A stretch of 64,000 bases of DNA, taken from the NCBI RefSeq assembly GCF_009497655.1, contig NZ_CP023317.1, forward strand, positions 3,935,501 to 3,999,500. The letters are read 5' to 3'. How positions within the stretch are numbered: position 1 is the first letter of the stretch; each line of letters begins with the position of its first letter. A program made the position numbers and the translations under genes. Below are positions 1 through 64,000 of this stretch, one piece after another. The notes below the pieces were generated by a model. The model saw only the letters and a list, made by a program, of their open reading frames with translations, ran no database searches and had not been told where the DNA came from. The stretch is from Priestia megaterium (GTDB lineage Bacteria > Bacillota > Bacilli > Bacillales > Bacillaceae_H).

Positions 1-97
1 TCACATACATGATAAGGGTAAAAGGTAACCCTCCAATTAAAACAATCGGCACAAATACCGCAAGTGCTACAATCGCGGTGATAATGCGCTGTTTCAT
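1..97 (-). CDS. cdsA: Phosphatidate cytidylyltransferase, N-terminal fragment (runs off left edge)
   Basis: Only about the first 32 codons are inside the window; the rest lies beyond base 1. The visible peptide begins MKQRIITAIVALAVFVPIVL and is hydrophobic, as expected for the first membrane segment of CdsA, which makes CDP-diacylglycerol from phosphatidate and CTP. The ATG at 97 has an AAGAAGGTG ribosome binding site that begins at the end of the uppS stop codon, so the two genes are probably co-translated. Identity rests on this short peptide plus the conserved uppS-cdsA order of Bacillus. The fragment alone would not prove it. Confidence 0.85.
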   Translation of the reverse strand, partial: MKQRIITAIVALAVFVPIVLIGGLPFTLIMYV

Positions 98-115
98 CTT
101 GTTTTCCACACCTTC

Positions 116-898
116 TTATACACCACCAAAGCGGCGACCGCGCTTTTGAAACGCCTCGACTGCTTCGATTAAATGATTTTCTTTAAAATCTGGCCATAAT
201 ACTTTTGTAAACCAAAACTCTGTGTACGCTAGCTGCCAAAGCATAAAGTTACTTAAGCGAAGCTCGCCACTTGTGCGAATAAGCAAATCCGGATCTGGAA
301 GGCTTTTGCTCATTAAATAGGAAGAAAATAAATTTTCTGAAATAGAAGAGGAAGCCACTTTTCCCTGTTCTACATCTTCTGCCAATGACCGAATAGCGCC
401 CACAATTTCGTGACGGCTACCGTAATTAAGCGCGAAGTTTAAAATCATCCCCGTGTTATGCTTTGTTTTTTCAATTGCCTTATCCACGGCTCGAATCGTA
501 TGGGCAGGGAGCTCACTTTTATCTCCCATAATACGAACTTGCACATTTTTTTCAATTAGCTCAGGCAAAAAGGTTGTTAAAAATTCCTCTGGCAGTTTCA
601 TTAAAAACTCAACTTCAGTTTTGGGGCGCTTCCAATTTTCAGTGGAAAATGCATATAAAGTTAATACTTTAACACCTAATTCATTGGCCAGTCTGGTCAC
701 ATGACGTACTACTTTCATTCCTTCATGATGGCCCATCATGCGAGGAAGAGCTCGTTTTTGCGCCCAACGACCGTTCCCATCCATAATAATTGCAATATGT
801 TCAGGAACAGGGTGCTGTTTCACTTGATCTTTTCGTTCTGACAAAGACAGTGTATTTAAATCTTGACTTTTCTTCCATGCTTGAAATTTTCTTAACAT
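116..898 (-). CDS. uppS: Isoprenyl transferase (undecaprenyl diphosphate synthase)
   Basis: 260-residue cis-prenyltransferase that condenses isopentenyl diphosphates into the C55 lipid carrier for cell-wall precursors. The family signature IIMDGNGRWAQKR carries the catalytic Asp at about residue 40. Further conserved blocks are YAFSTENWKRP, RTSGELRLSNF and the C-terminal KRGRRFGG, all intact. The ATG at 898 is preceded by GGGGGACC. A terminator separates it from frr, and cdsA follows with almost no gap. Length and motifs are normal for the family. No oddity is seen in the coding region. Confidence 0.97.
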   Translation of the reverse strand: MLRKFQAWKKSQDLNTLSLSERKDQVKQHPVPEHIAIIMDGNGRWAQKRALPRMMGHHEGMKVVRHVTRLANELGVKVLTLYAFSTENWKRPKTEVEFLMKLPEEFLTTFLPELIEKNVQVRIMGDKSELPAHTIRAVDKAIEKTKHNTGMILNFALNYGSRHEIVGAIRSLAEDVEQGKVASSSISENLFSSYLMSKSLPDPDLLIRTSGELRLSNFMLWQLAYTEFWFTKVLWPDFKENHLIEAVEAFQKRGRRFGGV

Positions 899-921
899 GC
901 AAAGGTCCCCCGTTGTACGCT

Positions 922-954
922 CTCACATAAACGTGTAGCTTATGTGAGTTTTTT
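922..954 (+). terminator. Strong hairpin followed by a T run on the plus strand, in the uppS leader
   Basis: A perfect 9-bp stem (ctcacataa at 922-930 with ttatgtgag at 940-948, 9-nt loop) is followed directly by six T on the plus strand. It therefore has intrinsic-terminator form for plus-strand transcription, although no plus-strand gene is present. On the minus strand the same hairpin would sit in the uppS 5' region without a U tract. It may block antisense transcription or act as an mRNA-stabilising leader hairpin; the role is inference. Confidence 0.55.
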
Positions 955-973
955 CTTACTACACATTATTAAC

Positions 974-1003
974 AAAAAAACCCCCTGTAAACAATAGAGG
1001 GTC
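974..1003 (-). terminator. Intrinsic terminator after frr
   Basis: Read on the minus strand, CCCTCT pairs with the AGGGGG tail (one G-U) around an 9-nt loop, followed by a run of seven T (A run at 974-980 on the plus strand). It lies about 30 bp after the frr stop codon and separates the rpsB-tsf-pyrH-frr block from uppS-cdsA. Confidence 0.7.
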
Positions 1004-1032
1004 TTTTACAATATATTTTACCTTGAAATGAC

Positions 1033-1590
1033 TTAAACTGCCATAATTTCTTCTTCTTTATCTTTTGCCACTTTATCCACTTTTACGATATGGTCATCTG
1101 TTAGTTTTTGAATGTCATCACTGTAGCCGCGTAGATCGTCTTCAGTAATTTCACCTTTTTTCTCTAACTTTTTGAAATCATCGTTTGCATCACGGCGTAC
1201 GTTACGAACCGCAACTTTTGCTTCTTCAGCATATTTTTTAACCATTTTCACTAACTCACGACGACGCTCTTCCGTTAAAGCAGGAATCGATAAACGGATA
1301 ATAGTTCCATCGCTTGTAGGTGTTAATCCTAAATCAGATTTTAAAATAGCTTTTTCAACTTCACCAATTTGTGATTTGTCATAAGGCTGAATAACAAGCA
1401 TACGAGCTTCCGGTACGCTTACTTGCGCCAATTGGTTAATCGGTGTTGGTGCACCGTAGTATTCTACCGTTACGCGGTCAAGAAGTGACGCGCTTGCACG
1501 TCCAGCGCGAATTGATGCTAGTTCGCGGCTAAATGATTGAATTGCTTTTTCCATTCTTTCTTTTGCGTTTTGCAACACTTGTTTTGGCAT
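1033..1590 (-). CDS. frr: Ribosome recycling factor
   Basis: 185-residue RRF, which with EF-G splits post-termination ribosomes. The sequence has the full RRF layout: the helical domain I start ([25 protein letters not shown]), the [28 protein letters not shown] beta domain, and the C-terminal helices. Length matches Bacillus RRF exactly. It begins 2 bp after the pyrH stop, so it is translationally coupled with pyrH. A terminator follows. Confidence 0.98.
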
Positions 1591-1592
1591 GT

Positions 1593-2315
1593 TTATTTCC
1601 CCTTTACAATTGTTCCAATGTTTTCGCCTGTAACGGCACGTTTAATATTGCCTTCTTCCGTAATTGAGAAAACAATTAGCGGAATATCGTTGTCCATACA
1701 TAATGAAGAAGCTGTAGAATCCATAACAGCTAGTCCATCTTTTAAAACATCAATATATGTTAATGTTTCATATTTTACAGCATCAGGTACAAGCTTAGGA
1801 TCTGCATTATAAACGCCATCTACGTTGTTTTTAGCCATTAAGATAACGTCAGCTTCGATTTCAGCTGCACGCAAAGCTGCTGTTGTATCTGTAGAGAAAT
1901 AAGGGTTTCCTGTACCCGCAGCGAAAATAACAACGCGTTTTTTCTCAAGATGTCGAACAGCTTTTCTTCTAATATAAGGCTCTGCTACTTGTCTCATCTC
2001 GATAGAAGTCTGAACTCGTGTTTGCACACCAATGTTCTCTAAGCTATCTTGAAGAGCCAGCGAGTTCATTACTGTTGCTAGCATTCCCATATAATCAGCA
2101 GCTGCACGATCCATACCCATTTCACTACCAATTTTACCACGCCAAATGTTTCCACCACCAACGACTACAGCAATTTCCACACCTAATTCATAAACGGCTT
2201 TTACTTGTTCAGCAACAGATTTGATGATGGATGGGTTAATACCAAAACCATCTTCACCAGCTAATGCTTCTCCACTTAACTTTAATACGATACGATTATA
2301 TTTTGCTTGACTCAT
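1593..2315 (-). CDS. pyrH: Uridylate kinase (UMP kinase)
   Basis: 240-residue hexameric UMP kinase of the amino-acid-kinase fold that phosphorylates UMP to UDP. Visible motifs are KLSGEALAG (phosphate-binding loop), [10 protein letters not shown], and the [14 protein letters not shown] segment. I start at the ATG at 2315 ([10 protein letters not shown]) because GGAGGT sits just upstream; an ATG 12 bases earlier is itself part of that ribosome binding site. The gene is preceded by the tsf terminator, so it may be expressed by readthrough or from an unseen promoter, and is coupled to frr. Confidence 0.97.
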
Positions 2316-2351
2316 GCTTACCTCCATCGTTAACGGTGAGATCTCTTTTGT

Positions 2352-2376
2352 AAAAAAGGGAACACACAGTGTTCCC
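2352..2376 (-). terminator. Intrinsic terminator after tsf
   Basis: A perfect 8-bp stem (gggaacac at 2358-2365 with gtgttccc at 2369-2376, 3-nt loop) is followed on the minus strand by six T. It lies 15 bp after the tsf stop codon and should end most rpsB-tsf transcripts before pyrH. Confidence 0.85.
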
Positions 2377-2391
2377 TATACGGTCAAACCC

Positions 2392-3273
2392 TTACTTTTT
2401 AACTTGGTTCATTACTTCTTCAGCGAAGTTGTCTTGACGTTTCTCAATACCTTCTCCTACTTCAAAACGAACGAAGCTTTCAACAGTAGCGCCTTTGCTC
2501 TCAACGAACTGACGTACTTTTTGATCAGGATTTTTAACAAATGTTTGATCTAGTAAGCAAATATCTTCGAAGAATTTGCCAAGGCGACCTTCAACCATTT
2601 TTGCAACGATTTTTTCTGGTTTGCCTTCGTTTAATGCTTGTTGAGTCAATACTTCGCGCTCACGCTCAGTTTCTTCAGCAGAAACTTGGTCACGAGAGAT
2701 GTATTTAGGGTTGATTGCAGCGATGTGCATAGCAACGTCTTTTGCAACAGCTTCTTCAGTTGTACCAGATAATACTGTTAACACACCGATACGTCCGCCA
2801 GCATGTAGGTAAGCACCGAATGCATCAGCATCAGTTTTTGTTGCTACAGCGAAACGACGTAGAGATAATTTTTCTCCGATTGTAGCGATTGCAGAGTTGA
2901 TGTGTTCTTCAACAGTTGCACCGTTTTCCATTTTTTGAGTAGCAGCTTCAGCAGCGTCAGCTGGTTTGTTAGCTAAGATGTGAGCAGCTAATTCTTTTGT
3001 TAATTTTTGGAAACCTTCGTTTTTCGCAACGAAATCAGTTTCAGAGTTAACTTCTAAGATAACAGCTTCGTTACCTTGAGTTTCGATGTAAGTTAGACCT
3101 TCAGCAGCAATACGGTCTGATTTTTTAGCAGCTTTTGCAATACCTTTTTCACGTAAGAAATCGATTGCTTGCTCCATATCACCGTTAGTTTCAGTTAACG
3201 CTTTTTTACAATCCATCATACCAGCGCCTGTTTTTTCACGTAGTTCTTTTACCATTTGAGCAGTAATTGCCAT
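2392..3273 (-). CDS. tsf: Translation elongation factor Ts
   Basis: 293-residue guanine nucleotide exchange factor for EF-Tu. The N-terminal UBA-like domain carries [16 protein letters not shown], and the core holds the signature [10 protein letters not shown] that inserts into EF-Tu. Length is normal for Bacillus. The ATG at 3273 follows an AAGGAGG site. It lies downstream of rpsB with a strong hairpin between the two genes, so tsf expression may be reduced relative to rpsB. Confidence 0.98.
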
Positions 3274-3333
3274 AATGTGTAGCCTCCTTGTTTGGGTATG
3301 TAATTAATGTATATAAATGGGTTAAATCTTTTC

Positions 3334-3373
3334 AAAAAAAGGTGATAAAAGGCTATTCCCTCTTATCACCTTT
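3334..3373 (-). terminator. Terminator or attenuator between rpsB and tsf
   Basis: An 11-bp perfect stem (aaaggtgataa at 3338-3348 with ttatcaccttt at 3363-3373) is followed on the minus strand by a U-rich tail. It lies immediately after the rpsB stop. Because tsf follows within 65 bp with no obvious promoter, it may act as a partial terminator that sets the S2 to EF-Ts ratio. Confidence 0.75.
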
Positions 3374-3380
3374 CACGGAA

Positions 3381-4100
3381 TTAAGCAGTAGTTGTTTCAG
3401 TTTCAACTGCTGTTTCTTCACCTTGTTTAGCTTCTAGAATAGCATCAGCAACTTTAGAAGTTAAAAGTTTAACAGCACGAATTGCATCATCGTTTGCAGG
3501 GATTACATAATCAATTTCGTCTGGATCACAGTTAGTGTCTACGATACCAACGATTGGAATGTGTAATTTTTTAGCTTCCGCTACTGCAATACGCTCTTTA
3601 CGAGGGTCAATGATGAATAATGCATCTGGAAGTTGTTTCATATCTTTAATGCCGCCTAAGAATTTTTCAAGACGCTCTAACTCTTTTTTAAGTTGAACTA
3701 CTTCTTTCTTAGGTAGTACTTCGAAAGTACCGTCTTCTTGCATTTTTTCGATATCTTTTAAACGTTTGATACGTTTTTGGATAGTTGAGAAGTTAGTTAA
3801 TGTACCACCTAACCAACGTTGGTTAACAAAGTACATACCAGCGCGAGCTGCTTCTTCTTTAACAGAATCTTGAGCTTGTTTTTTCGTACCTACGAATAAA
3901 ACAGTACCGCCGTCTGCAGCTAATTCTTTAACGAATTTGTACGCTTCTTCTACTTTCTTAACTGTTTTTTGAAGATCGATAATGTAGATGCCGTTACGCT
4001 CAGTGAAGATATATTTCTTCATTTTTGGGTTCCAACGGCGAGTTTGGTGACCGAAATGTACACCAGCTTCTAGTAATTGTTTCATTGAAATTACTGACAT
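3381..4100 (-). CDS. rpsB: 30S ribosomal protein S2
   Basis: 239-residue S2 protein of the small subunit. Family hallmarks are [24 protein letters not shown] at the N-terminus, [30 protein letters not shown], and [16 protein letters not shown]. The acidic low-complexity C-terminus ([12 protein letters not shown]) is usual in Bacillus. The start at 4100 follows TTAGGAGG. It has its own promoter about 120 bp upstream and a roughly 100-nt leader, the usual place for ribosomal-protein feedback; I do not recognise a specific S2-binding fold. Confidence 0.98.
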
Positions 4101-4215
4101 GTGTTTTTCCTCCTAATGGTTTTAAGTCTCCTCCGCTTATATCATCTTCAGCCGAAACTACAAAAAGTAGCACCATCAACCGAATCAACAAGCGTGTGTA
4201 ATAACACCAAAAACT

Positions 4216-4244
4216 AATATAGCATACTCCTTTTTCACAAGCAA
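4216..4244 (-). promoter_or_regulatory. Sigma-A promoter of rpsB
   Basis: On the minus strand, -35 TTGCTT (4239-4244), a 17-bp spacer, and -10 TATATT (4216-4221) preceded by TGC, an extended -10. It sits between swrB and rpsB and would start a leader of about 105 nt. Confidence 0.7.
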
Positions 4245-4258
4245 GCGTTTCATTAAGT

Positions 4259-4786
4259 TTATTGATGAAATTTCAATAATAATTCAATTTCAGTTTTCCC
4301 TCTGTGTAAATGTTTTGCAATTTCTTCAATTGTTAAACCTTTTCCCTTTAAATAAACGGAAAATTCTTTTATCTCTTCACCTGACAAATCTTGAATTTGG
4401 TCTGTAGTTAATTCATCAAAAGATGTGCTTATATGTTTCTGATTTTCTTCTATAGAGAGAAGTTCATGCAGCGACTGGGAAGGCTCACTTTTTAGATCCA
4501 CCCTTTGAACAGGCACGTCTTCTTCATCTACCAAAGGTGATTTGGCGCTGCTTTCTTCCATTTCGGAAGAAAGCGAAGTTGAACGCTCACGAAGCTGCCG
4601 TAAAAACTGCTCGTTTTGTTCCTGAAATTCAGCGAGATATGAACTCATTGCAGCTTCCATTTTATTTATATTTTGCTGGTGCAAGCGTTCAATCCTTTTC
4701 ACTTTGGTCACTTGCATATATAAAAGAATAATGCAAAACAGTGATAGACCATGAATTAAAAAACTAACTGTGAGTAAAAACCCCAT
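4259..4786 (-). CDS. swrB: SwrB-like swarming motility protein (YlxL)
   Basis: 175 residues, last gene of the flagellar/chemotaxis operon, in the position of B. subtilis swrB, which promotes flagellar basal-body maturation and full SigD activity. Visible: one N-terminal membrane helix (about residues 1-24), a charged coiled-coil-prone segment, a low-complexity acidic middle, and a C-terminal helix-turn-helix-like segment around LTIEEIAKHLHRGKTEIELLLKF. I start at ATG 4786, spaced 6 nt from GAGGT; a GTG immediately upstream is too close to that site. The family is poorly conserved, so the call relies partly on position after sigD. Confidence 0.8.
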   Translation of the reverse strand: MGFLLTVSFLIHGLSLFCIILLYMQVTKVKRIERLHQQNINKMEAAMSSYLAEFQEQNEQFLRQLRERSTSLSSEMEESSAKSPLVDEEDVPVQRVDLKSEPSQSLHELLSIEENQKHISTSFDELTTDQIQDLSGEEIKEFSVYLKGKGLTIEEIAKHLHRGKTEIELLLKFHQ

Positions 4787-4801
4787 CACTTTACCTCTTT
4801 G

Positions 4802-5563
4802 TTAAATTATTTTGCTTAAACTCGTACGCATTTTAAACAGCGCTTTCGAATGAATTTGAGAAATGCGTGAAGTGGATAGCCCTAACAGCTGCGCGATCTC
4901 TGTGAAAGTCAACTCCTCTTTATAAAATAATGAAACAACAAGCTGCTCTTTTTCATTTAGCTGCTCGATAACTTCAGCGAGCTCTTGATATCGTTCGTCG
5001 TTAATTAGCTCCTCTTCAGGAGAGAGCGTTTTTTCATCTTTAATCGTGTATTTTTGCTCTCCATCTTCATACTCTTTTGGCTGTTCTTCCATTGACAAAA
5101 CGTTAGCTAAGAAGCCTTCATTCATTGTATGAACAACATCTGCTTCTGTCATGCCTACTTCTTTTGCAACCTCACTTGGTGCAACTCTGCGCAAGTATCT
5201 TTGTTCAAGTGCTTCTGTTGCTTGCTCAATTCTTTTCGTCTTTTCCCTTGCGCTTCTTGATAACCAATCTTCTTTACGAAGCCCGTCTATTATCGCCCCT
5301 CGAATTCGAAAAGACGCATATGTATCAAACTTTAAGTCTCTACCGTAATCAAACTTTTCCAAAGCATCGTAAAGGCCGATTAATCCTAAACTACGAAGCT
5401 CTTCTTTATGAATATTTTTCGGCAGCCCTACACTAATCCGCTGAACGTGATAGTTAACAAGCGGCATATACTTTTTAACAAGCATGTTTCCCGCATGGGA
5501 GTCTCTCGTCTCTATCCATTCCTGCCAAATTTTATGTTCTTCAACTTCTTGTATACTTTTCAA
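4802..5563 (-). CDS. sigD: RNA polymerase sigma factor for flagellar genes (SigD/FliA)
   Basis: 253-residue FliA/WhiG-type sigma factor that transcribes late flagellar, chemotaxis and autolysin genes. Region 2 contains YMPLVNYHVQRISVGLP and LGLIGLYDALEKFDYGRDLKFDTYASFRIRGAI; region 3 KEDWLSRSAREK; region 4 ends with LTFTEIAQLLGLSTSRISQIHSKALFKMR. The start is TTG at 5563, and the best ribosome binding site (GGAG) lies about 12 nt upstream, longer than usual, which predicts weak initiation. It is near the 3' end of the long operon, as in B. subtilis, where distance from the promoter limits SigD level. Confidence 0.97.
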   Translation of the reverse strand: MKSIQEVEEHKIWQEWIETRDSHAGNMLVKKYMPLVNYHVQRISVGLPKNIHKEELRSLGLIGLYDALEKFDYGRDLKFDTYASFRIRGAIIDGLRKEDWLSRSAREKTKRIEQATEALEQRYLRRVAPSEVAKEVGMTEADVVHTMNEGFLANVLSMEEQPKEYEDGEQKYTIKDEKTLSPEEELINDERYQELAEVIEQLNEKEQLVVSLFYKEELTFTEIAQLLGLSTSRISQIHSKALFKMRTSLSKII

Positions 5564-5619
5564 GGGTCTTTCAACTCCTTTTTATAGCGCTATTAAACGG
5601 TCAACGGTCAGAGCGCGCT

Positions 5620-6114
5620 TTATATCGTTTTTATCCCTTCATTAATCGTACGAACCTTTAAAATAGCCGTTTGAGGATCAAATTCAATTGTGCGTCCGTT
5701 GTGTCCTCCTGTAGCTTTTGCTGCAATTTCTACACTGTTTCTATGCAGTTCTCTCTCCACTGCTTGAACATTTCGAAGGCCAATTCGCATCACATCATTT
5801 CTTGGTTCAAATTGAAACATCTGTGCGCCCCCTGCTATTTTTGCTTTTAATAATCTTCTATGTGCACCTTGTTTAATCAACATATTTATCAAATCAAAAA
5901 TGGCTGTATCTGCATATTTAGCTCTATTAAAAGGACATTTAGCCCCGCTTGAATCGGGAAGCATTACATGAGCGAGCCCAGCTACTGAGTGAACAGAGTC
6001 GTAAACGACAACTCCTACACATGACCCTAATCCCGCTGTTCGAAGCACTGCGGGTGCATGTGTAACATTCATCTCGGCAATTCCTACCTTAATCACTTGT
6101 TTATCATCTCTCAC
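5620..6114 (-). CDS. cheD: Chemoreceptor glutamine deamidase CheD
   Basis: 164-residue CheD, which deamidates glutamines in chemoreceptors and in B. subtilis also partners with CheC. The catalytic Cys and His are present: Cys32 in GLGSCVGVVVYD and His49 in LAHVMLP. The rest (AKIAGGAQMF, GLRNVQAVERELHRN, GGHNGRTIEFDPQTAILKVR) matches the family. The start is GTG at 6114 with GGAG upstream. Only about 50 bp separate it from cheW, leaving no space for cheC, which occupies this position in B. subtilis. Confidence 0.96.
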   Translation of the reverse strand: MRDDKQVIKVGIAEMNVTHAPAVLRTAGLGSCVGVVVYDSVHSVAGLAHVMLPDSSGAKCPFNRAKYADTAIFDLINMLIKQGAHRRLLKAKIAGGAQMFQFEPRNDVMRIGLRNVQAVERELHRNSVEIAAKATGGHNGRTIEFDPQTAILKVRTINEGIKTI

Positions 6115-6164
6115 GATTCTTCAACTCCTACAAACTTCAGCGTGATATCCATTATTCGCTTGGC

Positions 6165-6593
6165 TCACTGGAGGTGGTCTTCTAAAGAGAGCACTTTAGG
6201 TAAATTTAGAAGAACAATTAAACGGCTATCTACTTTAACAACTCCGTTCAAGTATTCTACAGCTGTTCCTTCAACTGTTTCAGGCACTGAAGCAATCGTT
6301 TTTTCATCAATGTCTACTACATCATTTGCCGCATCCACAATCAAACCTGCTTCTACATCATTAAGACGAACCATAATAATACGTGTCAGCTCATGGTTAA
6401 GCTGTTCTTGTAAGTTAAAACGAGTGCGCAAATCAATAATCGGTGTAATAACACCGCGAAGATTAATAACACCTTTTACATATTCTTTTACTCCAGGAAC
6501 GCGTGTTATGTGCTGAATCTTTTCAATCGATTGCACTTCTTCTACTGAAATTCCGTACTCCTCGTCCCCCAATTGAAACACAATAATTTTCAT
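6165..6593 (-). CDS. cheW: Chemotaxis coupling protein CheW
   Basis: 142-residue single-domain CheW that links chemoreceptors to CheA. The typical pattern is present: FQLGDEEYGISVEEVQSIEKI, TRVPGVKEYVKGVINLRGVITPIIDLR and IIMVRLNDVEAGLIVDAANDVV. It is encoded between cheA and cheD, the former 30 bp upstream. Length is slightly below B. subtilis CheW but the fold appears complete. Confidence 0.97.
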   Translation of the reverse strand: MKIIVFQLGDEEYGISVEEVQSIEKIQHITRVPGVKEYVKGVINLRGVITPIIDLRTRFNLQEQLNHELTRIIMVRLNDVEAGLIVDAANDVVDIDEKTIASVPETVEGTAVEYLNGVVKVDSRLIVLLNLPKVLSLEDHLQ

Positions 6594-6623
6594 GCCTTTC
6601 TCCCTTTCTTTTTACAGCATTTG

Positions 6624-8603
6624 TTATTTGATCAAAGCGTTGCAATCAATGATAAGTGCTACTTGTCCATCGCCTAAAATCGTGGCTCCTGAAATAGCAA
6701 ATACACCCGGCAGATAATGACCTAAAGATTTTAAAACGATTTCCTGCTGACCGATAAAAGAATCAACAATTAGCCCGGCGGTCTTTTCTCCTTTTTTCAC
6801 AATAACGACGGAATAATGATCTCTTTGTACCGAGTTAGGCACAGTAAATAGTTCTTTTAAATCAATAAGAGGAATAATGGCTCCTCGAAAGTCAATAACC
6901 TTTTGACCATGTACATGCATGACCTCTTTCGGCTGAACAATAGCTGTTTCAATAATCGAAGAAAGCGGCAAGGCATAGCGCTCTTCACTCATTTGCACGA
7001 GTAAAGCAGAAATGATAGACAGAGTGAGCGGCAGTTGAATAGAAAAACGCGAACCGTATCCTTCGTTAGAATCGATCGTTACAGAACCCCCTAGCGATTC
7101 AATCGTGTTTTTCACGACATCTAGACCTACTCCTCGTCCGGAAACATCTGAAATTTGTTCAGCCGTCGAAAAGCCCGAAGCGAAAATGAGCTCGTACACT
7201 TGTTTATCCGTCAGCGTTTCAGCAGTTTTCCCATCGATAATTCCTCGATCTAACGCTTTTTGCAGTACCTTTTCACGATTGATGCCCGCCCCGTCATCTT
7301 CTAAATCAATAAAGACATGATTTCCGCTATGATAAGCTTTAAGGCGAATCGTTCCCTTTTCATTCTTTCCGTTCTTTAAGCGTGCTTGAGGCATTTCAAT
7401 TCCGTGGTCAACGGCATTTCTTAATAAGTGAACAAGCGGATCTCCAATTTCATCAATGACGGTCCGGTCCAACTCTGTATCAGCTCCGACAATTTGAAGT
7501 TCAATTTGTTTCCCTAAATCTTTTGAAAGCTGTCTCACCATACGGGGAAACCGATTAAAAACGGTTTCTACAGGCACCATACGCATATTTAAAATAATCG
7601 TTTGCAAATCTCCAGAAATACGGGACATCCGCTCTACCGTTTCGTCTAATTCGCTATTATTCAATTCTTTTGATATTTGTTCTAACCTGCCTCTATCAAT
7701 AACTAGTTCTTCAAACAAGTTCATGAGACTGTCCAAACGGTCAATATTGACTCGAATCGTCTTGTTATTTGAGAGCTGTCTTTTCTCTTCAACAGGCGAT
7801 TTAGAAGGTGCTGACACAGTAACTTCCTGTATAGCTGCTGCTTCTTCTTGTGAAACAAGCTCCTGCATTTTTGTCTCCTTTTTTATGGGGACCGCAGCAA
7901 TTTTCACGCTTTCTACTTCAGAGACCTCCATAATGCTCGCCTTCAGCTTTTCTTGCGATTCGCTTGTTACTAATATAACGATAAAAGATGATTCAAATTT
8001 TTCTTGTTCGATATCTTGAACAGTTGGCGCTGACTTAATGACGTCTCCCGCTTGCTCTAACACATCAAATACCATATATGCACGCGCAGCTTTTAACAGA
8101 CAGGTGCGTTCGAGCTGTACGGTTATTTCAAACGCATTAAATCCTTGCCCTGCTGTTTGACTGAGCAGCGTTTGTACGAACTCATCATACTCAATAGAAG
8201 AAGCCGCATGCTCTGCTGCGGGTTCCTCTGCTACAATACGCTGCAGCTTTTGAACAAGCAATTTGACATCAAGCTGACCATCGCCGCCTTCAGAAATAGA
8301 TTGAACCATTATTTCTAGCGCATCGACTGATTCAAACAAAGCATCAAGAACTTCCGTGTGAGCGTCGATTTGATGATTTCGAACGGCATCTAGCACGTTT
8401 TCCATTTTGTGAGTTAATTGTGCTAAATCATCAAATCCCATTGTTGCAGACATACCTTTTAACGTATGAGCAGACCGAAAAATTTCATTTACATAACCAA
8501 GATCATCGGTATTTTTTTCAAAACGCATTAGCTGGTCGTTAACGTTTTGAAGATGTTCCTTGCTTTCTTCAATAAACACTTCTAGATATTGATTCATATC
8601 CAT
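6624..8603 (-). CDS. cheA: Chemotaxis histidine kinase CheA
   Basis: 659-residue CheA. The P1 phosphotransfer domain has the phospho-acceptor His46 in RSAHTLKGM. P2 (about 155-240) would bind CheY/CheB. P3 dimerisation helices follow near 285-345. The P4 kinase has N box LLRNAVDHGIE (393-403), G1 DDGAG (436-440) and G2 GRGVGLD (489-495). P5 is a CheW-like domain to the end. Autophosphorylation and transfer to CheY drive flagellar switching. All key residues are intact. It lies between cheB and cheW in the operon. Confidence 0.98.
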   Translation of the reverse strand: MDMNQYLEVFIEESKEHLQNVNDQLMRFEKNTDDLGYVNEIFRSAHTLKGMSATMGFDDLAQLTHKMENVLDAVRNHQIDAHTEVLDALFESVDALEIMVQSISEGGDGQLDVKLLVQKLQRIVAEEPAAEHAASSIEYDEFVQTLLSQTAGQGFNAFEITVQLERTCLLKAARAYMVFDVLEQAGDVIKSAPTVQDIEQEKFESSFIVILVTSESQEKLKASIMEVSEVESVKIAAVPIKKETKMQELVSQEEAAAIQEVTVSAPSKSPVEEKRQLSNNKTIRVNIDRLDSLMNLFEELVIDRGRLEQISKELNNSELDETVERMSRISGDLQTIILNMRMVPVETVFNRFPRMVRQLSKDLGKQIELQIVGADTELDRTVIDEIGDPLVHLLRNAVDHGIEMPQARLKNGKNEKGTIRLKAYHSGNHVFIDLEDDGAGINREKVLQKALDRGIIDGKTAETLTDKQVYELIFASGFSTAEQISDVSGRGVGLDVVKNTIESLGGSVTIDSNEGYGSRFSIQLPLTLSIISALLVQMSEERYALPLSSIIETAIVQPKEVMHVHGQKVIDFRGAIIPLIDLKELFTVPNSVQRDHYSVVIVKKGEKTAGLIVDSFIGQQEIVLKSLGHYLPGVFAISGATILGDGQVALIIDCNALIK

Positions 8604-8617
8604 CGTAACTTTCCCTC

Positions 8618-9667
8618 CTATTTCTGTGCGTAGCGAGAAATAAAGCTTCCAACGTTTCGCAGCGGTTCAATATAATCAACAAGCTTTGTAGAAACAGCTG
8701 ATTTGGGCATCCCATAAATGACAGCTGTTTCTTTAGATTCAGCCAATATAAGCGCGTCTTTATTTTTCTTTAAATCAATAATGCCTTCCGTTCCATCCGC
8801 CCCCATTCCCGTCAACACAATAGCAAGTTTTTGATAACCTGAAATTTTACTAATCGACTGAAACAAACGATCCACTGAGGGGCGATGTCCCTTTACAGGT
8901 GAAGAAGTGTCTAAACAAATGCTGAGCTGTCCTTCTTTCTCTACAACCGTCATATGAAAACCTCCAGGCGCAATGTACGCACATCCTGAGCGCACGATTT
9001 CATTGTCTTGTGCTTCTTTCACTTCAATATCAGCTAGCTGATCTAGTCTAACCGCTAATGATTTTGTGAAATTTGGAGGCATATGCTGCACAATAAAAAT
9101 AGGTGCGTGTATGTCTTTTGAAACAGTTGATAATACTTCTTGCAGCGCACGCGGTCCTCCAGTAGAAGTGCCAATACAAATCATTTTGTTCACTTTCGTC
9201 CCCATCGGGAGGTTATATACACTTCTGTTTTGCACGTGCTGATGACTGCTTGAAGATATGTTGGCTTTACTAGCAAGCAATAGTTTAGAGATAAGCTCAT
9301 CTTTCACTTTATGTAAGTCCAGCGAAATAGCTCCCGAAGGTTTAGCAACAAAATCAACTGCGCCGTACTGCATAGCGGTCAGCGTATTTTCAGCACCTTC
9401 TATTGTTGTACTCGATAACATGACAACAGGAAGGGGCTTCACACGCATAAGCTGCTTTAACATATCTAAGCCATTCATTTTAGGCATTTCGATATCAAGT
9501 GTCACAATGTCTGGCGACAGCTCGAGCGCTTTTTTCAACCCTTCTTCACCGTTACGTGCGGTACCCACAACGTGAAAACGCCTGTCACATGCTAAAAAAT
9601 CGCCGATTAGCTTTCGCATAAATGCAGAATCATCTACAATAAGCACCTTTATTTCATTCACTCTCAT
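8618..9667 (-). CDS. cheB: Chemotaxis response-regulator methylesterase CheB
   Basis: 349 residues: a receiver domain (Asp12/Asp13 in LIVDDSAF, phospho-acceptor Asp58 in TLDIEMP, Lys109) joined by a linker to the CheB esterase domain. The catalytic triad is visible as Ser168 (GTSTGGPRAL), His195 (VQHMPPNF) and Asp in TGMGADGTEG. It removes methyl groups or deamidates receptors during adaptation. The partner methyltransferase CheR is not encoded in this window, as is usual for this operon. Confidence 0.97.
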   Translation of the reverse strand: MRVNEIKVLIVDDSAFMRKLIGDFLACDRRFHVVGTARNGEEGLKKALELSPDIVTLDIEMPKMNGLDMLKQLMRVKPLPVVMLSSTTIEGAENTLTAMQYGAVDFVAKPSGAISLDLHKVKDELISKLLLASKANISSSSHQHVQNRSVYNLPMGTKVNKMICIGTSTGGPRALQEVLSTVSKDIHAPIFIVQHMPPNFTKSLAVRLDQLADIEVKEAQDNEIVRSGCAYIAPGGFHMTVVEKEGQLSICLDTSSPVKGHRPSVDRLFQSISKISGYQKLAIVLTGMGADGTEGIIDLKKNKDALILAESKETAVIYGMPKSAVSTKLVDYIEPLRNVGSFISRYAQK

Positions 9668-9670
9668 TTC

Positions 9671-10540
9671 CTACCTTTCAAGAAAAAATCGTTTGAGGCG
9701 CCGAATAAACATTCCCTCGTTTTTAGCCGTTATCCTATTGTCTTGAGGAATAAGAATATTCACCATTTCTATTAGTGATACACTTGCTTTAGATGTTGGG
9801 TTTTGAAGCAAAAAAGGCATTTGGCGATTGACCGCTTTCTGGACAGCTTGATCGTTTGGCACAATACCTAATAGAGAAATAGATATGTTCAAAAACTGCT
9901 GAACAGCTCGGTTAAATCGTTCATACGTCTCATTTCCTTCTTTGTCAGAAAGCGTTTTGTTAATAATAAGACGAACCGGTGCTGATACAGAATAGGAAGC
10001 TGCTAGCTTAATAGCAGCGTAAGCATCTGTGATAGATGTAGGTTCGGGTGTTGTGACCACGATCATTTCATCTACAGCTTTTAAAAACTTAAGCACACTC
10101 TCTGACATGCCCGCTCCCATATCAAAAATCATGTAATCGTATTGATTTGTCAAAGAACTCAATTCTTGTATTAAATGAGCAAGGTCCGATGGAGACCATT
10201 CAAATACAGAGGAAATTCCCGTTCCACCAGCCACATAAGCTAAATCTTCAGGACCTTTTTTAATAATTTGCTGGATGGAAAGCTTTTTTTCTAGCAAATC
10301 AACCATCGTATAGGAAGCAGTTTGTCCAATCAAAATATCAATATTTCCCATCCCTATATCCATGTCAAAAAGAAGAACTCTTTGCTTTTGCTTCGTTAGC
10401 GCAAGAGATAAGTTTAATGATAGATTCGACTTTCCAACTCCTCCTTTTCCGCTTAACACGGCTATCGTTTTACAATTCCTTAAAGAGTTTTGATGTTTCT
10501 TTAACACTTTTTCTCTTAAAACTGCTGCTTGATCATTCAT
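9671..10540 (-). CDS. flhG: Flagellum number/placement ATPase FlhG (YlxH, MinD-like)
   Basis: 289-residue MinD/ParA-type ATPase that works with the FlhF GTPase in basal-body placement and C-ring assembly. The deviant Walker A SGKGGVGKSNLSLNLSLAL and the MinD-like FDMDIGMGNIDIL and FDMGAGMS segments are present. An ATG at 10561 lacks a ribosome binding site, so I start at ATG 10540 (MNDQAAVL), 9 nt after GGAG. It overlaps the end of flhF by 8 bp, implying coupled translation. Confidence 0.95.
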   Translation of the reverse strand: MNDQAAVLREKVLKKHQNSLRNCKTIAVLSGKGGVGKSNLSLNLSLALTKQKQRVLLFDMDIGMGNIDILIGQTASYTMVDLLEKKLSIQQIIKKGPEDLAYVAGGTGISSVFEWSPSDLAHLIQELSSLTNQYDYMIFDMGAGMSESVLKFLKAVDEMIVVTTPEPTSITDAYAAIKLAASYSVSAPVRLIINKTLSDKEGNETYERFNRAVQQFLNISISLLGIVPNDQAVQKAVNRQMPFLLQNPTSKASVSLIEMVNILIPQDNRITAKNEGMFIRRLKRFFLER

Positions 10541-11630
10541 CTTTCCAATCTCCAAACACATCGTCGATAAACTCTTCTATTTTAAATGACGAAACATCTT
10601 CTGGTACATCCTGCCCGTTTGTTGTAAAAGCAGCTCGTTGGCCGTAACGATACAACATATTTAAAAGCGAGCCTTTGTGAGTTGTTTCATCTCGCTTCGT
10701 AAAAATCAGTTGATCAACAGGGAGACTAGCAAAACGTTCATATATAGCTTTCATATCTGATGCTTTTGACGTTAGTGCTAGAACAAGAAACGTTTGCAAA
10801 TCTTCTTGAAACGTAATAATTTTCTTTAAATCATTTACATATTGCGGTTCTAAAAAGTTACGGCCTGCTGTGTCAATAAAAATCACATCGTATGCTTTTG
10901 TTTCCAGCAAAGCTTTTTTAAAATCTTCTCCGTTATAGCAAATCGTTAAAGGCGCATTTAAGATCGAAGCGTACGTCTTGAGCTGCTCAATCGCTGAAAT
11001 TCTATAGGTGTCCGTTGTGATAAATGCTATTTTTTGATTTTGTTCTAGGACACACTTTGCAGCCAATTTAGCAAGAGTGGTTGTTTTACCGACACCTGTT
11101 GGCCCTACTACACTTACATATTTTTTGAAAGGACCGCTCCATTCACTTGCTTTAAACTGATTGGTAAACCAGTTTTTCGTCCACTTCATGAGTTGGTTTG
11201 AGTTAGGGCGATGTAAGTAGTAGTACTCTAGCATAGGAGCCTCCCAGTTTTCTAAAATAGCTTCGTCTATTTCTTGCAAACGCAAATAAGCAAGCACATC
11301 TTCCACTACTTTTGGATATGAACCTGAAGAAACCTTTGGCATTTGACTCATTTGTGAGACAAGAGTATTTAACTCACTGAGCTGCTGCTTCATAAAAGAT
11401 TGATTATCTTCCATACTGGGTTCTGGCGGCGCTGAGTTCTTCTTTACGCTCAGCTTTTCTACGGGATCGACAGCTGCCAATACTTCTATTTTCGCCTTAG
11501 TAAATAAGCCAAGAAAACCTCCTGTTCGAATTTGTTTCGAATGTAAAATAACCGCTTCCTCACCTAAATCTGAACGAATGGCTTTCATAGCTTGCGGCAT
11601 AGATTCTACTACATATTTTTTTACTTTCAT
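10533..11630 (-). CDS. flhF: Flagellar SRP-type GTPase FlhF
   Basis: 365 residues: a B domain with the basic N-terminus MKVKKYVVESMPQAMKAI, a linker rich in Gln/Ser, and an SRP-family NG domain. The P-loop is [14 protein letters not shown] (about 174-187); G2-like TTDTYRISAIEQLKTYA and G3 IDTAGR follow. It is the third SRP GTPase in this window, beside Ffh and FtsY. Its ATG overlaps the flhA stop codon and it overlaps flhG downstream, so flhA-flhF-flhG are coupled. Confidence 0.97.
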   Translation of the reverse strand: MKVKKYVVESMPQAMKAIRSDLGEEAVILHSKQIRTGGFLGLFTKAKIEVLAAVDPVEKLSVKKNSAPPEPSMEDNQSFMKQQLSELNTLVSQMSQMPKVSSGSYPKVVEDVLAYLRLQEIDEAILENWEAPMLEYYYLHRPNSNQLMKWTKNWFTNQFKASEWSGPFKKYVSVVGPTGVGKTTTLAKLAAKCVLEQNQKIAFITTDTYRISAIEQLKTYASILNAPLTICYNGEDFKKALLETKAYDVIFIDTAGRNFLEPQYVNDLKKIITFQEDLQTFLVLALTSKASDMKAIYERFASLPVDQLIFTKRDETTHKGSLLNMLYRYGQRAAFTTNGQDVPEDVSSFKIEEFIDDVFGDWKDE

Positions 11631-13666
11631 CAGATATCCACCACTCCAACACTTTGAACTTCAACATTTGCTTCTAACTCGTTATATGATAAAACCGCCA
11701 TATGAGGAAAATACCGCTCAGTGATTTGACGCACGTACATCCTCACTGCAGGAGAACATAACACAATTGGAGACTGTTCTTGAAAAGAAAGTGTTTCTAT
11801 TTGCTTAGCTATACTTTCCACAATAGCTTGTGAAACGTTAGGGTCTAGTGATAAATAGTTCCCATGCTCCGTTTGTTGAACAGCTTCCGCCATCGTTTTT
11901 TCAACTTTTCCTGAAAGGGTAAGAACTCGAAGCAGACCTTCTTGGACCGTATATTGACTGGTAATTTGCCTTGCAAGTCCTTGCCTGACATATTCAGTTA
12001 ACAAATCGGTGTCTGACGTCATTTTTCCGTAGTCGGCCAGCACCTCAAAAATAATGGGTAAATTTCGAATTGAGACGCTCTCTTTTAAAAGTTTTGCCAG
12101 TACCCTTTGAATGTCTCCAACGGAAAGCGGATTAGGCGTTACTTCCTCAATTAAAATAGGATACGTTTCTTTTGTGTGATCAATTAGTTGCTTTGTCTCC
12201 TGCCTTCCAATCAGCTCATGCGCATACGATTTTATAACTTCTGTTATGTGCGTAGACACAACCGACGGTGGGTCCACAACGGTATACCCAAACATCTCAG
12301 CCTGCTCCTTCACCGACTCGCTAATCCATTTCGCAGGCATTTTAAAAGCTGGTTCTAACGTATCAATTCCTTCAATCAACTCATCATCCATTCCGGGACT
12401 GATTGCTAAGTAGTGATCGAGCAGCAGCTCCCCTTTCGCCACTTCATTGCCCTTTATTTTAAGACAGTATTCGTTGGGCTGAAGCTGAATGTTATCTCTG
12501 ATACGAACAACTGGAATGACTAATCCTAGCTCAAGTGCCAGCTGGCGCCTAATCATAACAATTCGATCGAGTAAATCGCCTCCTTGATTCGTATCAGCAA
12601 GCGGAATTAATGCATACCCAAATTCAAATTCAATCGGATCAACGCTTAATAGATTGACAACACTCTCTGGACTTTTCATTTCATTGTCTTCTAGCTCTTC
12701 TTCAGTAGGGGCCATTTCTTCACGAACCGCCTGATTTTTAGCCTGAGACAAATAATAGCCTCCCACACCTAATAAAATAGCAATAGGCATTGTAATGACA
12801 TCATTAATTGGCGTGATTAAACCAAGAGCGGCAATTGTTCCTCCAGTTACATAAAGCATAATGGGAAAAGCAAACAGCTGCCGTGTAATATCTTCGCTCA
12901 AATTGCCTGTTGAAGCAGCTCTCGTGACAATAATTCCCGTCGCTGTTGAAATCATGAGGGCTGGAATTTGACTCACTAATCCATCGCCTACTGTTAACAA
13001 AGTAAACGTTTGGGATGCTTCAGTGATGGACATTCCCATTTGCAGCATGCCGATAATAATTCCAAACAAGATGTTAATAAGGGTAATGACAATCCCTGCA
13101 ATGGCATCACCTTTGACGAATTTACTAGCTCCATCCATTGCTCCGTAAAAATCTGCTTCGCGCTGAATTTTTTCACGGCGGTCAATTGCTTGTTTTTCTG
13201 AAATCATACCTGCATTTAAATCTGCATCAATGCTCATTTGTTTCCCTGGCATCGCATCCAAGGTAAAACGTGCGGCTACTTCAGAAACACGCTCCGCTCC
13301 TTTTGTAATAACGAGAAACTGAATGATAATTAAAATAATAAAGACAACAAACCCCACTAACGGATTTCCACCAATCACGAAGTGGCCAAATGTTTCCACT
13401 ACTCCGCCTGCTTCTCCTGTTCCTAAAATTGAACGGGTTGTCGATACGTTCAAACCTAATCGAAACAGCGTAAGAACCAGCAGCAAAGACGGAAACACCG
13501 ATAGCTCTAAAGGTTCTTTCATATTCATGGAAACGAGCAGTACAAGCAGCGCAAGAGAAATGTTAATCATGATTAAAATACTTAATAACCATGAAGGCAA
13601 CGGAATAACAAGCATAACGATAATGAGTACAACACCTATAACAACTGGCAGTTCTCTTGCAGACAT
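11630..13666 (-). CDS. flhA: Flagellar type III export gate protein FlhA
   Basis: 678-residue FlhA of the export gate. The N-terminal half carries several membrane helices and the conserved cytoplasmic loop with ARFTLDAMPGKQMSIDADLNAG (FHIPEP region). The C-terminal cytoplasmic domain forms the nonameric chaperone/substrate docking ring and includes TVVDPPSVVSTHITEVIK. Length is normal for Bacillus. The ATG at 13666 follows AGGAGAG. It is flanked by flhB and flhF. Confidence 0.98.
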   Translation of the reverse strand: MSARELPVVIGVVLIIVMLVIPLPSWLLSILIMINISLALLVLLVSMNMKEPLELSVFPSLLLVLTLFRLGLNVSTTRSILGTGEAGGVVETFGHFVIGGNPLVGFVVFIILIIIQFLVITKGAERVSEVAARFTLDAMPGKQMSIDADLNAGMISEKQAIDRREKIQREADFYGAMDGASKFVKGDAIAGIVITLINILFGIIIGMLQMGMSITEASQTFTLLTVGDGLVSQIPALMISTATGIIVTRAASTGNLSEDITRQLFAFPIMLYVTGGTIAALGLITPINDVITMPIAILLGVGGYYLSQAKNQAVREEMAPTEEELEDNEMKSPESVVNLLSVDPIEFEFGYALIPLADTNQGGDLLDRIVMIRRQLALELGLVIPVVRIRDNIQLQPNEYCLKIKGNEVAKGELLLDHYLAISPGMDDELIEGIDTLEPAFKMPAKWISESVKEQAEMFGYTVVDPPSVVSTHITEVIKSYAHELIGRQETKQLIDHTKETYPILIEEVTPNPLSVGDIQRVLAKLLKESVSIRNLPIIFEVLADYGKMTSDTDLLTEYVRQGLARQITSQYTVQEGLLRVLTLSGKVEKTMAEAVQQTEHGNYLSLDPNVSQAIVESIAKQIETLSFQEQSPIVLCSPAVRMYVRQITERYFPHMAVLSYNELEANVEVQSVGVVDI

Positions 13667-13696
13667 TAATTTTTCTCTCCTTACAATAGCGTAACG

Positions 13697-14779
13697 TTAC
13701 ATTTTATTTTGAATGCGGTATACGTAAGCTAATATTTCAGCCACCGCTTTAAAAAACTCTTCTGGAACCGCATCCCCTACTTTGGTTTGATCAAAAAGCG
13801 CTCTTGCCAGCGGGCGGTTCTCTACCATGATAATTTCATGACTTTTGGCAATTCCTTTGATCTTTTGAGCAATAAAATCCACGCCGCTGGCTACAACATA
13901 GGGAGCATCCATTTTTTCTTCATCATATTTTAAAGCAATGGCATAATGAGTAGGGTTTGTAATGACGACATCTGCTTTTGAAACTTCTTGCATCATGCGA
14001 GACATTGCCATTTCACGCTGCTTTTGCTTTATTTTTGATTTGATTAGAGGATCTCCTTCAATGTTTTTATGCTCATCTTTGATATCTTGCTTTGACATTC
14101 GAATATTTTTCTCGAAATCAAACTTTTGGTACAAATAATCAAGCAGCGATAAAAATAAAAGCATAAGCGAAGCTGCAAGTCCCATTTGAAAAACAAGCTT
14201 AGACAGAACAACCAGCGAGTCCCCTATACTTTTTTGAGATAAATTTAATACATCTTCTATGTGAATCCATAAGATAAAAAACGTGACGGCTCCGATACAC
14301 ATAATTTTCAGCGTTGACTTGATTAGTTCTACCAGCGCTCTCATGGCAAAAATTCGTTTGGCTCCGCTAATAGGGTTAATCTTTTCTAACTTAGGCTGAA
14401 GGGACTCCGTGGAAAAAAGAATGCCAACCTGCATATAATTCGCTCCGAGCGCAGCAACAAAAGCTGCGAGCATGACAGGACCCGCTGCAAGAGCAATTGA
14501 AGGAAGAAGATGCTTAAACATCGTAAATACGCGCTCTGCCGTCACTTCCTCAAGCATATACGTTTGAAAAGCTTCTCTTAACAGCTTCATCATTTGCTGT
14601 AAAAATTGTTTGGCTCCAAACAAAAAATAAAGAAAAACCATTAAAAGAATGAGCGCAGTGGTAACGTCTTGACTTTTAGCTACCTGTCCTTTTTTTCGAG
14701 AGTCCTGCTTTTTTTTAGGTGTAGCTTTTTCCGTTTTTTCTCCTGCAAAAAATTGCAAATCAACTTTTACTAAAAACAA
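13697..14779 (-). CDS. flhB: Flagellar export switch protein FlhB
   Basis: 360 residues. The N-terminal EKTEKATPKKKQDSRKKGQVAKSQD motif, four membrane helices, and the NPTH autocleavage site at Asn275-Pro276-Thr277-His278 are all present. FlhB switches the exporter from rod/hook to filament substrates through interaction with FliK, which is unusual here. The start is TTG at 14779 with GGAGGGG upstream. It follows fliR by 2 bp. Confidence 0.97.
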   Translation of the reverse strand: MFLVKVDLQFFAGEKTEKATPKKKQDSRKKGQVAKSQDVTTALILLMVFLYFLFGAKQFLQQMMKLLREAFQTYMLEEVTAERVFTMFKHLLPSIALAAGPVMLAAFVAALGANYMQVGILFSTESLQPKLEKINPISGAKRIFAMRALVELIKSTLKIMCIGAVTFFILWIHIEDVLNLSQKSIGDSLVVLSKLVFQMGLAASLMLLFLSLLDYLYQKFDFEKNIRMSKQDIKDEHKNIEGDPLIKSKIKQKQREMAMSRMMQEVSKADVVITNPTHYAIALKYDEEKMDAPYVVASGVDFIAQKIKGIAKSHEIIMVENRPLARALFDQTKVGDAVPEEFFKAVAEILAYVYRIQNKM

Positions 14780-14781
14780 AG

Positions 14782-15558
14782 CTACACCCCTCCTAATATG
14801 CGGATCATCGCGCGCATCGCTTCTATCATTTGTTCAAATATGATTTGCATCATATAAAACATGCTCCCCATCACTACAATTAGTAAAATAAAAGCAACGA
14901 TGATTTTCACCGGAAATCCAACTACGAAAATATTTAACTGCGGAACCGTTCTCGCGACGATGCCAAGCGCGATATCGACTAAAAATAATGAACCAACCAA
15001 AGGCAAAGACATTTGAACGGCTACTAAAAACATCGATGAAAAAACAGTTATGATGTGTGTAGCAAATGCTTGGCTTCCCACAGGGAAAGCTACTTTGTCT
15101 AACGGAATAATTAAATAACTATTATAAATGCCATCTATTAATAAATGATGCCCATTGGTCGATAATAAAAATAGAAGAGCAAATACATATAAATATTGAC
15201 CTAGTATCGGACTTTGCGCCCCTGTCTGCGGGTCTATTACATTGGCAATGGCAAACCCAATTTGAAAATCGATGAGACCTCCGGCGATTTGAATAGCCAT
15301 AATAAATACATACGCAGTCAAACCAATAAACAACCCAACAGCACATTCTTTTACTACTAAAAGTACAAACTGTGCATCTAACGAAACGACGGGTAAATCA
15401 ATCGTTGTCGCAATAATGACGGATAGCGAGGCAGATAAACCTACCTTATGAACTGCGGGAATCGTTTTGTATGAAAATAGCGGAACAGTGATAAAAAAAG
15501 ACGTTACCCGCACTAGTACTAGTAAAAACGCGGGATAGGATAAGATCAACTGACTCAT
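14782..15558 (-). CDS. fliR: Flagellar export gate protein FliR
   Basis: 258-residue, mostly hydrophobic protein with about six membrane segments. With FliP and FliQ it forms the helical export gate. Typical blocks are RVTSFFITVPLFS, GLTAYVFIMAIQIAGGLIDFQIGFAIANVIDPQTGAQSPILGQ and the C-terminal PQLNIFVVGFPVKI. ATG start, placed directly between fliQ and flhB with 2-bp gaps. Confidence 0.97.
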   Translation of the reverse strand: MSQLILSYPAFLLVLVRVTSFFITVPLFSYKTIPAVHKVGLSASLSVIIATTIDLPVVSLDAQFVLLVVKECAVGLFIGLTAYVFIMAIQIAGGLIDFQIGFAIANVIDPQTGAQSPILGQYLYVFALLFLLSTNGHHLLIDGIYNSYLIIPLDKVAFPVGSQAFATHIITVFSSMFLVAVQMSLPLVGSLFLVDIALGIVARTVPQLNIFVVGFPVKIIVAFILLIVVMGSMFYMMQIIFEQMIEAMRAMIRILGGV

Positions 15559-15560
15559 AG

Positions 15561-15830
15561 CTATCCTACGTACCGATACAGATTTGAAAAAATTTCATAT
15601 GTAAATGAAATCATTTTTGATAACATCCACGGACCAAAAAATACAATCCCTACTAAGACCGCTACAATCTTAGGAACAAAAGCAAGAGTTTGCTCTTGAA
15701 TTTGGGTAGTTGCTTGAAAAATACTAATAATGAGCCCAACTACAAGGGCCAGCAGTAATAGAGGACCAGATACAATTAAAATTGTATACACGCCTTTTTC
15801 TGCTAACGAAATGACAAATTCTCCATTCAT
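15561..15830 (-). CDS. fliQ: Flagellar export gate protein FliQ
   Basis: 89 residues with two membrane hairpin helices (about 15-38 and 50-75), the classic FliQ size and topology. The conserved ATTQIQEQTLAFVPKI loop is present. It assembles with FliP and FliR. Located between fliP and fliR in the standard gene order. Confidence 0.96.
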   Translation of the reverse strand: MNGEFVISLAEKGVYTILIVSGPLLLLALVVGLIISIFQATTQIQEQTLAFVPKIVAVLVGIVFFGPWMLSKMISFTYEIFSNLYRYVG

Positions 15831-15840
15831 TGTCTATCAC

Positions 15841-16509
15841 CTATTGAAAACTTATTAATAATGATTTAACAACTAAATTCCAGCCGTCAACCAGTACAAA
15901 TAGTAAAATTTTAAATGGGAGCGAAATCATAACGGGAGGAAGCATCATCATTCCCATAGACATCAGCACGCTTGCTATAATCATATCGATAATGAGAAAA
16001 GGAATAAAAATCATAAATCCAATTTGAAATGCCGTCTTTAGCTCACTGATCGCATAAGCTGGAACGAGCGCAGTTAAGGGAATATCTTGAACAGAGGATG
16101 GTTTATCTATATCCGCATATTCTAAAAAAAGAGCTAAATCTTTTTGTCTTGTATGAGCACTCATAAATTCTTTCATTGGTTCAGCTGCTTTTTTATAGGC
16201 TTGATTCAACGTGATTTTTTCTTTTAAAAGCGGCTGAAGCGCCTGTTCATTTACCTGAGAAAAAGTTGGTGCCATAATAAAAAATGTTAAAAACAGCGAT
16301 AAACCAACTAATACTTGATTAGGAGGCATTTGCTGTGTCCCAAGCGACGTACGTACAAATGAAAGCACAATGACAATTCGTGTAAAGCAGGTCATCATGA
16401 TTAAAATTCCAGGAGCTACTGAAAACACCGTCAGCAGCAACAAAAGCTGGACAGAAGTTGAAATATTTGTAGGACTGCTCGAGTTAAAGAGATTCATCAC
16501 TTCATTCAT
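15841..16509 (-). CDS. fliP: Flagellar export gate protein FliP
   Basis: 222 residues. The signature SVAPGILIMMTCFTRIVIVLSFVRTSLGTQQMPPNQVL, the ISELKTAFQIGFMIFIPFLIIDM segment, and the C-terminal MMLPPVMISLPFKILLFVLVDGW are fully conserved. It forms the pentameric base of the gate with FliQ and FliR. The ATG at 16509 overlaps the end of fliO by 8 bp, implying translational coupling. Confidence 0.98.
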   Translation of the reverse strand: MNEVMNLFNSSSPTNISTSVQLLLLLTVFSVAPGILIMMTCFTRIVIVLSFVRTSLGTQQMPPNQVLVGLSLFLTFFIMAPTFSQVNEQALQPLLKEKITLNQAYKKAAEPMKEFMSAHTRQKDLALFLEYADIDKPSSVQDIPLTALVPAYAISELKTAFQIGFMIFIPFLIIDMIIASVLMSMGMMMLPPVMISLPFKILLFVLVDGWNLVVKSLLISFQ

Positions 16510-17143
16510 CGTTCTTTTTGTTCCTTTCTAACTCTTTCAGTGCGTTTTGTCTTTTTATTTTCATTTCATTCATTTCTCGCTGAAAAAGCTGCTGAAAAGA
16601 ATGACTAGATTTCTCTTCTTTTTTAGAAGTGAATTTTTCTAAAAAAGACGGTAGTACGACTTTATATTCGCCCTCGTTTTTCTGTTGTTCCTCATACTGC
16701 GTAAGCAGCTGCTGTTTCTCTTGCCCTGTAATTTCTGAAAGAAGCTGCACATTTTCACCGACTCCAATAACAAAAAGCTGATTTCCAACTTTGACTACTT
16801 GTACAGACTTGCTGCTTCCAACATTTGTACCACCCAAGTTTTGTACGACTTTATTTTTTTGTAGCAGCCTTCCTTTTTTATTTACAAATTTTAAGAGCGC
16901 AAAAAGCAGCCCAATTACAAGTAAAAACGCGAATATCATCTTCACGATATCTCCAGCTGAAAGCGCAGGCGTCGCCTGGAGTTCAGTTTTTTCTTTTGAA
17001 TCAGTACTCTCACTCTCTGAACACTTCTCCGTTTTCTCCAAACATTCTTTTACCGATGCAGATCCACTTTCTGCATAGACGATTTGATTTGATCCTGCTA
17101 ATACGCTTATTAACAGCGCAACAATTACGAACTTTCGCAGCAA
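16502..17143 (-). CDS. fliO: Flagellar export assembly protein FliO (FliZ in older B. subtilis naming)
   Basis: 213 residues: an N-terminal signal peptide (cleavage probably near VYAES, about residue 25), an acidic Ser/Glu/Cys-containing extracytoplasmic stretch with two cysteines, one membrane helix (about 66-86), and a basic cytoplasmic tail with a SH3-like segment NLGGTNVGSSKSVQVVKVGNQLFVIGV. FliO helps assemble the FliP ring. The TTG at 17143 is 6 nt from GAGGTGG. The sequence is weakly conserved, as usual, so position before fliP supports the call. Confidence 0.9.
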   Translation of the reverse strand: MLRKFVIVALLISVLAGSNQIVYAESGSASVKECLEKTEKCSESESTDSKEKTELQATPALSAGDIVKMIFAFLLVIGLLFALLKFVNKKGRLLQKNKVVQNLGGTNVGSSKSVQVVKVGNQLFVIGVGENVQLLSEITGQEKQQLLTQYEEQQKNEGEYKVVLPSFLEKFTSKKEEKSSHSFQQLFQREMNEMKIKRQNALKELERNKKNDE

Positions 17144-17206
17144 TGTCTGCCACCTCTTACTTCAACATAGTGTAAGATTAGCGGGAAACTCCCGCCAATC
17201 TGTTGT

Positions 17207-17569
17207 TCATCCAATTGCTTTTGAAATTGCCTCTAATACACGATCTGCTTGAAACGGCTTAACGATAAAATCTTTTGCCCCTGCTTGAATGGCATCAATC
17301 ACCATTGCCTGCTGTCCCATCGCTGAACACATGATCACCTTGGCATCACTTTTTATGTTTTTAATTTCTTTTAAGGCCGTAATTCCATCCATTTCAGGCA
17401 TCGTAATATCCATTGTGACAAGATCTGGTGCATGCTCTTTAAATAACTCCACAGCCTGCTGGCCATCTGCCGCTTCCGCTACTACTTCATATCCATTTTT
17501 CGTTAAAATATCTTTAATCATCATGCGCATGAATGCAGCATCATCTACAATTAAAATTCGGTTTCCCAT
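17207..17569 (-). CDS. cheY: Chemotaxis response regulator CheY
   Basis: 120-residue single receiver domain. The acidic pocket is Asp9/Asp10 (LIVDDAAF) with phospho-acceptor Asp54 (TMDITMPEMDG); the switch Ser and Lys104 (IVKPF) are present. CheY-P binds FliM/FliY to alter rotation. It sits between fliY and fliO, as in B. subtilis. FliY next door carries the CheY-P phosphatase sites. Confidence 0.97.
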   Translation of the reverse strand: MGNRILIVDDAAFMRMMIKDILTKNGYEVVAEAADGQQAVELFKEHAPDLVTMDITMPEMDGITALKEIKNIKSDAKVIMCSAMGQQAMVIDAIQAGAKDFIVKPFQADRVLEAISKAIG

Positions 17570-17590
17570 CTCTACTCCTCCTAAAAATCA

Positions 17591-18721
17591 TTACTTTAGT
17601 TTGTTAATACGGTCTCTTTGACTAATAATATCAGTTACGCGAACGCCAAAATTCTCGTCAATGACGACCACTTCACCTTTTGCAATTAATTTGCTATTAA
17701 TCAAGATATCTACCGGTTCGCCTGCTAGTTTATCAAGTTCAATGATTGCACCAGAAGATAATGCTAAAATCTCTTGAACCGTTCGCTTAGTCCTTCCAAG
17801 CTCCACGGTAACTTGAAGCGGGATATCAAGCAGCATGTCTAAATTTCGTGAATCCCCTTGAGGAGAAGACACGTGCTCGAACTCTGAAAACGATGCGGGC
17901 TGAACATCAACTGGTACACGAACAGGTTCTGCCTGCTGTGTTTCTTCATGCTGTATGTATTCAGCTGCCGGCGGTTCTGTTTGCTTTTCGTTAAGGTCTG
18001 ATTCTTTTTCAATAGAAGCTGCGGTACCTTCTGCGCTTGGAACTAAGAGCTCTTCCACCAAACTTTTGGCAAAAGATATCGATAACAGCTGCATAATATT
18101 CGAATCGATTAATGTGCCTACCTTCAAATTAAAAGAGACTTTTACAAAGACGTCATCTTGGGGAATCAGCTCTGTGCCTTCCCCTTTTTGAATATTTAAA
18201 ATATCTAAGCTCGGCGGAGAGATATCAATTTTCTTTTGAAATACCGTAGACATAGACGTCGCTGCAGAACCCATCATTTGATTCATCGCTTCCTGCACTG
18301 CACTCAGCTTAATTTCATCCATGATTTCCGTTGGATTCTCTCCCGTTCCACCAAGCATCAAATCTGAAATAACAGCTGCATCTTCATGTTTAATAACTAA
18401 CAAATTCGTACCAGAAAAGCCTTCTGTGTACTGAACTTGCACAGCGACATGAGGATTTGGAAATTCATCCGTCAGCTCTTCTTTATACACGAGCGATACA
18501 AACGGTGTGGTAATATCGACTTTTTGATTCAATAAAGCCGACAGCGCTGTTGCTGAACTGCCAAACGAAATATTTCCAATTTCGCCAAGCGCGTCTTTTT
18601 CCATTTCCGTAAAGTAATCGTCTACTTGACTTGACTTATTCGGCTCTGAAAACTCGTCAAGTGAAGAAGTTCCTTTTAACAACGCATCAATTTCATCTTG
18701 CGAAAGCATGTCATCGTTCAT
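17591..18721 (-). CDS. fliY: Flagellar motor switch phosphatase FliY
   Basis: 376 residues. The N-terminal SQDEIDALLKG is a FliM-like CheY-P-binding helix. A CheC-like phosphatase domain follows, with both E-x-x-N active sites kept: Glu47/Asn50 in GEIGNISFG and Glu144/Asn147 in VQEAMNQMMG. A linker leads to a C-terminal FliN-type SpoA domain (DMLLDIPLQVTVELGRTKRTV). I start at ATG 18721 because it follows AGGAGG; a longer upstream frame lacks a site. It overlaps the end of fliM by 11 bp. Because cheC is absent, FliY is the only CheY-P phosphatase visible in the operon. Confidence 0.97.
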   Translation of the reverse strand: MNDDMLSQDEIDALLKGTSSLDEFSEPNKSSQVDDYFTEMEKDALGEIGNISFGSSATALSALLNQKVDITTPFVSLVYKEELTDEFPNPHVAVQVQYTEGFSGTNLLVIKHEDAAVISDLMLGGTGENPTEIMDEIKLSAVQEAMNQMMGSAATSMSTVFQKKIDISPPSLDILNIQKGEGTELIPQDDVFVKVSFNLKVGTLIDSNIMQLLSISFAKSLVEELLVPSAEGTAASIEKESDLNEKQTEPPAAEYIQHEETQQAEPVRVPVDVQPASFSEFEHVSSPQGDSRNLDMLLDIPLQVTVELGRTKRTVQEILALSSGAIIELDKLAGEPVDILINSKLIAKGEVVVIDENFGVRVTDIISQRDRINKLK

Positions 18722-19712
18722 TCCTTTCGTTCCTCCTCTTAACATCATCTAGAATTTGCACAGCGACTTTCCGACTGACTTTTCCAGGCTGTGCAATAAA
18801 TTTAGGTTGTTCTCCGACGTAAATAGTTAACGGATTATGAACGCTTGTTTGCAGTCGAATAACATCTCCCTCATCTAATGCTAGGAAATCTTCAATGGAA
18901 ATATCCGCTTTTCCTAGCTCGGCTACAACCTGCAATTCCGCATCATTGATTTGTTCCTTTAGCTGCTCAACCTCTTGTACGTTAGGTTCTTTTTTCGAAG
19001 ATTGCATCCAGTAATGAACGGACAGTTTGGACACAATCGGCTCAAGCGTCACGTGCGGAATACATAGATTGATCATGCCCGTTTCATCTCCAATTTGTAC
19101 GTTTAATGAAATGACGATGACAATTTCATTTGGTGAAATTACCTGCAAAAACTGAGGATTCACTTCAAACTCTGATGTTTCAGGTTCAATTTCCGCAATA
19201 GAACTCCAAGCTTCTCTCATACTGTCTAACGTTTTCTCTAACAAGTTTCGAACCAAGCTCGTTTCAATCTCCGTTAAGTTACTAATTTTCCCACCGCTCT
19301 CGCCTTGTCCCCCGAGCAAGCGGTCAAGCATCGCATAGGCAATGTTCGGATTGACTTCCATAATGATATGCCCTTCTAAAGGAGGGACGGCTATCACGTT
19401 TAAGATGGTTACTTTCGGAACAGAGCGAATGAACTCCTCATACGGAATTTGATCCACTGATACAACGGACACTTGTACAACGTTACGAAGCTGCGCCGAA
19501 AAGACGTTAATTAACATGCGCGCATAATTTTCATGAATTCGCGTCAAACTGCGAATCTGATCTTTCGAAAAACGCAGGGCGCGTTTAAAATCATATGTAC
19601 GAATACGCTGTTTTTTATTTTCCTTTTTTAACTCATCCGCATCCATCTCTCCGGTTGATAACGCGGATAATAGGGCATCAATTTCATTTTGTGATAATAC
19701 ATCCCCAGCCAC
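18711..19712 (-). CDS. fliM: Flagellar motor switch protein FliM
   Basis: 333 residues. The CheY-P-binding helix LSQNEIDALLSAL is at residues 5-17. The middle CheC-like domain lacks phosphatase residues, as normal, and carries GGQGE in the FliG-binding region. The C-terminal SpoA domain (VVAELGKADISIEDFLALDEGDVIRL) docks FliY/FliN. Start is GTG at 19712 after GGGAGG. It forms the C-ring with FliG and FliY. Confidence 0.97.
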   Translation of the reverse strand: MAGDVLSQNEIDALLSALSTGEMDADELKKENKKQRIRTYDFKRALRFSKDQIRSLTRIHENYARMLINVFSAQLRNVVQVSVVSVDQIPYEEFIRSVPKVTILNVIAVPPLEGHIIMEVNPNIAYAMLDRLLGGQGESGGKISNLTEIETSLVRNLLEKTLDSMREAWSSIAEIEPETSEFEVNPQFLQVISPNEIVIVISLNVQIGDETGMINLCIPHVTLEPIVSKLSVHYWMQSSKKEPNVQEVEQLKEQINDAELQVVAELGKADISIEDFLALDEGDVIRLQTSVHNPLTIYVGEQPKFIAQPGKVSRKVAVQILDDVKRRNERNER

Positions 19713-19732
19713 TAGCTTCCCTCCCTTTTTCT

Positions 19733-20164
19733 TTACTGCAACACTTTAGACGTTGTATAAATTTTAACAACATGTCCGTTTTCCATTAATTGATCAATTT
19801 GCTTTGCAATATCTGTTTCTAACGTACTGAGCCCTTGCGTTCCTTCAAAATCTTGAGCACTCATATCGGAGAGCCGTTTGATAATAATGTCTCTTACTTG
19901 AAAGTCTCTTTTTTGAAGCTCTGCTGCCGCTTTTTTACTATCCATTTGAATTTTAAAGGAGATGCTGATGTAGTTATTGCTTTTTAAATTGGTTTTAATA
20001 TCCGTTACATCTACAGAAGCTTTAATCACATCGTCGATAGATGGACCTTTTTCAGTACCTGCCTGCTCCGTATACTTTAACGTCACAATAACCGCAATGC
20101 TTCCTATTAAAGTAAGAGAAAGCAGGATAATAATCATCTTACTAATTAGCTTATTTTTGAACAC
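19733..20164 (-). CDS. fliL: Flagellar basal-body-associated protein FliL
   Basis: 143 residues: an N-terminal membrane helix (about residues 5-29), then the periplasmic-side FliL domain ending TLETDIAKQIDQLMENGHVVKIYTTSKVL. FliL surrounds the stator units and supports motor function. Start is GTG at 20164 with GGAGG upstream. Located between swrD and fliM as in B. subtilis. Confidence 0.95.
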   Translation of the reverse strand: MFKNKLISKMIIILLSLTLIGSIAVIVTLKYTEQAGTEKGPSIDDVIKASVDVTDIKTNLKSNNYISISFKIQMDSKKAAAELQKRDFQVRDIIIKRLSDMSAQDFEGTQGLSTLETDIAKQIDQLMENGHVVKIYTTSKVLQ

Positions 20165-20167
20165 ACT

Positions 20168-20377
20168 TTATTCCTCCGTCGTTTGCTGCAGTCCTAATAC
20201 GTTAATTCGCTGATAATAACTCGTCACTTTCTCATTCACTTCTTCAACTGAATCCTTTACCACTAGCTTTTTGTTATTTGTTAGCGTAATAGTTGTATCG
20301 GGAAATGCCTCAACCTGCTCGATGTAAAGAGCATTTAACGTAAATGTTTTGCCGTTTAGCCTCGTTAAAGTGATCAT
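20168..20377 (-). CDS. swrD: Flagellar stator-power protein SwrD (FlbD family, YlzI)
   Basis: About 69 residues beginning MITLTRLNGKTFTLNALYIEQVEAFPDTTI, the FlbD family pattern. B. subtilis SwrD increases flagellar motor power. I prefer ATG 20377; a TTG at 20383 is also in frame. The nearest GGAG is about 20 nt upstream of the ATG and lies inside a 6-bp hairpin (20386-20402), so initiation may depend on coupling or unfolding. Confidence 0.9.
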   Translation of the reverse strand: MITLTRLNGKTFTLNALYIEQVEAFPDTTITLTNNKKLVVKDSVEEVNEKVTSYYQRINVLGLQQTTEE

Positions 20378-20412
20378 AATCAACCGGAGTAATACCTACT
20401 CCTTCCTCCCGC

Positions 20413-21237
20413 CTATCGTTTTAGATTCACTAATTCTTGCAGTATTTCATCGGATGTTGTGATAATTCTTGTATTCGCTTGAAATCCGCGCTGTGCAACA
20501 ATCATGTCCGTGAATTCCTCCGATAAATCAACGTTGGACATTTCAAGGGCGCTTGAGACGAGCGTTCCTGTACCGCTATTTCCAGGAGTAATGTTTGCAG
20601 GAGTTGTAACTAGCCCCGCATTTGGAGTATCTGCAAACAAGTTTCCTCCTACTTTTTGAAGTCCTTCATTGTTAGCAAACTTCGCAAGTTTAATAGTACC
20701 TGCAACTCTCGATACACCAGTATTGTCTATATAATTCACTGAGCCATCCGAGCCAATTCCATAGCTTTGACTATTTGGAGGAATAACGATTTTCTGATTG
20801 GTCGAACTTTGCAAATAAAGGCCACTCCCTGTTACCAAGGCTCCATTTCTATCTAAATAAAAGTTTCCCGCCCTCGTATACATGGGGTTTGTGACCGTTC
20901 CATTGTTTTGTGTACCACTATTTCCGACAATAAAATACCCATCCCCAGAAATAGCTAAATCAAGCGGCCGTCCCGTTGACTGAATGCTCCCTGCCGTTTG
21001 AACTGTATCAACCGTGCCAATTTGTGAACCTAACCCAACTTGTTTAGCGTTAACACCTCCACGGTTAGCTCCCGGTGCCGTCGCTCCTGCTACTTGCTGA
21101 CTTACTAAATCTTGAAACGTTGTACGTCCTTTTTTATAGCCGTATGTATTAACATTGGCAATGTTATTTCCTAGGACATCTAATTTAGTTTGAAAATTTT
21201 TCATGCCGCTGATTCCTGAATACATCGAACGTAACAT
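20413..21237 (-). CDS. flgE: Flagellar hook protein FlgE
   Basis: 274 residues, close to the short FlgE of B. subtilis (often annotated FlgG). The N-terminal MLRSMYSGISGMKNFQTKLDVLGNNIANVNTYGYKK and C-terminal ALEMSNVDLSEEFTDMIVAQRGFQANTRIITTSDEILQELVNL are the coiled-coil rod/hook terminal regions. GRPLDLAISGDGYFIV is the conserved middle motif. Its polymer length is set by FliK. ATG 21237 follows AAGGAG. Encoded after flgD. Confidence 0.96.
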   Translation of the reverse strand: MLRSMYSGISGMKNFQTKLDVLGNNIANVNTYGYKKGRTTFQDLVSQQVAGATAPGANRGGVNAKQVGLGSQIGTVDTVQTAGSIQSTGRPLDLAISGDGYFIVGNSGTQNNGTVTNPMYTRAGNFYLDRNGALVTGSGLYLQSSTNQKIVIPPNSQSYGIGSDGSVNYIDNTGVSRVAGTIKLAKFANNEGLQKVGGNLFADTPNAGLVTTPANITPGNSGTGTLVSSALEMSNVDLSEEFTDMIVAQRGFQANTRIITTSDEILQELVNLKR

Positions 21238-21262
21238 AAAATCACTCCTTAAATTTGGTTGG

Positions 21263-21691
21263 TTAACTGCTTACTTCTAAGATATCGTTTAGCGAAAGTA
21301 CCGTATGATTTTCATCGTTGATCGTAAACGATACCTCATTGTTTTTGACGGATGCTGTTGAAATGACTCCTTGCTTTTTATTTCCTTCTTCATCTAACCA
21401 TGCAGCGGTTTTACCAATTAATTCGCTTCCTTTTAAAATAGGAGAAGCCTGAGACTGCGTTACAAACGTATTGAGCGATGTGCTCATATTTGTCATTTGT
21501 TCAAGAGATGAAAACTGAGCCATTTGAGCAATAAAGTCTTTGTCTTCCATTGGATTCATTGGATCTTGATTTTGAAGCTGAGCAATCAAAAGCTTCAAAA
21601 AGTCATCTTTGCCAAGCGAGCTGTTTCCCGTTTGCTTCACTTGTGTGTCCCTATTGCTTAGATACAAGTCAGACGTAATTTCATTTGTCAT
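21263..21691 (-). CDS. flgD: Flagellar hook cap/assembly protein FlgD
   Basis: 142 residues. The N-terminal export/cap segment has [43 protein letters not shown], the strongest FlgD signature. The C-terminal part is a short SH3-like region ([22 protein letters not shown]) without the full Tudor/FnIII pair, as in Bacillus. I start at ATG 21691, preceded by AGGTGAT; a GTG at 21700 is inside that site. It begins right after fliK. Confidence 0.95.
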
Positions 21692-21700
21692 TGTTATCAC

Positions 21701-24328
21701 CTATACGTTGTAGTTAATAAGCGCTGCTTCAAAAGAAGACAAAAATGAAGCCCCTTCTTCCAAGTGTTGTGAATCTTGATCTTCCTCTTCGTTTCTAAAC
21801 AGCTCTTTTTCCTGTCTTTCTTTTTGCTGATCGTTTTCATTGTTATACGACATCGCTTGTTCTGACAGCAGCACATCGATTTTATCAATTGATACATGCT
21901 GAGACGCGAGACCATGCCGCAAAGTTGAAAGATTGGAGTCCAATAACTCTTTTGTTTTTACTGACGATACGACAATTCGCGCAACCGTTTCGCTGTCTTT
22001 CTGAAGCATTTCAATTGAAATGGCACCTAGCTGTTTGGGAAATAACTTAATGAGAAGCTTGGATGTTCCCTCTTCAGTACTAAACGAAGCTTTACTCCAT
22101 ATTTTCTCAAGCTCGTTTACCAAATTGCTAGACTGCTGATAGTCTGATTTTGCTTGCCCTAGATAAATAGAGAACTGCTGAAGCTTAGGCATTTCTCCAC
22201 TTCCAAAGGATGATGCCTGATTCTCTACTGGCGCCCCGGTTGTGTGTGTACCTGCCGGACTTTCGCTATTTTCCAAAAAGCTATTGGTATCTATACTTCC
22301 GCTGGGTACAACCACATCTTTTTTCCATGGAAGCTGATTAAAAAACGGTACTTTTTCTTCTTTAGGAAAAGCAGTCATATTTTTCACAGAACTTTCTGAA
22401 GCTGTATGAACAGCGTCCATATCCACTTGATCAACCAATACATGCTGAGACCCGAGAGCCTGCCGTAAACTGAAAAGGTTGGCATTTAACAGCTCTTTTG
22501 TTTTTGCCGACGTTACCACAACCTGCGCAATCGTTTCATCGTCTTGTTGAAGTACTTCAATTGATATTGTCCCTAGCTGATTTGGAAATAGCTGAATGGA
22601 AAGCTTGGACGCCCCCTCTTCAGATCCAACTGAAGCTTTACTCCATATTTTTTGCAGCTCGTTTACCAGATCGCTAGACTGTTCATAATCTGATTTCGCT
22701 TTCCCTAAATCAATAGAAAACTGCGGCCTTTTTTCTTCTTTACCAAAAGCAGTCATATCTGTTACTGAACTTTTTGGAGCTGCTTGAACAGTAGCCACAT
22801 CCACTTCATCAACGGATACATGCTGAGACGTGAGAGCTTGTCGTAAACTGAAAAGGTTGGCATTTAACAGCTCTTTTGTTTTCGCTGACGATACAGCTAC
22901 TTGTGCAACCGTTTCATTGTCTTGTTGAAACACTTCAATTGAAATCGGCCCTAGCTGCTTTGGAAATAACTGAATGGAAAGCTTGGATGCTCCTTCTTCA
23001 ATACTGATGGAAGCTTCACTCCATATTTTTTCCAGATTATTCACCAAATCCCTAGACTGCTGATAGTCTGATTTTACTTGGCTTAAATCAATAGAAAACT
23101 GCGGCTCTTTTTCTTCTTTACCAAAAGCATTCATCTCTGTTACAGAACTTTCTGGAGCTGCTTGAACGCCCGCCGCATCCACTTGATCAACCGCTACGCG
23201 TTGAGACGCAAGAGCTTGTCGTAAACTGAAAAGGTTGGCATCTAACAGCTCTTTTGTTTTCGCTGACGTTACCACAACCTGCGCAATTGTTTCATTGTCT
23301 TGTTGAAGCACTTCAATTGAAATCGTCCCTAGCTGCTCTGGAAACAATTTAATGGAAAGCTTGGATGCTCCTTCTTCAGTACTGATCGAAGCTTTACTCC
23401 ATATTTTTTGCAGCTCATTTACCAGATCGTCAGACTGTTGATGATCAGAGTTTGCTTGCCCTAGATCAATAGAAAACTCTTGGATCTTAAGCATTTCTCC
23501 AGCTCCAAAAGCTGATGGGTTATTTTTTAACGTCAACCCGGCTGTTTTAGCAGTGAAAGAACTTTCACTATCTATACTTGGGTTACCTAAAACCACATCT
23601 TTTTTCCATGGAAGCTGATTAAATAGCGGCCCTTTTTCTTCTTTACGAACAGCGCTCATATCTTTTAGAGAATTTTTTGAAGTTGAATGAACAACGGCGA
23701 AAAAACCAGCTGAGCGCTTTTCATGTAAGGTATCGGTTAATACACGTGGTTGTTTATGAATTTTCTCTATTTTTTCAACAGCAGCTTTCCGCAAGCCTTG
23801 AAGCTGCGAATCTGAAAGCTTCACTGACTGTAGCTGCGGTTTTTGTAGTTTTTCCATCAGCTGAGCAAACTCTGTTTGAAACGCAGACGACGTGTTTTTG
23901 CATATAGTCAACAAGCTAGAAATAGAAGACAAATATTGTTCTTGACTGTCTGTTTTAGATGAAACAGGTTCGTGCTGCATTTCTGTTAACACGTGCTGCA
24001 GCTTTAGAAGCGGCTGTTCCAAATCTAGACTACTTGGAATACTACTGATCATTTCGGCTAGATGTTCGTATAAGACAGACGGTTCATCTCCTTCATATTC
24101 TGCTTCGCTTAACTGAATCGCAATTAACCCGACCGCGTTAAAGACGTCTTGATTTATCGCTTGTTCATTCAATGATTTCTCCCGGCTCGCTAAAGGTTGC
24201 GCATTTAGCTGCTGAAGCTGTTGAACGATTTCTTCAAAAAAACCCTGAGTCTGAATAACAGCCGCTTTTTCATCGCAGTTTACCTTTGATGCAGCTGCTG
24301 GACGTAGTGAAATTTCCACTGTTTTCAC
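21701..24328 (-). CDS. fliK: Flagellar hook-length control protein FliK with four tandem Flg_hook domains
   Basis: 875 residues, far longer than B. subtilis FliK (about 490). Residues 1-225 are a Gln/Ser/Leu-rich secreted N-terminal region. From 285 onward a roughly 126-residue module recurs four times, starting at about residues 285, 411, 537 and 719. Each contains the Flg_hook core pattern LxIxLFPxQLGxISIE...VxSxKTKELLxxNLxxLRxxLxSQ. The acidic tail (825-875) is Glu/Gln rich. Normal FliK has one such core, which acts on FlhB to stop hook growth. The gene follows ylxF and precedes flgD. A start at GTG 24319 is equally likely, since GAGGTG at 24328 is probably its ribosome binding site. Confidence 0.95.
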   Translation of the reverse strand: MKTVEISLRPAAASKVNCDEKAAVIQTQGFFEEIVQQLQQLNAQPLASREKSLNEQAINQDVFNAVGLIAIQLSEAEYEGDEPSVLYEHLAEMISSIPSSLDLEQPLLKLQHVLTEMQHEPVSSKTDSQEQYLSSISSLLTICKNTSSAFQTEFAQLMEKLQKPQLQSVKLSDSQLQGLRKAAVEKIEKIHKQPRVLTDTLHEKRSAGFFAVVHSTSKNSLKDMSAVRKEEKGPLFNQLPWKKDVVLGNPSIDSESSFTAKTAGLTLKNNPSAFGAGEMLKIQEFSIDLGQANSDHQQSDDLVNELQKIWSKASISTEEGASKLSIKLFPEQLGTISIEVLQQDNETIAQVVVTSAKTKELLDANLFSLRQALASQRVAVDQVDAAGVQAAPESSVTEMNAFGKEEKEPQFSIDLSQVKSDYQQSRDLVNNLEKIWSEASISIEEGASKLSIQLFPKQLGPISIEVFQQDNETVAQVAVSSAKTKELLNANLFSLRQALTSQHVSVDEVDVATVQAAPKSSVTDMTAFGKEEKRPQFSIDLGKAKSDYEQSSDLVNELQKIWSKASVGSEEGASKLSIQLFPNQLGTISIEVLQQDDETIAQVVVTSAKTKELLNANLFSLRQALGSQHVLVDQVDMDAVHTASESSVKNMTAFPKEEKVPFFNQLPWKKDVVVPSGSIDTNSFLENSESPAGTHTTGAPVENQASSFGSGEMPKLQQFSIYLGQAKSDYQQSSNLVNELEKIWSKASFSTEEGTSKLLIKLFPKQLGAISIEMLQKDSETVARIVVSSVKTKELLDSNLSTLRHGLASQHVSIDKIDVLLSEQAMSYNNENDQQKERQEKELFRNEEEDQDSQHLEEGASFLSSFEAALINYNV
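21869..23476 (-). repeat. Intragenic tandem repeat array in fliK: four Flg_hook modules
   Basis: Four direct copies lie at about 23099-23476, 22721-23098, 22349-22720 and 21869-22174. Copies 1 and 2 start exactly 378 bp apart, as do 2 and 3; a 168-bp linker precedes copy 4. The first three are very similar at nucleotide as well as protein level, suggesting recent duplication or gene conversion; copy 4 is more diverged and is probably the ancestral domain. All copies keep the reading frame and the hydrophobic core. Confidence 0.93.
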
Positions 24329-24336
24329 CTCTGCTT

Positions 24337-24969
24337 TTATTCATCAATCTGATCTGTTAACAATGTCGTATAGCGTGCAGCTACTTTCGGATCCATTTTT
24401 TCTAAGATTGCCGTTCTTGTACTTGCTTTGAACTGCTTAAGCATCGCGACCGCTTTGTCTTCTTTTAATTCGGCAAAAATGAGCGCTGCATTTTTAGGAG
24501 ACATGTTTTCATAGGTAGCAATGACATCTTTTTTCGCCAGCTGATTGTTCTTTTGTTTTTTCGCTTCGTCATCGGCTTTTTCTTCCATATCACGCATTTC
24601 AATTTTTAGTTCATCCATTTGACGATCTTTTGTACTGATCGTTTTCTCATAGGCTGAAATTTGCTTTTCTTTCGTGCTCAGCTTCTTTTGAAGGCTCTCA
24701 ACCTGCTTTTGTATTTCTTCATTGCTTTCTTGAATATTTTCATTTTTTTGTGACTGCTCACTTGATACAAATGGAATGGCGTGTGTAACAGCAGAAACCT
24801 TATCATTTATATTGACGCCTAAAAGTGTCAGGACAATGTAAGCTGCCAAGATGAGGAACACCGCTGGAATAAAGATTAAAAATAAAAACACCTGGCTTTT
24901 ACTGTAAGATTTCCCATCTTCATAGTTTTCTTCTTCGTACTCTTCTCTTAATTCTTTTCGTTTAGCCAT
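24337..24969 (-). CDS. ylxF: MotE-family flagellar protein YlxF
   Basis: 210 residues: a charged cytoplasmic N-terminus, one membrane helix (about 27-49), a long coiled coil (about 75-145), and a C-terminal MgtE-N/MotE-like domain (ATYENMSPKNAALIFAELKEDKAVAMLKQFKASTRTAILEKMDPKVAARYTTLL). It holds the B. subtilis ylxF place between fliJ and fliK. The exact role is not settled; MotE relatives act in motor or export functions. Start chosen at ATG 24969 after AGGTGA. Confidence 0.9.
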   Translation of the reverse strand: MAKRKELREEYEEENYEDGKSYSKSQVFLFLIFIPAVFLILAAYIVLTLLGVNINDKVSAVTHAIPFVSSEQSQKNENIQESNEEIQKQVESLQKKLSTKEKQISAYEKTISTKDRQMDELKIEMRDMEEKADDEAKKQKNNQLAKKDVIATYENMSPKNAALIFAELKEDKAVAMLKQFKASTRTAILEKMDPKVAARYTTLLTDQIDE

Positions 24970-24978
24970 GTTTTTCAC

Positions 24979-25422
24979 CTAATTTCTATGCAGCATGTAC
25001 TGCTGTAAAGACAGCTCATCCATTTGCTTCGCTTCTAATTGTTTTTCCGCTGTTATATAAGAATCGTAGTCTTTCTTTTTTAATTTTTCATACTTCTTTA
25101 CTTCTATATTCTTTTCTTCTAGCTTCAGTTTCTTTAAGTTCATTTGCTGTCTGGCAAACATGACCTCTTGTTGCAGCCTTTCAATCACTCGTTCGGCACT
25201 TGTTAAAAACTGCTGAAATGATGTAATTTCTAAAATAGAAAGCCCCTGCTTCATTTTGCCCGTATGCTGTTCAATCAGCGTTTCTTTTTCTTTTAACTTT
25301 TTATAAAGCTTTTCACCCGCTGTTTCAAACTGCTGTAAGGACTGATTATATTGAGATAGCAGTTCATCTTTTTCATTTGACTTAATTGCCATTATTTTAG
25401 ATAACCTAAATTCATATGCCAT
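24979..25422 (-). CDS. fliJ: Flagellar export chaperone/stalk protein FliJ
   Basis: 147 residues, almost entirely a charged helical coiled coil, the FliJ fold. FliJ sits in the FliI ATPase ring like a gamma subunit and recycles chaperones. It starts at ATG 25422 after AGGTGAG, 2 bp after fliI ends. Low sequence conservation is normal; position between fliI and ylxF supports the call. Confidence 0.93.
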   Translation of the reverse strand: MAYEFRLSKIMAIKSNEKDELLSQYNQSLQQFETAGEKLYKKLKEKETLIEQHTGKMKQGLSILEITSFQQFLTSAERVIERLQQEVMFARQQMNLKKLKLEEKNIEVKKYEKLKKKDYDSYITAEKQLEAKQMDELSLQQYMLHRN

Positions 25423-25424
25423 AT

Positions 25425-26738
25425 TTACTCACCTTTCACAAACAGTTCACAGAGCTTTGTTACACTTGTTTCAAACGATGGATGTTCGTTCGTTTTTTGC
25501 TTTAAAAACGCCTCAATGACAGGATGATAGTGGATTGCCTCATCAATGTAAGCAGAAGATCCTCTTTTGTAGGCACCTATGTTAATTAAGTCTTCAGAAT
25601 TAGCGTAGGTAGCCATTAATGAACGCAGTTTTTCAGCTGCTTCTTTATGCCGTTCACTTACGATATGGTTCATCACGCGACTAACGCTTTTTAAGACATT
25701 GATGGCCGGATATTGACCTTTATTGGCAAGCTCCCTGTCTAGTACAATATGTCCGTCTATAATGCCTCGCACCGTATCCGAAATAGGTTCGTTCATATCA
25801 TCACCGTCTACTAATACAGTGTAAAAAGCGGTAATAGATCCATGTGGATTAGTCCCTGTACGTTCAAGCAGCCTTGGCAAGCTAGCAAAAACAGATGGTG
25901 TATAACCTTTGGTAGTCGGAGGTTCACCTACGGCTAATCCAATTTCTCTCTGAGCCATTGCTACACGGGTAACAGAATCCATCATCATCATGACGCTCAG
26001 CCCCTCATCTCGAAAGTATTCAGCAATAGAAGTAGCTGTATATGCTGCTTTCATTCGAAGTAGAGCAGGCTGATCCGAGGTAGCAACTACTACAACGGAG
26101 CGCTTTAACCCTTCCTCTCCAAGATCTCGTTCAATAAATTCTCTAACTTCTCTTCCTCGCTCGCCTACAAGGGCAATGACATTGATATCTGCTTTTGTAT
26201 TACGAGCAATCATCCCGAGCAGCGTACTTTTCCCAACACCGCTTCCTGCAAAAATACCTATGCGCTGCCCTCGGCCTACGGTTAACAAACTATCAATCGT
26301 CCGTACACCTACTTCAATAGGCTGTTCAATAGGCGGGCGCTCTAAAGGATTAGGGGGGTCTTGATCGGTTAAAACAAAAGGCAAATAATGAGAAAGTTCA
26401 GACCCATCTAAAGGGTTGCCTAACGAATCAAGCACTTGACCTATTAACTCTTTCCCCACGCTTACCTGCAGAGGTTTTTCTGTTGTTTCCACTAGGCAGC
26501 CAGGTCCGATATATCGAACAGACGTATAAGGCATTAAAACGACGTGCTCACCGTTAAAACCAACAACTTCTGCACGAATTTTATCTCCTCGTTCACTGAG
26601 ATGAATAAAACAAACATCTCCTATTGACGTTCTAGGTCCTTTAGATTCAATCATCATTCCTACTACTCGGCTGACTTTCCCGTACCGTTTAAAAGAAGAT
26701 GTGCGCGGGATTTCATGAATGAGTTGTGCGACTTTCAT
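25425..26738 (-). CDS. fliI: Flagellum-specific export ATPase FliI
   Basis: 437-residue F1-beta-like ATPase. The P-loop is AGSGVGKS (164-171); LVGERGREVREFIE, MMMDSVTRVAMAQREIGLAVGEPP and the SITAFYTVLVDGDDMNEPI Walker B region are conserved. It energises substrate entry in flagellar type III export with FliH and FliJ. It overlaps the end of fliH by 26 bp. Length is normal. Confidence 0.98.
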   Translation of the reverse strand: MKVAQLIHEIPRTSSFKRYGKVSRVVGMMIESKGPRTSIGDVCFIHLSERGDKIRAEVVGFNGEHVVLMPYTSVRYIGPGCLVETTEKPLQVSVGKELIGQVLDSLGNPLDGSELSHYLPFVLTDQDPPNPLERPPIEQPIEVGVRTIDSLLTVGRGQRIGIFAGSGVGKSTLLGMIARNTKADINVIALVGERGREVREFIERDLGEEGLKRSVVVVATSDQPALLRMKAAYTATSIAEYFRDEGLSVMMMMDSVTRVAMAQREIGLAVGEPPTTKGYTPSVFASLPRLLERTGTNPHGSITAFYTVLVDGDDMNEPISDTVRGIIDGHIVLDRELANKGQYPAINVLKSVSRVMNHIVSERHKEAAEKLRSLMATYANSEDLINIGAYKRGSSAYIDEAIHYHPVIEAFLKQKTNEHPSFETSVTKLCELFVKGE

Positions 26739-27501
26739 GTTTACTCCCCTCTAACAAACGTTCTTTTAATTTTTTCTTCATTTCCATTAACTGACTATCA
26801 AAAGAAGCAACAAGACGCCCATAAGAGGAATCGATGACACAATCCATTTCCTGAAGATTTTCATCTGCATAAATAAACAGCCCGGTTTCTCCGTTTAATA
26901 AATCGAACAGTTCTCGTTTATGTTCACATACATATGCATATTTTTTGGGAGAAACAAAAAGCTGGATTTCTTTATGTTCTCTAACTTCTTTTAAAGACCT
27001 TGCAACAAGTGATAAAAATGATTCATCTCTTTGAAGCTGCTCATTTAAAAGCGTTTCTGCTAGGGTGAAACCTAATTCAAAAATGACTTCTTCAGATTGA
27101 TTTATATATTCGTAGTACTGATTCTTTGTTTCGTCAACAATGTTTCGCGACATGGCTAATACATGTTCGTACTCTTGTTTCCCTTGAAGCAGCCCTTCTT
27201 CGTACCCTTCTTCATAGCCGCGTTTTTTTTCTTGTTGAAACAGCAGCACCTTCTCTTCTTCCCACTGCTTTTTCAAATGTTCAACTTCGTTTTGAGCTTG
27301 TTTGCGGTAAGCGTCTGCCTCGGCCTTTATCATTTCAGCTTCACTATGCGCTTGTTCAATAACGTGCTGTGCATTTTCTTGCTGAAGATGTTCTTCTGTC
27401 GGCTCATCTTGTATCGGAAAACCAAATGGAATGACTTGAATGTGCTTAGCATTTTCGTCTGAAAGTTTGTTCGTATAAGTTGATTTAATGATATTAGACA
27501 A
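26713..27501 (-). CDS. fliH: Flagellar export ATPase regulator FliH
   Basis: About 262 residues: a helical, Glu/Gln-rich N-terminal half with coiled coil (about 45-110, including GYEEGYEEGLLQGKQEY), and a C-terminal V/F-ATPase-E-subunit-like domain that binds FliI. I choose TTG 27501 because GGAGGAGA lies 8 nt upstream; the earlier in-frame GTG (27519) precedes that site. The gene overlaps both fliG and fliI, showing tight coupling. Confidence 0.93.
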   Translation of the reverse strand: MSNIIKSTYTNKLSDENAKHIQVIPFGFPIQDEPTEEHLQQENAQHVIEQAHSEAEMIKAEADAYRKQAQNEVEHLKKQWEEEKVLLFQQEKKRGYEEGYEEGLLQGKQEYEHVLAMSRNIVDETKNQYYEYINQSEEVIFELGFTLAETLLNEQLQRDESFLSLVARSLKEVREHKEIQLFVSPKKYAYVCEHKRELFDLLNGETGLFIYADENLQEMDCVIDSSYGRLVASFDSQLMEMKKKLKERLLEGSKHESRTTHS

Positions 27502-28513
27502 TAATATCGTCTCCTCCACCTCGAGCTAGTACAATTTCACCAGCATCTTCTAAACGTCTAATTGCAGCAACGATACGTGACTGGGCTTCCTCTACATCTT
27601 TCAAACGCACAGGGCCCATAAATTCCATTTCTTCTTTAAACGTTTCCACCATACGGCTAGACATATTTTTAAAAATAATAGATTTCACTTCTTCACTTGC
27701 TACTTTTAAGCTCAACAATAAATCATCATTTTCTACATCTCGTATCACACGCTGAATAGAACGGTTATCGAGCGTTACGATATCCTCAAATACAAACATT
27801 CGCTGTTTGATTTCTTCTGCTAATGCCGGATCTTGAATTTCAAGCGTATCAATAATAATTTTTTCAGTCGCTCGGTCCACTCCATTTAATACTTCAACTA
27901 CTGCTTCTAAACCACCTGTTTGGGTATAATCTTGGGTAACGGTAGCTGAAAGCTTTCTCTCTAAAATTTGCTCCACTTCATTAATGACTTCCGGAGACGT
28001 ACTTCCCATCGTTGCAATCCGCCTTGCAATATCCGCTTGCCTTTCCTGAGGCAGTGATGATAAGATTTGTCCTGCCTGCGGCGGTTCTAAGTAAGATAAA
28101 ATAAGGGCAATCGTCTGAGGATGCTCATGCTGAATAAAATTTAACAGCTGCATAGGATCAGCTTTTCTGGCAAAGTCAAACGGACGAACTTGCAAAGAAG
28201 AAGTTAATCGATTGATAATCATCATAGCCTGCTCTGGTCCAAGTGCTTTTTCTAACACCTGTTTCGCATAGCTTACTCCTCCTTTTTCAAGGTAGTTTTG
28301 AGCAAGCGTTATTTGTTCAAACTCATGAAGCACAGCTTCTTTTAGGGACGGCTCTACCTTTCTCACTGAAGAAATTTCAAGCGTTAGTTGCTCAATTTCA
28401 TCTTCACTGAGATGTTTATAGATAGAAGCTGATACATCCGGACCGAGAGAAATCAACAAAATTGCTGCTTTTTGCTTTCCAGTTAACTCATTTTTTTGCA
28501 TAGCCTTTACCAT
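27494..28513 (-). CDS. fliG: Flagellar motor switch protein FliG
   Basis: 339 residues. The N-terminal domain (LTGKQKAAILLISLGPDVSASIYKHL) binds FliF; the middle domain has EHPQTIALILSYL (EHPQ motif, FliM binding); the C-terminal domain carries the charged torque helix region (MFVFEDIVTLDNRSIQRVIRDVENDDLLLSLK). Start ATG 28513 follows AGGAGG. It is the rotor part that meets the stators. Confidence 0.98.
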   Translation of the reverse strand: MVKAMQKNELTGKQKAAILLISLGPDVSASIYKHLSEDEIEQLTLEISSVRKVEPSLKEAVLHEFEQITLAQNYLEKGGVSYAKQVLEKALGPEQAMMIINRLTSSLQVRPFDFARKADPMQLLNFIQHEHPQTIALILSYLEPPQAGQILSSLPQERQADIARRIATMGSTSPEVINEVEQILERKLSATVTQDYTQTGGLEAVVEVLNGVDRATEKIIIDTLEIQDPALAEEIKQRMFVFEDIVTLDNRSIQRVIRDVENDDLLLSLKVASEEVKSIIFKNMSSRMVETFKEEMEFMGPVRLKDVEEAQSRIVAAIRRLEDAGEIVLARGGGDDIIV

Positions 28514-28524
28514 TAGCTTTCCTC

Positions 28525-30117
28525 CTAATCCTCACTAATCCATGTTCGTAGCAGCTTTGCAAACTCTTCTGGGTCTTGCTTCGCTAACGTTTCAAGATTG
28601 CTTTTTGTTTGCTGTTCAGCACTTAAAACAGGGGCTTTTTGTGCCGCTTCATATGCTTCAAAAGTTTCATCATACTCTTCATCATATTCGTCTTCATCTA
28701 AGTCTTGACGCCTTTTCCTAACCAACAGCACAATAAGAACAACAATAATAAGCAGCAGTGCTCCTCCGATTATATACATCCACAATGGAATCGAACTTGC
28801 TGTGCTGTCAGCTGTTTCTTGTCCATTAAACGGCTGAACGGAAACGGTAATCTTATCGCTGACCGCGTTATCCGAGAGAGCTTTCGTATTTGCATCTTTT
28901 GAAATAGAAGTACGGACAATTGTACCTAACATTTTTTGAACGTCTGACTCAAGTGTATCGGACACTTGTGATTTCCCTTTTGCATTGGAGGGATCTATCA
29001 TTACTTGAATGCCAAGGTCTTGAATTTTGTATGGACTTTCAACGATTTCTTTATGAATTCGATTCACTTCATAATTAATACGTTCTTCGTTTTTTTCGTA
29101 GTCTCCGTCTCCACTTGCTGTGCTAGATGAGTAATTTGTTGTATCTTCTTCTCCTGTTCCAGCAACGCCTCCATCTTGAGCATTTTTACCAGAAAATGTT
29201 TCATTGATTTTTTCAGCGCTAACGGCAATTCCTTGCATATTATCTTTATCAACAGGCTCTACTAGCTTTTCTTCGCGATTTTCCTGTGTAAAATCAAGAT
29301 CTGCTGTAACAGAGACCATTACTTTGTCTTGACCGACCAGTCTTCCTAGCATTTGCTGTACTTGACGCTGAATATCCCGCTCAACTTCTTTTTTCGCTTC
29401 GTTCTGCGAAGCAAATGAGCTAGAAGCTGAATCCGTTTCATTTCCTTTTAAATCAAAGTACTCAAAATATTGGTTCATAATGACGATATTATCTGTAGGA
29501 AGGTTTGGCACACTTTTGGATACTAAATGATAAAGAGATTTAATTTGCTGATCATCAAATTTATAACCAGCCTTTGTATTAAGCACAATCGATGCAGAGG
29601 CTTCTCCCTGCTTTTCATTCGCCCATACACTTTCATTGGGAAGGGTAATCATCACTTTTGCATCGTTGACTCCTTGAATGTTTTTCATTAAGTTAGCCAA
29701 TTCAGTTTGCATCGCATCGAGTTTTAACACATCAAATTCATTGTCTGTCATACCAAAGCTCGCATTTTTCCCAAAAAACGAATAGTCGATACTTCCGCTA
29801 TCAGGAATTCCTTGTGCAGCTAAATCAACTTTTAGCGAGTCAACGCTTTGTTCAGGCACCGAAATGGTTGTTCCATTATCAGAGATTTCTGAAGGAACGC
29901 TTCTAGCATCAAGCTCTGCTTTGATTTGTCCTGTTTCTTGAGCCGATAGATTGCTATAAAGAGGGACAAATTTATCTTTGTTTAAGAAAACAGATGCTAA
30001 ACTAATGACTAGAATAGCCGCAAGAGGAGCAGCGATAAGGGCTATTTTCTGTCCTTTTTTGCGGTTATTCCAAAAGACTTTCATCTTATCTCGATAAAGA
30101 GCTATTCTTTCATTCAT
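28525..30117 (-). CDS. fliF: Flagellar MS-ring protein FliF
   Basis: 530 residues with two membrane helices (about 25-46 and 447-469), the YscJ-like ring-building domains between them (VPLYSNLSAQETGQIKAELDARSVP, ARVMITLPNES-type segment near VNDAKVMITLPNESVW), a Ser/Gly/Asp-rich unstructured loop near 300-340, and an acidic C-terminus that binds FliG. ATG 30117. It is the base for rotor and export gate assembly. Confidence 0.98.
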   Translation of the reverse strand: MNERIALYRDKMKVFWNNRKKGQKIALIAAPLAAILVISLASVFLNKDKFVPLYSNLSAQETGQIKAELDARSVPSEISDNGTTISVPEQSVDSLKVDLAAQGIPDSGSIDYSFFGKNASFGMTDNEFDVLKLDAMQTELANLMKNIQGVNDAKVMITLPNESVWANEKQGEASASIVLNTKAGYKFDDQQIKSLYHLVSKSVPNLPTDNIVIMNQYFEYFDLKGNETDSASSSFASQNEAKKEVERDIQRQVQQMLGRLVGQDKVMVSVTADLDFTQENREEKLVEPVDKDNMQGIAVSAEKINETFSGKNAQDGGVAGTGEEDTTNYSSSTASGDGDYEKNEERINYEVNRIHKEIVESPYKIQDLGIQVMIDPSNAKGKSQVSDTLESDVQKMLGTIVRTSISKDANTKALSDNAVSDKITVSVQPFNGQETADSTASSIPLWMYIIGGALLLIIVVLIVLLVRKRRQDLDEDEYDEEYDETFEAYEAAQKAPVLSAEQQTKSNLETLAKQDPEEFAKLLRTWISED

Positions 30118-30166
30118 GGTATTCCTCCGGTTATTACTATTTTCATTTTCTTTAATAACCGCTCAA

Positions 30167-30457
30167 TTACATTTGCATTCTCATCATTTCCTGATAGGCT
30201 TCAACAGCTTTATTGCGTATTTCAAGAGCCGTTTGCATCGTAATACTTGCTTTTTGAGCAGTAATCATTACATCTTGGAGTTCGACATTTTCTCCTTTAG
30301 CAAGCTTTTCAGTCGCTATATCCGAAGCGCGTTGAGCATTGTTTAACTCATTGATTGAGTCTTTTAAAAACGTTGAAAACTGTTGAGTTGTTTGTCCAGT
30401 GCCAGTCGAAGCGGCTGTTTTTGCTATTGCTATTTGATTGCTGATACCATTAATCAT
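30167..30457 (-). CDS. fliE: Flagellar hook-basal body adaptor FliE
   Basis: 96 residues, the usual FliE size. The C-terminal half has the conserved pattern ENVELQDVMITAQKASITMQTALEIRNKAVEAYQEMMRMQM. FliE links the MS ring to the rod. It is encoded after flgC and before fliF, standard for Bacillus. Confidence 0.97.
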   Translation of the reverse strand: MINGISNQIAIAKTAASTGTGQTTQQFSTFLKDSINELNNAQRASDIATEKLAKGENVELQDVMITAQKASITMQTALEIRNKAVEAYQEMMRMQM

Positions 30458-30469
30458 TTTATCGCTCCT

Positions 30470-30919
30470 TTATTTTCCAATTTCTAACGCCTTTGTTAAT
30501 ATACTTTTGTTTGTATTAATGACCGTCACGTTTGCTTCATAGGATCGAGTAGCACTAATTAAATCCGTCATTTCCTTTAAGGGATCTACGTTCGGCATCT
30601 GCACGTACCCTTGGTCATTAGCATCTGGATGCGTCGGATTATATACTAAATTAAAAGGAGTATTATCTTCTACGATATCTGTGACTTTTACACCATTGTT
30701 TTGACTTTTATTGATTTCAGAGTGTAAGAGAGACGAAAAAGAAGGCGAACGATCAGACTGCATGACAACCATTTTTCTTTTGTAAGGCTGCCACTCACCA
30801 TTAACGTACGTCCCTCTTGTCGTTTCAGCATTCGCCATGTTAGATGAAACAACGTCCATCCTTAAACGATTGGCAGTTAAAGCTGAAGATGTAATATTCA
30901 TATTTTGAAAAATAGTCAA
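30470..30919 (-). CDS. flgC: Flagellar proximal rod protein FlgC
   Basis: 149 residues. N-terminal NMNITSSALTANRLRMDVVSSNMANAETTRG and C-terminal DPLKEMTDLISATRSYEANVTVINTNKSILTKALEIGK are the rod-family terminal helices. Start is TTG at 30919 after GGGGGAGA. It lies 2 bp after flgB. Confidence 0.97.
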   Translation of the reverse strand: MTIFQNMNITSSALTANRLRMDVVSSNMANAETTRGTYVNGEWQPYKRKMVVMQSDRSPSFSSLLHSEINKSQNNGVKVTDIVEDNTPFNLVYNPTHPDANDQGYVQMPNVDPLKEMTDLISATRSYEANVTVINTNKSILTKALEIGK

Positions 30920-30921
30920 AC

Positions 30922-31311
30922 TTATCTCCCCCCTCTAATGACTGTTTGAAGAGAATTAAATTTTCCGTTTAAACGATCTACTAGCGCCTCATAGTAAATT
31001 TGATTTTCAGCCATATCCGCCATCTCTTTATCCATATCCACATTGTTTCCATTTGCTTGATAGGAAGTGTTTCCTTGCTGGGTAATCACTCGCTGGGATG
31101 AATCGGAAAATGGGATATGTTTTGAATCAGTCTGATATGCTTCTAACTCGTTATGTAATAAATCTCGAAATTCACTCGTACGCGATACTGTTTTCGATTT
31201 ATAATTTGGAGTATCAACGTTTGCGATATTTTGTGCAATCGTCTGCTGCTTTTGTGACGCGTAGCTAATTCCATTTTCAATTGTTTGAAAAGTAGTTGAA
31301 AACAAACTCAA
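30922..31311 (-). CDS. flgB: Flagellar proximal rod protein FlgB
   Basis: 129 residues and first gene of the flagellar/chemotaxis operon. The N-terminus ENGISYASQKQQTIAQNIANVDTPNYKSKT and the C-terminus NNVDMDKEMADMAENQIYYEALVDRLNGKFNSLQTVIRGG match FlgB. The start is TTG at 31311 with AGGTG about 7 nt upstream, a weak initiation signal for the leading gene of a 31-gene operon. Confidence 0.97.
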   Translation of the reverse strand: MSLFSTTFQTIENGISYASQKQQTIAQNIANVDTPNYKSKTVSRTSEFRDLLHNELEAYQTDSKHIPFSDSSQRVITQQGNTSYQANGNNVDMDKEMADMAENQIYYEALVDRLNGKFNSLQTVIRGGR

Positions 31312-31335
31312 TTCTTACACCTGCTTACCTATTCT

Positions 31336-31350
31336 ATTTTTCTCAAAAAT
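31336..31350. promoter_or_regulatory. CodY-box-like operator before flgB
   Basis: The minus strand reads ATTTTTGAGAAAAAT, matching 12 of 15 positions of the CodY consensus AATTTTCWGAAAATT and nearly palindromic. It lies about 33 bp downstream of the putative -10 box and 25 bp upstream of the flgB start, a position that could block transcript elongation. A second, weaker match (31446-31460) lies upstream of the promoter. CodY control of the B. subtilis operon is established; here it is inferred. Confidence 0.5.
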
Positions 31351-31383
31351 GAGACAAATTTCGACTTTAGTACCATAGAACTT

Positions 31384-31412
31384 ATTGTAAGAAAAACTTC
31401 ATGCAATGTCTA
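31384..31412 (-). promoter_or_regulatory. Putative sigma-A promoter of the fla/che operon
   Basis: On the minus strand, -35 TAGACA (31407-31412), a 17-bp spacer and -10 TACAAT (31384-31389); each box matches consensus at five of six positions. The transcript would begin about 65 nt upstream of flgB. Confidence 0.6.
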
Positions 31413-31710
31413 TCCTTTTTTAAGAACTTTTGGACTATAAACCAAAATTTTCATTCGATTTCCAAGCATATTTTAACATCAATGCTGTACTTTAGCTCTA
31501 TTTTTTTAATTTAAAATCAAAATGCATACCATAAGTCCTGAACAATATGTAATAAAAGTAACGATTTGTAATCAACTAGTATCTTTTTACTATTTAAAGA
31601 TTCTATAATATAATTTTTAGATTTTTATATGAAGTTTGTTAAAGATTTATAAAAATAGTGAACGAATCGTCTTAACCCAGAGCGAACCTTTTCATACTGA
31701 GAGCATATAA

Positions 31711-31743
31711 AAAAAGCACACGGGCTTTGCCCGTGTGCTTTTT
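31711..31743. terminator. Bidirectional intrinsic terminator after codY
   Basis: A perfect 10-bp GC-rich stem (gcacacgggc at 31716-31725 with gcccgtgtgc at 31729-31738, 3-nt loop) flanked by A and T runs. It follows the codY stop by about 12 bp and insulates the flagellar operon from the codY transcript. Confidence 0.92.
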
Positions 31744-31754
31744 GGTTCATAAAC

Positions 31755-32534
31755 TTAGTTAGATTTTAATTTTTCAAGCTCTACTAAGAATTTGTTGTTA
31801 AGAACTTTAATGTAAGTTCCTTTCATTCCTAGCGAACGTGATTCGATAACGCCAGCACTTTCTAATTTACGTAGCGCATTTACGATTACTGAACGTGTAA
31901 TTCCAACGCGGTCAGCAATTTTACTTGCGACTAATAGTCCTTCATTTCCATTTAACTCTTCAAAGATGTGCTCAATAGCTTCTAACTCACTGTATGATAA
32001 TGAGCTAATTGCCATTTGTACAACAGCTTTGCTACGCGCTTCTTCTTCAATCTCTTCTGCTTTTTCACGAAGAATTTCCATACCTACTACCGTTGCACCG
32101 TATTCAGCAAGGATTAAATCATCGTCTTCGAACTGACGGTCTAAACGAGATAGTACAAGCGTACCTAGACGCTCTCCGCCTCCGATAATTGGAACGATTG
32201 TTGTTAGTCCTGCATCAAATAAGTCTTTATTTTCAACTGGGAAAGCTGTATATTGACTTTCAATGTTTAAATTAGAAGATGTTTCTTGAATGTTAAATAG
32301 GCTTTGAGTATATTCTTCTGGGAACTGGCGTGCTTCTAACATATCTTTCATGCGCGCATTCTCAATTTGCTGTTTAACAGCGATTCCTAATAATTTACCG
32401 CGACGACTTACTACGAATACGTTTGATTCGATCACTTCGCAAAGTGTTTCAGCCATTTCTTTAAAGTTTACTGGTTTACCAGCTGCTTTTTGTAGCATTG
32501 CATTAATCTTTCTAGTTTTCCCTAATAAATCCAT
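31755..32534 (-). CDS. codY: GTP- and branched-chain-amino-acid-sensing repressor CodY
   Basis: 259 residues. The N-terminal GAF domain begins [24 protein letters not shown] and contains [12 protein letters not shown] and [17 protein letters not shown]. The C-terminal winged helix carries the near-invariant [42 protein letters not shown]. It is the global nutritional regulator repressing amino-acid uptake, biosynthesis and, in B. subtilis, the flagellar operon. Last gene of trmFO-xerC-hslV-hslU-codY and directly upstream of the operon it may control. Confidence 0.99.
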
Positions 32535-32562
32535 TAGTACTCTTCCTCCTGCGATTTCAGTT

Positions 32563-33963
32563 CTATAAAATAAATTGACTCAAATCTTTGTTTTTAGCGA
32601 TTTTTTCTAATTTTTCTTCCACATACTGCGGAGTAATCACAATTTTCTCTAATGTTACTTCTGGTGCTTCAAACGATAAATCCTCTAGCAAACGTTCTAA
32701 AATCGTATGAAGCCTTCTTGCACCAATATTGTCTGTATCTTGATTTACCTGATATGCAATTTCTGCAATCTTACGTATAGCATCGTCAGAAAATTCAATT
32801 TGTATACCTTCAGTTTCCAATAATGCCGCATATTGCTTTAATAACGCATTATCTGGCTCTACTAAAATGTTTATAAAATCTTCAACGGTTAGCTTCGTTA
32901 ATTCAACGCGAATTGGGAATCGACCTTGCAATTCTGGAATTAAATCCGACGGTTTTGATACATGGAAAGCACCAGCTGCTACAAATAAAACATGATCAGT
33001 TTTGACTGCACCATATTTGGTAACAATCGTTGATCCTTCTACAATTGGTAAAATATCTCGCTGCACGCCTTCACGTGAAACATCAGCGGAAGATGAATTA
33101 CCACTTTTTTGAGCAATTTTATCAATTTCGTCAATGAAAATAATTCCGTATTGTTCTGCACGATTCACAGCTTCTTGCGTCACTTCATCCATATCAATCA
33201 ATTTTTGCGCTTCTTCATTTGTTAATACTTTTCGTGCATCTTTAACAGTAAGTTTGCGCTTTTTTTGTTTTTTAGGCATAAAATTGCTTAAGGCATCCTG
33301 CATGTTCATGCCCATTTGTTCCATACCCGAACCTTGTAACATATCAAACATAGAAGGCTGTTGCTCTTCTACTTCAATTGTGACATAATGATTTTCAAGC
33401 TCTCCTAGAGCAAGCTGATGAGCAATCTGCTTGCGCTTCGTTGCAATATTCGTTTCCTCATCTTGATCAGGATCTGCATCGCTTGACTGTGTACCGTTTG
33501 AAAAAATCATTTCAAACGGATTTTTAAACGATTGCTGCTTCTTTTTGCTTGGAACAAGAAGCTCCACTATCCGCTTGTTTGCATTTTCTTCTGCACGATC
33601 ACGCACGCCGTTCATTTTTTCTTCTTTCACAAGTCGAACTGACGTTTCCACTAAATCACGAACCATTGATTCCACATCGCGTCCTACATATCCAACTTCC
33701 GTAAATTTTGTTGCCTCAACCTTAATAAAAGGTGCACCGACAAGCTTAGCTAAGCGGCGTGCAATCTCGGTTTTACCCACACCTGTAGGACCAATCATTA
33801 AAATGTTTTTCGGCACAACTTCATCACGTAAAGATTCGTCTAGCAGACCGCGGCGATAGCGATTTCTCAGCGCAACAGCGACCGCTTTCTTTGCCTTCGT
33901 TTGACCAATAATATACTGATCGAGCTTTTCTACAATTTGTCGAGGTGTTAAATGAGAATTCAT
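32563..33963 (-). CDS. hslU: HslU/ClpY ATPase subunit of the HslVU protease
   Basis: 466-residue AAA+ unfoldase. Walker [10 protein letters not shown] and Walker [11 protein letters not shown] are intact. [10 protein letters not shown] pore-loop motif, the intermediate I domain (about 130-250), and the C-terminal tail ending LSQFIL, which docks into HslV, are present. Forms the HslVU protease with the adjacent hslV product. It precedes codY by 28 bp. Confidence 0.98.
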
Positions 33964-33979
33964 AAAAAAATCCCCTTTC

Positions 33980-34522
33980 CTACAGTTCTTCTACAATAAT
34001 ATGATCATTTGTATAAACACATATCTCACTTGCTACATCTAAAGCTGCTTTTGCAATTTCTTTAGCTGTTAAATGTTCGCCTGCATGTTGTTTTAATGCA
34101 CGTCCCGCTGATAAAGCATAATTTCCGCCTGATCCAATTGCTAAAATGCCGTCGTCCGGTTCAATAACTTCACCCGTTCCTGATACTAACAGTAAGTTAT
34201 CTTTGTTCATAACAATAAGCATTGCTTCTAACTTTCGCAATACTTTGTCACTTCTCCATTGTTTAGCAAGCTCCACGGCTGCACGCTGAAGATTTCCGTT
34301 ATACTCTTCAAGCTTCGTTTCAAATAATTCAAAAAGAGTGAATGCATCAGCTACTGAACCTGCAAAGCCGGCAAGAACTTGCCCTTGAAATAGACGTCTT
34401 ACTTTTCGAGCAGTATGTTTCATCACAACAGCATTTCCAAACGTTACTTGTCCGTCCCCAGACATGGCACATTGACCGTTATGCTGAACTGCAAAAATCG
34501 TAGTAGCATGGAAAGTAGACAA
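33980..34522 (-). CDS. hslV: HslV/ClpQ peptidase subunit
   Basis: 180-residue proteasome-like N-terminal hydrolase. The start region reads [27 protein letters not shown]: after Met removal Ser is the N-terminal nucleophile, as in Bacillus ClpQ, rather than the Thr of E. coli HslV. Start codon is TTG at 34522 following GGAGGAG. Encoded directly before its partner hslU. Confidence 0.98.
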
Positions 34523-34536
34523 ATTAACTCCTCCTT

Positions 34537-35439
34537 TTATGCGCGAGGATGGTGATTCATATAAACTGCCTTTAAACGATCCTTCGTCACATGTGTGTAT
34601 ATTTGAGTGGTTGATAAATGTTCATGACCTAGCATTTCTTGAACTGTACGTAAATCTGCCCCTTCATTTAACATATGAGTCGCAAAAGTATGCCGCAAAA
34701 CGTGTGGACTAATATGTATATTCTCAGCGGTTTTCTTTACTAACTGATCAATGACTAAGCGTATGCCTCGGTCTGTCAACGGTGTCCCCTTATAATTTAA
34801 AAAGAGCGAATGAGTATCAGAAGGAGCCTTTTTTAAAAGAAGCTTTCTTCCATTATCTATATATACTCTAAGAGCGTCCTTGGCATAACAGCCAAATGGC
34901 ACGTACCGTTGTTTTTTCCCTTTGCCATATACGAGCAAAGTTTGAAGTGAAAAATCTATATCGCTAAGCTTAATAGATGCACATTCACTCACTCGTATTC
35001 CGGTGGCATACAGCAATTCTAAGAGAGACTGATTACGCTGCCCTAACGGAGTTGTTAAGTCATTCATTTGAAATAATTTCACAATCTCCTCTTCATACAG
35101 GAAGCGAGGATTTCTCTCTTCCTTTTTAGGAAGGGTAACGAGCGCAAATGGATTATCTTCTACTAATTCTTCTCTATTTAAGTAACGATAAAACGTTCTC
35201 AAACAAGAAATTTTGCGTGACATCGATCTTTTTGAATACTGCTTTTCATATAGGCGTGTTAAAAACAGCCTTGCATCAGCATATGTAACACTTTGTAGGT
35301 TTTGTATTTGCTCTTCCTGCATAAAAGACATGAAGATACCTATGTCTTTTTCATAGCAGTCAACTGTATATTTTGAATAATTTTTCTCAATTTGTAAATA
35401 TTCTAGAAAGGAATTTAATACATCTTTAACAAATTCCAA
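34537..35439 (-). CDS. xerC: Tyrosine recombinase XerC (CodV)
   Basis: About 300 residues. The N-terminal SAM-like domain ([23 protein letters not shown]) is followed by the catalytic domain with the Arg in [15 protein letters not shown], Lys in [16 protein letters not shown], His in LGHEHL, and the nucleophile Tyr in TTQIYTHV. With XerD it resolves chromosome dimers at dif. I start at TTG 35439, spaced correctly from GAGGTGAT; a longer upstream frame overlaps that site. Confidence 0.96.
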
Positions 35440-35452
35440 TGTTATCACCTCA

Positions 35453-35491
35453 CAAGGGCTACTAAATATTATCACAATTAAGTAGCCCTTG
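35453..35491 (-). other. Stem-loop in the xerC leader
   Basis: A perfect 11-bp inverted repeat (caagggctact at 35453-35463 with agtagcccttg at 35481-35491, 17-nt loop) between trmFO and xerC. On the minus strand there is no U tract after it, and its 3' arm ends immediately before the GAGGTGAT ribosome binding site of xerC. It is more likely an mRNA processing or translation element than a terminator. Confidence 0.55.
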
Positions 35492-35504
35492 CAAACAATT
35501 TTGA

Positions 35505-36809
35505 TTATTTTGTTGTAAAATTCTGAATAGTTTCCAATGCTCGTTTAGCCAGCGTTTCATTTCGTTCTTGTTTGTTTTTGATTCGCACTTCCAATTCTTT
35601 GAATAAGCCAAAGTTGGCATTCATCGGCTGGAAGTTTTTGGCGTTTGTATGTGTGATATAGTGAGCCATACTGCCAATCGCTGTTTCCTGCGGCAATACA
35701 ACCAATTCTTCACCAAGCACGAGTCGAGCCGCGTTCATTCCTGCCATTAATCCGCTCGCAGCTGATTCTACATATCCTTCTACTCCCGTCATTTGTCCAG
35801 CAAAGAATAAGTCATCACGCTCGCGATATTGATACGTAGGCTTTAACAATTTAGGAGAATTAATAAACGTATTTCTATGCATAACTCCGTAGCGTACTAC
35901 TTCTGCATTTTCTAAACCTGGGATTAAGCTTAATACTTCTTTTTGTGCTCCCCATTTTAAATGTGTTTGGAAACCTACAATATTATATAGTGTACCTGCT
36001 GCATCATCTTGACGAAGCTGAACAACTGCATAAGGTCGCTTTCCTGTTTTCGGATCTTCTAACCCAACTGGTTTCATTGGTCCAAAGAGCATTGTTTTTT
36101 CTCCGCGTGAAGCCATTACTTCAATCGGCATACATCCTTCAAAATAAATTTCTTTCTCAAATTCTTTTAAAGGAACCGTCTCTGCATTGATTAATGCTTC
36201 ATGAAAGCGCTGGAATTCTTCTTTTGTCATCGGACAGTTTAAATAGGCAGCTTCCCCTTTGTCATAGCGAGATTTAAGATATACTTTATCCATATCAATG
36301 CTGTCTTTTTCAATAATAGGTGCAGCCGCATCGTAAAAATATAAATAATCTTCACTTGTTAACGCGCGCAGCTGTTCCGATAAATCTTTTGACGTTAGCG
36401 GACCTGTTGCAATAACAGTTGGTCCCTGTGGAATTTCCGTAATTTCTTCATTAACAACCGTTACGTTCGGATGGTTTTTAACGCTTTCCGTCACACGAGA
36501 GGCAAATTCGTGACGATCAACAGCCAGTGCTCCACCTGCTGGAACCGCACACTCGTCTGCTGAACGAATAATGACAGAGTCTAATAATCGCATTTCTTCT
36601 TTTAGCACACCCACTGCATTTGTTAATGTATTCGCACGCAGTGAATTACTACATACTAATTCAGCAAATTTGTCCGTATGATGAGCAGGTGTTTGCTTTA
36701 CTGGTCTCATCTCATAAAGACGGACTTTCAAACCGCGCTTTGCGATTTGCCAAGCTGCTTCACTTCCAGCAAGACCTGCTCCAATAACATTAATTACTTG
36801 TTCATTCAT
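35505..36809 (-). CDS. trmFO: tRNA (uracil-54-C5)-methyltransferase TrmFO (folate/FAD-dependent)
   Basis: 434-residue flavoprotein that makes ribothymidine-54 in tRNA from methylenetetrahydrofolate. The N-terminal FAD motif is [13 protein letters not shown], with [24 protein letters not shown] and [16 protein letters not shown] following; [26 protein letters not shown] near the C-terminus is diagnostic. The ATG at 36809 follows GGAGG. First gene of a unit leading to codY. Confidence 0.98.
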
Positions 36810-36889
36810 TGTAAATCCTCCAACTTCATTTCTATCTTTTCTATCATTTTACTTATTCATTCACTTGTCTTTTCCTTTTTTAACGGGAC

Positions 36890-36918
36890 AAAGAAAATGC
36901 GACATTACTCAATGTCGC
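36890..36918 (-). terminator. Intrinsic terminator after topA
   Basis: An 8-bp perfect stem with a 4-nt loop (gcgacatt at 36899-36906, aatgtcgc at 36911-36918), followed on the minus strand by ATTTTCTTTG. It lies about 100 bp after topA. A second copy of aatgtcgc occurs at 36949-36956, offering an alternative pairing partner. Confidence 0.65.
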
Positions 36919-37015
36919 TAATAACGTTTCCATTTTAGCACATGAAGCAATGTCGCCGCATCTTATATAACTGCTATTTTTAAATTTAAAGTGTGGGAAT
37001 TCATCCCATTCTCTT

Positions 37016-39091
37016 TTACTGCTGAGCTTCCTCTTTATAATCACAACTTGTACAGACCACTTGAGTTCCTTTTTTCTGTTTCTTCTCTACAAGCAGATTT
37101 TCACATTTCGGACATTTTCTTGCAATCGGTTTATCCCAAGATACGAAGTCACAGCCCGGGAATCGATCACAGCCATAAAATGTACGCTTTTTCTTCGATT
37201 TTCGCTCAACGATATTTCCTTCTTCACATTTCGGACACTTTACGCCAATCTCTTTTACAATTGGCTTCGTGTTGCGACAGTCAGGGAAATTAGAGCATGC
37301 CATAAATTTTCCGTAGCGTCCCATTTTGTATACCATAGGTGAACCGCATTCTTCACAGTCTTCTCCGGCAGGTTCATCTTTAATCTCCACTTCGCGCATT
37401 TCTTTTTCAGCATGTTCTAAGCGTTTTTCAAAATCACTGTAAAATTCGTCAATAACACGCACCCATTGAACATTACCATCTTCCACTTCATCCAAATCGT
37501 TTTCCATTTTAGCTGTAAACTCTACATCTAAAATTTCCGGAAAAAACTCCAATACAAGCTCTAGTACAATTTCTCCAAGTTCTGTTGGAACAAAACGCTT
37601 GTTATCGAGCGCTACGTATCCGCGCTTTTGAATCGTATCAAGTGTTGGAGCATATGTAGACGGTCGGCCAATGCCTAGCTCTTCTAATGTCTTAACTAAA
37701 CGAGCTTCTGTATATCTTGGCGGCGGCTGTGTGAAGTGCTGCTTTTCATCGATGTCCTTAGAATAAGCTACTTCTCCTTCTTCTAAGTCTGGAAGAAGAT
37801 TTTCTTTTTCCTCCACTTGATCATCATTGCCTTCAACATACACTTTCATAAAACCTGGAAATTTAACTTTTGAGCCGTTCGCTCTAAATGTTACGTCTCC
37901 ATTTTTCAAATCTACAGCCATTGTATCCATAATGGCAGGTGCCATTTGACTAGCAACGAAGCGCTCCCATACTAACTTATACAGTCGATACTGATCACGC
38001 GATAAGAACTCTTTTACCTCTCCTGGTTTACGAAGAGCTGAAGTTGGACGAATCGCTTCGTGGGCATCTTGCGCATTTGAATTCTTCTTTTCTTTACGCT
38101 TTTCCGTTGCCACAAACTGATTTCCGTACGCGTTCGTAATGTAATCTCTAGCTTCTGTTTGAGCTGTTTCTGAAATACGAGTAGAATCGGTACGCATATA
38201 CGTGATAAGACCTACTGTACCTTCTTTTCCTAAATCAATTCCTTCATATAATTGCTGCGCAATCATCATCGTTTTTTTCGCTCGGAAGTTCAGTTTCCGC
38301 GCTGCCTCTTGCTGTAATGAAGACGTGGTAAAAGAAGGAGCCGCATTACGCTTTCGCTCACGTTTTGTTACTTTAGAAATTGAAAATTCGTTTCCATCTA
38401 ATTGTTTAACAATGTTGGTTACATCATCTTCATTCGATAGCTCTACTTTTTTCCCTTGATATTCGATTAACTGGCCTTCAAACTGGTCGTTCCCTTTTTG
38501 AAAAGTTGCTTTTACCGTCCAGTATTCTTCTGGGATAAACTTTGCAATTTCTTTTTCACGATCAATAATTAACCGCACTGCAATTGATTGAACCCTTCCG
38601 GCACTTAATCCTTTTTTCACTTTTTTCCACAGCAATGGACTGATATTGTAGCCAACCAGCCTGTCAAGAATACGTCGTGCTTGTTGAGCATCTACTAAAT
38701 CCATATTAATTGCTCGTGGATGTTTAAAAGATTCTTTAATCGCTTCTTTTGTAATCTCGTTAAATACTACGCGGCAGTCCGATGCAATGTCTACATCCAA
38801 ACTGTGCGCCAAATGCCATGCAATCGCTTCTCCTTCACGGTCTGGATCGGCTGCTAGGTAAATCTTTTTTGCTTTTTTAGCCGCTGTTTTTAGTTCTTTT
38901 AAAACCGGGCCTTTCCCGCGAATTGTAATATATTTCGGGTTGTAATCTTGTTCAATATCAATTCCCATTTGACTTTTAGGTAAATCGCGAACATGTCCCA
39001 TCGATGCTTTTACTTTATATTTCTTTCCTAAATAACGTTCAATTGTTTTAGCCTTTGCAGGCGATTCTACAATTACTAGGTAGTCAGACAT
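37016..39091 (-). CDS. topA: DNA topoisomerase I (type IA)
   Basis: 691 residues. The Toprim domain starts [18 protein letters not shown] and has [13 protein letters not shown]. The active-site Tyr is in [12 protein letters not shown]. The C-terminus carries three four-cysteine zinc-ribbon repeats ([27 protein letters not shown]-like, then two more). Relaxes negative supercoils. It has its own promoter and terminator. Confidence 0.98.
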
Positions 39092-39131
39092 CTATTTGTT
39101 CCTCCTCAAGAGGTAGAATAAAATCTTCATT

Positions 39132-39161
39132 ATTATTAAATATTTGGTTCTTGTTTGTCAA
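39132..39161 (-). promoter_or_regulatory. Sigma-A promoter of topA
   Basis: Minus strand -35 TTGACA (39156-39161), 18-bp spacer, -10 AATAAT (39132-39137). A second TTGACA overlaps just upstream (39164-39169). The leader is about 35 nt and includes GAGGAGG before the ATG at 39091. Confidence 0.7.
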
Positions 39162-39245
39162 ATGTCAAAAAGATAAGTCATACGATTTTCCTACGTATCT
39201 CACTAGTATTTCATACCATGCAAGAATATGACTACTTTGAAACAT

Positions 39246-40127
39246 TCATCTTATATACATCATTTCATCTGTAATATCAGCAGCGCTTTGCACAAGTTTT
39301 GCCCCTAATTGGATTAACTTATTCGTTCCACATGATGTTTCTTCAAAAATAGAACCCGGTATGGCAAATACTTCTCTTCCTTGCTGAAGCGCCTGGTCGG
39401 CGGTAATAAAAGATCCACTTCTTTCTTTTGCTTGCACCACCAACGTGCCTCCTGTTAATCCGCTAATGATTCTGTTTCTGCGAGGGAAAAACCATTTCGT
39501 CGGCTTCATAAACGGGGCATATTCAGAAAGCAGCAAATGATGCTGCGCAATTTCTCTTGCTAAATTTTGGTTTCCTCTTGGGTAAATATTATAAAACCCT
39601 CCGCCTAAAACTGCAATCGTTTTAGCTTTTTCAGCGATAGCCAGTTCATGAGCAGCCTGGTCAATTCCTAAGGCTAGCCCACTCACAACGACAAATTCTT
39701 CATGCAGCATCGGCTTAACAATACGAGTTAAAGCTGCAGTTCCATATGAAGTAGGATTTCTTGTTCCTACAACGCTTAAGCTTGCCGGAGCGTGTAAAAG
39801 AGACAAGTTCCCCCTTGCAAATAATACCCAAGGCGGATCATAAATATGGCGCAAAAGTTCAGGATATTCATCATCTAAGATGGTGACACATCGAATATTC
39901 TCAGCGTCATATTTATCTAGAATATCTCGTATTGGAATAGTTTGCAAATCTTTTTTTATTTGATTAGCACGTTCAATCGAGAGAGTCAATAGTTTTTGAA
40001 GCTGTGATGGAGAGTACTCGTAGAGATTTTGTAATGAAGAATTCTGTTGAAGTAGCGTAAAAATTTGTTTCCAATTAACAGATGGACAATGTGCTAAATG
40101 AATTAATTTTTCCCGTAAACCAGACAT
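39246..40127 (-). CDS. dprA: DNA-processing protein DprA (Smf)
   Basis: 293 residues. A short N-terminal helical region precedes the extended Rossmann fold of the DprA family: LSVVGTRNPTSYGTAAL, VSGLALGIDQAAHELAI, TIAVLGGGFYNIYPRGNQNLAREI, LLSEYAPFMKPTKWFFPRRNRIISGL and FAIPGSIFEETSCGTNKLIQLGA. It loads RecA on incoming single-stranded DNA in natural transformation. The C-terminal winged helix of some family members is missing, as is normal in Bacillus. Confidence 0.97.
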   Translation of the reverse strand: MSGLREKLIHLAHCPSVNWKQIFTLLQQNSSLQNLYEYSPSQLQKLLTLSIERANQIKKDLQTIPIRDILDKYDAENIRCVTILDDEYPELLRHIYDPPWVLFARGNLSLLHAPASLSVVGTRNPTSYGTAALTRIVKPMLHEEFVVVSGLALGIDQAAHELAIAEKAKTIAVLGGGFYNIYPRGNQNLAREIAQHHLLLSEYAPFMKPTKWFFPRRNRIISGLTGGTLVVQAKERSGSFITADQALQQGREVFAIPGSIFEETSCGTNKLIQLGAKLVQSAADITDEMMYIR

Positions 40128-40151
40128 TCTACAATCTCCTTTTTAAATGGA

Positions 40152-40180
40152 CAAAATAGCCCCCGGTCAAAGGAGGCTAT
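40152..40180 (-). terminator. Intrinsic terminator after sucD
   Basis: A 9-bp stem (atagccccc at 40156-40164 with ggaggctat at 40172-40180, one G-U on the minus strand, 7-nt loop) followed by TTTTG. It lies 10 bp after the sucD stop and just before the dprA ribosome binding site. Confidence 0.8.
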
Positions 40181-40190
40181 ATGTCTTCTA

Positions 40191-41093
40191 TTAATGAGTC
40201 TTACACTGCTCGTAAATGCCTTGTTCTTTTAACACTTTAATAAGTGTTTCTCCCATAACAGATGGTGTTTCAGCTACTTGGATACCGCACTCATTCATTG
40301 TTTTAATTTTTTCAGACGCTGTCCCTTTACCACCTGAAATAATCGCACCAGCATGGCCCATACGTTTTCCTGGAGGCGCTGTTTGACCGCCAATGAAGCC
40401 GACAACAGGTTTTGTCATATTTGCTTTTACCCATTCTGCCGCTTCTTCTTCTGCTGTACCGCCGATTTCCCCAATCATAATTACTGCATACGTATCTTCA
40501 TCTTCATTAAACGCTTTTAATACATCGATAAAGTTCGTGCCATTCACCGGGTCACCGCCGATACCAACAGCTGTTGATTGGCCAATTCCAGCTTCAGAAA
40601 GTTGGTGAACAGCTTCATATGTTAATGTACCAGAACGCGAAACTACACCTACATGACCTTTTTTGTGAATGTACCCTGGCATAATGCCAATTTTACATTC
40701 TTCCGGTGTAATAACACCTGGGCAGTTAGGCCCTACAAGACGCGTACGTTTTCCTTCCATATAACGCTTTACTTTTACCATATCTAATACTGGAATACCT
40801 TCTGTAATACAAATAACTAAATCTAAATCTGCGTCAACTGCTTCAATAATGGAGTCAGCTGCGAATGCTGGTGGAACATATACAACAGAAGCCGTTGCGC
40901 CTGTTTTTTCTTTCGCCTCGGCAACCGTATTAAATACCGGAACACCTTCTACTTCTAAGCCGCCTTTACCCGGCGTTACGCCACCAACAATTTTTGTTCC
41001 ATATTCTAACATTTGCTGTGTATGAAAAAGGCCAACTCCGCCTGTAATTCCTTGTACAATTACTTTTGTATCTTGATTAATAAATACGCTCAT
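40191..41093 (-). CDS. sucD: Succinyl-CoA synthetase alpha subunit
   Basis: 300 residues. The CoA-binding Rossmann domain begins [62 protein letters not shown] follows. The phospho-His is in [21 protein letters not shown]. It makes ATP or GTP from succinyl-CoA in the TCA cycle with SucC. It starts 18 bp after sucC. Confidence 0.98.
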
Positions 41094-41111
41094 TCCTATC
41101 CCCCAGCCTTT

Positions 41112-42272
41112 CTATTTCACTAGTGAAACGATTTTTTGTGCGCCGTCTGCCATAGATTCAGCAGCTGTGATATTTAAGCCTGATTTTTGTAAAATTTCTT
41201 TTCCAAGTTCAACGTTTGTTCCTTCTAAGCGAACAACTAATGGAAGGCTTAATCCAACTTGTTTTGTTGCTTCAACAACACCTGTTGCAATAACATCACA
41301 TTTCATAATTCCGCCGAAAATATTAACGAAAATACCTTTTACATTTTGGTCAGATAAAATAATTTTAAATGCTTCTGTTACTTTTTCAGCAGTTGCGCCG
41401 CCCCCAACATCCAGGAAGTTAGCAGGGTCGCCTCCGTAATGCTTAATAATATCCATCGTTGCCATCGCTAAACCTGCACCGTTTACCATACAACCGATAT
41501 TACCGTCTAGTGAAATGTAGCTTAAGTCGTATTTAGATGCTTCAATTTCTTTAGCATCTTCCTCTTCAAGGTCACGATATTCAAGAATATCTTTTTGGCG
41601 ATACAGCGCATTTGAATCAAAGTTTAACTTCGCATCCAATGCCATAACGTCTCCGTCACCTGTTACAACTAGAGGGTTAATCTCTGCAATTGAGCAGTCT
41701 TTTTCAACAAATACTGTATATAAACCTGTCATGAATTTAACTGCTTTTCCAACTAGTTCTTTTGGAATATTAATATTAAATGCAAGTCTGCGAGCTTGGA
41801 ATGCTTGTAAACCAATCGCAGGATCTACATATTCTTTAAAGATTTTTTCAGGCGTTTTTTCCGCCACTTCTTCAATTTCAGTTCCACCTTCTTCAGAACC
41901 CATCAATACAACTTGAGACGTTGCACGATCAAGAACTAAACCGATGTAGTATTCTTTCTTAATATCGCATCCCTCTTCAACTAACAAGCGCTTAACTTCT
42001 TTTCCTTCAGGGCCTGTTTGGTGCGTTACGAGGGTCTTTCCTAAAATATCTTGTGCATATGTACGAACTTCATCTAAGTTTTTTGCTACTTTGACACCGC
42101 CCGCTTTACCGCGTCCACCAGCATGGATTTGTGCTTTCACCACTGATACTTGTGAACCTAATTCCTTTGCTGCTTCAACTGCTTCTTCAACAGTAAAAGC
42201 TACTCGACCGTTTGGTACTGCAACCCCATATTTTCTGAGTAGTTCTTTTCCTTGATACTCATGGATATTCAT
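41112..42272 (-). CDS. sucC: Succinyl-CoA synthetase beta subunit
   Basis: 386 residues with an ATP-grasp domain ([42 protein letters not shown]) and a C-terminal ligase domain ([45 protein letters not shown]). I start at ATG 42272 because GGAGG lies 7 nt upstream and the protein then matches the family start; an in-frame ATG at 42335 lies in the promoter region. Co-transcribed with sucD and controlled by a cre site candidate. Confidence 0.98.
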
Positions 42273-42320
42273 TTCCCATCCTCCTAACATAATCAACCAC
42301 AAAACTATACTGCACAAAAT

Positions 42321-42335
42321 AGACTGCGCTTTCAT
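42321..42335 (-). promoter_or_regulatory. Catabolite-responsive element (cre) at the sucC promoter
   Basis: The minus strand reads ATGAAAGCGCAGTCT, matching every fixed position of the cre consensus WTGNAANCGNWNNCW. It overlaps the end of the -10 box and the expected transcription start, where CcpA binding should repress. Direct CcpA control here is inference from the site. Confidence 0.65.
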
Positions 42336-42363
42336 TGTATAAAAATAATTGTCTAATTGTCTA
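42334..42363 (-). promoter_or_regulatory. Sigma-A promoter of sucCD
   Basis: Minus strand -35 TAGACA (42358-42363), 18-bp spacer and -10 TACAAT (42334-42339). A second TAGACA occurs 8 bp closer to the -10. Predicted leader about 55 nt. Confidence 0.6.
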
Positions 42364-42546
42364 CTATTCTAGTGAAAAATATTGAAATAATAAGAAAATT
42401 GATATTTTTATGGAGATAGTACTTAACCATACCTTATGAAGTAGATGAGGCTCTGCGGACGTTAAACGTGTGGTTGATCATGTAAATCAACCTTCATAAC
42501 TAAAGCACACTGAGAGGAAAATAATTTACGAATTTTTCCCGCTGCA

Positions 42547-42624
42547 ATATCTCCGCTTACATAGGCTATATTCTTTTTAAGCCTAGAATCCCGCATTGAA
42601 ACATGCGCTAAAAAGCAGAGATAT
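42547..42624 (-). ncRNA. Candidate structured RNA (three-way junction) downstream of rnhB
   Basis: A 12-bp closing stem (atatctccgctt at 42547-42558 with aagcagagatat at 42613-42624) encloses two hairpins: taggct/agccta (42562-42567, 42580-42585) and cgcat/atgcg (42592-42596, 42603-42607). The single non-Watson-Crick position is C-A on the plus strand but G-U on the minus strand, favouring a minus-strand RNA. No U tract follows, so it is not a simple terminator. Function unknown; existence as an RNA is unproven. Confidence 0.35.
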
Positions 42625-42640
42625 GCTCGGGTATCATGTT

Positions 42641-43408
42641 CTAGTTTACTTGGTTTTTTATCGGTGCAAAAGATCGGCGGTGTTCTGGCAAAATTCCATA
42701 TTGTTCGATTGCTTCTAAATGTTGTTTTGTTCCATATCCCATATGTTTTTCGAGTCCGTATGCAGGATAGCGTTCACCAAGTTCTTTCATCATTCGATCT
42801 CGCGTCACTTTTGCAATAACAGAACTTGCAGCAATTGAAATGCTTGTAGCATCGCCTTTAATGATTGACTGCTGTGAAATAGGCACCGGCAGCTTCATCG
42901 CATCAATGAGCAGTTCATCAGGCTGAACTGCCAGCAGTTCAATGGCTTCAGTCATTGCCTTTTTTGTTGCTTCGTAAATATTAATAGAATCAATGACCTC
43001 TGCGTCTATAATCCCTATACCGATAGCGACAGCTTTTTTACAAATTTCTTCATAAAACGCTTCTCGCTTTGCTTCTGATAACTTCTTTGAATCCGTCAGA
43101 CCAGGGAGAAAAAAATCGGGAGGCAAAATAACAGCAGCCGCTACTACCGGTCCTGCTAACGGTCCTCTTCCTACTTCGTCTACTCCGGCAATATAAGTTG
43201 CTCCTTGCCTATATAATTCATTTTCATATGCCATCATTTCATCAAACTGTTGCTTCAAGCGCTCAGCCGCTTCAAATTGCCTTTGTTTTTGAATAATAAC
43301 CTGCTGCACACCTTTACGCTCATCTTGCGCATATGCCTTAAATAAAGCATCTTCCGGGCTTCTCACTTGCTTTAGTTCCTCTTTTATTTCCTTAATACTC
43401 TTTTTCAT
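42641..43408 (-). CDS. rnhB: Ribonuclease HII
   Basis: 255 residues. An N-terminal helical extension typical of Bacillus RnhB precedes the catalytic domain with [43 protein letters not shown] and KVTRDRMM. It removes ribonucleotides from DNA. I start at ATG 43408 with GGTGGAG immediately upstream and a family-typical length; a longer frame to 43453 lacks a site. Confidence 0.97.
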
Positions 43409-43455
43409 TAGCTCCACCTTCTTTATATCAACATTTTCACGCGGCACTTTCACAT

Positions 43456-43493
43456 AAAAAACGCCTCATGCTGAAAAGGCAGAGGCGTTTTTT
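43456..43493. terminator. Bidirectional intrinsic terminator after rbgA
   Basis: aaaaaacgcctc (43456-43467) pairs with gaggcgtttttt (43482-43493), with a further tgc/gca pairing inside. Minus-strand read-out gives a GC stem and six T. It lies about 25 bp after the rbgA stop and separates it from rnhB. Confidence 0.88.
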
Positions 43494-43515
43494 GCTTCAG
43501 TTCGCAATGTGTTGC

Positions 43516-44382
43516 TTACAGCTGTTGTTCAGCTTCACTTGGATCATCAAATGTAAAGGTGCCAATTTTATCCGTTCGAATTTCTCGAAGAACAAGCTCA
43601 GCTGTTTTATCGTAATCCACCATGCCGCCACCCATTAAACAGCCGCGGCGCGACCCAATTGCATCAAAAAGCTCTACAATGTCTTCAGGGATTTCATTTA
43701 AATCATAACGCTGCTTTAATTGTTCTGGGTAATGGCTAGTTAAGAAGCGCAGCGCATAAACAGCGACATCTTGCATATTTAAAATGGTATCTTTGATAGC
43801 ACCCGTTGTCGCAAGCTTATATCCAACTGTTTCATCTTCAAACTTAGGCCACAAAATACCTGGCGTATCAAGCAGCTCTAGCTCGTTTCCTACCTTAATC
43901 CACTGCTGTGCCTGCGTCACACCTGGACGATCTCCCGTCTTGGCGATTTTTTTGCTGGCAAGGCGATTAATTAGCGTTGATTTACCGACGTTAGGAATCC
44001 CTACAATCATCGCACGGATAGCGCGGGGTTTTTTAACTCCTTTTGCGCGCATGCGGTCAAACTTCTCTTGAAGAAGTTCTTTAGAAGACGAAACAATTTG
44101 TTTCATTCCTTTACCTGCTTGTGCGTCAATAGCTAAGGCATAAATACCTTGTTCTTTGTAATAATCTAACCACTGCTGAGTGACGCGCGGATCCGCTTTG
44201 TCCACTTTATTCAACAATACGATTCTGGGCTTGTTCACAATAATCTCATCAATCATTGGATTTCGCGATGATTGCGGAATGCGTGCATCAACCAGTTCGT
44301 ATACAATATCAATCAATTTTAGCTTTTCAGTTACTTGTCTTCTGGCCTTGGCCATATGGCCAGGAAACCATTGAATTGTCAT
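43516..44382 (-). CDS. rbgA: Ribosome biogenesis GTPase A
   Basis: 288-residue circularly permuted GTPase needed for late 50S assembly. The G4 motif NKVDKAD precedes the P-loop [14 protein letters not shown] and G3 [10 protein letters not shown], the order that defines this family. The N-terminus [21 protein letters not shown] is diagnostic. It follows lepB by about 20 bp. Confidence 0.98.
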
Positions 44383-44403
44383 ATTTTACTCACCTTTTAT
44401 ATT

Positions 44404-44955
44404 TTACTTTGCAAAACGCGCTTCTTTAATCGGCCAGTATACGGCACTCGTTTTACCAAGCACCTTGTCCATACTCACAAAGCCAATCTGACGGCTGTCT
44501 TTACTGTAGCGTCGATTGTCTCCCATCACGAACAAATAGCCTTCTGGCACGGTCTTTTTACCCGTTACGTCTTCTAGTTTAAAATCTTCGGTTAAATTAC
44601 CGTCAATCACTTCTTTTTTATACTGATCTAAATAGGGCTCTTTATAAGCTTTTCCATTTACATATAGCGTATCATTTCGATACTCAATATGATCACCCGG
44701 CAGTCCGATAATACGTTTTATGTAATCTTTTTCCGCTGTAGCATGAAAAACAATAATATCAAAGCGATCAGGATCACCAATCTTATAGGAGAACTTATTT
44801 ACAATCATTCGATTCTGGTCATGCAGCGTAGGCATCATAGAAAGTCCATCTACTACAATCGGTGCAAACAAAAAATAGCGAATTACAACAGCTAACAGTA
44901 CGGCAATGGCGATTGCTTTTATCCATTCCCACAGTTCATTTTTCTTTCGAGCCAT
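44404..44955 (-). CDS. lepB: Signal peptidase I
   Basis: 183 residues: an N-terminal membrane anchor (about 10-31), the catalytic Ser39 in VVDGLSMMPTL and general-base Lys80 in YIKRIIGLPGDHIEY, and the box E motif GDNRRYSKDSRQIG. Cleaves signal peptides of exported proteins. It is inserted between rplS and rbgA, an arrangement found in many Bacillaceae but not in B. subtilis, where type I peptidase genes lie elsewhere. ATG 44955 follows TTGGAGG. Confidence 0.97.
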   Translation of the reverse strand: MARKKNELWEWIKAIAIAVLLAVVIRYFLFAPIVVDGLSMMPTLHDQNRMIVNKFSYKIGDPDRFDIIVFHATAEKDYIKRIIGLPGDHIEYRNDTLYVNGKAYKEPYLDQYKKEVIDGNLTEDFKLEDVTGKKTVPEGYLFVMGDNRRYSKDSRQIGFVSMDKVLGKTSAVYWPIKEARFAK

Positions 44956-45098
44956 CTTCAGTCCTCCAACTCTTATGTCATACCTTTATTTTAAACGATA
45001 ATGTTTGAAACGCCTAATAAATAAATAGAATAAAAAAATGATGACTTGTACGTCTATTTTTCACTGTCAGAGAACGAATCGTTCTAAAAAAACATTTG

Positions 45099-45126
45099 AA
45101 AAAAGGAGCTTGTATAAACAAGCTCC
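45099..45126 (-). terminator. Intrinsic terminator after rplS
   Basis: A perfect 8-bp stem (ggagcttg at 45105-45112 with caagctcc at 45119-45126, 6-nt loop) followed on the minus strand by six T. It lies 10 bp after the rplS stop. Confidence 0.92.
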
Positions 45127-45135
45127 CCTTTACTA

Positions 45136-45480
45136 TTATCGAATTTCTTTAATACGCGCAGCTTTACCACGTAATTCACGTAGGTAATAAAGTTTCGCAC
45201 GGCGTACTTTACCGCGGCGCATTACTTCGATTTTTGCAATTTTTGGCGTATGAAGTGGGAATGTACGCTCTACACCTACACCGTAAGAAATCTTACGTAC
45301 TGTAAATGTTTCGCTGATACCACCGCCACGACGCTTAATAACAACACCTTCAAATACCTGAACACGTTCACGAGTACCCTCAACGATATTTACGTGTACA
45401 CGTACAGTATCACCAGGACGGAACGTAGGAAGATCTGTTTTTAATTGTTCTTTTGTAATCTCTTCGATTAATTTTTGCAT
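45136..45480 (-). CDS. rplS: 50S ribosomal protein L19
   Basis: 114 residues: [54 protein letters not shown] and the basic C-terminus [32 protein letters not shown] are L19. I start at ATG 45480 (AAGGAG about 12 nt upstream), which gives the family length; a longer upstream frame does not fit. It has its own promoter and structured leader. Confidence 0.98.
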
Positions 45481-45585
45481 CGCGTGTTTCAACTCCTTCC
45501 AACAGACGCTCATACCAATGCTTTTCAATCATTGCAGCGGAACATCGTTATAGGTGACCAGACATCTGCCCAAGCCACAAAATCT
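45481..45585 (-). promoter_or_regulatory. L19-type mRNA leader of rplS
   Basis: The roughly 100-nt 5' region carries several pairings on the minus strand, including CAATG/CATTG around a 9-nt loop (near 45518-45536) and CAGA/TCTG (near 45560-45570). Firmicute rplS genes often have an L19 leader thought to mediate feedback by L19; placement and size fit. The match to the family was not tested. Confidence 0.45.
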
Positions 45586-45614
45586 ATCTTAGCACACTCT
45601 TATACTGTATGCAA
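45586..45614 (-). promoter_or_regulatory. Sigma-A promoter of rplS
   Basis: Minus strand -35 TTGCAT (45609-45614), 17-bp spacer, -10 TAAGAT (45586-45591). It lies between trmD and rplS, so rplS can be transcribed apart from ylqD-rimM-trmD. Confidence 0.65.
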
Positions 45615-45641
45615 CAGAGTTTATGCATAAATTTTATGGAT

Positions 45642-46382
45642 TTATGAAAGGTTGTTTTCCTCTTTTAATTGAGCTACTAGTTTCTTTTGCTCTTCCGTTA
45701 GCTCCATCTTTTCAAGCATATCGGGTCTTCGAAGCAACGTGCGCTTTAAAGACTCTTTTTGGCGCCACTGTTCAATTTTTTTATGATTTCCTGACATAAG
45801 TACTTCAGGAACTGTTAAGCCTCTAAAATCAGCAGGACGCGTATAGTGGGGGTGCTCTAGTAAACCTGTACTGTGTGAGTCTTGTACAGCTGAATGATTA
45901 TTGCCAAGCACATCGGGAAGCAAGCGAACAACGCTATCGATCACAACCATTGCACCAAGCTCTCCTCCAGTTAATACATAGTCACCAATTGAAATTTCAT
46001 CAGTTACCAGCTGCTCACGAATTCGTTCATCATATCCTTCGTAATGACCGCAAATAAAAATTAAATGCTCTTCTGCTGCTAGTTCTTCTGCTTTTGCCTG
46101 TGTATAGCGTTCGCCCTGCGGACAAAGCAAAACTACCCGGGGCTTCTTAGCTGATTCAGTCAGCTTTTCTACAGCGTCAAAAATAGGCTGAGGTGTCAAT
46201 ACCATTCCAGCACCTCCGCCGTAAGGATAATCGTCCACATTTTGATGTTTGTTCGTAGAATATTCTCGGAAATTAACTACATTCAGTTCAACCGCATTTT
46301 TTTCCTGTGCTTTTTTCAAAATTGATTCACCAAAAACACCGTCAAACATAGAAGGAAATAGCGATAGTACATCAATTTTCAT
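45642..46382 (-). CDS. trmD: tRNA (guanine-37-N1)-methyltransferase
   Basis: 246-residue SPOUT methyltransferase. Knot motifs are [26 protein letters not shown] and [47 protein letters not shown] and [15 protein letters not shown] are also conserved. Forms m1G37 in tRNA to prevent frameshifting. It overlaps the rimM stop by one base. Confidence 0.98.
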
Positions 46383-46894
46383 TAGTCCAATAACCCTTCC
46401 ATTACTGTAATAACAATCTCTTTTTCCTCTATATCAATAGATTGTACAACGTCGTCGATGTAAGGAATAAGAACTTCTTTTCCGCCTTTTTTAACGACCC
46501 ACACATCATTAGCTCCCGGCGTTAAAATTTCTTTGACCGTTCCTACCTCTACTCCGTCTTCTGTTTTTACTGTACAGCCAATAATTTCGTGGAAATAAAA
46601 TTCACCGTCTTCTAAATCCGTTAGCTGCTCCTCAGGAATTTTCACTTCGCAGTTTTTGTACTGCTCAACATCATTTACGTTGTGATAGCCTTCGAATGTA
46701 AGCAGATCAAAATTTTTATGCCTGCGATGGCTTGCTACCGTTACTTCTACCGGCTCGCTTTGCTTTTCTTTGAAGATATAAAGTTTATTTCCTTTTTCAT
46801 AGCGCTCATCAGCAAAATCCGTAGTTGATACAATACGAATTTCTCCTTTTACACCATGGGTATTCACAATTTTTCCAACCTTAAACCATTTCAT
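46382..46894 (-). CDS. rimM: 16S rRNA processing protein RimM
   Basis: 170 residues: N-terminal RimM domain ([24 protein letters not shown]) and C-terminal PRC-barrel ([38 protein letters not shown]). It binds S19 and helps 30S head maturation. Lies between ylqD and trmD. Confidence 0.97.
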
Positions 46895-46906
46895 GCTTCT
46901 TCACCT

Positions 46907-47290
46907 CTATCTAATCTCAACAACTTTGCTATCTTTTATAATAATTGTTTTACTTTCTTTTATCTTTTCCCAATCATCGCCGATTTTTACCTCTACTAAG
47001 GCATCCAGTTCCGTTTCAACGAGTTCGCTCCCTAAAGGAAGCTTTTCTAATTGCGTCAGCTGAAAGTTCAACACTTCAATTTTTTCAAGGCGAGCGGATT
47101 TTTCTTTTTCAAATTGACTATGTAATAAAGAAGAACCTTTATTGGCTTTTTCCATGTGCTTTAACTGAAATTTCAGCTGTTCCATTTCCTTTTCAAGCGC
47201 CTGCTTGCGGTTTATAAAACGATTTTCAAGATCTTGTTTGCTTGCTTCAGTTAACACTTGTTTCACAACCACTTTTTGAATAATGTTCAA
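46907..47290 (-). CDS. ylqD: YlqD family protein of unknown function
   Basis: 127 residues. Most of it (about 17-85) is a Lys/Glu/Gln/Leu-rich coiled coil, followed by a short beta-type end (ALVEVKIGDDWEKIKESKTIIIKDSKVVEIR). It has the position and size of B. subtilis ylqD, whose function is not known to me. Start is TTG at 47290 after GGAGGG. Probably co-transcribed with rimM and trmD. Confidence 0.9.
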   Translation of the reverse strand: MNIIQKVVVKQVLTEASKQDLENRFINRKQALEKEMEQLKFQLKHMEKANKGSSLLHSQFEKEKSARLEKIEVLNFQLTQLEKLPLGSELVETELDALVEVKIGDDWEKIKESKTIIIKDSKVVEIR

Positions 47291-47406
47291 AACGTTCCCT
47301 CCGCCCTCAAGATAGTGACCTTGTGCTTTTTACATGCATATTGAAATAGCTGCTTCTTGCTCGCAAAAGACTTACTGTGATCAAAACGTTCATCTTATCA
47401 TAACAT

Positions 47407-47439
47407 AAAAAAAGGGGGAGGTTATCCCTCTCCCTTTTT
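47407..47439 (-). terminator. Intrinsic terminator after khpA
   Basis: AAAGGG-A-GAGG pairs with CCTC-C-CCCTTT around a 5-nt loop, followed on the minus strand by a run of seven T. It begins 2 bp after the khpA stop and separates rpsP-khpA from ylqD. Confidence 0.85.
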
Positions 47440-47441
47440 GA

Positions 47442-47672
47442 TTACTCTTGAATTTTCACATACACTTTTTTACCTTGCTGTGATGCTGCTGCATTCACAA
47501 CAGTTCGAATCGCTTTTGCAACGCGGCCTTGTTTGCCGATTACTTTGCCGACATCTTCTTGGTGAACAGTAAGGATGTAAGTCACTTGACGTTCATCTTC
47601 TTGTTCCTCCACTTTAACATCAGCTGGATAATCAACAAGCGGCTTTACAATTGTTTCGATTAGTGATGTCAT
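47442..47672 (-). CDS. khpA: KH-domain RNA-binding protein KhpA
   Basis: 76 residues, a single type II KH domain. The GxxG loop is in DVGKVIGKQGRVAKAIRTVVNAAA. KhpA pairs with KhpB (Jag) in Gram-positive bacteria to bind mRNAs and affects cell elongation. It follows rpsP by 11 bp, as in B. subtilis (ylqC). Confidence 0.96.
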   Translation of the reverse strand: MTSLIETIVKPLVDYPADVKVEEQEDERQVTYILTVHQEDVGKVIGKQGRVAKAIRTVVNAAASQQGKKVYVKIQE

Positions 47673-47683
47673 CTCGAGTGAAA

Positions 47684-48034
<351 letters not shown>

Positions 48035-48093
48035 TTAACACTAGAAAAATATTTTATTTTCTTTGGTTTTTTCAGTTCAAATCAAGCATTTTA

Positions 48094-49437
48094 TCATGAA
48101 AAGAATGGAAGTTTCATACCCTTTTTCTTGCCTTTTGACATATTTGTCATTTGTTTCATCATTTTTTTCATGTCTTCAAATTGTTTAAGCAAACGATTGA
48201 CTTCTTGTACAGAACGTCCGCTTCCTTTTGCAATACGCTTTCTTCGACTTGAATTAATGATTTCAGGGTTTGTTTTTTCCGCTTTCGTCATCGAACGAAT
48301 AATTGCTTCTACATGATTAATTTGCTTTTCATCAACCTGCAGGTTTTTGAGCCCCTTTACTTTATTGGCGCCCGGAAGCATACCAATTAGCTCATCAAGC
48401 GGTCCCATTTGACGCACCTGAGCAAGTTGATCTAAAAAGTCATCAAATGTAAATGACTGCGTGCGCAGCTTAGCTTCAAGCTCTTTTGCCTTTTCAGCAT
48501 CTACATTTGCCTGAGCCTTTTCGATAAGCGTCAGCACATCACCCATACCTAAGATACGGGAAGCCATACGCTCTGGGTGGAATGCTTCAATAGCATCCAT
48601 CTTTTCTCCAAGACCGACAAACTTAATTGGTGTATCAGTTACTGCACGAATAGAAAGCGCTGCACCACCGCGCGTATCGCCGTCTAGTTTCGTTAATACA
48701 ACGCCAGTTAATCCTAATTGCTTATTAAAGCTATCCGCAACGTTTACTGCATCTTGACCCGTCATCGCATCGACAACAAGGAAAATTTCGTCTGGGTTAG
48801 AAAGCTCTTTGATCTGTTCTAACTCCTCCATTAGATTTTCATCAACATGCAAACGTCCCGCTGTATCAATTAATACATAATCGTGATGCTCTTCTTTCGC
48901 ATGAGCAATAGCTTGTTTCGCAATCTCCACAGGACTTACTTGATCACCTAATGAAAAAACAGACATGCTAAGCTGTTTCCCTAGTGTTTCAAGCTGTTTA
49001 ATAGCTGCCGGACGATAAATATCTGCTGCTACAAGCAATGGATTACGGTTATATTTTTTACGTAATAAATTGGCAAGTTTACCAGTTGTTGTTGTTTTAC
49101 CTGCACCTTGAAGTCCAACCATCATAATTACAGTTGGAGCTTTTGGAGCTACTGCAATCTTGCTTTGCTCTCCGCCCATAAGTGCAGTTAATTCTTCTTG
49201 TACAACCTTAATAACTTGCTGTCCAGGCGTTAAGCTCTTAAGAACGTCTTGACCTACAGCACGTTCGCTTACGCGCTTAACAAAGTCTTTTACTACTTTA
49301 AAGTTTACATCGGCTTCTAAAAGGGCAAGTCTAACTTCACGCATCATTTCTTTAACATCAGCTTCGTTAACTTTTCCTTTTCCTTTTAACTTTTGCAGTG
49401 TGCTTTGCAAACGGTCGGCTAATCCTTCAAATGCCAT
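48094..49437 (-). CDS. ffh: Signal recognition particle protein Ffh (SRP54)
   Basis: 447 residues. N domain, then the G domain with P-loop GLQGAGKTTTTGKLA, ADIYRPAAIKQL, DTAGRLH and TKLDGDTRGGAALS, then the Met-rich M domain (LIGMLPGANKVKG, SGRSVQEVNRLLKQFEDMKKMMKQM) that binds 4.5S/6S RNA and signal peptides. It follows ylxM by 12 bp. Confidence 0.98.
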   Translation of the reverse strand: MAFEGLADRLQSTLQKLKGKGKVNEADVKEMMREVRLALLEADVNFKVVKDFVKRVSERAVGQDVLKSLTPGQQVIKVVQEELTALMGGEQSKIAVAPKAPTVIMMVGLQGAGKTTTTGKLANLLRKKYNRNPLLVAADIYRPAAIKQLETLGKQLSMSVFSLGDQVSPVEIAKQAIAHAKEEHHDYVLIDTAGRLHVDENLMEELEQIKELSNPDEIFLVVDAMTGQDAVNVADSFNKQLGLTGVVLTKLDGDTRGGAALSIRAVTDTPIKFVGLGEKMDAIEAFHPERMASRILGMGDVLTLIEKAQANVDAEKAKELEAKLRTQSFTFDDFLDQLAQVRQMGPLDELIGMLPGANKVKGLKNLQVDEKQINHVEAIIRSMTKAEKTNPEIINSSRRKRIAKGSGRSVQEVNRLLKQFEDMKKMMKQMTNMSKGKKKGMKLPFFS

Positions 49438-49449
49438 ATACGCCGCCCC

Positions 49450-49803
49450 CTAATCTAATTTCTCGAGCGAATCAAGAAGAGAAGAAAGCTTACTGTTCTT
49501 GTGTAAGTCGGCTGCAAGTTCGTCTTTCAGTTGTTGAACAATTGATTGACGCTCTTGAAACCGTTGAAATAACAATAGCTTTTCCTCATATTGTTCAAGC
49601 ATTTGCTCTGTACGTTTTATATTATCATAAACTGCTTGACGACTCACATCAAATTCTTCCGCTATTTCACCGAGGGAATAATCATCCAAGTAATAAAGTG
49701 ACATATAACTTCTTTGTTTGGGCGTCAACAGCGCCTGATAGAAGTCAAATAAGTAATTCATTCTTGTTGTTTTCTCGAGCATATGCACGCTCTTTTCAAC
49801 CAT
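49450..49803 (-). CDS. ylxM: SRP-associated DNA-binding-like protein YlxM
   Basis: About 110-117 residues with a sigma-70-region-4-like helix-turn-helix ([44 protein letters not shown]) and a C-terminal coiled coil. YlxM associates with SRP in several Firmicutes and is encoded before ffh. The start may be ATG 49803 (GGGGGCGG upstream) or ATG 49782 ([12 protein letters not shown], the family-typical N-terminus). Confidence 0.95.
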
Positions 49804-49845
49804 CTGACCGCCCCCTTGTTAAGTGAAAAGCCTTTACATGTTATT

Positions 49846-49874
49846 AGTTTAACTAGGCGAGGTTTGAATGTCAA
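49846..49874 (-). promoter_or_regulatory. Sigma-A promoter of ylxM-ffh
   Basis: Minus strand -35 TTGACA (49869-49874, perfect), 17-bp spacer, -10 TAAACT (49846-49851). Transcript would start about 35 nt before ylxM. Confidence 0.7.
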
Positions 49875-49957
49875 GTTTTTTCCTTAACACCTCACATTTT
49901 TCCACTTAAAAGAGATGGAAACATAACTAAATTACTTCAATTTAAAGACGACTAAAT

Positions 49958-50053
49958 ATGAAACCTGCGTCCACCCTACTAATAAAAAGATCCGAACGAT
50001 TAATCGTTCGGATCTTCCTTCAACGAAGATACTTTTATCCCAGCCTCTTTTTA
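49958..50053 (-). repeat. Dispersed intergenic repeat, copy A (after ftsY)
   Basis: A 96-bp element ending 2 bp after the ftsY stop. On the minus strand it runs AAAAAGAGGCTG ... GTTGAAGG ... a 28-bp perfect palindrome (49988-50015) ... TTTTTATTAGTAGGGTGGACG ... GGTTTCAT. The palindrome plus T run makes a strong intrinsic terminator for ftsY. Copy B after recG shares all of these blocks in the same order and orientation. Confidence 0.8.
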
Positions 50054-50055
50054 GA

Positions 50056-51054
50056 TTACGCCTCTTTTTCTGTTTCTTCTTCTACAGCATTGGCAAATAA
50101 CCCATAGATATATTGCTCCGTGTCAAACGGCTGAAGGTCGTCTACTTTTTCTCCAAGTCCAACGAATTTAACAGGAAGCTTCAGTTCGTTTCGAATGGCA
50201 AGAACAATCCCGCCTTTAGCCGTACCATCTAGTTTTGTTAACACAATTCCAGTCACGTTCGTTGCTTCTGAGAATGTTTTAGCCTGACTTAAAGCGTTTT
50301 GACCCGTCGTCGCATCAAGTACGAGAAGCACTTCATGCGGAGCACCAGGAATTTCTCGCTCAATAACACGCTTTACTTTCTCTAATTCTTTCATTAAATT
50401 CACTTTGTTTTGAAGGCGACCTGCTGTATCACATAATAAAACATCTGCTTTTCGAGCCTTGGCTGACTGAACAGCGTCATACATGACAGCGGCAGGGTCA
50501 GAGCCTGCAGATTGCTTAATAACATCAACACCAACGCGTTCTCCCCATACTTCTAACTGCTCAATCGCACCAGCACGGAACGTATCTCCTGCCGCCATTA
50601 CGACTTTTTTGCCTTCTTGTTTGAATTTATGTGCAATTTTCCCAATTGTTGTTGTTTTCCCAACGCCGTTTACCCCTACAAACAAAATAACCGTTAAATC
50701 ATTTTGCTGCATATTTAATTCACCAATCTGCTCTTCACCAGATTCATAAATATCAATTAATTTCTCAGAGATGACAGCCTGTACATCTTGAGGGTCCTTA
50801 ATATTACGGCGTTTCACTTCCGATTTTAAGTCATCAATTAAATCCAACACGGTAGCCACGCCGACATCAGCGCTAATTAAAATTTCCTCTAATTCCTCAA
50901 AAAACTCTTCGTCTACTTGACGATAGCGAGACACTAGATCATTCACACGTTCCGAAAAAGAATTGCGTGTTTTTGATAGTCCATCTTTAAATTTTTGTGT
51001 AACAGAATCCGTTTGCATTGTAATTTTTTCTTTTAATTTCTTAAAAAAGCTCAT
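50056..51054 (-). CDS. ftsY: Signal recognition particle receptor FtsY
   Basis: 332 residues. A short charged N-terminal region without a long acidic A domain, as in Bacillus, leads to the NG GTPase: [51 protein letters not shown] and [12 protein letters not shown]. Receives SRP-ribosome complexes at the membrane. I start at ATG 51054 (MSFFKKL) after AGGGTGG. It follows smc by 25 bp. Confidence 0.98.
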
Positions 51055-51079
51055 TCGTACCACCCTTTCATTCTATGAG

Positions 51080-54000
51080 TTAAACATATTGCTTTGATTC
51101 TTCTAAACGAACAGAGACTAATTTCGATACGCCAGATTCTTGCATTGTCACACCGTACAGTACGTCAGCTTCTTCCATTGTACCTTTTCGGTGAGTAATA
51201 ACAATGAACTGTGTTTGATTACTAAATTTGCGTAGATACGTAGCGAAGCGATGAACGTTCGCTTCATCAAGCGCCGCTTCCACTTCATCTAGCACACAAA
51301 ACGGCACCGGACGTACTTTCAAAATAGAAAACAGGAGGGCAATGGCTGTTAACGAACGCTCGCCGCCTGACAGCAACCCTAGATTCTGCAGTTTTTTCCC
51401 AGGAGGCTGGGCAACAATTTCCACTCCTGTATTTAATAAATCTTTCGGATCTGTTAATTTCAAATCCGCTTTTCCTCCTCCGAATAGTGAAGAGAACACT
51501 GTACCAAATTCATTGCGGATACGAGAGAACGTATCAGAAAAACGTTTCTTCATTTCCTCGTCCATTTCTTCAATCACTTGATACAGGGTATTTTTCGCTT
51601 CGTCGAGGTCAGCTCGCTGCGTATTTAAAAATTCATAGCGTTCTGAAACGCGTTCGTATTGTTCGATAGAACCTAAGTTTACGGTTCCTAATTCATCAAT
51701 TGCCAGCTTAATGAGCTTGATTTTTTTCCTTGCTTCTTGAATATCTAATGTTAAAGGATACTTTTCTTTTGCTGCTTCAAAGCTAATTTCGTACTCTTCT
51801 GTCAGCTGCTGGAGACGGCTGTCTAGCTCTACGTCAATTCGATTGATTTTGACTTCTTCATCTTTTAAAGCATCCGTAATTTGTTTGTACTGACGCTGGA
51901 GCTCTTTTACAACCCTTTCTTCGTCTTCAAGCTTATTCTGGGCTTTCAACCGCTCTGATCTGCAGTCATCCATTAATTGTAACGTTTCTGTCTTTTCTTT
52001 TATTCGCTCATGCGCCGCTTCTTCGAGCTGAAGTTCACCCGAGTCGTTGCTCGTGATTTCACTCGTTAAAAGAGAAAGATCATCTGTAGCTTCAGACAAA
52101 CGCTGAATGGTTTGATCAAGCTCAAAGCACACTCTTTCGTATTTTTCTTGCTGATTTGTGAGGAACTGTTCTTTTTTCGCAAGAAGCACTTTTACTTCTG
52201 TAAGCTCATGTTGAACCGTTTCTTTAGACGTTTGCTGTGTATGCTTGCGTGCAGCTAACTCTTCAATGTTTTTCTCTAATACATTTGCCTGCTGCTGATT
52301 TCCCTGCAAACTCGTATGCAGCTCATCAATTCGAGCGGACAAGCTTGTTTGATCTTGTCTAAAGCTAGCAATATCATGATCATACATGGTTAAGCGGTCA
52401 TTCACTGCTTTTTCTTCGATGTCAATTTGCTTTACTTCTCGGTCAGATTCCTGCTCTTTGTCTTTCAAGCGTTCCACAAATGCCTGCTGTTTATTAATTT
52501 CCTGTTGAAGCTCTTCAATCTGTGACTTTTTATCTTTCACATCTTGCTCGAGCACAAGCGTCTTTTGTTCCATCTCTTCTATTTTTGCCGTAATGGCTTC
52601 CACTTCACGCTGACGGCCTAACAAAGAGTTGGACTTTTGCTTCATTGAACCGCCTGTCATCGAACCACCGGGGTTGACCACATCCCCTTTAACGGTCACA
52701 AAACGATAGCGATGCTGCACAAGGCGGGCAAGTTCATTCGCGCCTTTTAAATCATTGACAACAATAACGGTTCCAAGCAAATTTTTAATAACTCGGTCGT
52801 AAGTAGCTTCGTATTTAACAAGAGATGAAGCGATTCCTACATACGCTTCGTGACTCTCTAGCATAGAAATAGTTTGAGCCGGAACATAACGGTCTTTTAC
52901 AGACGTCAGTGGTAAAAATGTAGCTCTTCCGTAACCGTTTTGTTTCAAAAAGCCAATTGCCTGACGGGCACTTTGTTCGTCTTGAACGACAATGTGCTGA
53001 GCTGCTCCTCCAAGCGCAATTTCAAGCGCTGTTTCATACTCTTTTGGGACATTAATTAGCTCAGCAATGGCACCTTTAATACCTGCAAGCTTCCCATCAC
53101 GCGCTTTTAATACTTCTTTTACACCGTGAAAATAACCTTCATAGTCTTCTTGCATCTCTTCAAGCATTTCTTTTCGTGATTTTGTCTGTTGCACGTACTG
53201 ATAAGCTTGATAAAGCGTAGACTCTTGTTTACGATAGGCTTGCCTTAATGACTCAAGCTTCTCTCCTTGCTGCTTATACACTTGTACAGCCTGCTGAAGC
53301 TCTTGACGAAACTGAGCGAGCCTTTTGATCGCCGCTTCTTTTCGCTGCGCTAATTCACGGCGCTGTTCGACGTATTGCTCGTTGGATTTTGTTAAGCGCT
53401 GCTCTTTTTCAAACGTTTGCATTTTTTGCTGCTCTAAAAATGAAATTTCATTTCGAGCGGATGTTTGAGCGTTCGCTAATTCAAAATATTCGCTTTTCAT
53501 CTGTTCCAGTTTTTCTTCTAGATTCTCACTGTACTGCCTGAACAACTGTTCCTGCTCAGTAAGCTTCAGACGTATCTCTTGCACTTCTTTTTGAGATTGC
53601 TCAAGATCTTTTCCTTCGCTGTCTTTTGCTTTACTTAGCTCTTGATGCTTATGAGTATACTCTTTTACTAAACGTTCCAGCTGCTCTTTATTTTGAAAAG
53701 CATTTTTCTTACGCTCTTTTAATACTTCTTTTTTGCCTTCTAGCTTTTCTACTTCTTCACTTACATATAGTAGTTTTTTATGTAAAGAGTCTAGCTGTTC
53801 ATCAATTTGCTGAATATGCGAACGAAGGGTCTGGATTTCTCCTTCACGCGTGCGAATATTGGTCGCGAGAGATTCTTCAAGCTGCTCGTGCTGAGCCATT
53901 TCAGCTTTTAATTTTTCCCATTTCTGATGAAGATCTTCAACTTCAAATACCGTAACAGCCACATCAATGTGCTCTAATTCTTCTTTTTTCTGCAAATAAT

Positions 54001-54640
54001 CTTTTGCAATAGACGATTGAATCTGTAAAGGCTCTAACTGACCTTCAATTTCATGAAGAATATCTACTACTCGATTTAAATTTTCTTGCGTTTCGAGAAG
54101 CCGAAGCTCCGCTTTTCGTTTACGCGTTTTGTATTTTAATACACCTGCTGCTTCTTCAAAAATTTTACGGCGCTCGTCAGATTTACTGCTTAGTACTTCT
54201 TCTACTTTTCCTTGACTGATAATCGAAAAAGCTTCTCTTCCAAGTCCTGAGTCCATAAATAAATCGACAATATCTTTTAAACGGCACGGCTGGTTGTTAA
54301 TAAAAAATTCACTGTCTCCTGAGCGGTACACGCGCCTTGTAATACTAACTTCATGATAATCAAGCGGGAGAAACTGGTCATCATTTTCCAAAGTCAGCGT
54401 TACGTCAGCCACGTTTACCGCACGGCGTGATTCGCTTCCTGCAAAAATAATGTCCTCCATTTTCCCTCCACGAAGCGATTTGGCTGACTGTTCTCCAAGC
54501 ACCCAGCGTATAGCATCCGTAATGTTGCTTTTTCCGCTCCCATTCGGTCCTACTACCGCCGTTACACCTGGCACAAAATCTATCGATACTTTTTCTGCAA
54601 ACGATTTGAACCCTGCAATATCTAATCGTTTGAGGAACAT
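51080..54640 (-). CDS. smc: Chromosome segregation ATPase SMC
   Basis: 1186 residues. Walker A VGPNGSGKSNITDAIRWVLGEQ at the N-terminus, two long coiled coils (about 170-500 and 670-1000), the hinge between them (about 505-665, with GYGRATFLPL and GGSMTGGS), and the C-terminal LSGGERSLTAIALLFSILKVRPVPFCVLDEVEAALDEAN signature plus Walker B. Forms condensin with ScpA/ScpB. It follows rnc with a terminator-like hairpin between. Confidence 0.99.
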   Translation of the reverse strand: MFLKRLDIAGFKSFAEKVSIDFVPGVTAVVGPNGSGKSNITDAIRWVLGEQSAKSLRGGKMEDIIFAGSESRRAVNVADVTLTLENDDQFLPLDYHEVSITRRVYRSGDSEFFINNQPCRLKDIVDLFMDSGLGREAFSIISQGKVEEVLSSKSDERRKIFEEAAGVLKYKTRKRKAELRLLETQENLNRVVDILHEIEGQLEPLQIQSSIAKDYLQKKEELEHIDVAVTVFEVEDLHQKWEKLKAEMAQHEQLEESLATNIRTREGEIQTLRSHIQQIDEQLDSLHKKLLYVSEEVEKLEGKKEVLKERKKNAFQNKEQLERLVKEYTHKHQELSKAKDSEGKDLEQSQKEVQEIRLKLTEQEQLFRQYSENLEEKLEQMKSEYFELANAQTSARNEISFLEQQKMQTFEKEQRLTKSNEQYVEQRRELAQRKEAAIKRLAQFRQELQQAVQVYKQQGEKLESLRQAYRKQESTLYQAYQYVQQTKSRKEMLEEMQEDYEGYFHGVKEVLKARDGKLAGIKGAIAELINVPKEYETALEIALGGAAQHIVVQDEQSARQAIGFLKQNGYGRATFLPLTSVKDRYVPAQTISMLESHEAYVGIASSLVKYEATYDRVIKNLLGTVIVVNDLKGANELARLVQHRYRFVTVKGDVVNPGGSMTGGSMKQKSNSLLGRQREVEAITAKIEEMEQKTLVLEQDVKDKKSQIEELQQEINKQQAFVERLKDKEQESDREVKQIDIEEKAVNDRLTMYDHDIASFRQDQTSLSARIDELHTSLQGNQQQANVLEKNIEELAARKHTQQTSKETVQHELTEVKVLLAKKEQFLTNQQEKYERVCFELDQTIQRLSEATDDLSLLTSEITSNDSGELQLEEAAHERIKEKTETLQLMDDCRSERLKAQNKLEDEERVVKELQRQYKQITDALKDEEVKINRIDVELDSRLQQLTEEYEISFEAAKEKYPLTLDIQEARKKIKLIKLAIDELGTVNLGSIEQYERVSERYEFLNTQRADLDEAKNTLYQVIEEMDEEMKKRFSDTFSRIRNEFGTVFSSLFGGGKADLKLTDPKDLLNTGVEIVAQPPGKKLQNLGLLSGGERSLTAIALLFSILKVRPVPFCVLDEVEAALDEANVHRFATYLRKFSNQTQFIVITHRKGTMEEADVLYGVTMQESGVSKLVSVRLEESKQYV

Positions 54641-54678
54641 AGAAATCCCCCCTCACACATGTAATCTTTTCATAGCAA

Positions 54679-54713
54679 ATCCCCCTTTATAACGAATGCG
54701 TTAAGAGGGGGAT
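54679..54713 (-). terminator. Hairpin between rnc and smc
   Basis: ATCCCCCT pairs with AGGGGGAT and an inner TTAACG/CGTTAT-type segment extends it, 4-nt loop. The following minus-strand sequence (TTTGC) has few T, so termination may be partial. It may also be a processing site, plausible because RNase III is the upstream gene. Confidence 0.55.
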
Positions 54714-54717
54714 CATT

Positions 54718-55464
54718 TTATTTCGTTTGACTTGCTCTAATTTTCGTAATAGCTACTTGAGCTGCTTTTTGCTCTGCTTCTTTTTTCGAACGGCCTACAC
54801 CAACGCCGAGCTCTTCACCATTTAACGATACGCGAGATAAGAATTCGCGATTATGCGCTGGACCTTTTTCTTGCAAAACTTTGTATTCTAATTGTCCAAC
54901 TCCATCACGTTGAATCACTTCTTGAAGCTGGCTTTTGAAATCCATCACATGAGAAAAAGCACCTTCATTAATTTTCGGAAAGACAACTTTTTTTAGAATC
55001 GTTACTACCGTATCAAGCCCTTGGTCTAAATAAAGAGCTCCGATAAATGCTTCAAACACATCGGCCAGTAAAGCCGGTCTAGATCGGCCGCCCGTCATCT
55101 CTTCACCTTTTCCAAGTAACACTAGTTTACCAAAATCCATTTCATTTGCAAAAGTAACAAGCGACGGTTCACACACAACTGCTGCACGAAGCTTCGTTAA
55201 CTCACCTTCACTCATCGTTGGATACTTTTTAAATAAAAATTGTGATACGGTTAGCTCTAATACGGCATCTCCTAAAAACTCAAGACGCTCGTTGTCTTCA
55301 TACGGTCTTCTGCGATGCTCATTCACATAGGATGAATGTGTAAATGCTTGAAAAAGAAGCGCTTCATTTGTAAACTGAATACCAATTTCCTTTTGAAACT
55401 CGGCAAAATTTTGCTTGAATTTCACGTTCATCTTTCGATCTCGATTTGAATATTGTTTAGGCAT
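54718..55464 (-). CDS. rnc: Ribonuclease III
   Basis: 248 residues: catalytic domain with [32 protein letters not shown] (signature with metal-binding Glu/Asp), [21 protein letters not shown], and a C-terminal dsRNA-binding domain ([21 protein letters not shown]...[15 protein letters not shown]). I start at ATG 55464 after GGAGGT. Cuts double-stranded RNA including rRNA precursors. Confidence 0.98.
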
Positions 55465-55601
55465 AAAATACCTCCGCTTACCTGCTTCAATTGTTTCGTA
55501 GTTTTTCCCTACCATCTCTCATTATAAAACGAGGTATCCTAAAAGATACACTACCTTTTCAAAAAAAAGAGGTCTTTTTTTGAAATTCTTAAAAAGAAGA
55601 G

Positions 55602-55627
55602 AAAGCCCCGCTGTTTAACGGGGCTTT
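55602..55627 (-). terminator. Intrinsic terminator after acpP
   Basis: A 9-bp perfect stem (aaagccccg at 55602-55610 with cggggcttt at 55619-55627, 8-nt loop) followed on the minus strand by CTCTTCTTTTT. It lies about 18 bp after the acpP stop. Confidence 0.85.
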
Positions 55628-55645
55628 TCATACATATACTACAGA

Positions 55646-55879
55646 TTAAATTTGGCTCTGTATGTAATTAACTGCATCTCCTACAGTTGAAATTTTTTCA
55701 GCTTCTTCGTCAGAAATTTCAATATCGAATTCCTCTTCAAGCTCCATTACAAATTCAACTACGTCTAGAGAGTCAGCACCTAAGTCTTCTTTGAAACTAG
55801 ATTCTAGTTTCACTTCACTTTTGTCTACACCAAGACGATCAACAATGATTGTTGTTACGCGTTCTAGTACCTCTGCCAT
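55646..55879 (-). CDS. acpP: Acyl carrier protein
   Basis: 77-residue acidic protein. The phosphopantetheine attachment Ser37 lies in the signature [20 protein letters not shown]. It carries growing acyl chains in fatty-acid synthesis. Own likely promoter upstream, with terminator downstream, allowing the high expression usual for ACP. Confidence 0.99.
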
Positions 55880-55902
55880 TGTTCTTCACCTCCCCTCAAG
55901 TC

Positions 55903-55908
55903 ATTATA
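55903..55908 (-). promoter_or_regulatory. Likely -10 element of an acpP promoter
   Basis: A perfect TATAAT on the minus strand, 24 bp upstream of the acpP start. No good -35 is visible at 16-18 bp, so this is a partial promoter call. Confidence 0.4.
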
Positions 55909-56017
55909 GATGATTTCCATCTAAAATACTATGGTTGAATAATAAAGTTTATCGGTCGCCTAGTAAACGTCCCTTTGTACTTTATCACCAAATTGCACTT
56001 TTCGTAAAGTGCCTTTT

Positions 56018-56758
56018 TTACATCACCATTCCGCCGTCAACGTGAATCGTTTGACCCGTAATATAACGGCTTGCATCTGATGCTAAAAACGCAACTGCGT
56101 TCGCAACATCCTCAGGCTGGCCAAAGCTTGCAAGAGGAATTTGCTTTAACATTTCCGCCTGAACTTCTTCATTCAATTTATCCGTCATGTCTGTTGCAAT
56201 GAAACCTGGAGCAACTGCATTCACTGTAATATTGCGGCTTGCTAATTCTTTGGCAGTTGTTTTTGTTAAACCAATCACGCCTGATTTTGCTGCTACATAA
56301 TTTGCTTGTCCAGCATTACCGCTGACGCCGACAATTGATGAAATGTTAATGATGCGTCCTGCGCGCTGCTTCATCATTTGACGAGTAACCGCTTTTGTAC
56401 ACAAAAACACGCCTTTTAAGTTTGTATTAATAACATCATCCCATTCGTCTTCTTTCATACGCATAAGAAGATTATCACGTGTGATGCCCGCATTGTTTAC
56501 TAAAATATCTACTGAACCAAATGTAGAAATCGCTTCTTTTATCATTGCTTGTACAGAATCACTTTCTGCCACATTTGCTTGTACAGCAATTGCATCCGTT
56601 CCTAGTCCTTTAATTTCATCCACAACTTCAAGAGCTTTCGCTTCGCTTCCAGAATAGTTTACAACTACTTTAGCACCAAGCTTTCCCAGCTCAATTGCAA
56701 CGGCACGACCAATTCCGCGAGAAGCGCCTGTTACAACTGCAACTTTCCCTTGTAACAT
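56018..56758 (-). CDS. fabG: 3-oxoacyl-ACP reductase FabG
   Basis: 246-residue short-chain dehydrogenase. NADPH motif [16 protein letters not shown] in [10 protein letters not shown], and catalytic Ser/Tyr/Lys in [23 protein letters not shown]. It reduces 3-oxoacyl-ACP. Starts 1 bp after fabD; part of the FapR regulon block. Confidence 0.98.
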
Positions 56759-56759
56759 T

Positions 56760-57704
56760 TTATTCTCCCCCTTTTAGTGCGTCAATCGTTGATTTTAATG
56801 ATGTAAGATCATTAACAGCGTAAACAGCCGCACGGCGATTTACTTTTTTCACAAGACCTGATAATACTTTTCCTGGTCCAATTTCAACAAATGTATCTAC
56901 ACCTTCTGCAAGAAGTGTCTCAACTGTTTCTTCCCATCTCACTGGAGAATACAGTTGTTCCACTAGCTTGTTTTGAATATCTTGACTGTCAGTAACCGGC
57001 TTTGCTGTTACGTTTGCTACTACTGGAACTTTCGCATCGCTAAAGCCCACTGTTTCTAGCGTATCACGTAATTTTTCAGCAGCTGGCTTCATTAAACTAG
57101 AGTGAAACGGACCGCTTACCACTAGAGGAATCACGCGTTTTGCACCTTTTTCTTTGGCAAGAGCTCCTGCTTTTTCTACGCCATTTACCGTACCTGAAAT
57201 AACAATTTGACCCGGACAGTTAATATTTGCAAGCTGAACAGCGTCGCCTTCGTTTGTAATTTGAGCGGTAACGGCTTCTAGATCTTCCGCAGACATGCCA
57301 AGCACTGCTGCCATTGTACCTTGACCTGCTGGTACAGCTTCGTCCATATAGCGACCTCTTTTGTGAACAGCCACAACAGCATCTTTAAACGATAAAACCT
57401 CAGCAGCCACAAGCGCACTGTATTCTCCTAGACTGTGACCCGCAACAAAATCGGGTGTAATTCCGCTCGTTTTAAACGCTTCAAGCAGCATTGTACTCGT
57501 TGTTAAAAGAGCAGGTTGAGCGTGATAAGTTAAAGTCAATTCTTCTTGAGGCCCTTCAAAAATAATGTTTGAAAGACTGAACCCTAAAGCTTCGTCAGCT
57601 GTATGAATCAGCTTTTTTGCTTCCTCTGTTTCATCATATAAATCTTTTCCCATACCAACAGTTTGTGACCCTTGGCCTGGAAAGATAAAAGCAATTTTCC
57701 CCAT
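56760..57704 (-). CDS. fabD: Malonyl-CoA:ACP transacylase FabD
   Basis: 314 residues. [18 protein letters not shown]-terminus, nucleophile Ser91 in [11 protein letters not shown], catalytic His in [10 protein letters not shown], and [12 protein letters not shown]. It loads malonate onto ACP. It follows plsX by 3 bp. Confidence 0.98.
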
Positions 57705-57707
57705 TTC

Positions 57708-58712
57708 TTATCTCTCCTTTTCTTCATTAGCAGTTTGTTCGATTGCTTTTTGAATAGTGGAAGACACATTGTTTTCCACCATATTCACAGCTTGCTTAAT
57801 CGCGCTAAATACTGCATTCGCATCCGACGAACCGTGCGCTTTGATAACAGGCGCATGCAATCCAAACAGCCCTGCTCCTCCATATTCACTGTAATCCATT
57901 TTCGCTTTTAAACCCTGCAGTTGAGGCTTGAGTACCGCTGCGGCTAACTTGCTTTTTAACGTGCTCATTAATTCTTGTTTAATCATTGAAAACAAGGAAA
58001 GCGCCGTTCCCTCAATGCTCTTAAGAGTCATATTTCCTGTAAAACCATCTGTTACAACCACATCGGCTACGCCGTTTAGCAAATCACGAGATTCCACGTT
58101 GCCTACAAAATTGAGATCAGCGTTTTTTAGTAGCTGAAAAGCTTGTTTGGTTAAGTCATTTCCTTTTTTATCTTCAGTTCCAATGTTCAACAGTCCCACT
58201 CTAGGAGCTTGAATGCCGCGTACTTTTTCGGCATACACCGACCCCATCACAGCGTACTGGAGCAAATGTTCAGGCTTGGCATCAACGTTTGCACCAACGT
58301 CTAGCATTAAAAAGCCTTTTCCATCTAGTGTCGGAAGCGTCGGAGCAAGTGCTGGACGTTCAATGCCTTTGATGCGACCTACAATAAAAAGTCCCGCTGT
58401 CATTAACGCACCTGTGTTTCCTGCTGAAATACAAGCATCAGCACGACCTTCGGCTACTTCATTTGCCATTAATACCATAGATGCTTGTTTTTTACGGCGC
58501 ACAGCTCGCACTGGCTCATCAGTTGCATCAATGGTTTCTTCTGTATGAATAATTGAAATACGATCTGAATTTGTTAAATGCTTTTTTATTTCTGATTCGT
58601 TTCCAATTAACGTAATATGTAATTTTTTAAATTGAGCAGTAGCTTTTTCTACACCTTCAATAATGGCTTTCGGTGCATGATCTCCGCCCATTGCATCAAT
58701 AGCTAGTTTCAT
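57708..58712 (-). CDS. plsX: Phosphate acyltransferase PlsX
   Basis: 334 residues. [67 protein letters not shown]-type metal/phosphate loop in [21 protein letters not shown], and [11 protein letters not shown]. It converts acyl-ACP to acyl-phosphate for PlsY. I prefer ATG 58712, 9 nt after AAGGATG; an ATG at 58724 is within that site. Confidence 0.97.
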
Positions 58713-58732
58713 GTTGGGTCTCATCCTTTTTA

Positions 58733-59296
58733 TTATTTATCCTTTGTAGAACGATACATTTTAAAAGTGCCAGAGAACACTTGCTCTTGCCCTACATAGC
58801 TGTTTACCTCAACGGTGGTTCGCACTTCACTAGTTGACAGAACTTTCGCTTTTGCTATCACTCGCTCATGAAGCTTCACAGGGCGATGATAACGGATCGA
58901 CGCATCTGCTGTGAGCGCTAGTTCGTTGTTAATAACAGCGACAGCTAACGAATTAGCTTGCGCAAAAAGGTGGTGACCACGAGCAATTTGATTACGCTGA
59001 AACACATGCTCTGTTTTCACATCAAAAATAGATATCGCTGATTGATCTAGTTCAATGTCGATAACTTCTCCAATTACTTCTTCAATCGGAAGCGAACGCA
59101 CTTCCTCGTCTAGTTGTTTTGAAGCTACATGCTTAATACGTTCTCGCAGTTCAGGAATCGACAACTCTAGGCGGTCTAATCGAATTGTTTGAACGCTCAC
59201 TGAAAAACGGTCTGCTAGTTCTTCATCCGTAATAAATGGGTTTTCTTCAATTGTCGTTTTTAATAGCTGCTGTCTTTCTTTTTTACTGCGCTTCAT
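58733..59296 (-). CDS. fapR: Fatty-acid and phospholipid biosynthesis repressor FapR
   Basis: 187 residues: N-terminal DeoR-type helix-turn-helix ([45 protein letters not shown]), a linker helix, and a hotdog-fold effector domain that binds malonyl-CoA ([35 protein letters not shown]). First gene of the fap block, and its own operator lies in the promoter, so it is autoregulated. Confidence 0.98.
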
Positions 59297-59314
59297 TGTC
59301 CACCATCCGAACTT

Positions 59315-59331
59315 TTAATACTAGGTACTAA
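59315..59331. promoter_or_regulatory. FapR operator
   Basis: TTAATACTAGGTACTAA, whose minus-strand reading TTAGTACCTAGTATTAA matches the FapR box (TTAGTACCTAGT-type palindrome). It starts 4 bp downstream of the -10 box, spanning the transcription start, so binding should block transcription until malonyl-CoA releases FapR. Confidence 0.9.
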
Positions 59332-59335
59332 TAGC

Positions 59336-59364
59336 AGTATATAATCATTGCCTTCTAATTGCAA
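59336..59364 (-). promoter_or_regulatory. Sigma-A promoter of the fapR operon
   Basis: Minus strand -35 TTGCAA (59359-59364), 17-bp spacer, -10 TATACT (59336-59341). It adjoins the FapR operator. Confidence 0.8.
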
Positions 59365-59443
59365 CATTTTTCACATGCTGTATTCTGTGAATCACACTAT
59401 GGATATTCATGACTATTAACAGCCGCTAAAAGTATCTACATAC

Positions 59444-59559
59444 ATGAAACCGACGTTCACCCTACCAATGAAAAAATCCGAACGAGTTGGATTCTTCATC
59501 AAGAATCTCGATTCATCGTTCGGATTTCCCTTCAACTAAACTACTTTCAGCCTCTTTTA
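59444..59559 (-). repeat. Dispersed intergenic repeat, copy B (after recG)
   Basis: A 116-bp element abutting the recG stop codon. The minus strand shares AAAAGAGGCTG, GTTGAAGG, ATCCGAACGA/TCGTTCGGAT, GTAGGGTG and GGTTTCAT with copy A, in the same order. The outer 12-bp stem (59474-59485 with 59516-59527) encloses a 30-nt insert that itself forms a hairpin (gattctt/aagaatc), unlike the 4-nt loop of copy A. Six T follow the stem on the minus strand, so it can terminate recG transcripts. Confidence 0.8.
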
Positions 59560-61608
59560 CTAATCAAATTTTTCTCCAGTTAATACGCCCGTTGCTTCTA
59601 ATTGTATTCTCAGCAGTGCAAACTGATCTTCTGTCCAAAAGCTGTCGGAATTTACAAGCTTAGCAGCATCTTCTCGAGCTACTTCAAGCGCACGGTAATC
59701 GTGCACCATGTCTGCTACTTTAAACTCAGGCATCCCGCTTTGCTTTCTACCAAAGAAATCACCAGGCCCACGAAGCTCTAGGTCTCTTTCTGATAATACA
59801 AATCCATCGTTTGTTTCCGTCATGATGGTCATTCGTTCTTTTCCAACTTCTGATTTGGGATCCGCGAGCAGAATACAATACGACTGTGCATCTCCTCGTC
59901 CTACGCGTCCTCTTAGCTGATGAAGCTGAGATAACCCAAAGCGCTCTGCATCATAAATGACCATCACGGTTGCATTCGGAACGTTCACTCCTACTTCTAC
60001 AACCGTTGTGGATACTAAAATCTGCACGTCATTTACGCTAAACTGTTTCATCACTTCTTCTTTTTCATCAGGTGACAATCTTCCGTGCATGAGACCAACG
60101 CTTGCTTTTCCATTAAAATAGTGAGTGAGTGTTGCATGCACATCAATTGCATTTTGAACATCCAGCTTGTCCGATTCTTCAATCAATGGACAAATAACAT
60201 AAGCTTGTCTGCCATCGTGTATTTCTTTTTCAACGAAATGTAAAATACGTTCAAGCATATCATGTTTTACCCAGTACGTTTCAATAGCCTTACGTCCTGC
60301 TGGCATTTCATCAATAATGGACACATCCATTTCTCCAAACACCGTAATAGCAAGGGTTCTTGGAATAGGAGTCGCCGTCATAAACAGTACATCCGGACTT
60401 TCTCCTTTTTCACGTAAAACCCGGCGCTGTCCAACTCCAAAGCGGTGCTGTTCATCCGTAATGACGAGCCCTAAACTATTATATATAACTTCGTCTTGAA
60501 TTAAGGCATGTGTACCTACTAATACATGAACATCTCCGTCTCTCACTCGCTGAAGCAGCTCTCTTCTTGCTTTTCCTTTAACAGACCCTGTTAGCAAGCC
60601 TACGCTGATGCCTACCTTTTCAAGCATCGCAGTTAATGACTCTGCATGCTGTTCAGCTAAAATTTCAGTCGGTACCATTAAAGCACCTTGATGTCCCGCT
60701 AAAACAGTGGCGTATAAAGCAACCGCTGCTACGACTGTTTTACCTGACCCTACATCACCTTGCAGCAAGCGATTCATGCGATAAGGCGATTTCATATCGT
60801 GCGTAATTTCGTTTACTACACGTTTTTGAGCGCTTGTTAACGGAAACGGCAGCAAGTTCGTGAAGTTTACCAGCTCAGTTGAATCAAATGCTTGCTTCAT
60901 TCCAGGCGTTTCTTCTCTTTCGCGCTTTCTCAGCGCCTGCATTTTTAATTGAAAAAGTAGAAATTCTTCATAGACAAATCGACGTCTCGCTTGTTTTAAA
61001 TCTTCATGATCACGAGGTAAGTGAATACTTCTAACCGCTTCTTCACGCGTTACTAGTTTGTACCTAGAACGAATAGAGGCCGGGAGCATATCCTGAATGC
61101 TGCTGCCATAATTCTTCAACGCAAGAGAGACGAACTTCCGCATTCCTTTGACCGTTAAGCTGCCTTTAACTGAGTAAACAGGCTCAATCGTTTGATTTTT
61201 AACAAACGGAGAAAATTGAAGCTCCTGCAAGTTAATCGTTTGCCGATGCTGATCCCATTTCCCCGTAACCGTAACAGTTTGATCGATTTCTAACTTCGAT
61301 TTATAGTAAGGGCGATTAAAACAAGTAACCGTAATCAAATAGCGGTTTACTAGCAGCCGAAACGTAAGGCGCGAACGTTTTTTTCCGTAATACGTAAGTG
61401 AGGGGACGCTGTGAACCTTTCCTTCTACGGTGACCTTTTCGTCGTGCTTTGCTTCAGCCAAATCTTTTAACTCATAATCTTCATAGCGGTATGGGAAATG
61501 TTCTAACAAGTCATGCACACTGTGAATATGCATATCCTCTAATGCTTGTGCTGTTTCATCTCCAATACCTTTAATGGTTTTAATTGAAATAGTTGTTAGT
61601 TCATTCAC
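59560..61608 (-). CDS. recG: ATP-dependent DNA helicase RecG
   Basis: 682 residues. N-terminal HhH-like and OB-fold wedge domain (GIGDETAQALEDM, KVTVEGKVHSVPSL), helicase motifs I GDVGSGKTVVAAVAL, II DEQHRFGV, III FMTATPIPRTLAITV, V STTVVEVGVNVPNA and VI QLHQLRGRVGRG. The C-terminal TRG hairpin region follows. It remodels stalled forks. It overlaps the sdaAA stop by 8 bp. Confidence 0.98.
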   Translation of the reverse strand: MNELTTISIKTIKGIGDETAQALEDMHIHSVHDLLEHFPYRYEDYELKDLAEAKHDEKVTVEGKVHSVPSLTYYGKKRSRLTFRLLVNRYLITVTCFNRPYYKSKLEIDQTVTVTGKWDQHRQTINLQELQFSPFVKNQTIEPVYSVKGSLTVKGMRKFVSLALKNYGSSIQDMLPASIRSRYKLVTREEAVRSIHLPRDHEDLKQARRRFVYEEFLLFQLKMQALRKREREETPGMKQAFDSTELVNFTNLLPFPLTSAQKRVVNEITHDMKSPYRMNRLLQGDVGSGKTVVAAVALYATVLAGHQGALMVPTEILAEQHAESLTAMLEKVGISVGLLTGSVKGKARRELLQRVRDGDVHVLVGTHALIQDEVIYNSLGLVITDEQHRFGVGQRRVLREKGESPDVLFMTATPIPRTLAITVFGEMDVSIIDEMPAGRKAIETYWVKHDMLERILHFVEKEIHDGRQAYVICPLIEESDKLDVQNAIDVHATLTHYFNGKASVGLMHGRLSPDEKEEVMKQFSVNDVQILVSTTVVEVGVNVPNATVMVIYDAERFGLSQLHQLRGRVGRGDAQSYCILLADPKSEVGKERMTIMTETNDGFVLSERDLELRGPGDFFGRKQSGMPEFKVADMVHDYRALEVAREDAAKLVNSDSFWTEDQFALLRIQLEATGVLTGEKFD

Positions 61609-62488
61609 TTTTATTTAATGCAATACCAAAGATCTTCGCTTCAAGCTCGCGACCTGTTGGTGTTGCCGCTAAGCCTCCTTGTGCAGTTTCTCGTAATGCA
61701 ACCGGCATTGTTTGACCAATTTTATACATAGCATCAATGACTTCATCACATGGAATACGACTTGTAATGCCTGCTAAGGCCATATCTGCTGCAATCATTG
61801 CATTCGCCGCTCCCATTGCGTTTCGTTTCACACATGGAACTTCTACTAGCCCCGCTACTGGGTCACATACTAATCCTAGCATATTTTTGAGAGTAATTGC
61901 CATTGCTTCAGCTGCCTGACTAGGTGTACCTCCTGCCATTTCAACGATCGCTGCAGCTGCCATACCTGAAGCTGAACCAACTTCTGCTTGACATCCGCCT
62001 GCTGCTCCTGAAATAGACGCATTATTGGCTACAACAAACCCAAAAGCACCTGATGTAAATAAAAATTCAATCATTTCTTTACGAGTGGGATTTAGCTTAT
62101 GTTGCACTGCAAACAGCGTTCCTGGCACTACCCCTGCAGATCCAGCAGTAGGCGTTGCACAGATTGTACCCATTGCCGCATTTACTTCGTTTGTCGCTAC
62201 AGCTTTGCTAACTGCATCTAAAATTAAATTTCCAGATAAAGATTTTCCGCTTTGAATATAGTTTTGAAGCAGCACTGCATCCCCGCCTGTTAAACCTGTA
62301 ACAGACTGTACCCCTTTTAAACCGCGTTCAACCGCTTCTTCCATAACCGTTAAGTTCCGGTCCATTTTTTCCATGATTTCTTCACGAGTAACTCCCGTGA
62401 TATCTATTTCCTGTTGAATCATAATCTCTGCAATTTTTACATTTTGACTTTCTGCTAATTCTACTAGTTCTGCTACATTTCGAAACAT
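61601..62488 (-). CDS. sdaAA: L-serine dehydratase alpha subunit (iron-sulfur)
   Basis: 295 residues. The [4Fe-4S]-binding cysteines are in ICATPTAGSAGVVPG, GLVCDPVAGLVEVPCVKRNAMGAANA; GGCQAEVGSASGMAAAAIVEMAGG is also diagnostic. With the beta subunit it deaminates L-serine to pyruvate. ATG 62488 follows GGAGG. Next gene recG overlaps its end. Confidence 0.97.
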   Translation of the reverse strand: MFRNVAELVELAESQNVKIAEIMIQQEIDITGVTREEIMEKMDRNLTVMEEAVERGLKGVQSVTGLTGGDAVLLQNYIQSGKSLSGNLILDAVSKAVATNEVNAAMGTICATPTAGSAGVVPGTLFAVQHKLNPTRKEMIEFLFTSGAFGFVVANNASISGAAGGCQAEVGSASGMAAAAIVEMAGGTPSQAAEAMAITLKNMLGLVCDPVAGLVEVPCVKRNAMGAANAMIAADMALAGITSRIPCDEVIDAMYKIGQTMPVALRETAQGGLAATPTGRELEAKIFGIALNKSE

Positions 62489-62567
62489 AGTAACCTCCGC
62501 TATTATTCTGTCTTATTTTCACTTTAGAACCATATATAATTATTCGATTTATTCTCCCAGGCCTTTC

Positions 62568-63230
62568 CTATTCAACCATTCTTGTTACTTGAATAATGTG
62601 AGGCAATGTTTTTAACTCTTCAATTACATCATCTTCAATATTCGTATCCATTTCAATTGCCATAAGCGCTACTTCGCCGCGCTCTTTGCGAGATACTTCC
62701 ATATGTCCGATATTAATTGAATGTTTCATCAAAATATTTGTAACGGTCGCAATGGCACCAAATCGATCATTATGCACAACGAGAATAGCTGGATTCATGC
62801 CTGATAAATTTAATTCAAATCCGTTAAGCTCCGTAATTTGAATTTTTCCTCCGCCAATTGAAATTCCAACAACTTCAATTTCCTTTAATCCGTCGCTCAT
62901 TTTGATGCGAGCAGTATTCGGATGGTCTGTGATTGCCGCTTCCTCAACAAATGTGACGTCAATTCCTTCTTTTTTAGCCAAGTCCAAAGACTCCGGAATA
63001 CGCTGATCGAATGTATCAAAATCTAAAATACCGCCAATCAACGCTACGTCTGTTCCGTGCCCTTTATACGTTTGAGCAAAAGAACCGTACAATGAAACCA
63101 CAACTTTTGTGGGCTGCTTACCAAAGAGTGTTCGGGCAACGCGTCCAATACGCGCTGCACCAGCCGTATGTGAACTAGATGGTCCAATCATTACCGGACC
63201 AATAATATCAAAGACAGATTTATATTTCAT
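62568..63230 (-). CDS. sdaAB: L-serine dehydratase beta subunit (iron-sulfur)
   Basis: 220 residues: N-terminal beta domain (VFDIIGPVMIGPSSSHTAGAARIGRVAR with the SSSHT loop) and a C-terminal ACT domain (ILVVHNDRFGAIATVTNILMKHSINIGHMEVSRKERGEVALMAIEMD). Forms the iron-sulfur serine dehydratase with the next gene product. ATG 63230 follows CAGGGGG. A terminator separates it from the upstream membrane protein gene. Confidence 0.97.
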   Translation of the reverse strand: MKYKSVFDIIGPVMIGPSSSHTAGAARIGRVARTLFGKQPTKVVVSLYGSFAQTYKGHGTDVALIGGILDFDTFDQRIPESLDLAKKEGIDVTFVEEAAITDHPNTARIKMSDGLKEIEVVGISIGGGKIQITELNGFELNLSGMNPAILVVHNDRFGAIATVTNILMKHSINIGHMEVSRKERGEVALMAIEMDTNIEDDVIEELKTLPHIIQVTRMVE

Positions 63231-63360
63231 AAGGATTTTCCCCCTGCTATTTAGACATTGTTATTACTTATATGTTACTTGAGCTTTTGACTTTTTGGAA
63301 GCTTTGTTTCACGCTCTTAAAAAATTTAAAAATTCTCATTTTTGTTAGAGATTCACGCAC

Positions 63361-63412
63361 AAAAAAAGCGGTGTATTTATCCATAAAAATAGGATAAGCA
63401 CACCGTTTTTTT
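63361..63412. terminator. Bidirectional intrinsic terminator after the PTS-like gene
   Basis: CGGTGT-x-TTTATCC (63369-63382) pairs with GGATAAG-x-ACACCG (63392-63405) around a 9-nt loop, flanked by A and T runs (63361-63367 and 63406-63413). It ends the membrane protein gene before sdaAB. Confidence 0.9.
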
Positions 63413-63442
63413 TGCTATGTTATGCAGGAAAAGATGAATTAC

Positions 63443-64000
63443 TTACGCTGCTTCTTGCTCTGAAGCTACATCGTCTACTGTTTTAATTTTAAAGTTTTTA
63501 AAAACAACTGAACCTATAAACCCAGCTAATGCTCCCGCTAGTGCACAAAGTACTGCACAAATTGTGACCTTCATAGGGTCATTAAACCCAAACATCACTG
63601 CAAGTCCTGCGATTGGCGTTGCCGTGCCTGCAGCATCATTTACTAATCCGAACAGAGCCACAACTACACCCGCTAGCGCCCCTCCAACAAAGTTGGTAAT
63701 GTAAATAGGAATTGGATTGGCTGAAATAATATTCGCTTGTGTTAAAGGTTCAACTGCAACTGAAATGGTTGTACGACGATCCCCAATTTTTAATCGATCA
63801 AACAGCACATAGTTCATGAAAGAAGAACCAAATACAGCAAGAGCTCCAATCGCCATAGGCAATCCCGTTAACCCTAGCATAGCCGTTAAAGCCATTGAGC
63901 TAAGCGGAGCCGTTGCTACTACTGTAATAACTCCCCCTAAAATAATTCCCATCAAAATAGGGCTAGCACTTGTTGTATCTTTAATAATTCCTCCAATATT
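63443..64000 (-). CDS. PTS_EIIC_2-type membrane protein, C-terminal part (5' end outside window)
   Basis: The frame is open through base 64000, so the start lies beyond the right edge; a TTG at 63955 is internal. The visible 186 residues form several Gly/Ala-rich membrane helices with PTS EIIC_2-like motifs (ISVAVEPLTQANIISANPIPIYITNFVGGALAG). The family is annotated as PTS system IIC components, but no IIA/IIB or HPr-like partner is visible here, and the substrate is unknown. Its position before serine dehydratase genes may be meaningful. A terminator follows the stop. Confidence 0.75.
   Translation of the reverse strand, partial: NIGGIIKDTTSASPILMGIILGGVITVVATAPLSSMALTAMLGLTGLPMAIGALAVFGSSFMNYVLFDRLKIGDRRTTISVAVEPLTQANIISANPIPIYITNFVGGALAGVVVALFGLVNDAAGTATPIAGLAVMFGFNDPMKVTICAVLCALAGALAGFIGSVVFKNFKIKTVDDVASEQEAA

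Follow-up and report, generated by a model that had tools for sequence, protein, structure and literature searches.

The fliK gene of Priestia megaterium encodes an 875-aa FliK, the hook-length control protein, that carries four Flg_hook/T3S4 switch domains in place of the usual single T3S4 domain at the C-terminus. It lies in the window, the 64,000-nt stretch of contig NZ_CP023317.1 (positions 3,935,501 to 3,999,500) that was analyzed. Against Pfam Flg_hook (PF02120), hmmscan matched the protein in four stretches with an E-value of 1.2e-48 and 163.2 bits, and each module taken alone scored 46.8–55.6 bits, above the curated cut-off of 29.8 bits. The original prediction of four such hits, with modules starting at residues 285, 411, 537, and 719, was therefore confirmed. 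The window genome (5.24 Mb, three contigs) has four Flg_hook matches, all in the one frame of fliK; NCBIfam gave nothing above its cut-off. At the nucleotide level, a tandem repeat finder reported a 378-nt unit in 3.0 copies with 84% matches and 0 indels, and a repeat finder reported an extra, more distant copy; the Flg_hook and repeat scores exclude a chance origin of the four-domain pattern. The repeat unit is 126 residues long, its copies are in-frame and 78–86% identical in nucleotides to one another (over 300 nt), and a linker stands ahead of copy 1 and of copy 4. The parts of the gene are listed below together with other genes of the window; the neighbors of fliK carry names that we take from a reading of their sequences.

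21701–24328, minus strand: fliK, 875 aa, GTG start
21263–21700: gene read as flgD, beside fliK on one side
24337–24978: 213-aa gene, beside fliK on the other side
23714–24328, minus strand: N-terminal helical region, residues 1–205, putative ruler domain by analogy
23477–23713, minus strand: linker 1, residues 206–284, of which the portion 23556–23696 is repeated at 22275–22415 (79%)
23099–23476, minus strand: module 1, residues 285–410, internal type, Flg_hook 51.6 bits
22721–23098, minus strand: module 2, residues 411–536, internal type, Flg_hook 55.6 bits
22343–22720, minus strand: module 3, residues 537–662, internal type, Flg_hook 46.8 bits
22175–22342, minus strand: linker 2, residues 663–718, its opening part within the linker 1 repeat
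21869–22174, minus strand: module 4, residues 719–820, terminal type, Flg_hook 47.0 bits
21704–21868, minus strand: C-terminal tail, residues 821–875, ending in ALINYNV, one per protein
13721–14743, minus strand (G000:C1:3949221-3950243): FlhB, the presumed partner of FliK and the sole Bac_export_2 match of the genome
41112–42335: gene read as sucC, flanking the interval 42336–42640
42641–43453: gene read as rnhB, flanking the same interval on its other side

The motifs LFPxQLGxISIE and KTKELLxxNL are present in all four copies, as first described. The opening FSIDL, attributed to every copy, holds for the first three, but copy 4 begins FSIYL. Similarly, the linker placed ahead of copy 4 is present but is largely a repeat of the copy 1 linker, to which it is tied by the 141-nt repeat of linker 1.

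Flg_hook matches were identified in nine of 10 Priestia genomes. The window genome (G000) and G006 have four copies each, P. aryabhattai B8W22 (G001) has three, and G003 has two; G002, G004, G005, G007, and G009 have a single copy. The layout is unusual, as had been supposed. Within the genus, four of 10 genomes have two to four copies in one FliK, and the survey of related fliK genes that the prediction called for revealed a copy number that varies among them. G008 had no FliK match and no FlhB match and is apparently without a flagellar export system of this kind. The multi-copy FliKs are 629 (two copies), 749 (three copies), and 875 and 881 aa (four copies each) in length, and the single-copy ones 400, 405, 406, and 425 aa, with 717 aa in G007. 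The four multi-copy genomes constitute one tight clade (100/100) in a tree of FliI and FliG, and the FliI of the relatives in this clade is 97.7–98.9% identical to that of the window. Relatives of fliI and fliG, with the window genes as queries, were found next to fliK in all 14 other genomes compared.

Tandem arrays are often misassembled, which speaks for an assembly or sequencing artefact. Such an artefact is highly improbable here, given that the copies differ in nucleotide sequence to the extent stated, the reading frame stays open for 875 aa, three relatives in the clade have similar arrays, and the module copies pair across genomes in the tree. As far as the presence of the array is concerned, it is refuted by the related genomes and the divergent copies, in line with the earlier view of an assembly error as unlikely; the exact number of copies could still be corrected.

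The distance between successive module motifs is 182 residues in G003, corresponding to linker plus domain, vs 126, 126, and 182 in the window FliK. On this spacing, the simplest history would be that the C-terminal switch (T3S4) domain was duplicated along with its linker and that a 126-residue unit was then amplified. An alignment of the window FliK with that of P. aryabhattai B8W22 differs by exactly one unit, window module 2, and window module 3 pairs with P. aryabhattai module 2 at a support of 98/97, while the internal copies of G006 group together (91/90). The 13 modules of the multi-copy FliKs form one group vs the domains of five single-copy relatives (100/100), and an origin of the extra domains in another FliK is therefore unsupported. 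Donation by another Flg_hook protein of the same genome was rejected as well, as the window genome has no Flg_hook outside fliK. A BLAST search of FliK against plasmids returned a single distant match only.

The main rival to the functional reading given below is a neutral or near-neutral expansion, in which a unit is gained or lost by recombination and the internal copies stay foldable merely to avoid blocking secretion; it would be tolerated since FliK length can vary widely. It is favored by copy numbers of two, three, four, and four among genomes with such similar FliI, by the exact one-unit gain or loss between the window and P. aryabhattai, by the likeness of the G006 internal copies, as local turnover predicts, and by two other FliKs with repeats in other segments. 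The selection on the internal copies and their shared class residues, both described next, stand against it, and we regard it as a serious, if doubtful, possibility.

The copies fall into two classes, internal and last, according to an alignment of all 13 modules from the multi-copy FliKs with the one domain of each of five relatives. In the tree, a single group (91/87) holds the nine internal copies; the last copies, four in all, fall outside it and form no supported group of their own. Last copies are 91–97% identical in nucleotides between species and 77–85% identical to internal copies. Between species, dN is 0.017–0.058 for last copies and 0.040–0.149 for first copies, the latter being higher in all six species pairs (codon-bootstrap P ≤0.004 in five pairs and 0.086 in the closest pair). 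However, dS is likewise higher in first than in last copies in every pair, so recombination or turnover between copies may inflate the divergence of the first copy. The dN/dS of the internal copies is below 1 (bootstrap P for w ≥1 of 0.002–0.033, 11 comparisons tested), which indicates that purifying selection acts on them, with a constraint that is weaker than on the last copy yet not absent. A purely neutral expansion does not readily account for this ratio.

Compared with the five single-copy domains, the last copies average 39.6–40.8% identity and the internal copies 32.8–38.8%. Ten sites separate the two classes (numbered as residues of the window FliK, G000): the single-copy state equals that of the last copies at 784, 785, and 816 and that of the internal copies at 805, and six sites are ambiguous. 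Residue 784 is R in 4/4 last copies and 5/5 single-copy relatives and Q in 9/9 internal copies, and residue 816 is K in 4/4 last copies and 5/5 single-copy relatives vs one of nine internal copies. At site 774, V is common to the nine internal copies and occurs in neither the last copies nor the single-copy relatives. The shared Q784 and V774 suggest an old class and not fresh random copies, contrary to what neutral expansion would lead one to expect. Salmonella FliK has Q at the place aligned to residue 784, so the R784Q difference is a class mark and not proof of lost function. The idea that the last copy is the unchanged copy holds only in part, because the single-copy state matches the last copies at just three of the 10 class sites. 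Pfam scores do not set the last copy of the window apart, with 47.0 bits in a range of 46.8–55.6 bits.

For the structure of the copies, module 2 was modeled with AlphaFold2 from seven sequences at a mean pLDDT of 79.6. In Foldseek, the model matched 2RRL, the C domain of Salmonella FliK (E 3.0e-5, probability 1.00, TM-score 0.51 over the query), and 5CUK, the SS domain of PscP (E 8.1e-5, probability 1.00, and a modest TM-score of 0.51), and these two were its sole PDB matches at E ≤0.001. Module 2 is thus predicted to fold like the solved switch domains of FliK and PscP. Taken with the dN/dS below 1, this predicted fold suggests that the internal copies are kept as folded domains. The model of the full-length FliK is poor (pLDDT 40.1); in it, a similar strand–helix pattern recurs four times, and the N-terminal part contains helices.

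The injectisome rulers SctP/YscP/PscP, to which the second-best fold match belongs, are known to set needle length, which follows the length of the ruler; Priestia FliK differs from them by sitting among flagellar genes and by having tandem switch domains. Salmonella FliK (405 aa) shares with it the place in the flagellar cluster, the N-terminal helices, a linker, the Flg_hook core, and a C-terminal tail, as well as the core motif L-x-P-x-x-L-G-x-[IV]-x-I and the 2RRL fold predicted for module 2. It has one core, whereas the Priestia protein has four, of which the internal ones are tail-less. Salmonella FliK is described as an N-terminal ruler (residues 1–207), a linker, a folded FlhB-binding core (residues 268–352), and a disordered tail; V302 and I304 crosslink to FlhB, and genetics suggest that the tail beyond the core controls switching (PMC6972891). 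By analogy with this layout (PMC6972891), and from the helices in the low-confidence full-length model, residues 1–205 of the Priestia protein would form its ruler domain, with the boundary placed where the linker repeat begins.

Salmonella V302/I304, placed by alignment to 2RRL with the residue numbering of 2RRL assumed, correspond to an I-x-I motif that every one of the 13 modules in the multi-copy genomes has, including 9/9 internal copies. FlhB binding by the internal copies may therefore survive. The motif agrees with a multiple-chance switch, as envisaged in the original prediction, in which each copy acts on FlhB in turn, the first possibly switching early and the later ones serving as back-up. 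Purifying selection on the internal copies points the same way, as does the position of the first copy, whose distance from the N-terminus is similar to that of the sole copy in four of the five single-copy Priestia (module motif at residues 328–335 vs 292–313; 609 in G007). Against it, one internal copy of P. aryabhattai has lost the motif's conserved G (LFPKQLE), all three internal copies of G006 have LLP in place of LFP, slow change is restricted to the last copy, and the tail is absent from every internal copy. The tail motif, ALINYNV or VLINYNI, occurs once per protein and at the very end in all nine Priestia FliKs, with none behind an internal copy in any of the nine. Among other members of the family, three of six match it (G010, G011, and G012); the end of the G013 FliK is similar by eye (LLNINV), and those of G014 and G015 differ. 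A switch thrown by each copy in turn is, on balance, quite unlikely. Of the roles initially proposed for the copies, lengthening of the ruler fits, as copy number and total length shift together and two other FliKs have grown through repeats of N-terminal or middle segments, but several chances to switch are less favored, since a single tail follows the last copy and this copy changes more slowly and is nearer to the single-copy relatives.

FliKs of other genomes have been lengthened by repeats as well, as an ungapped scan of diagonals with shuffled controls showed. The 717-aa FliK of G007, a Priestia, has one Flg_hook and an N-terminal 148-aa unit repeated over positions 75–532 at offsets 148 and 296. 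The 913-aa FliK of G145, from another family, has a unit of approximately 149 aa repeated in its N-terminal and middle part and one Flg_hook in that frame. In both, as in the multi-copy clade, repeats lengthen FliK, but here they involve a segment other than the switch domain, and G145 belongs to another lineage. Set against the switch-domain arrays of the clade, these units show that FliKs can lengthen through repeats in either half.

The distribution of the layout was surveyed in the order and the class of the window genome, presumably Bacilli, plus 14 control genomes. In the order, 377 of 397 genomes have Flg_hook, and 113 non-Priestia genomes with at least two matches, picked by eye, were re-searched, G014 and G015 being judged on a separate search. 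In the two large searches, at most 13 or 17 candidates per genome were scored. Among the matches listed, only G178 and G021 have several Flg_hook in one frame. The 662-aa protein of G178 has three, the last with the top score (71.4 bits), and the 794-aa protein of G021 has two, of which one falls short of the cut-off at 28.5 bits and the last scores highest (45.0 bits). These FliKs likewise have several Flg_hook, but the copies are far more divergent and belong to other lineages. In the remaining 111 genomes, the further matches occupy other frames; most are weak, and a distance of 15–20 kb from the main one is common. Several Flg_hook in one protein are therefore present in at least six of the 397 genomes of the order, in three genera, the four Priestia genomes included. 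The class survey comprised 299 genomes, of which 27 (the window's included) belong to the order, leaving 272 new ones and 669 genomes in all; 75 genomes chosen by eye for having several matches were searched again, and none of them had a second Flg_hook in the same frame among the matches listed. Judged from these genomes, a FliK with several Flg_hook is a rare layout that arose more than once in the surveyed class.

In the titles and abstract openings of the open-licence literature, neither a description of a FliK with several switch domains nor a hook length or secretion rate for a Priestia species was found; the genome paper of P. megaterium B1 lists fliK among the flagellar genes. Within that literature, several switch domains in tandem constitute an undescribed variant of FliK.

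Further observations concern FlhB and proteins resembling its C-terminal part. Stand-alone FlhB-C-like proteins occur in none of the four multi-copy and all five single-copy Priestia genomes, and no link to the FliK array is claimed. In G004, G005, G007, and G009, an FlhB-C-like gene stands beside a 506–564-aa gene between rnhB and sucC, a pair that we take to be ylqG/ylqH in B. subtilis naming, the small one being FlhB-C-like. The pair is absent from the window (42336–42640), from G001, G003, and G006, and also from the single-copy G002. Neighbors of FlhB-C-like genes of approximately 500–700 aa were considered as FliK relatives and rejected, with Flg_hook in none of six even at E ≤1. At G007:C20:455000-459000, a large repeat-bearing gene of at least 700 aa without Flg_hook adjoins a 97-aa FlhB-C-like protein (Bac_export_2, 59.2 bits), with a 158-aa FliS-like gene and flagellin alongside, by eye; a large gene similar to it is located at G005:C7:1500-6000. 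The flhB of the two-copy G003 (G003:C1:557808-558829) appears to be split: its matches overlap, and it contains one TAG. Either a draft error or decay could account for this.

The explanation that we favor, at close to an even chance, is that the internal copies serve as folded ruler segments and secretion brakes and that the last copy, together with the tail, flips the switch. After the duplication and amplification outlined above, the internal copies would no longer flip the export switch; they would unfold one by one as FliK threads through the export gate, thereby lengthening FliK and slowing its transit. The last copy alone, with linker 2 ahead and the single tail behind, would act on FlhB, and each extra unit would raise the set hook length, or the dwell time, stepwise. 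A model of 2026 proposes that secretion pauses because part of the switch domain is folded and has to unfold first, and that during this pause the terminal residues of FliK destabilize or eject the cleaved FlhB domain, FlhB-CCD (PMC13344023). This model and the Salmonella work on the tail favor the explanation in view of a tail confined to the end of the protein (PMC6972891; PMC13344023). It is further favored by last copies that change more slowly and are on average nearer to the single-copy relatives, by the residues at sites 784 and 816, by the grouping of the internal copies, by their dN/dS below 1 and the predicted fold of module 2, and by the FliKs that were lengthened elsewhere. Counted against it are the I-x-I motif kept in the internal copies, the mixed state of the 10 class sites, an R784Q difference that need not be disabling, the flat Pfam scores, the dS pattern, and the last copies left ungrouped in the tree.

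From the motifs, internal copies could dock on FlhB and so act as a brake, or an early copy could be a genuine switch. An unlikely variant is a stepped ruler, in which several folded catches dock on FlhB in turn and halt the threading, and the last alone is the trigger. If true, the machine would register the number of catches in addition to length, and hook length would be tuned over evolution by whole catches gained or lost.

At 0.37 nm per residue, the value given for a fully extended chain (PMC6972891), the first core (approximately residue 300) would lie approximately 110 nm and the last (approximately residue 730) approximately 270 nm from the N-terminus, both values being upper bounds. 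With core positions this far apart, hook lengths by electron microscopy could tell which copy does the switching. FliK may measure the hook by a stretched ruler, by the timing of secretion, or by a pause at a folded domain, and close relatives with two, three, and four switch domains, together with the long N-terminus of the G007 FliK, provide a natural series for telling these apart.
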